Origin: a virus
IMG/VR virus record: IMGVR_UViG_3300006916_000263
Span: 1 to 28,955 of that record
Reading direction: 5' to 3' (one strand)
DNA length: 28,955 nucleotides
Shown here one piece after another: positions 1 through 28,955 of the stretch. The notes beneath the pieces were generated by a model that did not search any database, had not been told where the DNA came from, and saw only the letters and a program-made list of their open reading frames with translations. Made by a program: the position numbers and the translations under genes. Within the stretch, counting starts at the first letter, position 1. The number at the start of each line of letters is the position of its first letter.

Positions 1-219
1 AATCTCATGAGAAGCAGATATTGCGTATGAAGCAGTAGCTACAGATATAGTTCCGTTAGCTAATGATGCAGTATATGAATTAAAAGTAGTTTCGTCTAAT
101 TTTCCAGTACCGACTACTTGTCCGTTTACGCTAATAGACCCAGATACTAGCAAAGATCCGGTAAGATTACCGTAGCTTCCTAGTTGATCGCTAATCTGTT
201 TCCATTTAATTAATGCCAT
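1..219 (-). CDS. Tail-fibre-like virion structural protein, N-terminal 73 residues (cut by window edge)
   Basis: This frame is open from an ATG at 219 to the window edge and was read directly from the minus strand. It gives 73 residues beginning MALIKWKQISDQLGSYGNLT, followed by Gly/Ser/Thr-rich stretches such as GSLLVSGSISVNG and a TASYAISASHE segment. Short repeating T/S-A-S-Y-A units of this kind are typical of long fibre or baseplate-associated structural proteins in marine myoviruses, which is knowledge of the class and not a specific match. Its start codon overlaps the stop of the preceding gene (TAATG), so the two are probably translationally coupled. The fold and exact role cannot be judged because the rest of the gene is missing. 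Confidence 0.65.
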   Translation of the reverse strand, partial: MALIKWKQISDQLGSYGNLTGSLLVSGSISVNGQVVGTGKLDETTFNSYTASLANGTISVATASYAISASHEI

Positions 220-617
220 TAACTAACTAATTTACCGGTTATCATAAATTCATCATCTGAATCTAGCTCAAAGTTAAGATTATTGTTAAAAGTTATAACC
301 ACATTAGTTCCGTCATCAGCTATCGAGTCTATAGCATCTATTTCAGCTGCAACTCCATTAACATACACAGTAAAATCGTCTTTTTCTACTGCAGGAAACC
401 CTGCTGGTACAGTGGCAAACGAAATATTTGCAAAAGTTACTACTGGATCAGATACTGTTACAGTAGTATTATTACTTGTAAATGCATTATTTAATGCTGT
501 ATATGCTTTTTGTTCTGCTGTCATAGCTTCTTGTACTGTTTGTATAATTCTACTAGCCGCTCTATCATAAAATCTTACTGTTCTAGAATTAATTCTTGTT
601 GATGAATATCTTGCCAT
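219..617 (-). CDS. Putative virion protein of unknown function (132 aa)
   Basis: The protein starts MARYSSTRINSRTVRFYD. An N-terminal helical region rich in Arg and Ala (about residues 1-45) is followed by a beta-rich, acidic second half (about 50-132) with alternating V/T/F/N residues. I recognise no family. Its place between a gp15-like tail-completion gene and a fibre-like gene, with a TAATG overlap to the latter, suggests a small tail or baseplate component. A TATTTATAA stretch lies one base before the ATG, but that is too close to act as a promoter for this start. Confidence 0.6.
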   Translation of the reverse strand: MARYSSTRINSRTVRFYDRAASRIIQTVQEAMTAEQKAYTALNNAFTSNNTTVTVSDPVVTFANISFATVPAGFPAVEKDDFTVYVNGVAAEIDAIDSIADDGTNVVITFNNNLNFELDSDDEFMITGKLVS

Positions 618-626
618 TTATAAATA

Positions 627-1484
627 TTATAAGTCATTAATATCTTTTACTACTTCTGTGCCAAATAACACAGCTGATTTATTAAAGTACTTCATAGAGC
701 CTTGTGGTAGAGTATTTATACCGTCAGGTACTATGTGTCCTAATAAGTTTATATTAAAATTAGTCTTTACTGTTCTATCTTGCCCCTGTACTAGTTCCGT
801 TGTAGTAGTATAATTATCAATCATAGCTCTAAATTGAAACTTATCAGGGTCGCCCCAATAAGCATCAGATGCAAAATTAATATTCTCAACTAATTTGTTC
901 ATTTGCTCGATGTATTGAGTGAATATTACACAAGAATATACTATGTTTACATAATCTGGTATAACTATAGCTTGATATTCTTTTTGTATTGATCTATTAT
1001 TTAAAGCAGAAAACCTATCATACTGGTTTTTCTTACTCCATTTCTTTTCAAACACACCAAATTGAGTAGGTAAGTTAGCATCCATCTTATTTCCTAAAGA
1101 TCTATTCTTTTCTACACTATCTCTTTTTAACATTATTAACGGTAATTGTATTTTACCGTTTCTATCTCTATAAAATCCATCTTTCTGTACAGCATGCCAG
1201 CGTTCTGGTGACCCATATAATACTGGAACGGTCTTTTTAACGCCGTTTTGCATAACAGATGGTTTAATTACATTATTAAAATAGTAAAATATAGCTTCAT
1301 CTATATCTCTAAGTCCTAAACTAAATCTTTTTACGTTATCATCCTTTACAGATCTCTGTAATTCTCTCTTTTTAAGGTCTTGTATAGGTTGTTTTTCAGC
1401 TTCATAGCTTTCTACCTTGTAAGAGTCTATAGAATTCTGCGATTTCTGTGCAGTAGATTTAGGTAATACTTTATTCGTAGCCAT
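627..1484 (-). CDS. gp15: Tail completion / sheath-stabiliser protein, T4 gp15-like
   Basis: This 285-residue protein probably caps the tail and joins the contracted-tail tube to the neck, as T4 gp15 does. After a charged, Lys/Gln-rich leader of about 55 residues, the pattern follows T4 gp15: an aromatic start (IFYYFNNVI, about 65-73), a KKTVPVLYGSPERW segment corresponding to the region around T4 ITYASKEHF, an INIVY-type strand before FTQYIEQMNKLVENI (T4 FTRYEDDMFQIVEQI), and a closing NFNINLLGHIVPDG (T4 LTFEVNGWMYPP). These resemblances were judged by eye from memory of T4 gp15. Gene order gp13, gp14, gp15 supports the call. The usual length is about 270 residues, so it is full length. Confidence 0.65.
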   Translation of the reverse strand: MATNKVLPKSTAQKSQNSIDSYKVESYEAEKQPIQDLKKRELQRSVKDDNVKRFSLGLRDIDEAIFYYFNNVIKPSVMQNGVKKTVPVLYGSPERWHAVQKDGFYRDRNGKIQLPLIMLKRDSVEKNRSLGNKMDANLPTQFGVFEKKWSKKNQYDRFSALNNRSIQKEYQAIVIPDYVNIVYSCVIFTQYIEQMNKLVENINFASDAYWGDPDKFQFRAMIDNYTTTTELVQGQDRTVKTNFNINLLGHIVPDGINTLPQGSMKYFNKSAVLFGTEVVKDINDL

Positions 1485-1490
1485 ATTCTA

Positions 1491-1988
1491 TTAATATTCT
1501 TCGTTTTGAGCAAAAGTTATACCAGTTTGCTCTCTTCTTGTTTGATGACAGTCTAGAATCAATGAAACTGATGTTCCAAATCTACTCCCATAGTCGGTTA
1601 AGTTGTAACTCTTGTCTCTGCCAAGGAATAATTGGTTCTCTCTCACTGTATCTACTATATAGTAGTCTTCTTGCCAATTTATTATGTCTCCTACTTCAGG
1701 AACGACTGATACATCTTCTAAATCTCTTCTTAAAAGAGCAAAAGATGCTTCTCTTGTTAGATCTGGTCCGAAATCATCGGTAGTTACTACTTGATCCCCT
1801 CTAGTTATCAAACAATTTAATTTTAAAGGTTCTAAAAACGCTTTTTGTAAGCCTTCTCCGTAAATATTTACTTCTGTATCTTTAATACTAAACTTATAGT
1901 AAAGAATCTCTTGTTCTACTATGTCTTTTAACAGTTCTCTGTTAATTCCTACTAATAAGTTAAAGTCTCTATTACTTCCGAATAACAT
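1491..1988 (-). CDS. gp14: Neck protein, T4 gp14-like
   Basis: This 165-residue protein is likely a head-completion/neck component. Features matching T4 gp14 by eye are an early helix with VEQEILYYKF (T4 VAESIQMRGVECYYV), an FGPDLTREAS segment (T4 FGEDLKNKF), and a beta-rich region PEVGDIINWQEDYYIVDTV (T4 [21 protein letters not shown]). It is much shorter than T4 gp14 (256 aa) and lacks the long acidic C-terminal tail. It lies between the gp13- and gp15-like genes, as in T4. Its ATG overlaps the stop... of the gene upstream by the TAATG pattern. Sequence similarity is weak, so the order of genes carries much of the weight. Confidence 0.6.
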   Translation of the reverse strand: MLFGSNRDFNLLVGINRELLKDIVEQEILYYKFSIKDTEVNIYGEGLQKAFLEPLKLNCLITRGDQVVTTDDFGPDLTREASFALLRRDLEDVSVVPEVGDIINWQEDYYIVDTVRENQLFLGRDKSYNLTDYGSRFGTSVSLILDCHQTRREQTGITFAQNEEY

Positions 1989-2287
1989 TACTTCTTTTCT
2001 ATTGTTTTTTCACCTATATTTACTACTCTTATCTCTTTATATTTAGTTAAAGCGTTCTGTTTTAATGCTTGAAACGCTTCTAAACCTGATTTTTGAGTAA
2101 TAAGTTTAACTTTTAATGTTTCTCTGTTATCTCCTTCATCTGCCGCCATAGTTACTGTAGTTACTCCAGGTAGAGCTCTTATAAGCTCAGCTATTTTACT
2201 AGATCCTTCTTGATCATCATAGATTACCTGTACCATACCTGTATAAGTATGGAATTCTACCTCACTAAGTAACTGCATTAACTTCAT
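1988..2287 (-). CDS. Small conserved-looking protein of unknown function (99 aa)
   Basis: The protein begins MKLMQLLSEVEFHTYTGMVQ and then shows an alternating strand/helix pattern: a strand near 18-24, a helix around 30-40 ending ALPGVTTVTM, a strand near 58-63, a helix near 66-82 and a last strand at 85-92. That is compatible with a ferredoxin-like beta-alpha-beta fold, which is my inference. The first residues MKLMQLLSE resemble the capsid-targeting-like starts seen elsewhere in this window. It is tightly coupled on both sides by TAATG overlaps with gp13 and gp14, so it is probably made with the neck proteins. I do not recognise the family. Confidence 0.65.
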   Translation of the reverse strand: MKLMQLLSEVEFHTYTGMVQVIYDDQEGSSKIAELIRALPGVTTVTMAADEGDNRETLKVKLITQKSGLEAFQALKQNALTKYKEIRVVNIGEKTIEKK

Positions 2288-3429
2288 TATCCTACGTATA
2301 TCGTCATTGGCACTCCAGAAAGTGTTTGTCTCATATAATCAGTCTCTGTAGCTTGATTTTCCAGTTGAGTTTTTCTAGAAGCCATGTTTAAAAGCTCTGC
2401 TAGTTCATTTAACAGCTTTTCTTTTTCAGCTCTAGCATCAGTTAATAAGTCTTGTTGGTTAAGAGTAGCTTCTGAACCAGGAACTGGTACTGTTGTATAC
2501 TTTCCTCTTACGTAAGCAAGTAGTTCTTTGGCTAAAGCAAGGGTATATCTGTAGATCCAGTCTCTACCAGGTGTATTTATCTTTAAAAATGTTGGATTAG
2601 TATAAGGAACTTCAGATACATTGTTTATTTTTTCGTTTCCATCTTCAAATACTGCTCCTTCTTTATCTTCTAATTTATAATATTCAAATCTTAAGTTTCC
2701 AGCTTTAACTGGTATAGGGAATAACTTAAGTCTATTGTTTACTACCTCAAAAGAGTAACTAGATCTTCTTATTTGATCGTTAAATTCAATTGCTTGTACT
2801 TTAAGAATGTCATAAGACGCAGGCATTAGTAAGAAATTTACTCCTGGAGAATAAGATCCAAAGTCAAAAGCATCCATTAACGATTGAATACCTGTACCTG
2901 TACCTGCATATGGGTCAAAATATCTTAATATAGCTGGTGGAGATTCATAAAATACTCTTCTTATCTCTATACCACCTGTAATATCGTTATCTGTAGCCCA
3001 TTGATCTAAGTCATAATCTTGTATCGAAGCTGTAACAGCTAAAGATCCGGTATATCTTGTTACTTTTCCTCCTACTTCTGCTTCAGTTCCATATTCTTGG
3101 CTAATTTTTATAGCTCTCTGTAAAGAAGGTGTTACTATTTTGTCGTTAATAGTAGTTTCACTAGAAGCTCCTTCCATAGAAAGATAGTTTTCTCTAATTT
3201 TATATTGAAATACTAAATTACCATACGTAGTTGTAGCTTCTTCAAAGCATGCAAAAAAAGATCCAGATGTAAGCTCTACATCCATCATTGGATAACCTAA
3301 TCTAGTTGCACAAAATTTAGCTACTTTAACAGCTTCTGCTTGGAAGTCTGCATCGTCATCATAAAAGCCGAATGGAGTCATGCCTGCAGAGAATGTAGCT
3401 GACCCATTCCATATTTGTATATCCGCCAT
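2287..3429 (-). CDS. gp13: Neck protein, T4 gp13-like
   Basis: This 380-residue head-completion protein would help join the DNA-filled head to the tail. The strongest signature is the C-terminal third, GRDWIYRYTLALAKELLAYV followed by RGKYTTVPVPG and a leucine-rich helix (LLNELAELLNM), which matches the conserved far-T4 gp13 pattern as I know it. The middle holds a beta-rich stretch with IRRVFYESPPAILRYFDPYAG. T4 gp13 is about 309 residues, so this is somewhat longer. It is the first gene of a unit gp13 > 99 aa > gp14 > gp15, preceded by a clear CTATTTATATA box at 3444-3453 and separated from the gene upstream by a terminator. Confidence 0.85.
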   Translation of the reverse strand: MADIQIWNGSATFSAGMTPFGFYDDDADFQAEAVKVAKFCATRLGYPMMDVELTSGSFFACFEEATTTYGNLVFQYKIRENYLSMEGASSETTINDKIVTPSLQRAIKISQEYGTEAEVGGKVTRYTGSLAVTASIQDYDLDQWATDNDITGGIEIRRVFYESPPAILRYFDPYAGTGTGIQSLMDAFDFGSYSPGVNFLLMPASYDILKVQAIEFNDQIRRSSYSFEVVNNRLKLFPIPVKAGNLRFEYYKLEDKEGAVFEDGNEKINNVSEVPYTNPTFLKINTPGRDWIYRYTLALAKELLAYVRGKYTTVPVPGSEATLNQQDLLTDARAEKEKLLNELAELLNMASRKTQLENQATETDYMRQTLSGVPMTIYVG

Positions 3430-3443
3430 ACCTTATACGTTTT

Positions 3444-3453
3444 TATATAAATA
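3444..3453 (-). promoter_or_regulatory. Putative late-type promoter box before gp13
   Basis: On the coding strand this reads CTATTTATATA, followed by AAAACGTATA and the gp13 ATG. The gap between the box and the ATG is 14 nt. It is one of a family of identical boxes at block starts in the window. It sits between a terminator and the first gene of the neck unit, which is what a promoter should do. Confidence 0.6.
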
Positions 3454-3458
3454 GTAAT

Positions 3459-3480
3459 AAAAAAAGGGCCCGAAGGCCCT
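3459..3480 (-). terminator. Intrinsic terminator after the small membrane protein gene
   Basis: On the minus strand AGGGCC, loop TTCG, GGCCCT is followed by a run of T. The stem (3465-3470 with 3475-3480) is six perfect base pairs with a stable UUCG tetraloop. It ends the unit read from 3791 and insulates the gp13 promoter just downstream. Confidence 0.85.
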
Positions 3481-3503
3481 CTAATCATAAAAAGTATCCT
3501 ATG

Positions 3504-3737
3504 TTATTTTTTCTTTAAAATGTGATATAGGACAAAAGCACCTACTAATCCTAGTAAGCCTTCATTACTCAATCCTCCTAATATACCCATGATATTATCT
3601 ACCACTGATACTTCAGGCCAGAATGGTATTACAGCACCTTTAAAAAGTACTTCAAATACAACACCGAGAGCAATGATGCTTATCCCGATTTCTGTTAGTG
3701 CGTCGACCCAAGAGCCAACTTTTTTAAAAAAATCCAT
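3504..3737 (-). CDS. Small two-span membrane protein of unknown function
   Basis: The protein has two hydrophobic segments, about IGISIIALGVVFEVLF and GLLGLVGAFVLYHIL, joined by a short Gly/Pro-containing linker and ending in KKK. The frame is open to an ATG at 3791 (95 aa). That ATG lies only 3 nt from a promoter-like box, so I prefer the internal ATG at 3737 (77 aa, starting MDFFKKVGSWVDAL), which leaves a leader of about 57 nt. It stands as its own unit between two terminators, directly after the major capsid gene. Size, two spans and a positive tail would fit a holin or another phage membrane protein, but nothing proves this. Confidence 0.65.
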   Translation of the reverse strand: MDFFKKVGSWVDALTEIGISIIALGVVFEVLFKGAVIPFWPEVSVVDNIMGILGGLSNEGLLGLVGAFVLYHILKKK

Positions 3738-3793
3738 ATATTGAAATTTAGTTAAACATAGATAACTGTTAACTTGTGGAAGGAATTCCATCT

Positions 3794-3803
3794 AATATAA
3801 ATA
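3794..3803 (-). promoter_or_regulatory. Putative late-type promoter box before the small membrane protein
   Basis: The coding strand reads CCTATTTATATTAG. It differs from the common box only at its last base and lies right after the gp23 terminator. It is 3 nt upstream of the ATG at 3791, which argues that translation begins at the internal ATG at 3737. Confidence 0.5.
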
Positions 3804-3806
3804 GGC

Positions 3807-3835
3807 AAAAAAAAAAGAGGCCCGTTAGGACCTCT
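3807..3835 (-). terminator. Intrinsic terminator after the major capsid gene
   Basis: On the minus strand AGAGGTCC, loop TAAC, GGGCCTCT forms an 8-bp stem with one G-U wobble, followed by ten T residues (3807-3816 as A on the plus strand). It lies 30 bp past the gp23 stop codon, as expected for a heavily transcribed gene. Confidence 0.85.
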
Positions 3836-3865
3836 CTTTATCTATATTCTAAGGTTGTAAAATAA

Positions 3866-5464
3866 TTATACTTGATCTACGTCAGATACAAAGATTTTAC
3901 CATAGAATTCTGGTCTGATCATCTTCTTAGCATATCTTGTCATAAGACCTTTTCTTGGAGTGAAAGTCTCTGGGTCATATACTAGAGGAGTCATCATTAA
4001 TGGTACATATGGAGCATAAACCGCACCAGTTTCTAAGAATTGAGAACCTCTAAATCCTAATAGGATGATGTTTTCTAACATATAAGGGTTCTTATATACT
4101 TTGAATCTGTTTGCAAGGCTTCCTACTCTTTGAACGCCCATGTTAAACTCTTCCTGATTTCCATCAGTGTTAGCAGCATATCCAGGAATTGATTCTAGGA
4201 TTGTTGCAATGTTTGGAGAACATACTAAGAAGTTTGCTCCACCTCTAAGAGTTTTTTGGTGAATCTTGTTAGATACTTTTTGGATTTTAGTTCCTAAAGT
4301 TTGGAACCACTGTCCTTGTGTGTTGTAGAATCCACCTGAAGCAACTGAAGGAGTTTCCCATACAGATGTGTTGCTATTCCATTGTTTGTTGGATTTAGCA
4401 GACCATCTTTCAGTTGTTACAGCGTCTTGGATTAACATATCTAAGATCTCAAGATCGATCTCCATTGAGATATACTCACTCAATAAAGAAGTTAACTCAG
4501 CCTCAGCGTCGATGCTGTGGTAAGCGTTAAGATCTTGAGCGAACTCTGGAGTCCATTGTGCTTTTAACTTTCTAGTCTTAGCAACGATTGCTTCACTAGC
4601 TAGTTTAACATCAATAGATGGAATAGAGATTGAAGTGTCAACTGCTCTTGAAGAATCAGCTTCGAAGTCTCCTCTATCGTTATCAACTGGTTGTTTGTGA
4701 TAAATCACAGATCCAGTTAATGAAGCGTCTACTGTAGTAGAAGATTTAGCAATAACGAAAGTTACGTCATTTCCACTTACTGTAGTCCATTTTGGTATTG
4801 TTACATCCGTAGATGCAGATAAAATTCTAAATGCTCTTACACCTTTTAGGTCAGCGTTTAATCCGCTAAAGCTTTTAGTAATTGTGTAGTAATCACCTGG
4901 GTTAGTCCCGTCTTGATAGTTAATAGATGCAGATGATGCAAGTCCAGCAGCTTCTGTTACAGATACTGATGCAGAGTTGATAGTATATCCAAACTGACCA
5001 GCGCCGTAAAGACCACCGCTTACTTCTTCATCAACTGACATTTTTGCAGATGCAGAAGATACGTTACCGTACAAGTTATCTCCAGAAGATCTTCCATTTC
5101 TAGAGTCTCCATATTTGAAGTCTAGATAGAATACAAGACCAGATGGTAAATTCATTGGTTGTACTGATACGAAATCTTGTGCAACGATTTGAGCGAATAC
5201 TTTTCTTACTAATGGTAAGACGACTCCAGCCCACTGCTCACCAGCGCCTGCAGAGAAAGATCCTCCACCTACGTTAGTTGTGTTAGCTTCAGCAACTACT
5301 TGTTTAGCTTGGTTTTCTAAGATAACAGCCATATTGTTTTTGACTCTCTCATCAGAAATACCTTCTAATAAACCAGATGCACTCCACTTTTCAGCAAGTT
5401 TTACAGAGTCAGCTTGCATACTTTTGTAAGTATTCGAGCTCTCTAATAATTGATTTAATTCCAT
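3866..5464 (-). CDS. gp23: Major capsid protein, T4 gp23-like
   Basis: This 532-residue protein forms the capsid shell. N-terminal features fit gp23: a helical prodomain (MELNQLLESSNTYKS, later SASGLLEGISDE) and a predicted prohead-protease site V-A-E59/A60, close to the T4 cleavage point at residue 65. The mature N-terminus would start ANTTNVGGGSFSAGAGEQW. It is followed by LVRKVFAQIVAQDFVSVQPM and NLPSGLVFYLDFKYG, matching T4 PNLIAFDICGVQPMNSPTGQVF. Later segments such as LRGGANFLVCSPNIATIL and the C-terminal FTPRKGLMTRYAKKMIRPEF are typical of the family. T4 gp23 is 521 residues. It follows gp22 after 32 bp and ends at a strong terminator. Confidence 0.95.
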   Translation of the reverse strand: MELNQLLESSNTYKSMQADSVKLAEKWSASGLLEGISDERVKNNMAVILENQAKQVVAEANTTNVGGGSFSAGAGEQWAGVVLPLVRKVFAQIVAQDFVSVQPMNLPSGLVFYLDFKYGDSRNGRSSGDNLYGNVSSASAKMSVDEEVSGGLYGAGQFGYTINSASVSVTEAAGLASSASINYQDGTNPGDYYTITKSFSGLNADLKGVRAFRILSASTDVTIPKWTTVSGNDVTFVIAKSSTTVDASLTGSVIYHKQPVDNDRGDFEADSSRAVDTSISIPSIDVKLASEAIVAKTRKLKAQWTPEFAQDLNAYHSIDAEAELTSLLSEYISMEIDLEILDMLIQDAVTTERWSAKSNKQWNSNTSVWETPSVASGGFYNTQGQWFQTLGTKIQKVSNKIHQKTLRGGANFLVCSPNIATILESIPGYAANTDGNQEEFNMGVQRVGSLANRFKVYKNPYMLENIILLGFRGSQFLETGAVYAPYVPLMMTPLVYDPETFTPRKGLMTRYAKKMIRPEFYGKIFVSDVDQV

Positions 5465-5470
5465 GATTTC

Positions 5471-5480
5471 TATAATAATA
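5471..5480 (-). promoter_or_regulatory. Possible variant promoter box before gp23
   Basis: The 32-bp gap between gp22 and gp23 reads CTATTATTATAG on the coding strand, 6 nt before the ATG. It resembles the common CTATTTATATA box but has a different internal order, so it is a weak candidate. A separate promoter for the capsid gene would be expected from T4. Confidence 0.25.
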
Positions 5481-5496
5481 GTTTAATAATTAATTT

Positions 5497-6612
5497 TTAA
5501 ATTATTCCGGCTAATTTCTGCATTCTTCTTACAGTGTCAGATACTTCTGCTATTACCTCTGGTTTAGCAGCTGTAGTTCCTCCAGCTTTAGAAGCCATGC
5601 CTAATTTAGTTTTTGATTCTTTGATAGTTTTAGTAGCTTCTTTTTTGCTAATTACGCTATCGGCAACAGTTTCATAAACTAATTTAACCTCTTTTACACT
5701 TTCTGCTTTATCAAAAGCAGCAATAATGTTTACTTTTTGACTTTCTGAAAGATCGTTAGATTTGAAGATCTTGTTAACATAAAGAAGTTTAGAGTTTAAA
5801 AGATTAACCTCATTAAGGTCTTTCTTAAGAGTTTCGATAGTTTCTAGAGCTTCGTCTAGTTGCTCTTTCATTACTCCAGACTGAACGTTATTTACGTTAT
5901 GGTCTTTAGTATCTGATTCAGCTTCCATCTCATTCTTAATATCTTCGTCAACCTCTTCTTTTTTGTCTTCTTTCGCTTCTTCTACACTTTCGTCTTTGTC
6001 GTCTTTTGCTTCAGCTACTTCTTCAGTAGTATCAGCTTCAAGCTCTCTTAGAAGTTCATCTAAATCGATTTCTTCTTCTTCAGCGCCATCAACAGCAGGC
6101 TCTTCTAGTTCAGGCTCATCACCCATACCTTCAATATCGCCACCGTCCATGTCATCTGCAGGAGCTTCTCCAGCACCCATTTCCTGATTGATGATGTCTC
6201 TTATTAAGTCTTTGAATTGATCAACACTTAAGTCAGATAAATCTTCATCACCTTCAGGCTCATCAGCTGGTTCAACGTCGTCTACTGGAGCATCGTCTTC
6301 AGATTCTTCTGAATCATCCTCTGCTTCTTCTTCGCCGTCTTCTTCCTCAGCTACAGCTGGTACTTCTGTTAGATCTTCTTCGATTGCTTCGTCTTTTTTG
6401 TCGTCTTTAGCTTCTTCTACTCCTTCTTCTTCTAATTCGTTTACTACTTCTTCTTCTACTTTGGAATCTTCCATTTCTTGAAGTTTAGCAGCTAACATAT
6501 CTTTTAGATGAGGAGTTAATGATTCTTCTAAAGCCTCCTTAGCGTTAGCAATGGCAGCTTCTCTTACAGATTTAGCTTCAGCAATAGCTTGCTTGAATAA
6601 ATCCTTACTCAT
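5497..6612 (-). CDS. gp22: Prohead core scaffold protein, T4 gp22-like
   Basis: This 371-residue protein probably forms the core on which the capsid assembles and is then degraded by gp21. It begins MSKDLFKQAIAEAKS, containing an I-A-E/A protease-type site. Residues about 55-235 are extremely acidic (long runs of E and D with A, V and K). The C-terminal third is a coiled coil (MKEQLDEALETIETLKKDLN) leading into VNKIFKSNDLSESQKVNIIA, a pattern typical of gp22-like scaffolds in marine T4-like phages. The extreme charge and the position just before gp23 support the call. It has a structured leader of about 90 nt with its own promoter box. Confidence 0.85.
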   Translation of the reverse strand: MSKDLFKQAIAEAKSVREAAIANAKEALEESLTPHLKDMLAAKLQEMEDSKVEEEVVNELEEEGVEEAKDDKKDEAIEEDLTEVPAVAEEEDGEEEAEDDSEESEDDAPVDDVEPADEPEGDEDLSDLSVDQFKDLIRDIINQEMGAGEAPADDMDGGDIEGMGDEPELEEPAVDGAEEEEIDLDELLRELEADTTEEVAEAKDDKDESVEEAKEDKKEEVDEDIKNEMEAESDTKDHNVNNVQSGVMKEQLDEALETIETLKKDLNEVNLLNSKLLYVNKIFKSNDLSESQKVNIIAAFDKAESVKEVKLVYETVADSVISKKEATKTIKESKTKLGMASKAGGTTAAKPEVIAEVSDTVRRMQKLAGII

Positions 6613-6634
6613 TTTAAAAAAATTTGTGGTTTCG

Positions 6635-6654
6635 TACGATTATTTAGAATCGTA
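6635..6654 (-). promoter_or_regulatory. Hairpin in the gp22 leader (proximal to the start codon)
   Basis: A perfect 7-bp inverted repeat, TACGATT / AATCGTA (6635-6641 and 6648-6654) with a 6-nt loop, lies 22 nt before the gp22 ATG. No T-run follows, so it is not a terminator. It could be an mRNA structure or an operator. Confidence 0.5.
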
Positions 6655-6678
6655 ATGTGAAGTTATAATATGTTTTTG

Positions 6679-6698
6679 ATACAGTATATTGACTGTAT
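6679..6698 (-). promoter_or_regulatory. Hairpin at the 5' end of the gp22 leader
   Basis: A perfect 7-bp inverted repeat, ATACAGT / ACTGTAT (6679-6685 and 6692-6698) with a 6-nt loop, begins 5 nt downstream of the promoter box. On a transcript from that box it would form close to the 5' end, where a hairpin may protect against decay. It has the same geometry as the second hairpin at 6635-6654. Confidence 0.5.
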
Positions 6699-6703
6699 AT
6701 TCT

Positions 6704-6713
6704 TATATAAATA
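6704..6713 (-). promoter_or_regulatory. Putative late-type promoter box for the gp22-gp23 unit
   Basis: The coding strand reads TATTTATATA, preceded by TATA. Unlike the other boxes, it is far from the start codon (91 nt to the gp22 ATG), and the leader between them holds two hairpins. It lies just downstream of a terminator, which marks the start of a new unit. Confidence 0.55.
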
Positions 6714-6730
6714 TATACTAATTATCAAAA

Positions 6731-6756
6731 AACAAAAAACCCTGAAAAAATCAGGG
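6731..6756 (-). terminator. Intrinsic terminator after the 332-aa head protein gene
   Basis: The coding strand reads CCCTGA, a loop of five T, TCAGGG, then TTTTTTGTTTTTT. The stem is six perfect pairs (6740-6745 with 6751-6756), extended by G-U and A-U pairs. It lies 8 bp after the stop codon of the gene ending at 6765. Confidence 0.85.
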
Positions 6757-6764
6757 CTTTATTT

Positions 6765-7763
6765 TTATTTTCCTAAGATAGCTTCGACTTCTTTTCTAAG
6801 TCTTTCTTCTCTTAATTGATCTTCAGTTTCAGCCATTCTTCCAGATCCTCCTCCGTATCTAGTTCCATCTCCTTTTGGAATCCCCGCTTTTCTCATTCCT
6901 TTTTGAATAGCACCCATTGCTTTATCAGTCGCAGCGGATGATTTATCAGAAAGTTTTTTAAACTGGTCTGGGAATTTGTCAGCTAAAAATTGTAATACTT
7001 GATCCATTCCAATTTTAGCGATCATCATTGATAATATCGTTCCCAATGCTGCCATACCAGGTCCTAGAATCTGTCCAATTAATTCTGCATCTTCTTCTAA
7101 TTCTACTTCTTTACCTTCTTTATTGTACCATGTAGTATGTTGAGCGATTGAAGCCATATCAGGACCACCACCTTTCTTTCTATCTTTATCATCATGTACA
7201 GCTTCGTCTACTGATTCTCCGTATCTTCCTTTTCCTCCTCTAGTAAAATCTCCTATAGCGTCTTTCCCTACTAATTTATCAGTTAAATTAAAACCAAGTT
7301 TATCGTTGGCTTTTTTGAACTTGTCTGGATATGCTTTAGCTAAATAGTGCAATACTGTGTCTAGACCTACTTTAGCAATTAAGGTAAGAATTGCACCTGC
7401 AGCAACACTTGCTATTCCAGCAGCTTCTTCTACTGTTTCGCCTTCTTCAGCTACATCAGCTTCGTTTTTCTTTTTCTTATGGCCGTGATTACTTTCAGTT
7501 AATACTTCTAAATCTCCAACTGGGATGTTCTTAACTGTTTTATTTCCTTCTTTAAAGAATACATCATAATGAGTAACTGAATGAGTTCCATCAGCATTTT
7601 CTACTAATGTATGCTCTCCGTCTAAACAGATTCCGTATCCATAAGTTTCGTGTACTACGTGTGCAGCACAGTCATGCATGAATCCTGGTCCTGCTTCGTC
7701 TACTTTTTCTTCTTTAGCTTTTTTACCTTCTACTAAAAAATTTCTTAAGTCAAAGTTTTTCAT
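6765..7763 (-). CDS. Putative internal head protein with a duplicated helical domain (332 aa)
   Basis: The protein starts MKNFDLRNFLVEGKKAKEE, a capsid-targeting-like peptide with a likely protease site F-L-V-E12/G13. Residues 28-90 form a module with GFMHDCAAHVVHETYGYG and a following beta-rich part ending NIPVGDLEVLTE. I associate this type of module with marine phage head genes but know no function. Two copies of one helical unit follow: 116-155 (AKVGLDTVLHYLAKAYPDKF) and 236-275 (AKIGMDQVLQFLADKFPDQF). Between them is a motif, KKGGGPDMASIAQHTTWYNK (about 196-215), also found in the 831-aa protein. It sits in the gp20-gp23 morphogenesis region with its own promoter and terminator, so a role inside the prohead is likely. 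Confidence 0.75.
   Translation of the reverse strand: MKNFDLRNFLVEGKKAKEEKVDEAGPGFMHDCAAHVVHETYGYGICLDGEHTLVENADGTHSVTHYDVFFKEGNKTVKNIPVGDLEVLTESNHGHKKKKNEADVAEEGETVEEAAGIASVAAGAILTLIAKVGLDTVLHYLAKAYPDKFKKANDKLGFNLTDKLVGKDAIGDFTRGGKGRYGESVDEAVHDDKDRKKGGGPDMASIAQHTTWYNKEGKEVELEEDAELIGQILGPGMAALGTILSMMIAKIGMDQVLQFLADKFPDQFKKLSDKSSAATDKAMGAIQKGMRKAGIPKGDGTRYGGGSGRMAETEDQLREERLRKEVEAILGK
7141..7166. repeat. Direct DNA repeat, copy 1
   Basis: This 26-bp stretch is identical except for one base to 10241-10266. It encodes the GPDM(A/D)SIAQH motif shared by the 332-aa and 831-aa head proteins, so it reflects a duplicated protein module and not a separate element. Confidence 0.75.
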
Positions 7764-7775
7764 TGTATATTCTTT

Positions 7776-7785
7776 TATATAAATA
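7776..7785 (-). promoter_or_regulatory. Putative late-type promoter box before the 332-aa head protein
   Basis: The coding strand reads CTATTTATATA, then AAAGAATATACA and the ATG, a gap of 12 nt. It lies in the 40-bp gap between the ParB-like gene and this gene. It is an exact match to the boxes before gp13 and the 284-aa gene. Confidence 0.6.
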
Positions 7786-7803
7786 GAGATTAAACTCTAA
7801 AAG

Positions 7804-8649
7804 TTATTTTATCTTATTCCACAAAGGAAATATTGATTCGTTTACTGGTTTTACTCCTTGAGAGAAAGGTTCTTCTATATCTATCTCTCCGTTTGCTAAT
7901 GCTGTTTTTACAGATGCTACCTGGTCTGCTTTTATGACTGGCATTTGTACTCTTGCAGGTGCTCCTGGTAAAATTTCTTTAGGTAATTGATCTGCATTAT
8001 TTTTCATAATTTCCTTACCTCTGTTAGCATCTCCTTTAGCTCCTGGAATTAAAGATAAGGCTTTATTGACTTGTTCTGCTGTTTTAGGATATTCTCCTTC
8101 AAATCCATTTTTCATAGCTTGAGAGATAATTCCCTCAAAATTGTTTCCTGTAAATTCTGCTACATTTCCTTTACCTGGGTTTCCTTTAGTAATACCTAAT
8201 TTACCTTTTGTATATAAGTTTAATGTGGTAACTAAAGCTCCTCCCGGTAAATCAATTTTAGTTACTTTAACTTGAGCTTTAGGACTAATAAGTGAGATAG
8301 CTGCCCATCTATGATGTCCGTCCATAATATAGTTATCGTTTGAAACTATATTTCCCATATCAACTCCATTGAACTTACCTTCTAAAAGTTGGCTAATAGC
8401 AATACTAAAAGCCATTTCTTTTATAATTTCGGTTTGAGCAGGTCTAAGAGCTCCTACTGGTATAGATACTTTTTTTCCAGCTACTTGATCATCTTCCTTG
8501 CTTCCATCTTTTTGTCCACCATTTGATGCAGCTTTGGCAGTAGTAACATCGATACTGTCTAATCCTTGAGGACTATCAGTACCTAGAGCTTGTTCAGCTT
8601 CTCTCACTGATCTTAGTTTTTCTTCAACTAATGTGAGAATGTCTTTCAT
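7804..8649 (-). CDS. ParB/sulfiredoxin-like domain protein in the prohead cluster
   Basis: This 281-residue protein starts MKDILTLVEEKLRSVREAEQ, with a possible protease site L-V-E9. A polar linker (about 20-60) precedes a ParB-like nuclease-fold domain: VSIPVGALRPAQTEI, then NYIMDGHHRWAAISLI with the DGHHR signature at 110-114. ParB-fold proteins with this signature bind or hydrolyse nucleotides or act on DNA. Which of these applies here cannot be told. The C-terminal half is Gly/Asn/Lys-rich and contains helices without a recognised domain. It lies 2 bp downstream of the gp21 protease gene, so it is co-expressed with head assembly genes and may be an internal head protein. Confidence 0.75.
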   Translation of the reverse strand: MKDILTLVEEKLRSVREAEQALGTDSPQGLDSIDVTTAKAASNGGQKDGSKEDDQVAGKKVSIPVGALRPAQTEIIKEMAFSIAISQLLEGKFNGVDMGNIVSNDNYIMDGHHRWAAISLISPKAQVKVTKIDLPGGALVTTLNLYTKGKLGITKGNPGKGNVAEFTGNNFEGIISQAMKNGFEGEYPKTAEQVNKALSLIPGAKGDANRGKEIMKNNADQLPKEILPGAPARVQMPVIKADQVASVKTALANGEIDIEEPFSQGVKPVNESIFPLWNKIK

Positions 8650-8651
8650 TT

Positions 8652-9230
8652 TTAAGCTCTTAATATATCGTTAATAATATTATCTACTTTTGCGAATTTA
8701 GATACTTTTATCTTACCTTCCTGTAAAGCTACAGGATTCATAAAAGCACCGTGAGTAGATGGATTAGATACAAAGTCCCAGCATACTAGTTCAAAATCTG
8801 GTTGTACTTCTAAAGTACCTTCGTTTGTTTGTTGAACCGATCCTGTTCCTCTAGAACTAATTCCTATTGTGTGTCCTGCTTTAATAATTTCTTTTACTAT
8901 ATTACCGGCAGGTGTGTTTAATAATTCGACAGTACCCATCAAATCGTTTCCTTTCCACCATAGCTCTTTTACTACGTGTGAAGCGTTTTTAAGAGATACT
9001 ACAGGAGTTTCCGGATGATCTAATTCACCGAAAGCATTTCCTCTTTTAACAAATTCTTCTACATATTTGTCTGTTTCCCTTTCTAATATTTCCTTTGAGT
9101 AGACTCTACCGTTTTGGTTTTGAGCTTTCGCTCTTTGCATAACTCCAGTGACCTCGAAAACTCCAGGTCTACTTTTAGATTCCTTTATGGTAGGTCTAAA
9201 TGGTGTTACGTCTACTAATAATTGTGCCAT
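8652..9230 (-). CDS. gp21: Prohead maturation protease, T4 gp21-like (peptidase family S77 type)
   Basis: This 192-residue serine protease would cleave scaffold, capsid and internal proteins at L/I/V-x-E sites during head maturation. Family marks are NQNGRVYSKEIL (38-49), the catalytic histidine in FGELDHPET (H72), a second conserved His at 85, and the catalytic serine in HTIGISSRGTG (S125/S126). These are the known gp21 signature blocks. Length is close to T4 gp21 (212 aa). It is packed between the 831-aa gene (1 bp gap) and the ParB-like gene (2 bp gap). Start codon ATG at 9230 has no Shine-Dalgarno sequence. Confidence 0.93.
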   Translation of the reverse strand: MAQLLVDVTPFRPTIKESKSRPGVFEVTGVMQRAKAQNQNGRVYSKEILERETDKYVEEFVKRGNAFGELDHPETPVVSLKNASHVVKELWWKGNDLMGTVELLNTPAGNIVKEIIKAGHTIGISSRGTGSVQQTNEGTLEVQPDFELVCWDFVSNPSTHGAFMNPVALQEGKIKVSKFAKVDNIINDILRA

Positions 9231-9231
9231 A

Positions 9232-11727
9232 TTATTTTTTTTCGTTTACTGGGGAGAAAACTGTTTGTTTTGGTTCTTCTTCTATTCCTACTTCAGCTAC
9301 TGGATCTGCTTTTATAAAATTAGTTTGAGGAAGATTAATGTCTTTCTTAGTTAATCTTCTTACTGGAACTAAATCTTTAAACAATGCGTCTGCAATACCA
9401 GGAGCTAAGAAAGCACCTACTTTCATACCGTCAGGTGTTTCAATGTTACCAATTTTATCGAATGCTCCTTGAATTCTTTCTCTAGTCTTTGCAAAGAAAG
9501 ATTCAACGTCTGTTACAATATTTTCAAGATCGTTAACTACTACCTGCATTCCTTTGTAATCTCCATATTTATCTCCTACATCTGATAATCTATTTGTAGC
9601 AGCTTCTGATAACAAAGTTTTTCTAATTATACCTTTAATAGCTTCTTTTAACTGCTCATCTTTGCCCATAGCTTTTTTGATAGCCTTATCTTTAGCAGCC
9701 ATATAATCATCTGAATCTATATCTCCATCTCCGTCGTGATCTTTACCTTTCTTTTCAGATACTCCTTTTAACTTGATATTGAATGCTTTTACTATAAGGT
9801 TAGTAATATTCTTATCGTGTTCATCTTCATCTGTAGCTCTAAGATCTGCTACTAATTGTTTAGCTTGATCAACACTAACGGGGCCATCGTTAAACTCTCT
9901 TTCGTACTTTTCAATTACTTCTATAGCATCTTCAACAGTTTCAACTCCTACGACTTGAATAACATCACTAAATGAATCAATATCTTCGTTTACTTTCTTT
10001 TCTCTTACATCTTCTCTATCAGAATCAAATTGAGCTAATTCATCTTCCCAGAAATCTTTATGCTCATCTTCTAATGGATGTTGATCTAAAGCAGCTTCAA
10101 AATTACCGCTATTGATATAATCAACAATAAAATCTTCTTTAAATTTATGTCCGAAATGAATCATAAAATATCTTACATCATCTTCGTCCTCTGGTCCTTC
10201 ATTAGTTTCTACTTCTTCTTTGTTATAGAATTGAGTATGCTGAGCGATTGAATCCATATCAGGACCGTCTCCTTTTTTTCTATCTCTAATTCTATTTACA
10301 GCATCTACTATTTGTTCTTCATTATACCCTTTTCTTAATGCTGCTACCATTACTTCTTCTAATCCAGAAGGAGCTTTTTCTACTTTATTTTCAGATGCCA
10401 TTGCAATAGGTTTAATTATATTAAGAACATCTTCTGCTATAGCAGCTTCTTCATCTTCTCCATTCTCTTCATAAAGCTCTGCCAAATTTTCGGCAACAGT
10501 AAAAATAGCATCTATCTCAGATGTTCCTGGTTGTTCGTCTACTAAATTTTCAGCATCTTCAAATATTTCATGAAATACTCCATCAAGTACGTGTGCGTCA
10601 TGACTAGCCTTTGTTTTGTTAAGTAAGAACTTTTTTAATTCATCAAAATCAGCTTGATAGACTTTTTTAAATGGGATATCATCCTCTTCATTCATATTAG
10701 AAGATTCTTGGAATACGTCCCACGTAGTGCCTTCAAAAATACCAAAGGACATTTTAAATTCTTTTCCTTCAGGTGTTTTATCTCCGTAGTAATAGTACTC
10801 ATAAATTATAGGAAAGTCCCCCATATCATCTACTCTATTGCCGTATTGATCCTCTCTATCACCTCTTGATTTTTCATACTCAGCAATCTCTCTCTTTCTT
10901 ATACCTTCAAACATTTTTACAACTGATTCAGCTGATTGAGTTCCTTTATCTTTTAATTGACCGCCTCCTAATCCGGCTGTTCCACCGTCTGTTTCATGTA
11001 TATGTACATCTCTAGACATATCAATGCCTACTTTTTTAAAGGCTTCTGCAACTGGGAAAGTACCGTCTTCTATTTCGTCTGGGTGAGACATTACTTCTCC
11101 AAAAGCTTTTTTAGTAGCGTCTTTTTCAGCTTGATCTTTTTCACCAGAGCTGAATTTGTCTATTATTTGTTGAAGCTTCACAGGGTCTTTTATACCAAGT
11201 CTAGCTCCTAATTTTTTTAATTGTTCTGGGGATAATCCTTCTCTTAAATTAGCTTTTTTCATTCCATTAAATACATCTACTTTACCTTCTCCTCTTTTTA
11301 CAGGAACTTCTTTATCGTGTTTATCTACTTTAGAAGATTCTCCTGAAATAAGGTTAAGGTAGTGCATTGGGTCTTTCATTAGATTGTCTTCAGCTTTTTT
11401 CTTAGCTTTATCAAAGTCTTCTAATTTAATATTAAAAGCATCATGAGCTGCTATACCTGCTGCTTCTAATTCATATCTTATCCCTCTTTGTAAGGCATCG
11501 TCGGAATAAGGTAGTGCAGGTCTTTCATCATATACTTTAGCTTTCTTTTCAGTTGGAGCTTCGAATAATAAACCTCTATTTTTTAAAATTTGTACTGAGT
11601 CGTCGAATCCGTTAAATTGAGTAACATGCATTGGGTATTGCTGTCTCATTTGTCTGACAAACTCACTTTTAGCCATCTTGCCTTCAAGGACGGCTCTATA
11701 TTTTTCAGTTACAGTTTTTTGTCTCAT
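9232..11727 (-). CDS. Large head-associated protein with an EF-hand loop (831 aa)
   Basis: I do not recognise a single known function. The N-terminus (KYRAVLEGKMAKSEFVRQM, then FNGFDDSVQILKNRGLLFEA, residues about 10-57) resembles a conserved block in marine T4-like head genes. The centre is a long, strongly acidic, helical stretch. At 480-503 it carries KKGDGPDMDSIAQHTQFYNK, shared with the 332-aa protein. Residues 663-674 form a perfect EF-hand-type calcium loop, DHDGDGDIDSDD, followed by a Lys-rich helix. The C-terminal part (KYGDYKGMQVVVNDLENIV, then IETPDGMKVGAFLAPGIADA) looks like an independent domain. Several L-x-E/A or L-x-E/G sites could be cut by gp21. The position before gp21 suggests a core or internal head protein. 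Confidence 0.75.
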   Translation of the reverse strand: MRQKTVTEKYRAVLEGKMAKSEFVRQMRQQYPMHVTQFNGFDDSVQILKNRGLLFEAPTEKKAKVYDERPALPYSDDALQRGIRYELEAAGIAAHDAFNIKLEDFDKAKKKAEDNLMKDPMHYLNLISGESSKVDKHDKEVPVKRGEGKVDVFNGMKKANLREGLSPEQLKKLGARLGIKDPVKLQQIIDKFSSGEKDQAEKDATKKAFGEVMSHPDEIEDGTFPVAEAFKKVGIDMSRDVHIHETDGGTAGLGGGQLKDKGTQSAESVVKMFEGIRKREIAEYEKSRGDREDQYGNRVDDMGDFPIIYEYYYYGDKTPEGKEFKMSFGIFEGTTWDVFQESSNMNEEDDIPFKKVYQADFDELKKFLLNKTKASHDAHVLDGVFHEIFEDAENLVDEQPGTSEIDAIFTVAENLAELYEENGEDEEAAIAEDVLNIIKPIAMASENKVEKAPSGLEEVMVAALRKGYNEEQIVDAVNRIRDRKKGDGPDMDSIAQHTQFYNKEEVETNEGPEDEDDVRYFMIHFGHKFKEDFIVDYINSGNFEAALDQHPLEDEHKDFWEDELAQFDSDREDVREKKVNEDIDSFSDVIQVVGVETVEDAIEVIEKYEREFNDGPVSVDQAKQLVADLRATDEDEHDKNITNLIVKAFNIKLKGVSEKKGKDHDGDGDIDSDDYMAAKDKAIKKAMGKDEQLKEAIKGIIRKTLLSEAATNRLSDVGDKYGDYKGMQVVVNDLENIVTDVESFFAKTRERIQGAFDKIGNIETPDGMKVGAFLAPGIADALFKDLVPVRRLTKKDINLPQTNFIKADPVAEVGIEEEPKQTVFSPVNEKK
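10241..10266. repeat. Direct DNA repeat, copy 2
   Basis: This is the partner of 7141-7166, with 25 of 26 bases identical. It lies inside the 831-aa protein gene and encodes the GPDMDSIAQH motif. Confidence 0.75.
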
Positions 11728-11729
11728 TT

Positions 11730-11963
11730 TTATAAATAATCAAATCCTTTAGTATGTGATGGTCGTTTAGGACGACTTACCTGTTTGAAACCTAACTTTG
11801 TTAATGTCTTTTTTGCTCTATGAGCTTTACCAAATGCTGCTGGTGTTGCATATTGTGCTCCTGCACCAGGAGTAAATGATGCTCCACCTGCATTAGTTAC
11901 GTTAGCTTCGTCTAGCTCTTGCATTACTTCTCTTACAAGAGAAACTAACTTTGACCTTGTCAT
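11730..11963 (-). CDS. Small head protein sharing the predicted mature N-terminus of the capsid protein (77 aa)
   Basis: The protein begins MTRSKLVSLVREVMQELDE, an amphipathic helix ending in a gp21-type site L-D-E19/A20. What follows, ANVTNAGGASFTPGAGAQYA, closely matches the sequence right after the predicted cleavage site of gp23 (ANTTNVGGGSFSAGAGEQWA). The rest is a short basic region (KAHRAKKTLTKLGFKQVSRP). The gene lies between two head genes, overlapping the upstream stop by ATGA and 2 bp before the 831-aa gene. It is probably a processed capsid component or internal peptide, which is inference from the motif and context. Confidence 0.75.
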   Translation of the reverse strand: MTRSKLVSLVREVMQELDEANVTNAGGASFTPGAGAQYATPAAFGKAHRAKKTLTKLGFKQVSRPKRPSHTKGFDYL

Positions 11964-12814
11964 AGTTTTTTTAACTCGTTAACTAGATCGTAATACTGCA
12001 TTAAGTTAACTAGATGAGAGTCTGTTACTTTATCAGTTTTAGCTAAAGGTTTAATACTTTTAGCAACCTCATCTAATTTAATTTTTACTATATCATCAGT
12101 AACTTTTTTGCTAAGTTTTTCAACTTCTTCAGATATTTTCTTTAATTCTTTGTTTACTAAAGAATATAGCTTTTTACTTGAATTTACTGATGTAATAAAT
12201 TCTTTTAAGATGTTCTTTTGTTCTGGTAAAAGGTCTTTATATTTATCGTTGAACTTTTCTAATAAGATTTTAAACGTTAATAACTTTAAATCTTTGTCGT
12301 ATTTAGAATACTGTTCAATTAAAGAATCTTTTACGTCTTTTTCGTTTTGTTTTTTAGAAGTTAAATGCTCTAATAAAGTAGTTTTATTATTAACTAAAAA
12401 ATTAGGATCAACTAAATCTGCATTATTCTGTGCTTCTAATAAACAGTATAAAGATGCTAGAGCTTTATAATCTCTAACTTCTACGCTAAAGAACTCCTCT
12501 ATATTATAATTCTCTTTAATCTCAGAAATTAATTGATACTTCTGATTCTTAAGAGTTTTTTGATTAAATTTTCTTGAAACCTCCGTTATAGTGGAAATAA
12601 TTGTTTCTGCTTTAGCTTGACTAACTGAATTGTTTTTAACTACGAATTCATATAGTTTATATTCTTTAGCTAAAGTAGAAGTGCCGCTATAATACTTTTT
12701 TAAGATCTTAATAGCTTTTGACTCTTTATTTTCGAGTACATCAGCAGCGATTTGCTTTACAAGCAATTCATATATAAGTCCAGTATTGCGATACTTTGAA
12801 TGTTTTATCCTCAT
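11960..12814 (-). CDS. Helical head-assembly protein of unknown function (284 aa)
   Basis: The protein begins MRIKHSKYRNTGLIYELLVK and is almost wholly alpha-helical, with high Lys, Leu and Glu and no Cys-rich or catalytic motif that I can see. The KHSKYRNTGLIYELL start is a block I associate with marine T4-like phages between portal and protease genes, where T4 keeps the core proteins gp67 and gp68. I see no clear sequence match to either. It may be a prohead core component. It has its own promoter box (12830-12839) and overlaps the 77-aa gene by ATGA. Confidence 0.7.
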   Translation of the reverse strand: MRIKHSKYRNTGLIYELLVKQIAADVLENKESKAIKILKKYYSGTSTLAKEYKLYEFVVKNNSVSQAKAETIISTITEVSRKFNQKTLKNQKYQLISEIKENYNIEEFFSVEVRDYKALASLYCLLEAQNNADLVDPNFLVNNKTTLLEHLTSKKQNEKDVKDSLIEQYSKYDKDLKLLTFKILLEKFNDKYKDLLPEQKNILKEFITSVNSSKKLYSLVNKELKKISEEVEKLSKKVTDDIVKIKLDEVAKSIKPLAKTDKVTDSHLVNLMQYYDLVNELKKL

Positions 12815-12829
12815 TGTATACGTTTACTA

Positions 12830-12839
12830 TATATAAATA
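12830..12839 (-). promoter_or_regulatory. Putative late-type promoter box before the 284-aa gene
   Basis: The coding strand reads ATATTTATATA, then TAGTAAACGTATACA and the ATG, a gap of 15 nt. It fills the 29-bp space after the portal gene. The ACGTATA element downstream is shared with the box before gp13. Confidence 0.6.
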
Positions 12840-12843
12840 TGTA

Positions 12844-14736
12844 TTAATTCTCTAAATCTTTAATATTGTCCTCACTTAACATTTTAGGTTCTTTAATGTT
12901 TTTCTTTTTGAAGACTATATCTTTTAAAGATTCTTTGTTTCTTAGGTAAACCTGGTTTGTTTTAATGTTTTCTGCAACTTTATCATTATCTGAAGGATAT
13001 CCTCCTTTCATACCATGCTGTCCTAATGGATCTCTTCCTCCTAATGCATCTGTTGTTCCGTATACTGAGGCTTTTTCTCTAGGTCTACCGCCTTCTGCTC
13101 CTGGTTGCCCCCATTCAGGGACATCTGCATAACCCATTGGTACCTCGTTTTCACCGGCACCTTTTGGAGTAGAAGTAGATCTTCTACCGTACATAGATGC
13201 TAGATCGTGCGGAGTACCGTATGTTTGACCTGACTTAGCAGGATCATTACCTTCGTTTTCAATCTGTGCTAATCTAAAGAATCTCTTAGAATCTTCTCTA
13301 ACTAGATCTCTCATTTCCATATACTGATCTTCAGATAGATCGAATATTTTTTCGTAGATATAATCGTGAGAGAATAATTTAGAATCTTTCATTTGATTAG
13401 CTAAATCTACTTTTTCTTTAAGTAAAGCTATTTTTTCTTGTTCAAATATAATAGAAGGAGTAGTTAACTTAATTTCAAAGTTAGTTAAACTCTCTCCTGT
13501 AAATCCTTGAGAATATAAATGTACTAGAGCTATCTTAGTTAGCTCTGATTCCATAATTTTTTGTATTCTCTCTACTGTTCTTGCAAATCTAATATCTTCA
13601 GCAGCTAAAGTTGCTTTTCCAGATAATTCTCCTTCATAACCAAAATATGCTTTTGGTACTTTAAGAGCTGCAAACATCTTTTTAAGTAAATAATCTACGT
13701 CTTGAGTACCGTCGTAATCTAATCCTTTTGTAGTTTCAATTCTTGTAGAAGTATCTCCTCCCCTTACAGGTAAGTAGAAATCTTCCATCATATTCTGCAT
13801 ATTGAAACGTAAGTTATATTGACCATCTTCTCCTACATATGGAGTCTTTTTCATGGTGTTCATGGTCTTTTGCATAAACTGCTCTACCTCATTAGGTGGA
13901 ACATTACCTACGTTAATATAGAACATTCTCTTCTCTGGAGCTCTCATTATTCTATGAATTAACATAGCGTCCTCCATTAAAGTAACTTGTTTAAATATTT
14001 TTCTAGCAGGCTCTATATAAGATCTACCGTAAGGTAAATAAGATGTATCTGATATTAGTCTAAAGTGAGCAACTTCATAATTATCAAAATCTATTACTCT
14101 TCTATCATTCTTTCTTTTTGGTAAGTAATTAGGATGTTGAGATGATGCTAATCCGTCTGGGTCTAACTGAAATATAACCTTAGCTGGGTTATCTGGATCT
14201 TCTCCTTCTCTTCTCACCATATGATAAACTGTATATGGTAAAACGTTATATATACCAAATTTTTCTGAGATTTCTAATTTTAAGAAAAAGTCTCCGTACT
14301 TACACATTTGTCTAGTCCAAGACCATAAGTTAAATTCAATATTTAAAATATCGTAAAATAAATTATAAAGTACTCTTTGTATATTTTCGTCAGATGATTG
14401 GATTTGAAGTATTTCTCCTTGATCATTCTTAACTGTGGCTTCGTCTGCTATAATATCTAATGTAGAAGCAATTAATGGATCAGTATCCATAGCTTCATAA
14501 TCAGAATATAGCTGTATTCTTAACGTTTGATAGTTAAGATTAGGATTAAATATATTTTTATTATTGTAGATGTATAATCTACTAAATCTATCAATAAGTG
14601 AGTTAGTTTGGTATCTACCGGTAGTTTGAATTTGATTTACGTCAGCAATCTTTAATTCTCTACCGCCTACGTTTCTAACAACTATATCGTTAGAAAACAA
14701 TCTTCGTAGTCTACCAAATAAGGATCTATCCGCCAT
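12844..14736 (-). CDS. gp20: Portal vertex protein, T4 gp20-like
   Basis: This 630-residue protein forms the dodecameric portal through which DNA enters and leaves the head. Clear family blocks are YSDYEAMDTDPLIASTLDII (about 78-97), FNLWSWTRQMCKYGDFFLKL, LPYTVYHMVRREG, VAHFRLISDTSYLPYGRSYI, MRAPEKRMFYINVGNVPPNE, a KGLDYDGTQDVDYLLKKMF segment and PKAYFGYEGELSGKATLA. The C-terminus (about 520-630) is a Gly/Pro/Lys-rich tail with GRDPLGQHGMKGGYPSDN. T4 gp20 is 524 residues, so this one carries a longer tail. It is preceded by its own box at 14749-14758 and followed by the 284-aa gene. Confidence 0.95.
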   Translation of the reverse strand: MADRSLFGRLRRLFSNDIVVRNVGGRELKIADVNQIQTTGRYQTNSLIDRFSRLYIYNNKNIFNPNLNYQTLRIQLYSDYEAMDTDPLIASTLDIIADEATVKNDQGEILQIQSSDENIQRVLYNLFYDILNIEFNLWSWTRQMCKYGDFFLKLEISEKFGIYNVLPYTVYHMVRREGEDPDNPAKVIFQLDPDGLASSQHPNYLPKRKNDRRVIDFDNYEVAHFRLISDTSYLPYGRSYIEPARKIFKQVTLMEDAMLIHRIMRAPEKRMFYINVGNVPPNEVEQFMQKTMNTMKKTPYVGEDGQYNLRFNMQNMMEDFYLPVRGGDTSTRIETTKGLDYDGTQDVDYLLKKMFAALKVPKAYFGYEGELSGKATLAAEDIRFARTVERIQKIMESELTKIALVHLYSQGFTGESLTNFEIKLTTPSIIFEQEKIALLKEKVDLANQMKDSKLFSHDYIYEKIFDLSEDQYMEMRDLVREDSKRFFRLAQIENEGNDPAKSGQTYGTPHDLASMYGRRSTSTPKGAGENEVPMGYADVPEWGQPGAEGGRPREKASVYGTTDALGGRDPLGQHGMKGGYPSDNDKVAENIKTNQVYLRNKESLKDIVFKKKNIKEPKMLSEDNIKDLEN

Positions 14737-14748
14737 TAATGTACGTTT

Positions 14749-14758
14749 TTAATAAATA
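14749..14758 (-). promoter_or_regulatory. Putative late-type promoter box before the portal gene
   Basis: The coding strand reads CTATTTATTAA, then AAACGTACATTA and the ATG, a gap of 12 nt. The last positions differ from the common box (TTAA in place of TATA). The ACGTA element is retained. It fills the short gap between terminase and portal. Confidence 0.5.
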
Positions 14759-14760
14759 GT

Positions 14761-15240
14761 CTATTTTAACAACCAGGTGATATCTTCTTGACCACTAGGC
14801 GTCTTTATAAGATAAGGATTTTCTGGCTTATTTCCAACTGTTTTAATGACAGCTTGATTTCTTGAGTTAAGATTAGAAAAAGAAGATAATTGAGCTCTAG
14901 CTAGGTCCATTCCTTGCTGTCTTAATCTTAAAGCTGTATCTCTTACATATAGTGCTGTTGCAAATGCCATTACTAAATCATCGTTATATCTATCTTGAGC
15001 TTGAGCTTTTCCATTTTTCCATATAAAAACTCTCATCTCTCCTAAAAGTCTTTTAGATTGAATTGTTACTCCTTTATCTCTTATATACTCAATCATCTTA
15101 GCGACAACTAAAGGTCTTGTTCTAGATGACATAGTAAAGCCAGGAACTAATTTATCTCTTTCAAACTTATGCATATAAGATTCTACTGTGTCTAAATTAT
15201 TAGTCGGACTATAATATAAGTTCTTATATTCTCTTTCCAT
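14761..15240 (-). CDS. gp17: Terminase large subunit, C-terminal part (rest of the nuclease domain)
   Basis: This 159-residue piece starts at an ATG that overlaps the stop of the upstream terminase part (TAATG). The frame stays open to 15261. It continues the nuclease domain with LVPGFTMSSRTRPLVVAKMI, RVFIWKNGKAQAQDRYNDDL and LYVRDTALRLRQQGMDLARA, all standard for gp17-like terminases. The YNDD aspartate is the third metal-binding acid of the RNase H-like nuclease. The other two lie in the upstream frame. A one-base shift would read IEK-V-MEREYKN without interruption, so this may be a true split gene, a frameshift site or a sequence error. Confidence 0.85.
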   Translation of the reverse strand: MEREYKNLYYSPTNNLDTVESYMHKFERDKLVPGFTMSSRTRPLVVAKMIEYIRDKGVTIQSKRLLGEMRVFIWKNGKAQAQDRYNDDLVMAFATALYVRDTALRLRQQGMDLARAQLSSFSNLNSRNQAVIKTVGNKPENPYLIKTPSGQEDITWLLK

Positions 15241-16334
15241 TACTTCTCTATAGTCGCCCATCCAATGTTAGCGTTTTCTACCACTAATAATGCATCGTTA
15301 TATTCTGATGCTATACCTACAAGTATGTTGCCAAAATCTTTAGGTCTAATCTTACCTTTATATTCTCCTACTTGTGTGCAGCTTTCTAAATCAAATATAT
15401 GAAAAGCAGAATAGTCAGTAGCATCTCCTCTGGCAACATCGGCTACTACCATATATGACTTAGAGTAGTCTACTCCTTCCCAAATCCATAAATTACTATC
15501 AACCCCTCTTCTTTCCATTGGATCTTTTTCATATGTCTTTTCATAATATAACATATCTTCTGGTTCAAATACTGTATCACCAGAACTTAAAAAGTCACAG
15601 TCACATTCTTGACCGGCCATACGAGGACCTAAGTCAGCATCTTGTTGATCTCTCCATGATTGATCTCTTTCAGGATGTACCGTCCAAGGTAATCTTATAG
15701 GTAAAAAACTATTTTCTCCAGTTTCAGCTTTTTCCCAAGTTAAATGGAACCAGTTACCAATACCGTTTGGAGTTGATAAAGCTAAACATTGTCCACCGGT
15801 AGCTAAGGTTTGTTGTGCTGCAGTAAATGTCTCGTCAATATTATCTATAAACGCTGCCTCATCTATAAGCAGCAATGATACTGCTTCCGATCTTGCAGCA
15901 TCTGAATTAGATGATTTAGCAGCTATTCTAGAACCATTTTTTAATCTTAGAGATAATTTGTTTTTCTCTACTGATTTTAGTCTTAACCACTTAGGTAATT
16001 GATCGTACATAAAGATTACCTTAGTTACAAGGTTACGTGCAGTAGATTGAGTAGTAGCTAATGCTAGTATGTTTTTATCTTTATGGAATACCATTAACCA
16101 TAGACTGTAAGCAGCTGATAAAGTAGATATTCCTAGCTGTCTAGACTTAAGAGTAATGATATATTGCTGGTCTTTAAAATGCTGAAGTACTTTTTCCTGA
16201 AAAGGATATAAAGCAAATAGTATACGTCCACGAGTAGGGTGCTGTATATAACAGTACTTTTTCATGAAGTAGATAGGATCTTTTGCACATTTAAGATATT
16301 CTTGTGCAATTATCTTTTTTATATTCTGACTCAT
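15240..16334 (-). CDS. gp17: Terminase large subunit, ATPase domain and start of the nuclease domain
   Basis: This 364-residue part holds the DNA-packaging motor ATPase. A Walker A-type loop reads TLKSRQLGIST (61-71). The usual GK(T/S) lysine is replaced by Ile69, while K63 lies at the start of the loop, as in lambda gpA. Walker B is LLLIDEAAF (154-162, acids D158/E159), and the coupling motif is LSTPNG (186-191). The nuclease domain begins with VVADVARGDATD (first metal acid D299) and VVENANIG (second acid E353). The frame then stops at IGWATIEK, and the remaining nuclease acid is in the next frame. It starts 2 bp after the nuclease-like gene upstream and has no Shine-Dalgarno sequence. Confidence 0.93.
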   Translation of the reverse strand: MSQNIKKIIAQEYLKCAKDPIYFMKKYCYIQHPTRGRILFALYPFQEKVLQHFKDQQYIITLKSRQLGISTLSAAYSLWLMVFHKDKNILALATTQSTARNLVTKVIFMYDQLPKWLRLKSVEKNKLSLRLKNGSRIAAKSSNSDAARSEAVSLLLIDEAAFIDNIDETFTAAQQTLATGGQCLALSTPNGIGNWFHLTWEKAETGENSFLPIRLPWTVHPERDQSWRDQQDADLGPRMAGQECDCDFLSSGDTVFEPEDMLYYEKTYEKDPMERRGVDSNLWIWEGVDYSKSYMVVADVARGDATDYSAFHIFDLESCTQVGEYKGKIRPKDFGNILVGIASEYNDALLVVENANIGWATIEK

Positions 16335-16336
16335 AA

Positions 16337-17320
16337 CTAATCTTCTTCTCTTTCTCCTGAAGAAGTTGATTTTCCAAAAATAGACATAAAATCAACTTTT
16401 ATTTCCCCAGCTGAAATAGTAACTTTATCAAAAATATCTTGTTTAAGTTGGGCAAAATCAATTAAAAAGAAATAAATTTCACCAGACTCTAATACTGAAG
16501 CTATATAATTTTTATTACCTGGTTTAATTTTAAGTTTTTCTTCTGCTATTTTACCTATCATTCTTGATGCAGCCATTCTAGGAGATTTCGGGCTTCCTAA
16601 ATATCTTTCTACGAACTCTACTTTTTCTTTAATTGATCTTATAAGCTCAAACTGATCTGCTGATTCTAAAAGAGCTGGTGAATCTTTTAATTTAAAAAAA
16701 TATTCAAATGCTCCTTCTAATTCAACAGGTCTGAAACTCGTCGGTCTTACAACCTTACCTTTATCCTCTAATCTAAGTACTGCGCTCAAAGCTTGAATAC
16801 CAAAAATAATAGTGAGTGCTCTTAAATTAGATTTCTGATCTCCAAATTTACCTAAAGTAATTTTTCCATTATGTGTTCCATAAGATTTTACTTCAGTTTT
16901 AATAGTACCTATGCTTAAATCAGGATCTGCATCATCGTGATTTGCTTTAGTAACTACAGGGTTTTTTTGAAAATTATATAACCAGTATAAAGCTAGCTCT
17001 CCAGGACCTACTGTATTATTTCCTGCATTGTTATTAAAAAGTTCTTTCCATACTTTTTTATCGTTCTCGTTAGTAATAGTCAATACTCCAGACTGTGTTG
17101 GAGCTTCATAGCTTCCTTCAGCTGCGGGTATTTGACTATCGAAAGCTTTTTCTAATGCTGCAGGAAAATCAATAGCTTCTGATAAAACAGGTTTAGTGTC
17201 TAGTTCTAGCTCTTTAAAAAGGTCTTCTAATATAGCTTTATCTTCAGCATTATCCATAGATGGAGTACCTGTTTTAGATCTCCAAGCCCACTCTGTATAT
17301 AATTTATCTATTAAGTTCAT
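16337..17320 (-). CDS. Putative PD-(D/E)XK-fold protein next to the terminase (327 aa)
   Basis: The N-terminus MNLIDKLYTEWAWRSKTGTP then MDNAEDKAILEDLF looks like a short conserved block seen at the start of diverse marine phage proteins. The core has a restriction-endonuclease-like arrangement: GPGELALYWLY (E108), then DDADPDLSIGTI (D134) and KTEVKSYG (E143-V-K145). This is the E...D...ExK layout of the PD-(D/E)XK superfamily. The rest is helical and the C-terminus is polar. It is in the place just upstream of gp17 where T4 has the small terminase gp16, but it does not look like gp16. Coupling on both sides (TAATG upstream, 2-bp gap downstream) implies expression with the packaging motor. 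The nuclease call is inferred from motif spacing alone. Confidence 0.65.
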   Translation of the reverse strand: MNLIDKLYTEWAWRSKTGTPSMDNAEDKAILEDLFKELELDTKPVLSEAIDFPAALEKAFDSQIPAAEGSYEAPTQSGVLTITNENDKKVWKELFNNNAGNNTVGPGELALYWLYNFQKNPVVTKANHDDADPDLSIGTIKTEVKSYGTHNGKITLGKFGDQKSNLRALTIIFGIQALSAVLRLEDKGKVVRPTSFRPVELEGAFEYFFKLKDSPALLESADQFELIRSIKEKVEFVERYLGSPKSPRMAASRMIGKIAEEKLKIKPGNKNYIASVLESGEIYFFLIDFAQLKQDIFDKVTISAGEIKVDFMSIFGKSTSSGEREED

Positions 17321-18075
17321 TATGATGGTTCTTCGCCTGCTTCGAAGTCAACAGGTTCACCAGATAAATCAGCTCCTCCTTCGTCATCAGGGAATCCACC
17401 TCCGGCGTCATCTCCTCCTGCATCATCAGCGGTATCAGCACCTCCTCCAGCGTCATCCCCTCCAGGAAAGTCTCCTCCGCCTCCACCACCGCCACCGGTG
17501 TCAGCGCCAAAGTCTCCTCCTTCTCCGCTCTCTTCTTCACCTCCAGACCCCATTGGAGCCTCTCTGTAAAGTACTTCTAATTTATCTAATGCTTGTTGAT
17601 ATTCGGATATATTATTTAGGTAATATCTTTTACCCATGATAGTTGCTTGAAATCCTTCTCCCATCCATTTTAAAGTATAATCTTGTCCATTTTTAAGATT
17701 AATTCTAAATGAAGATGGTCTTGGAGATACCCAATCAATACTATCTATAAATTCTTTAAAATCTTCTGTATGAAGTTTAATTAAAGCAGCTTTTACTGTA
17801 GGAAACTTACCTAATATTTTATCTGTGGCATCTTCAAGAACTGTGTCTTTAGGTGCATCCATATCAGGTTCTTCTTCTGGTTCTGGTTCTTCAGCTTCAT
17901 TTTGCTGAATAAGAGGTCTTATGTTATCATCAGATACGCTATGATCGTTATCACCAACGTTATACTCTGGTTTGTTTAGTCCAGGATTATCATCTTCTAA
18001 TTCGTCTAATAAAGACTCTTTAAGAACTTCGAAGTATGCTTCTTCTATAATATTTTTAAGCTTGCTCTTTTTCAT
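17320..18075 (-). CDS. Virion-associated protein with a Gly/Asp-rich tail (251 aa)
   Basis: It starts MKKSKLKNIIEEAYFEVLKE, a basic amphipathic helix resembling the capsid-targeting-like peptides in this window. A polar acidic linker leads to a compact domain at about 85-170 with FPTVKAALIKLHTEDFKEFI, DWVSPRPSSFRINLKNGQ and MGKRYYLNNISEYQQALDKL. This looks conserved, but its function is unknown to me. Residues about 175-251 are a low-complexity tail of Gly, Asp, Glu and Ala, including a run of eight glycines. The ATG lies 20 bp inside the preceding gene, and the stop overlaps the next start as TAATG. Confidence 0.7.
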   Translation of the reverse strand: MKKSKLKNIIEEAYFEVLKESLLDELEDDNPGLNKPEYNVGDNDHSVSDDNIRPLIQQNEAEEPEPEEEPDMDAPKDTVLEDATDKILGKFPTVKAALIKLHTEDFKEFIDSIDWVSPRPSSFRINLKNGQDYTLKWMGEGFQATIMGKRYYLNNISEYQQALDKLEVLYREAPMGSGGEEESGEGGDFGADTGGGGGGGGDFPGGDDAGGGADTADDAGGDDAGGGFPDDEGGADLSGEPVDFEAGEEPS

Positions 18076-20572
18076 TATCTGTTGGTTCTTCTTTTGAGAT
18101 AGCTCTCAATTTATTTAATACTTGACTTAATCCACTGTGCTGAGAAAAGTCATTGCTTCCTTTTTCGTTAAATTGATTAAAAACAGAAATCAAAGCAGAT
18201 GCCATAGTTTGAGCATTTTTAATATTTTGATTATATCCTTTTCTAATCATGTCTGGGATTGGTTTAGCTTCTGCTTCGTATAAATCTGCATCTTCATCTA
18301 CATCTAATTCTTGTCCCTTTCCTATGTTAGATACTCTATCATCTTCTTTATCTAGTAACTCTTTTTTCTTGATATTAAGTTTTTTTAGTAAATCAACAAC
18401 ATCTTTCTTTTTATCAGGATCGCTTCCGTCTTTAACTTTTTTATAAACTTCTAACGCTCTTTTTATATTTACAAGAACTTTATCTAACTCAGATTCTTCA
18501 GTTACGATTTCTTTTACAGCTCCACCTATTTGAATTTCAACACCGTAGCTGTCAGCAATGTGTTCTAATAACTCAATAACAGCTTCGCTTTCATCAATAT
18601 CTCCATCTGATACTAATTCGTCTATTGCAGGTTGAATATAGGTCTTTAAAAAATAGCTAGTACCTCTAACTTCATCTAATTCTCCTCTAGCTGCATCATT
18701 TATTTTTTTAATATGATCTTCTATATAATATAAATCTTCTCCTCTGTGGTTTGCATCTAATCCTATTTCAGCTCCTAATTCATATATATCAGAGGCAATA
18801 TTGATAGCTTTCTGTAAATGTTTTTTTGCTTTATCGCTATCTTTTAAAGCTACTTTTTCTATTTTAAACAATACATCATGAAGCTTGGCTAGTCCGGCTA
18901 ATTTAACTTGTTCTTTAACAGAAGGTACACCGTCAGTATATTCTCCTGCCATTATGTCTTTAAATAATTTAGTAGCTCCTGGGCATATATCAAAATGTTT
19001 AGTCTGATATCCATAAACATCTATTTCAGAAGTATCAGCTTCTCCTAATGGAAGTCCATCGTCATCGTATCCTCTTTCATACTCTTCCTCATCGTCTTTT
19101 TGAGCTTGATCAGCATCGTAATAGTCATCTTCTTCTCTTCTTCTTTGCATATAATCAGTATCTGCTGAAGGACTGCTGTGTAGTTTATTATACCATGCTT
19201 CGAATTCAGGATCTCTATCTAGTTGAGCAGTTAACTCAGGTGACATAGCATCTAAACCGCCATAGTCCACCATATCTAATTCTTTCTCAGCGTCCTTTGG
19301 ATCTTTAACGTATTTTAAAATAATTTGAAGTAAATCATCCATGCTTTCGTCATCGAAGACTGTTGGTTGTTCTTCTTTCAAATATCCTAATTGTTTAGCA
19401 TACTTGTATCTTAATCTATCATCATCACCAGGTCTTTTACCGAAAGTATAATTAGGATCTCTTCTAACTGAAATGTCAATATCACTAGCAGCTTTAGAGC
19501 CTAATTTTTCTATATCGCTAAATCCTAGTGCATCTTCTGCTACCTTTTTTAAAGGGGTTAATTTACCGTCTTTAAATTTATGAGGTACTCCTTTATGCAT
19601 AATATATTTACCTTTATGAGGTTCATCTGCTGCAAGTTTTGCTTTAAGGTCTGGTCTAGTTTCTCTACCTTTAGAGATAGTTTTACTTCTACCTTGACCA
19701 GTTCCAAAGCCCATTGGTTTACCTTCATTTTTACCAATCATCTTCATAATCTTTTTTAATTTTTCTCTTTCGTCAGCTGTCAATCTTTTATATGCTTGGT
19801 TTTCATGATCTTCTGGAGATCCAGGTTTAATATTTTTATGTGGTAGCATTTCGTTTAAAGATTTAAAATATTTTAACATTTCGTTTTTGACTATGTCTTT
19901 ATTAACAACAGCTTCTCCAGAAGGTTTAACACCAACATCAGCTATCTCTCTATCGTAAGACTGGTCTATTAAGTATACAGAATCTCCTCTTATGTCAAAT
20001 CTGTATGATTCTTCATTATCGTTTTTATATATAACGTGAACGGTAAAAAGCTGAGGAGTGGTAGGGCTTAAAGCAGATGTATAAATGTCCTTAATTTTAG
20101 CCGAATTTATTTCTCCTCCAAACTCTATAGCAGCTTTTGCAACTGCTTTACCAACCTCTCTAGCTATTGCTATTAATTCATCTCTAGAAAACTTTAATTG
20201 GCTTTCTTCTTCTAGGGTATCCCCGCCTAAACTAGGAATATTAGTATCAAGAATATCATCAGTAAGCCTTTGATCTTCTATATACTGTAAAGCAAGTTTT
20301 TCATACTGTTTCCAAGAATCTTTTGTAAAATAGAAAAAAGTACCTTCTTTATCGTCGTTATACTGAACTTTTAAATCAAGAAATGTAGTTAAAATATTAT
20401 CAAGTATATTAACATCGTCCTTTTTAACCTTAATATAGTACATATTATCAGGAGCTTCGTTGGTAAGGTTTACATCATACCCTTGATCGGATAATTCTTT
20501 TGCTTTGTTCTTATCGTCTGTATTGATTACCCCTTTATCTTGTTCCTCTTTGAGTTTCTCTTTATAGGCCAT
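18056..20572 (-). CDS. Large acidic phage protein of unknown function (838 aa)
   Basis: I choose the ATG at 20572 (MAYKEKLKEEQDKGVINTDD). The frame runs on to an ATG at 20611, but that start would place the promoter box at 20583-20592 inside the gene. Visible parts are an N-terminal alpha/beta region (about 1-110), a helical stretch with SRDELIAIAREVGKAVAKAA, a beta-rich module containing FTVHVIYKNDNEESYRFDI, a basic linker with KGKYIMHKGVPHKFKDGKLT, a very acidic Asp/Tyr-rich segment, and a helical module opening YQTKHFDICPGATKLFKDIM. I recognise no catalytic motif. Several L-x-E/A sites (LYEAEA, LGEA) could be cleaved by gp21. It heads the unit that includes the terminase. Confidence 0.7.
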   Translation of the reverse strand: MAYKEKLKEEQDKGVINTDDKNKAKELSDQGYDVNLTNEAPDNMYYIKVKKDDVNILDNILTTFLDLKVQYNDDKEGTFFYFTKDSWKQYEKLALQYIEDQRLTDDILDTNIPSLGGDTLEEESQLKFSRDELIAIAREVGKAVAKAAIEFGGEINSAKIKDIYTSALSPTTPQLFTVHVIYKNDNEESYRFDIRGDSVYLIDQSYDREIADVGVKPSGEAVVNKDIVKNEMLKYFKSLNEMLPHKNIKPGSPEDHENQAYKRLTADEREKLKKIMKMIGKNEGKPMGFGTGQGRSKTISKGRETRPDLKAKLAADEPHKGKYIMHKGVPHKFKDGKLTPLKKVAEDALGFSDIEKLGSKAASDIDISVRRDPNYTFGKRPGDDDRLRYKYAKQLGYLKEEQPTVFDDESMDDLLQIILKYVKDPKDAEKELDMVDYGGLDAMSPELTAQLDRDPEFEAWYNKLHSSPSADTDYMQRRREEDDYYDADQAQKDDEEEYERGYDDDGLPLGEADTSEIDVYGYQTKHFDICPGATKLFKDIMAGEYTDGVPSVKEQVKLAGLAKLHDVLFKIEKVALKDSDKAKKHLQKAINIASDIYELGAEIGLDANHRGEDLYYIEDHIKKINDAARGELDEVRGTSYFLKTYIQPAIDELVSDGDIDESEAVIELLEHIADSYGVEIQIGGAVKEIVTEESELDKVLVNIKRALEVYKKVKDGSDPDKKKDVVDLLKKLNIKKKELLDKEDDRVSNIGKGQELDVDEDADLYEAEAKPIPDMIRKGYNQNIKNAQTMASALISVFNQFNEKGSNDFSQHSGLSQVLNKLRAISKEEPTDNEKEQA

Positions 20573-20582
20573 ATTATATACG

Positions 20583-20592
20583 TATATAAATA
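20583..20592 (-). promoter_or_regulatory. Putative late-type promoter box for the terminase unit
   Basis: The coding strand reads TATTTATATA, then CGTATATAAT and the ATG at 20572, a gap of 10 nt. A second TATTTA stands just upstream. It lies in the 26-bp gap after the CSGH-motif gene and helps decide the start of the 838-aa gene. Confidence 0.6.
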
Positions 20593-20598
20593 AATAGA

Positions 20599-21153
20599 TT
20601 AGTGTTTCCAAATACTCTGAAAAGCATTTTCTAATTCTTTCCAGGCTTTCTTATTATTTTCCTTAACTAAAAATAAGGTAATTTGGTTATCTAATACTAT
20701 ATCTATATTTTTTATATCAATATATGAAAAATCTCCCAGAATTCCTAATACTCCTTGTTTACTATAAGGAGGTATAAAAGAAAGAAAAGACTGTTTATCA
20801 TATAGAAATTTATATGTAGGATGATAAAACTTTACTTTTTCTTGAGTTTCTATATTAGTTAGTTCTAATCCTACTGAATTTATTATGTGTTCTTCTATTT
20901 TTATATTTTGAAATAAATCCTCAAAGTATTCTCCTGGGTAATTATGCCCTGAACACGATGGAGTAGTAGGTATATTATTTTTATGAAGTAATTTTACTAA
21001 AGATAATAAATCTTTATCAACCGTAGAATAATCTAAATTATTAAGAGTATATTCTCTTTCTTGTTCTTTAAAATAGTACCAGTTACTATAATTAGATTTA
21101 TACCAGAATCCTTTATGAAAATCTGTATGAGAGATTAGGTCTGTGCGGAACAT
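20599..21153 (-). CDS. Unknown protein with a TTPSCSGH motif (184 aa)
   Basis: The start at 21153 is chosen because it overlaps the stop of the upstream gene as TAATG. The frame itself extends to 21186. The protein begins MFRTDLISHTDFHKGFWYKS and is rich in aromatic residues. Its most distinctive segment is LHKNNIPTTPSCSGHNYPGE (about 57-76), preceded by a helix. The TTxSCSG pattern recalls the tRNA-modification protein TYW3, but I see no other support for that family. The remainder is alternating helices and strands ending in a helix with AWKELENAF. Function is unknown. Confidence 0.65.
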   Translation of the reverse strand: MFRTDLISHTDFHKGFWYKSNYSNWYYFKEQEREYTLNNLDYSTVDKDLLSLVKLLHKNNIPTTPSCSGHNYPGEYFEDLFQNIKIEEHIINSVGLELTNIETQEKVKFYHPTYKFLYDKQSFLSFIPPYSKQGVLGILGDFSYIDIKNIDIVLDNQITLFLVKENNKKAWKELENAFQSIWKH

Positions 21154-21374
21154 TATTTTTTCTTTCCGCCTTTCATGTTTGCACACCAGTGGTACATCTT
21201 TCCTTTCTCACCGCCGTACTTTTTTGCTTTTGCTCTTAATGAAGATACAGAACCTTTGCAGGATGCTCCTGCTTTTTTTACTCTACCAGGTTTTGATTTA
21301 CCTTTTTTTTTACCGTCTTTGAAATTTTCATCTAAAACTTCTCGTACTAATTGTATAAGTTGAGACCTTTTCAT
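21153..21374 (-). CDS. Small Lys-rich protein with a two-cysteine motif (73 aa)
   Basis: The first 16 residues, MKRSQLIQLVREVLDE, closely resemble the start of the 77-aa head protein (MTRSKLVSLVREVMQE) and end in a possible gp21 site. Then comes a Lys/Gly-rich linker and KKAGASCKGSVSSLRAKAKK, YGGEKGKMYHWCANMKGG. The SCKGSV...KMYHWCANM block is one I associate with marine phage small proteins. The strong positive charge suggests binding to DNA inside the head, which is inference. It abuts the ParB-like gene upstream with no gap and overlaps the next gene by TAATG. Confidence 0.75.
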   Translation of the reverse strand: MKRSQLIQLVREVLDENFKDGKKKGKSKPGRVKKAGASCKGSVSSLRAKAKKYGGEKGKMYHWCANMKGGKKK

Positions 21375-22391
21375 TTAGGATTGAAAGTATTTTCTAGCTA
21401 TAGTTACAAGCTTCGCACCTGCATTCGCTTGGTTTTCAATACCTAGCAGTTCATCTGCAACTTCTGGAGCTGCTGATGTTATAGCACTTTTTATATCTGT
21501 AATGTTACTTGGGTTTATTCCACCGTATAGTGCCATTAATAGAAGTACGGCTCCTTTAACAAATCCAGCAATTTTTTTCCTTTTCTCATCATCTTTAACA
21601 AAAGGCCTAAGTATAAAGTTGATTGGCTTTTCTATGAGAGAATCTGCTTTTTCTGCGGTTTTTACAACAGAGTTATAAGCTTTCTGTAACGTGCCTGGAT
21701 CTTTTTTGATTAAGTCAAATCCGTTTTTCTTTGCAATCGATTGAACAAGTTTATCTATAGCTTTAACTACTCCTGGTGCTCCAAGAGTTACTGCACTAAG
21801 TGTTAGTATACCTATTTCATTTTGCTGTTGTAGTTTTTCAAGCTCTTTTGATGACTTTTCTAATTCTCTTCTTATTTCATCGTCAAGATTTCCTAAAATA
21901 GAAAGATCGATATCATCTTTAGTTTCAAATTCGTTTTCTAAGATTATTGAGCTAAGTTTCATTTGATTTTTTATAGCATTAGTCGAGCTTTCATCTAATA
22001 TATCCTCCGGTACATCAAACATCCAGATAGTAGCTTTACCGTTCTTTGCCATTAAAGCAGTTAATCTGGTATTACCTCCTAATAATTCCTTGTATCCGTC
22101 TGGGTATTTAGCAACGATAGGCATCTCTACTGTGCCTGATTCTATCTGTGCTAAAGTTCTTTTTTGTTTATCTTTATTTAGTTTTTTAAAAGAATCTGGT
22201 TTATTAGCATCTGTGTTATTAATATCTTTAGCTGATGTAATAGTAACTTCTCTACCTTTAGTAGCTAAATCTATCCAATCGTGTTTACCTAATTTTTTAA
22301 ATTCAGGGTAACGTACAGCTTCTTCCCACTCGTAGTCGAAGTTGGGTACTCTATAGGTTAGACCTTCAAGTATAAGCTGTGCTAGTTTCAC
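21375..22391 (-). CDS. ParB-like protein with a C-terminal hydrophobic segment (338 aa)
   Basis: The start is GTG at 22391, one base after the upstream stop codon. The N-terminus MKLAQLILEGLTYRVPNFDY contains a likely gp21 site I-L-E9/G10. A ParB/sulfiredoxin-like domain follows, with IESGTVEMPIVAKYPDGYKE and the signature LLGGNTRLTALMAKNG (103-118). The second half is helical, with KSSKELEKLQQQNEIGILTL and a hydrophobic stretch GFVKGAVLLLMALYGG (about 282-297) that could insert into or cross a membrane. It is the second ParB-like protein in the window, and both begin with capsid-targeting-like peptides. Function is not known. Confidence 0.7.
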   Translation of the reverse strand: MKLAQLILEGLTYRVPNFDYEWEEAVRYPEFKKLGKHDWIDLATKGREVTITSAKDINNTDANKPDSFKKLNKDKQKRTLAQIESGTVEMPIVAKYPDGYKELLGGNTRLTALMAKNGKATIWMFDVPEDILDESSTNAIKNQMKLSSIILENEFETKDDIDLSILGNLDDEIRRELEKSSKELEKLQQQNEIGILTLSAVTLGAPGVVKAIDKLVQSIAKKNGFDLIKKDPGTLQKAYNSVVKTAEKADSLIEKPINFILRPFVKDDEKRKKIAGFVKGAVLLLMALYGGINPSNITDIKSAITSAAPEVADELLGIENQANAGAKLVTIARKYFQS

Positions 22392-23564
22392 TTATTTTTT
22401 CTTTTTCCAAATTTTTCCTTTTCTACATCTAACTACTGCTCCTGAAGCATAAGCTGATGGCCAGGTGTCATATTTCTGTTTAGCTAATCTAGTACATCTA
22501 TCGTCTTTTTCCATTAAGACTTCTTCTTGATCTTCATTTATAAGACCAACAACTAAATTTCTTATATCTTCTTTAGTTACTCTTTTCCAATCAAAGCCGG
22601 TACCTTTTATAGTTGAACCTGCCTTAGGATCTGAACCAGCAAATTTGTCTGCTTTTTTGTAACCAGAACCAAATGGTGCTGCTTTACCGTCTTGAGGGTT
22701 AGAGGTCTCTCTAGTCATTTTGTTTTTTTTAGCTGGAGTTGCTAAACGCTTTAAAGAATCTTGATCTAAACTTACTCCAAAAGCTGATTGATCAGTTATA
22801 GCAGCAGATAAGTAGTCAATACTCACATCTAGACTTTTTAACCTATCTATAATCTGCTCTAAATATGGAGCATAGTCTTTTTCTTCTTTAAGAATGTTTA
22901 TAGCTGCTTTTAAATTTTCTCTAGTTACTTTTGCTTTTTTAGTATTTTTCACGACAGTTTTTCCTTTTGCGCCCGCTTTCTTTTTCTTTCTAGCTGTAGC
23001 TGCTCTCTCTGCTTTAGAAAGAGATTGAGCTTTAGCTTTTGGTAGACAACGGTCTGGGTTCTTTTTATTTTTACTTGTTCCGCAATCTCCTGCTATATTA
23101 CCTGAGGATGATATACGGACCCACTTTTCTTTTTTAAACCAGTCTCTTAAAGATTCAGTAGTCAAAGATTCTATTGCAGTTTCATTATATTTAGTTCTTA
23201 CTGCTTGATATTGTTCAGGTCTTTCTTCTCTAAGGTATCTTTGAAGCTTTCTAAAATTAGTTTTTATAAGTTCAAATAATTCTCTAGCTCTTTTATCTTC
23301 TCTTACTCCTTCTTTACCTTGAAGTTCTTTTACGTCTTGTACTAAATCTTCATAATGTAAATAAAGATTCTTAAACGAAGGTAAAGCTATAACTTTATGA
23401 GAAACTTGCCCAGTTTGTTTATCAGTTCCTTGGTATTTGTAATAGTTGTCTAGATCAATAGATACAAAATCATTTTTATAGTCAATTTGACCATACCTTT
23501 TTTCTAAGGATGCTAAAAATGGTTCTGGTAGCCCGTCTAATTTTCTAGTTCTTTTTTCCTCCAT
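22392..23564 (-). CDS. Two-module Cys/Lys-rich phage protein (390 aa), DUF6321-like and DUF5872-like
   Basis: The N-terminal half is helical (KNLYLHYEDLVQDVKELQGK). Residues 157-212 form a very basic module with GDCGTSKNKKNPDRCLPKAK, SLSKAERAATARKKKKAGAK and GKTVVKNTKK, which resembles the DUF6321 family from memory. The last 37 residues hold DRCTRLAKQKYDTWPSAYAS and GAVVRCRKGKIWKKKK, resembling DUF5872. Each module has a cysteine pair (161/173 and 357/380) that might bind metal. Both families occur in marine viruses and have no known function. The strong basic charge would suit nucleic-acid binding. It is coupled by TAATG to the upstream membrane protein gene. Confidence 0.7.
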   Translation of the reverse strand: MEEKRTRKLDGLPEPFLASLEKRYGQIDYKNDFVSIDLDNYYKYQGTDKQTGQVSHKVIALPSFKNLYLHYEDLVQDVKELQGKEGVREDKRARELFELIKTNFRKLQRYLREERPEQYQAVRTKYNETAIESLTTESLRDWFKKEKWVRISSSGNIAGDCGTSKNKKNPDRCLPKAKAQSLSKAERAATARKKKKAGAKGKTVVKNTKKAKVTRENLKAAINILKEEKDYAPYLEQIIDRLKSLDVSIDYLSAAITDQSAFGVSLDQDSLKRLATPAKKNKMTRETSNPQDGKAAPFGSGYKKADKFAGSDPKAGSTIKGTGFDWKRVTKEDIRNLVVGLINEDQEEVLMEKDDRCTRLAKQKYDTWPSAYASGAVVRCRKGKIWKKKK

Positions 23565-23920
23565 TATAATTGATCTGAATGCATCATAAACATTCTAATA
23601 ATTATTGCTGCTATGATACCAAATATTATCCACAGTGCTCTAGTTACTCCTTGCTTCCACACCTCTATTTCATCTACCTTAGCCATTTGCTTATCAAACT
23701 CTTTTTGATTAGCTTGAAGTGTTTGTCTAAACTCAGTATTTTTATTGGTGTTTACGATTACACCGTTCTCTGGGTTGAGTAGGGTGTATTTCATTTCTGA
23801 TATGTCTTCTTTAAGGTCTTTCATATCAGCTTGCATTTGTTTCAACTCGCCGTTTGGCATATGAGTTTTTATATGCTTAATTTCCTCTAGAAGTGATTCT
23901 AATACGTCTTTTTGAGTCAC
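23564..23920 (-). CDS. Coiled-coil protein with one C-terminal membrane span (118 aa)
   Basis: A GTG start at 23920 fits the promoter spacing. The next in-frame ATG, at codon 21, would lose part of the coiled coil. Residues 1-50 and 60-88 are heptad-like and charged. A single hydrophobic span, ALWIIFGIIAAIIIRMFMM (about 95-113), lies near the C-terminus. The layout resembles XhlA-type phage membrane proteins, which take part in lysis, but the resemblance is one of architecture only. It is the first gene of a unit whose promoter box is at 23933-23942. Confidence 0.7.
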   Translation of the reverse strand: MTQKDVLESLLEEIKHIKTHMPNGELKQMQADMKDLKEDISEMKYTLLNPENGVIVNTNKNTEFRQTLQANQKEFDKQMAKVDEIEVWKQGVTRALWIIFGIIAAIIIRMFMMHSDQL

Positions 23921-23932
23921 GTGATATATTTT

Positions 23933-23942
23933 TATATAAATA
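23933..23942 (-). promoter_or_regulatory. Putative late-type promoter box before the coiled-coil membrane protein
   Basis: The coding strand reads ATATTTATATA, then AAAATATATCAC and the GTG start, a gap of 12 nt. It directly follows the stop of the zinc protein gene and marks the border between the enzyme operon and the head-associated genes. Confidence 0.6.
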
Positions 23943-24524
23943 TCAGGAAATATGCTTACGTATAGTAGTAGTGTAGTCTTTTAAGTCTTTAAGTATTTTA
24001 GACTTTGTAGTGTTAGACATTCCACCCCAATCTTCTACATCTCCAGCTTCAGTAACAAAAGTATGTTTATCTTCAACTGAGTTAAGAATCCATCTTTCTA
24101 TATCATCTACAAACTCTTTTATATTACCTTTAATCATTCTCTCTTCATACTGTTTATAGAGTCCGGCTTGTTTTAAACTATCTTCATATTCAACAGTACA
24201 AGGATCGAAACAAAAACCATGTATCTTATACATTTTCTTAGCTAGCCAATGTTCCATTGATCCATTACATTTAGGGCATCTTAAAGGTATTCTAAGAGCT
24301 TTTTTAGCATTATCTAGTTTAGTAATATTTTGTTTAATACCATTTTTAATAGTCCAAGTTTTACCGCTTTCTTCCCAAACATCTCCTTCTTTATATCTTT
24401 TAATTTGTTTTTGATATCCAGATTGAAGTTTTGTTTTACTTGTAAAATCTTTGTTAACTATATTTCTTACTCTCTGTACGTCTGATTGTTTAAATTCTTT
24501 TTTTAAAAGAGTTTCTTTACTCAT
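23943..24524 (-). CDS. Zinc-binding (Cys4) phage protein of unknown function (193 aa)
   Basis: The ATG at 24524 is the first true ATG. The longer frame to 24530 would begin with TTG. The core is LRCPKCNGSMEHWLAKKMYK followed by IHGFCFDPCTVEYEDSL, a zinc-ribbon-like arrangement with CxxC and CxxxC pairs. The HWLAKKMYKIH block is one I associate with T4-like marine phages. Flanking parts are charged helices. The gene overlaps the end of the HAD phosphatase gene by 8 bp (ATGAGTAA) and is the last of the operon that begins with the primase. The zinc site suggests nucleic-acid or protein binding, but function is unknown. Confidence 0.75.
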   Translation of the reverse strand: MSKETLLKKEFKQSDVQRVRNIVNKDFTSKTKLQSGYQKQIKRYKEGDVWEESGKTWTIKNGIKQNITKLDNAKKALRIPLRCPKCNGSMEHWLAKKMYKIHGFCFDPCTVEYEDSLKQAGLYKQYEERMIKGNIKEFVDDIERWILNSVEDKHTFVTEAGDVEDWGGMSNTTKSKILKDLKDYTTTIRKHIS

Positions 24525-25059
24525 AACCAAGTTCTTTTAATTTTGTTATAACTGTATTAACATCCCCGTCTTTACATCTTATTGCTATACCTCCCTGTGA
24601 TTCCCATTCTCTAATGTTAGATTTTTTATCATCTATAAGAATACTATATTCGTTAGCATAGTTTTGTTTATCCTTAGAGTATGCAAATATTACTCTAGGT
24701 TTTGGAGATAATTTATTTTTTACCCATAGGTTTTTTCCTAGTCTAGAAGCATTATCTCTAGAAGGAGAAGTAAGAAGATCAGGATTATATGGAGATATAA
24801 AATTCCATAATTGTTCTCCTTGAGGCATCCAGTCCATTCCTACCCAAAATCTTACTCCAATCTTTACATCTATGAGATGCCAGAATTGTTCTATACCAAA
24901 CTCTCGTTCGTACTCTTGAGGGTGTTTACCTGTGAAGTGTTCAAACCTACTTTCGAAGTTAGTTAAAACTCCGTCCATATCACAATATATTTTGTATGGA
25001 GGTTTTTCCTTTTGTTCAGGAAGCGGATACGCTTCTAATAAATCTACTAATTTTTTCAT
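24517..25059 (-). CDS. HAD-family phosphatase (5'-nucleotidase-like) with a capsid-targeting-like N-terminus
   Basis: This 180-residue protein has the HAD catalytic motif YCDMDGVLTNFE with the nucleophile D27 and acid/base D29. A later IDDKKSNIREW (142-152) carries the paired motif IV aspartates, and KNLWVKNKL supplies a candidate motif III lysine. Its size and layout suit the small 5'-nucleotidase/NT5C-like branch, so a phosphate monoester, perhaps a nucleotide, is the likely substrate. The first nine residues, MKKLVDLLE, followed by Ala, look like a capsid-targeting peptide with a gp21 site, which is not part of the HAD fold. It follows the nucleotidyltransferase-peptidase gene by 5 bp. Confidence 0.8.
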   Translation of the reverse strand: MKKLVDLLEAYPLPEQKEKPPYKIYCDMDGVLTNFESRFEHFTGKHPQEYEREFGIEQFWHLIDVKIGVRFWVGMDWMPQGEQLWNFISPYNPDLLTSPSRDNASRLGKNLWVKNKLSPKPRVIFAYSKDKQNYANEYSILIDDKKSNIREWESQGGIAIRCKDGDVNTVITKLKELGYE

Positions 25060-25064
25060 AACCT

Positions 25065-26267
25065 TTATTCATTTTTAACTTTATCTTCCCAGTTTCTAAA
25101 AGTAATATTACCTAACATGTAAGCTTCTTTCTCTATCTCAACTAATTCATCATCTTCGTTGGTATTTGTAGTTCCATATCCTTTTAGTCTACCTTCTAGG
25201 TTTTGAATATGATGAACCATTTCATGTACAAAAGATCTCATAACATCTTTAGGATGTCTACCTTCTACGTAAAGCACTACTTCTTTTAGTTCTGGATTAT
25301 AATAAGCTGTTCTTCCAAAAAAGTTAGAAGCTTCAGCTATATCTCTTTTTATTTTTATTTCCGGTAAAGGAGTTATATTCATTTTTTGATCTAACATATA
25401 TTCTAATATAGATCCCATAAATGGAGTATAATCAAAACTAGGACTACTATATTCATCTTCTACAGTAATTCTAATATGATCTTGCATAAACTTTACCTTT
25501 ACATTATCGCTCCCTATTTGATTTTTTACTCTTTTGTATAAAGTAATTAAATGAGCTCTATCTTTAGATCTTAAGACAGATCTAGGAGCTATAGGAGCAC
25601 CTGAATTATCTTCTTCTACTTCTTTAGATTCAAAAAGATCAGTAATGACCTCTTCCATCTTAGCTTTCATTTGTTCAGATACTATAGTTGATTTTAACAT
25701 ATTTAATATTTTTAAAATCTCCTCACTAGATAATTTAGGAGGAAAAAAATCTTTTATTTCATCTAAGTTACCACTTAGTATTGCTTTTCTAAAATTAGTA
25801 GCTCTAATACCACTACTTAGTTTAGATGTAACTGATAATCCTTTTACATTAGGGGTCTTCTTAAATGTCGATATTCTTTTTAAATCAACATAGTCTTCTT
25901 CAGACCTTACTCCTGTTACTGCATAAAATTCTTCGTCAGGATTATTAGCAGCATAATCTCTAGCTTCAACCATCGGGTTTTTATCGCTAGCTATAATTTC
26001 TACGTTAGGTAGATATTTCTTATAAATATTCCATATTTCCTCAGCTTGACGTTGAGTAATTCCATTTCTTTCTCCTGCTCCTATAAAAACAACTACTTTA
26101 TCAGCTTTATAAATTCCATCAAAGTCTTTATTCATTACAGCAGCTCCAGCATCTTTATAGTTATCCAGGTCATAAACTTTACCTTGGATACCACCGAGTA
26201 AAGACTCAGTTATTTCAAAGTGTCCTTTATGAGGGGGTTTAAATGCTCCTGGATATAATGCTATCAT
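25065..26267 (-). CDS. Nucleotidyltransferase-like and zinc-metallopeptidase-like fusion protein (400 aa)
   Basis: Residues 1-180 have the cytidylyltransferase/NMNAT fold marks: MIALYPGAFKPPHKGHFEIT with the HxGH motif at 13-16, VVFIGAGERNGITQRQAEEI, and a late YAVTGVRSEEDY. Such enzymes transfer a nucleotide onto a phosphate-bearing substrate. The middle part is helical. The C-terminal domain holds SFVHEMVHHIQNLEGRLKGY with H348-E349-xx-H352, and acids at 374-381 (ELVEIEKEAY), one of which could be the third zinc ligand of a gluzincin peptidase. The joining of these two domains is unusual. The ATG overlaps the kinase stop as ATGA, so the genes are coupled. Confidence 0.8.
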   Translation of the reverse strand: MIALYPGAFKPPHKGHFEITESLLGGIQGKVYDLDNYKDAGAAVMNKDFDGIYKADKVVVFIGAGERNGITQRQAEEIWNIYKKYLPNVEIIASDKNPMVEARDYAANNPDEEFYAVTGVRSEEDYVDLKRISTFKKTPNVKGLSVTSKLSSGIRATNFRKAILSGNLDEIKDFFPPKLSSEEILKILNMLKSTIVSEQMKAKMEEVITDLFESKEVEEDNSGAPIAPRSVLRSKDRAHLITLYKRVKNQIGSDNVKVKFMQDHIRITVEDEYSSPSFDYTPFMGSILEYMLDQKMNITPLPEIKIKRDIAEASNFFGRTAYYNPELKEVVLYVEGRHPKDVMRSFVHEMVHHIQNLEGRLKGYGTTNTNEDDELVEIEKEAYMLGNITFRNWEDKVKNE

Positions 26268-27196
26268 GCTAAAAATGCTTGAACTTTTTGATCTATCTCT
26301 GCCGGTGTATCACTTACAAGTTGAGAAGTAAAGACTGGGCTGTAAAGTAATTCAGCTATATTCTCTAAAACAGCATCATATCTTTTCTTACTGTCTTCTT
26401 TTTGTTTTCTAATAGTTTTTAACTTTTTAGACATTTTATCATCTCCAGGTCCTACTCCATTTTTTCTATACCAGTCTTGAAAATACTTTTTTAATCCTCT
26501 ATCTTCACTGTAGTTATCTCTATCGTAATCCATATGAGAGGTTGCTTTATCAAACTCTTGTTGTTCTTGATCAGATAGTTCAACAGGGTCTCTAAAAGAA
26601 GATACGCCTACATCGTGCTTTTCGTTATATTTTTGTAAAAAGTCTTTTATGCCTTCTACTCCATTTTTTGCAGCTGTGTTAAATCCTTTTATTTCATCTT
26701 CATACTCTTTTCTTACATTTACAAATAGAGAAAAGTTTCCTTTGGTCAATTTAATATACTTTTCGATTAAAGAATAAACATTTCTCCAGGTTTGAAATAC
26801 TGCTGATGCCGGAACGTTTCTATCAGAGTCTCTAAAGAAGTTAGAAATATATGCTTGCATAGGATGAGCATATACCATTACCATATAAACACTATATCCT
26901 TTACTAATAATATCTTCTACCTTAGTAGGATTAGATGCTGTAGTGTCCCAAACAAACGTTCGTTTCTGGTTAACGAATTCCTCTGCCTCTTTGTTGGCTG
27001 CTGCTGTTCCTGGATTCAATTTGCCGTATGCCGGATGATTGGGATCCTCTATAAATTTGTCTGGGTTGACGAGGGGTAATGAGTCCAGGCTCAATTGGTT
27101 GAGTAGGAAAGTTTTCCCTGCTCCTGATCCCCCTGCCATTATAATTAGTTTCGGACGGTCTGATTTTTCTAAAATCAAATCTTTTAAGCTGATCAT
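26264..27196 (-). CDS. Zeta-toxin-like P-loop kinase (310 aa) with a capsid-targeting-like N-terminus
   Basis: The protein has a clear Walker A, MAGGSGAGKTFLLNQL (K28, T29), then LVNPDKFIEDPNHPAYGKLN, FVWDTTASNPTKVEDIISKG and YSVYMVMVYAHPMQAYISNF. This order resembles the zeta toxin/polynucleotide-kinase-like group, which phosphorylates small molecules such as UDP-sugars or nucleic-acid ends. The substrate here is unknown. The first ten residues, MISLKDLILE, precede the fold and look like a capsid-targeting peptide. The C-terminal third is helical and charged. The first 75 codons overlap the lipoprotein gene in another frame. No antitoxin-like partner is visible nearby. Confidence 0.8.
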   Translation of the reverse strand: MISLKDLILEKSDRPKLIIMAGGSGAGKTFLLNQLSLDSLPLVNPDKFIEDPNHPAYGKLNPGTAAANKEAEEFVNQKRTFVWDTTASNPTKVEDIISKGYSVYMVMVYAHPMQAYISNFFRDSDRNVPASAVFQTWRNVYSLIEKYIKLTKGNFSLFVNVRKEYEDEIKGFNTAAKNGVEGIKDFLQKYNEKHDVGVSSFRDPVELSDQEQQEFDKATSHMDYDRDNYSEDRGLKKYFQDWYRKNGVGPGDDKMSKKLKTIRKQKEDSKKRYDAVLENIAELLYSPVFTSQLVSDTPAEIDQKVQAFLA

Positions 27197-27635
27197 TGTT
27201 ATTATTGTTATTATTAAAATCTATTCTCGGTACTATTCTACTTTCTGGGTTTGGATATTTTCTTACATCTAAATTAGATCCTCTTATACCTTTCATAGGC
27301 GTAATAGGTCTAAAGTTATATACCGGCGGTTTATACCAGAAGTCGTAAGTTTGAAATCTAGGATAGCTAAAATATGGAGAATGATAATAATTATAATATC
27401 CATAAGGAGCACCCCAGTAGTTATATCCCCAATTGAAACTTCTAAATTGAAATGTATCAAAGGTTTTAAAATTTTGTTTTTGAAAATCTCTATACGGTAC
27501 TGCTAAAGTATCTCCTGTAGAAGTAATAGTTAAAATCTTATCTATCTTAACATATCCTTTTTCGGCATACTTAAACGAGCCGCAGCTAGTAAGTAACCCG
27601 AAAGAAAAAATTAAAAGTATCCAAATATGTTTCAT
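26970..27635 (-). CDS. Phage-encoded lipoprotein with a low-complexity Asn/Arg/Ser-rich tail (221 aa)
   Basis: It begins with a signal peptide MKHIWILLIFSFGLLTSC, whose lipobox L-L-T-S-C18 would be lipidated. The body is aromatic (FNWGYNYWGAPYGYYNYYHS) and then turns Asn/Arg/Ser/Gln-rich, with a run of seven Asn at 27195-27215. This composition is common in lipoproteins of Bacteroidota and their phages. The last 75 codons (GRGIRSRENF to QQRGRGIR) are read from the same DNA as the start of the kinase in another frame. Their composition continues the earlier tail, so the reading looks genuine. It could alter the host surface or exclude other phages. The ATG overlaps the upstream stop as ATGA. 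Confidence 0.75.
   Translation of the reverse strand: MKHIWILLIFSFGLLTSCGSFKYAEKGYVKIDKILTITSTGDTLAVPYRDFQKQNFKTFDTFQFRSFNWGYNYWGAPYGYYNYYHSPYFSYPRFQTYDFWYKPPVYNFRPITPMKGIRGSNLDVRKYPNPESRIVPRIDFNNNNNNNDQLKRFDFRKIRPSETNYNGRGIRSRENFPTQPIEPGLITPRQPRQIYRGSQSSGIRQIESRNSSSQQRGRGIR
27195..27215 (-). repeat. Trinucleotide repeat encoding seven asparagines
   Basis: Seven AAT/AAC codons in a row lie in the lipoprotein gene and end one base inside the kinase ATG. Such repeats are prone to slippage. A change of a whole unit would alter the lipoprotein length without touching the kinase frame. Confidence 0.8.
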
Positions 27636-28411
27636 AATTTTAAAGTTGTTGGGTAACTATTATAAATAGGTTCCGTAACTGGGTTTTCTAATTTATAAAG
27701 TTCGTATATCATTTTAAATAATTCAAAATTCTTATCTATATCATCTACTTTAATTACCTTCCATCCTTTACCTTGTATGTTTCCTTTAACTTTTGAAGGG
27801 CCTCTAGTAGAAGCTTTTAGCCAGATAATTCCAGTTCTATCTATCTTTTGACCATTTTCTTGTAATGCTTTTGCATATGAAGCAAGCTGTAAGTCATATG
27901 ATTTATGAATACTGTTAGATGTTTTTAAATCTAATAACCATATTTCATCATTCATTTTAACTACTAAGTCAGCAGTTCCGGCATACTTATGTTCATCTGA
28001 AAATACAAACTCTTCGGTAGATATAAGTTCAGGTTTATGAGTCGACCAGAAGTCATAAAACTTCAGTATCATTTCCCAAACGATTTGAGAATATCTAGCA
28101 TTTCCATAATCATCCATCCAAGAAACCTCTTCTCCTTTCACTAACGCTTCTGCGGCTTCATGAACTTGTGTTCCTTCTTTACCTGCTCTTCTCATAATAA
28201 GATCGGCGTTATGCCCAACGTCTTTGAGCCAAGACTCAAAAAACTTGTTCTTGGGCATATACTGGAGTATCGTAGTTACGGACGGGTAAAATACTCCTTC
28301 GCCTCTCTTGTAAACTCTCCTATCGAGAAAATTAATTTGTTTTAACTCTGGGTTAAAATCCAATCTGTTCTTTTCATTCTGCTTGAGAATGTTCATACCT
28401 TGTTTTATCAT
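27632..28411 (-). CDS. RecB/Cas4-like PD-(D/E)XK nuclease (259 aa)
   Basis: The protein has an N-terminal FYPSVTTILQYMPKNKFFES and GTQVHEAAEALVKGEEV, the histidine-containing entry motif of RecB-type nucleases. These are followed by HKYAGTADLVVKMNDEIWLL and DLKTSNSIHKSYDLQLASYA, which hold the D...DxK metal site and the QLASYA motif. This architecture is typical of phage exonucleases of the Cas4/RecB group that act in recombination or DNA breakdown. It starts inside the primase stop codon (ATGA) and its own stop overlaps the lipoprotein start, so it belongs to the same operon. Confidence 0.88.
   Translation of the reverse strand: MIKQGMNILKQNEKNRLDFNPELKQINFLDRRVYKRGEGVFYPSVTTILQYMPKNKFFESWLKDVGHNADLIMRRAGKEGTQVHEAAEALVKGEEVSWMDDYGNARYSQIVWEMILKFYDFWSTHKPELISTEEFVFSDEHKYAGTADLVVKMNDEIWLLDLKTSNSIHKSYDLQLASYAKALQENGQKIDRTGIIWLKASTRGPSKVKGNIQGKGWKVIKVDDIDKNFELFKMIYELYKLENPVTEPIYNSYPTTLKL
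27659..27668 (-). promoter_or_regulatory. Possible internal promoter box before the lipoprotein
   Basis: The coding strand reads CCTATTTATAATAG, close to the common box. It lies inside the last codons of the nuclease gene, 23 nt before the lipoprotein ATG. It could give the lipoprotein and kinase separate expression. Confidence 0.3.
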
Positions 28412-28955
28412 AGGTCTAATTTATGCATCATAAGATTAGATAAATCTAATTCTTGAGCATTTTGAATATGTTTGGTAAAAGCAAAGAATCCCATCTCTGA
28501 AGGGTCTTTTTGCTGCATATCAACAAGATATACTTTTTTACCTTGGTTAAGTAATTGTTCTGATATTTGTAATGCTCTGTCTCTAGCATCAGAATCTAGA
28601 GCTATATACACATCAGTAAGAGGACTAGTTAATATTTTTTTATATAGTGCTTTAGCCATATTTTTACCAAGTAGTGGTATAGCATTTCTTTTTATAGCTA
28701 TTGCATCGAAAGCTCCTTCACATAAAACTATAGGAGCGTTCCAGTTAATAAGATTTTCGAAAAAGATTATGTCTTTTGAAGTTTCAGGATTCTTGTACTT
28801 AAAGTAGTTACCATCGTAAGCTCTTGCAATAAAAAAGTTGAGGTGATTGGATTCTGAATAACTTGGAATAATAATTCGTCCTCCATATTCGCCAGATGTG
28901 CAGTACCCAATTTGGTATTTAATAAAATCATTGTCGCGAAGTCCTCTCTCATATA
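28408..28955 (-). CDS. DnaG/gp61-type DNA primase, C-terminal part with Toprim domain (cut by window edge)
   Basis: Reading the minus strand from the edge gives a continuous frame of 181 residues from codon 28953 to a stop at 28408. It begins YERGLRDNDFIKYQIGYCTS, a pattern from the RNA-polymerase part of primases. It then shows GGRIIIPSY, the Toprim glutamate motif IVLCEGAFDAIAIKR, and the metal-binding YIALDSDARDRAL. These mark a DnaG-like primase, which lays RNA primers at the phage replication fork. The N-terminal zinc-binding region would lie beyond the window. The stop overlaps the nuclease start (ATGA). Confidence 0.85.
   Translation of the reverse strand, partial: YERGLRDNDFIKYQIGYCTSGEYGGRIIIPSYSESNHLNFFIARAYDGNYFKYKNPETSKDIIFFENLINWNAPIVLCEGAFDAIAIKRNAIPLLGKNMAKALYKKILTSPLTDVYIALDSDARDRALQISEQLLNQGKKVYLVDMQQKDPSEMGFFAFTKHIQNAQELDLSNLMMHKLDL

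Follow-up and report, generated by a model that had tools for sequence, protein, structure and literature searches.

Analysing a 28,955-base window of viral DNA (the whole stretch under study), we found that 227 bp (26970..27196, minus strand) are read in two different frames, as the C-terminal tail of a lipoprotein and as the P-loop end of a kinase, and that, judging from sequence comparisons, this overlap represents genuine and selected dual coding (probability of about 0.93). In almost all relatives, the synonymous codons of the kinase are chosen to keep the lipoprotein frame open and coding for a basic Arg/Ser/Gln/Pro-rich tail. Overlapping genes are common in viruses, most cases resting on one conserved pair, and whether overlaps are traps or reversible is debated. 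Here, a single gene pair exists in 84 versions with the overlap and 14 without, has switched independently about ten times, and includes both remnants that decay after loss and autonomous tails standing in for the overprinted one, making the cost and reversibility of dual coding directly measurable. A catalytic P-loop, among the most constrained protein motifs, can thus accommodate a second protein, itself under selection, in a different frame.

The window is a fragment of a T4-like phage, with gp23 capsid and gp20 portal genes (Pfam) and a terminase (Pfam, PHROGs). Judged by capsid protein, the closest isolated phage is Flavobacterium phage immuto (69%), which makes a host among the Bacteroidota probable. 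The terminase large subunit gene (14761-16334, minus strand) is apparently split into two ORFs of 364 and 166 aa in different frames, which overlap by 22 bp at 15240-15261; it is a single ORF of about 524 aa in phage immuto, and the split is due to an error in sequencing or to a genuine frameshift.

The lipoprotein gene (26970..27635, minus strand, 221 aa) begins with a signal peptide and a lipobox, LTSC with Cys18, both read in the sequence (MKHIWILLIFSFGLLTSC), followed by an N/Y/W/R-rich middle and a basic tail that includes the stretch around QIYRGSQSSGIR. Directly upstream lies a PD-(D/E)XK exonuclease gene (27632..28411, minus strand; PHROG 298, E=1e-40). The kinase gene (26264..27196, minus strand, 310 aa), Zeta_toxin/PNK-like according to Pfam, PHROG, AF2 and Foldseek, shares its codons 1-75 with the last 74 codons plus stop of the lipoprotein, codon position 1 of the lipoprotein being codon position 3 of the kinase. 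The ORF coordinates thereby confirm the same-strand overlap reported in the initial annotation, and the two kinase motifs that it named are both present within the overlap: the Walker A loop GGSGAGKT (27110..27133, minus strand), with glycines and lysine invariant in the A1 alignment, and NPDKF (27053..27067, minus strand), with NPDK invariant in the same alignment. As it had also noticed, the overlap is much longer than the others in the window (1-34 bp) and richer in GC than its flanks (0.45-0.46 against about 0.28-0.36), a rise that results from the avoidance of third-base T, because stop codons of the lipoprotein frame would begin with a T at that position. By contrast, the view that the tail simply keeps the composition of the upstream part had to be abandoned, the tail being R/S/Q/P/G-rich and the preceding 75 residues N/aromatic/R-rich.

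Relatives were collected from IMG/VR by scanning it twice with kinase profiles, once with a single kinase and once for the lipoprotein, yielding 225 usable loci and 135 distinct kinases, of which 99 remained under 95% nucleotide identity. All comparison genomes are uncultured contigs from an extensive family of marine viruses that infect Flavobacterium-like bacteria, with pairwise nucleotide identities from 58% to 95% in the first set of 23. The overlap spans 206-242 bp in 84 of the 99 kinases, 158 bp in one and, counted in the lipoprotein frame, 8-116 bp in 14. A simple lipobox pattern fits 78 of the 81 untruncated overlap-type relatives, and the other three have a lipobox-like Cys. The lipoprotein of locus L130 is in frame but ends early, at +158; at least in that locus, the tail can do without its final third. 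No relative of the kinase was found in a scan of cellular genome contigs, and when two kinases and two lipoproteins were compared by tblastn with 50,697 phage records, no match emerged among isolated phages. The nearest isolates by capsid protein, phage immuto included, carry an unrelated gene at the site.

Both frames are open beyond chance, and kinase-silent sites show purifying selection on the second, lipoprotein frame. For each whole kinase gene, synonymous codons were permuted and lipoprotein-frame stops counted over the first 68 codons, which gave a mean of 6.2 stops and a probability of an open frame of 0.0004 per sequence. Yet no stop was present in 82 of the 84 real overlap-type sequences, and the remaining two had one stop each, at the natural +206 end. 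The other sense frame contained 8-13 stops, matching the prediction of its own null. We then scored 4-fold degenerate kinase sites in 44 disjoint pairs. Kinase-silent changes creating a stop in the lipoprotein frame were absent from the overlap (0 observed vs 89.4 expected) and close to expectation downstream (147 vs 159). Observed/expected ratios within the overlap were 0.58 for radical lipoprotein changes, 0.66 for conservative ones and 0.93 for changes silent in both frames, against 0.95, 0.98 and 1.08 in the rest of the kinase, where stop-making changes reached 0.92. Pairs of no-overlap relatives showed 7 stops for 6.3 expected. Third-base T, in addition, fell to 0.10 in the overlap vs 0.38 downstream, and stood at 0.31 vs 0.37 in the no-overlap relatives. 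The initial annotation had proposed silent-site variation among relatives as the test of its dual-coding claim; at kinase-silent sites of the 44 pairs, lipoprotein-altering changes are indeed reduced, and the claim draws further strength from an overlap kept in 84 of 99 dereplicated relatives, from the frame-specific avoidance of both stops and amino-acid changes across these independent pairs, and from sister contrasts. Residue identity of the tail across relatives was dropped as evidence, the third frame scoring equally high (0.491 vs 0.479 in the lipoprotein frame), which indicates that tail conservation is mostly imposed by the kinase. The dual-coding signal detected by these comparisons thus resides in the avoidance of stops and a moderate constraint on amino acids.

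Other explanations of the open frame were weighed against these results. If the lipoprotein had merely lost its stop, a neutral extension could run on into a kinase whose amino acids happen to give few stops. Kinase conservation alone does account for much of the tail residue identity, and some sequences stay open by chance when the overlap's own codon use is permuted, but this passive scenario is very unlikely given the whole-gene codon null (0.0004 per sequence), the contrast in silent stop-making changes between the overlap (0 vs 89) and the downstream region (147 vs 159), and the 4-13 stops accumulated in the same stretch wherever the in-frame lipoprotein is missing. Alternatively, the stretch could be conserved as nucleic acid, through an RNA structure or a regulatory or packaging site, in line with the lower kinase synonymous change in the overlap (0.20 of 4-fold sites vs 0.26 downstream). 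The constraint is nevertheless frame-specific, doubly silent changes occurring at 0.93 of the neutral level and stops at 0; moreover, the constraint vanishes where the lipoprotein is absent. An RNA structure in the overlap was rejected, as no fold beyond shuffles (z 0.21; consensus -0.97 kcal/mol) and no covariation were detected, and we regard conservation as nucleic acid as extremely improbable.

Equally hard to credit is a lipoprotein-kinase fusion, produced by frameshifting within the overlap, as the real product. At any point of the overlap, a +1 shift would be enough to link the two frames, and in locus L158 a one-base difference at the overlap end does fuse both genes into one ORF; however, the near-identical L161 is intact, so the L158 fusion is probably a sequencing error. 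Furthermore, any shift located in the P-loop or beyond it would cost the product its ATP site or disrupt it, the kinase ATG is conserved with its A-rich unstructured leader, and no conserved slippery site was noticed on inspection by eye. Selected dual coding of the tail and the P-loop region therefore remains the preferred reading.

Relatives of the kind that the initial annotation had named as evidence against dual coding, with a lipoprotein-frame stop near 27196 and an intact kinase, do exist: all 14 exceptions have an intact kinase and 4-13 stops in the lipoprotein frame. They are nevertheless natural controls and not refutations, because in each the lipoprotein is either missing or encoded in another frame ending at the kinase start. 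Six of them (L018, L118, L220, L194, L197 and L198) have no lipoprotein gene at the site, the upstream exonuclease gene ending -69 to +4 from the kinase start (L194 offering only 564 bp of upstream sequence), and no relocated lipoprotein was found on the partial contigs of L018, L118, L220, L197 and L194. In the other eight (L074, L171, L201, L207, L208, L209, L219 and L232), the lipoprotein lies in the other frame, ends between -8 and +8 of the kinase start and bears its own S/R/N/P-rich basic tail. Third-base T averages 0.31 over the 14 exceptions, and the intermediate values of L018, L074 and L171 (0.15-0.18) point to a recent loss of the overlap in these codon-biased loci. Mapping the overlap state onto the tree of the 99 kinases requires 11 changes, of which well-supported branches impose no fewer than 10; as reconstructed from this tree, overlap and autonomous tail have been interchanged about ten times.

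As non-overlapping homologues encode a comparable tail autonomously, the tail itself is inferred to be a genuine component of a lipid-anchored envelope protein that is largely disordered. Overlapped tails are R/S/Q/P/G-rich with a net charge of +6 to +20, and autonomous tails of the same lipoprotein family are N/S/R/P-rich with a net charge of +8 to +15. Many overlapped tails close with SSRRKN; homologues encoded elsewhere in the genome (L147, L155, L156 and L244) have no overlap and display R/P/T/S-rich tails closing with NSRRKN. A basic low-complexity C-terminus is therefore a property of the family, the overlap being one of two ways of encoding it. The AlphaFold2 model of the lipoprotein has a mean pLDDT of 50, with no confident structure beyond the N-terminus. 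Phages with kinases only 50% and tails 40% identical can share N-terminal parts at 94% identity, which points to exchange of the lipoprotein between phages upstream of the overlap, the tail tracking the kinase it overlies. A variable, exchanged, lipid-anchored and basic-tailed protein fits a candidate envelope function such as superinfection exclusion. At the different site, the homologues of L147, L155, L156, L172 and L244 precede a gene starting MDNFDLQKYL or MDNFNYQ, and a diverged kinase paralogue (L258-L261) was observed in three of the four viral contigs among these and in the L244 genome. Lipoprotein homologues were also observed in contigs filed as bacterial or archaeal MAGs (L244, L245 and L246, one labelled Woesearchaeota); these are probably phage contigs binned wrongly, given the phage-like genes that surround the homologues in L244 and L246.

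Overlapping genes, and lipoprotein overlaps in spanins, are already known. As in spanins (PMC6139136), an outer-membrane lipoprotein here shares part of its coding DNA with a second gene read in a different frame; spanin architectures likewise interchange between overlapped and separated forms during evolution, and o-spanin tails can be unstructured. However, although the lipobox (LTSC, Cys18) agrees with the outer component of a two-component spanin, this assignment was rejected, as the partner is a cytosolic P-loop kinase and not an inner-membrane i-spanin with an N-terminal TMD. Neither is it a unimolecular spanin, its C-terminus being a basic hydrophilic tail and not a transmembrane domain. 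The protein also differs from spanins in being longer and basic-tailed, in having its 3' end over the 5' end of the kinase, and in that no lysis gene was found near the overlap pair. Similarities extend to overprinted viral genes (reviews PMC8227390, PMC6195259; survey PMC7017920), in which a second frame lies over an older conserved one and the newer product is compositionally skewed and predicted disordered; unlike them, the present gene pair has a natural record of both gains and losses which, together with the autonomous tail equivalents, supplies internal controls. This gene pair, with its P-loop carrier frame and repeated switches, was not found in the records searched, which included a brief survey of the literature.

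The kinase start is preceded by an A-rich, unstructured leader (27197..27220, minus strand) that also codes for a poly-Asn stretch of the lipoprotein and contains no Shine-Dalgarno sequence. Across the 84 loci, the kinase start has a mean MFE of -0.9 kcal/mol vs -6.8 and -3.9 nearby, and few Shine-Dalgarno-like motifs. In place of Shine-Dalgarno sequences, low structure and adenines lying upstream tune the ribosomes of Flavobacterium (PMC6847099). Given these preferences and the A-rich unstructured position of the ATG, the likeliest mode for the kinase would be independent internal initiation, as usual in Bacteroidota, with the upstream frame translated through the site, and not stop-start coupling. 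In non-overlapping relatives, the stop at the start codon may instead allow termination-reinitiation coupling. As the P-loop is ancestral to its superfamily, the P-loop end of the kinase is presumably the older frame, onto which the lipoprotein tail would have been overprinted by shifting or losing its own stop. A bolder and rather doubtful extension is that the overlap acts as an evolutionary switch, envelope lipoprotein cassettes being traded between phages and taking their tail either from their own DNA or from the alternative frame of the resident kinase P-loop. If so, an exchanged lipoprotein would gain a working tail at once from the recipient's kinase gene, and a conserved enzyme core would serve as shared tail donor for a fast-swapping surface protein.

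By sequence and fold, the kinase is zeta-toxin/PNK-like (PF06414 Zeta_toxin, E=1.1e-8, 35.2 bits vs a cut-off of 22.3; PHROG 2071, ATPase, E=1.1e-7), from which its biochemical role is predicted. Its AF2 model (pLDDT 80) has zeta toxin 1gvn and PezT 2p5t as best Foldseek matches, then PNK 4gp6, consistent with the P-loop kinase fold that sequence and structure comparison identify in zeta toxin/PezT and bacterial polynucleotide kinases. However, the match with zeta toxin/PezT is confined to the N-terminal core, with a TM-score of about 0.37 for the top zeta-toxin structure, and Pfam/PHROG annotation identified no antitoxin gene among the neighbours (exonuclease, lipoprotein and nucleotidyltransferase-like). 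The latter gene (25065-26267, minus strand) carries a GAFKPPHKGH motif and a C-terminal HExxH (FVHEMVHHIQ), which suggests a putative fused metallopeptidase-like domain at the C-terminus.

In T4, the capsid-targeting sequence (MKTYQEFIAE) is a short N-terminal stretch that the prohead protease removes by cutting after (I/L)xE. The kinase N-terminus, MISLKDLILE (27167..27196, minus strand; E10 invariant in the A1 alignment), is like this sequence, by resemblance only, in ending with (I/L)xE, and on this resemblance the kinase may be a candidate for packaging and injection. N-termini like MKLxxLILE|A ending in (I/L)xE recur in many proteins of the window, those of the genes ending at 27196 (the kinase itself), 25059, 22391, 21374, 18075, 11963, 8649, 7763, 6612 and others, possibly delineating a set of packaged and injected phage proteins.
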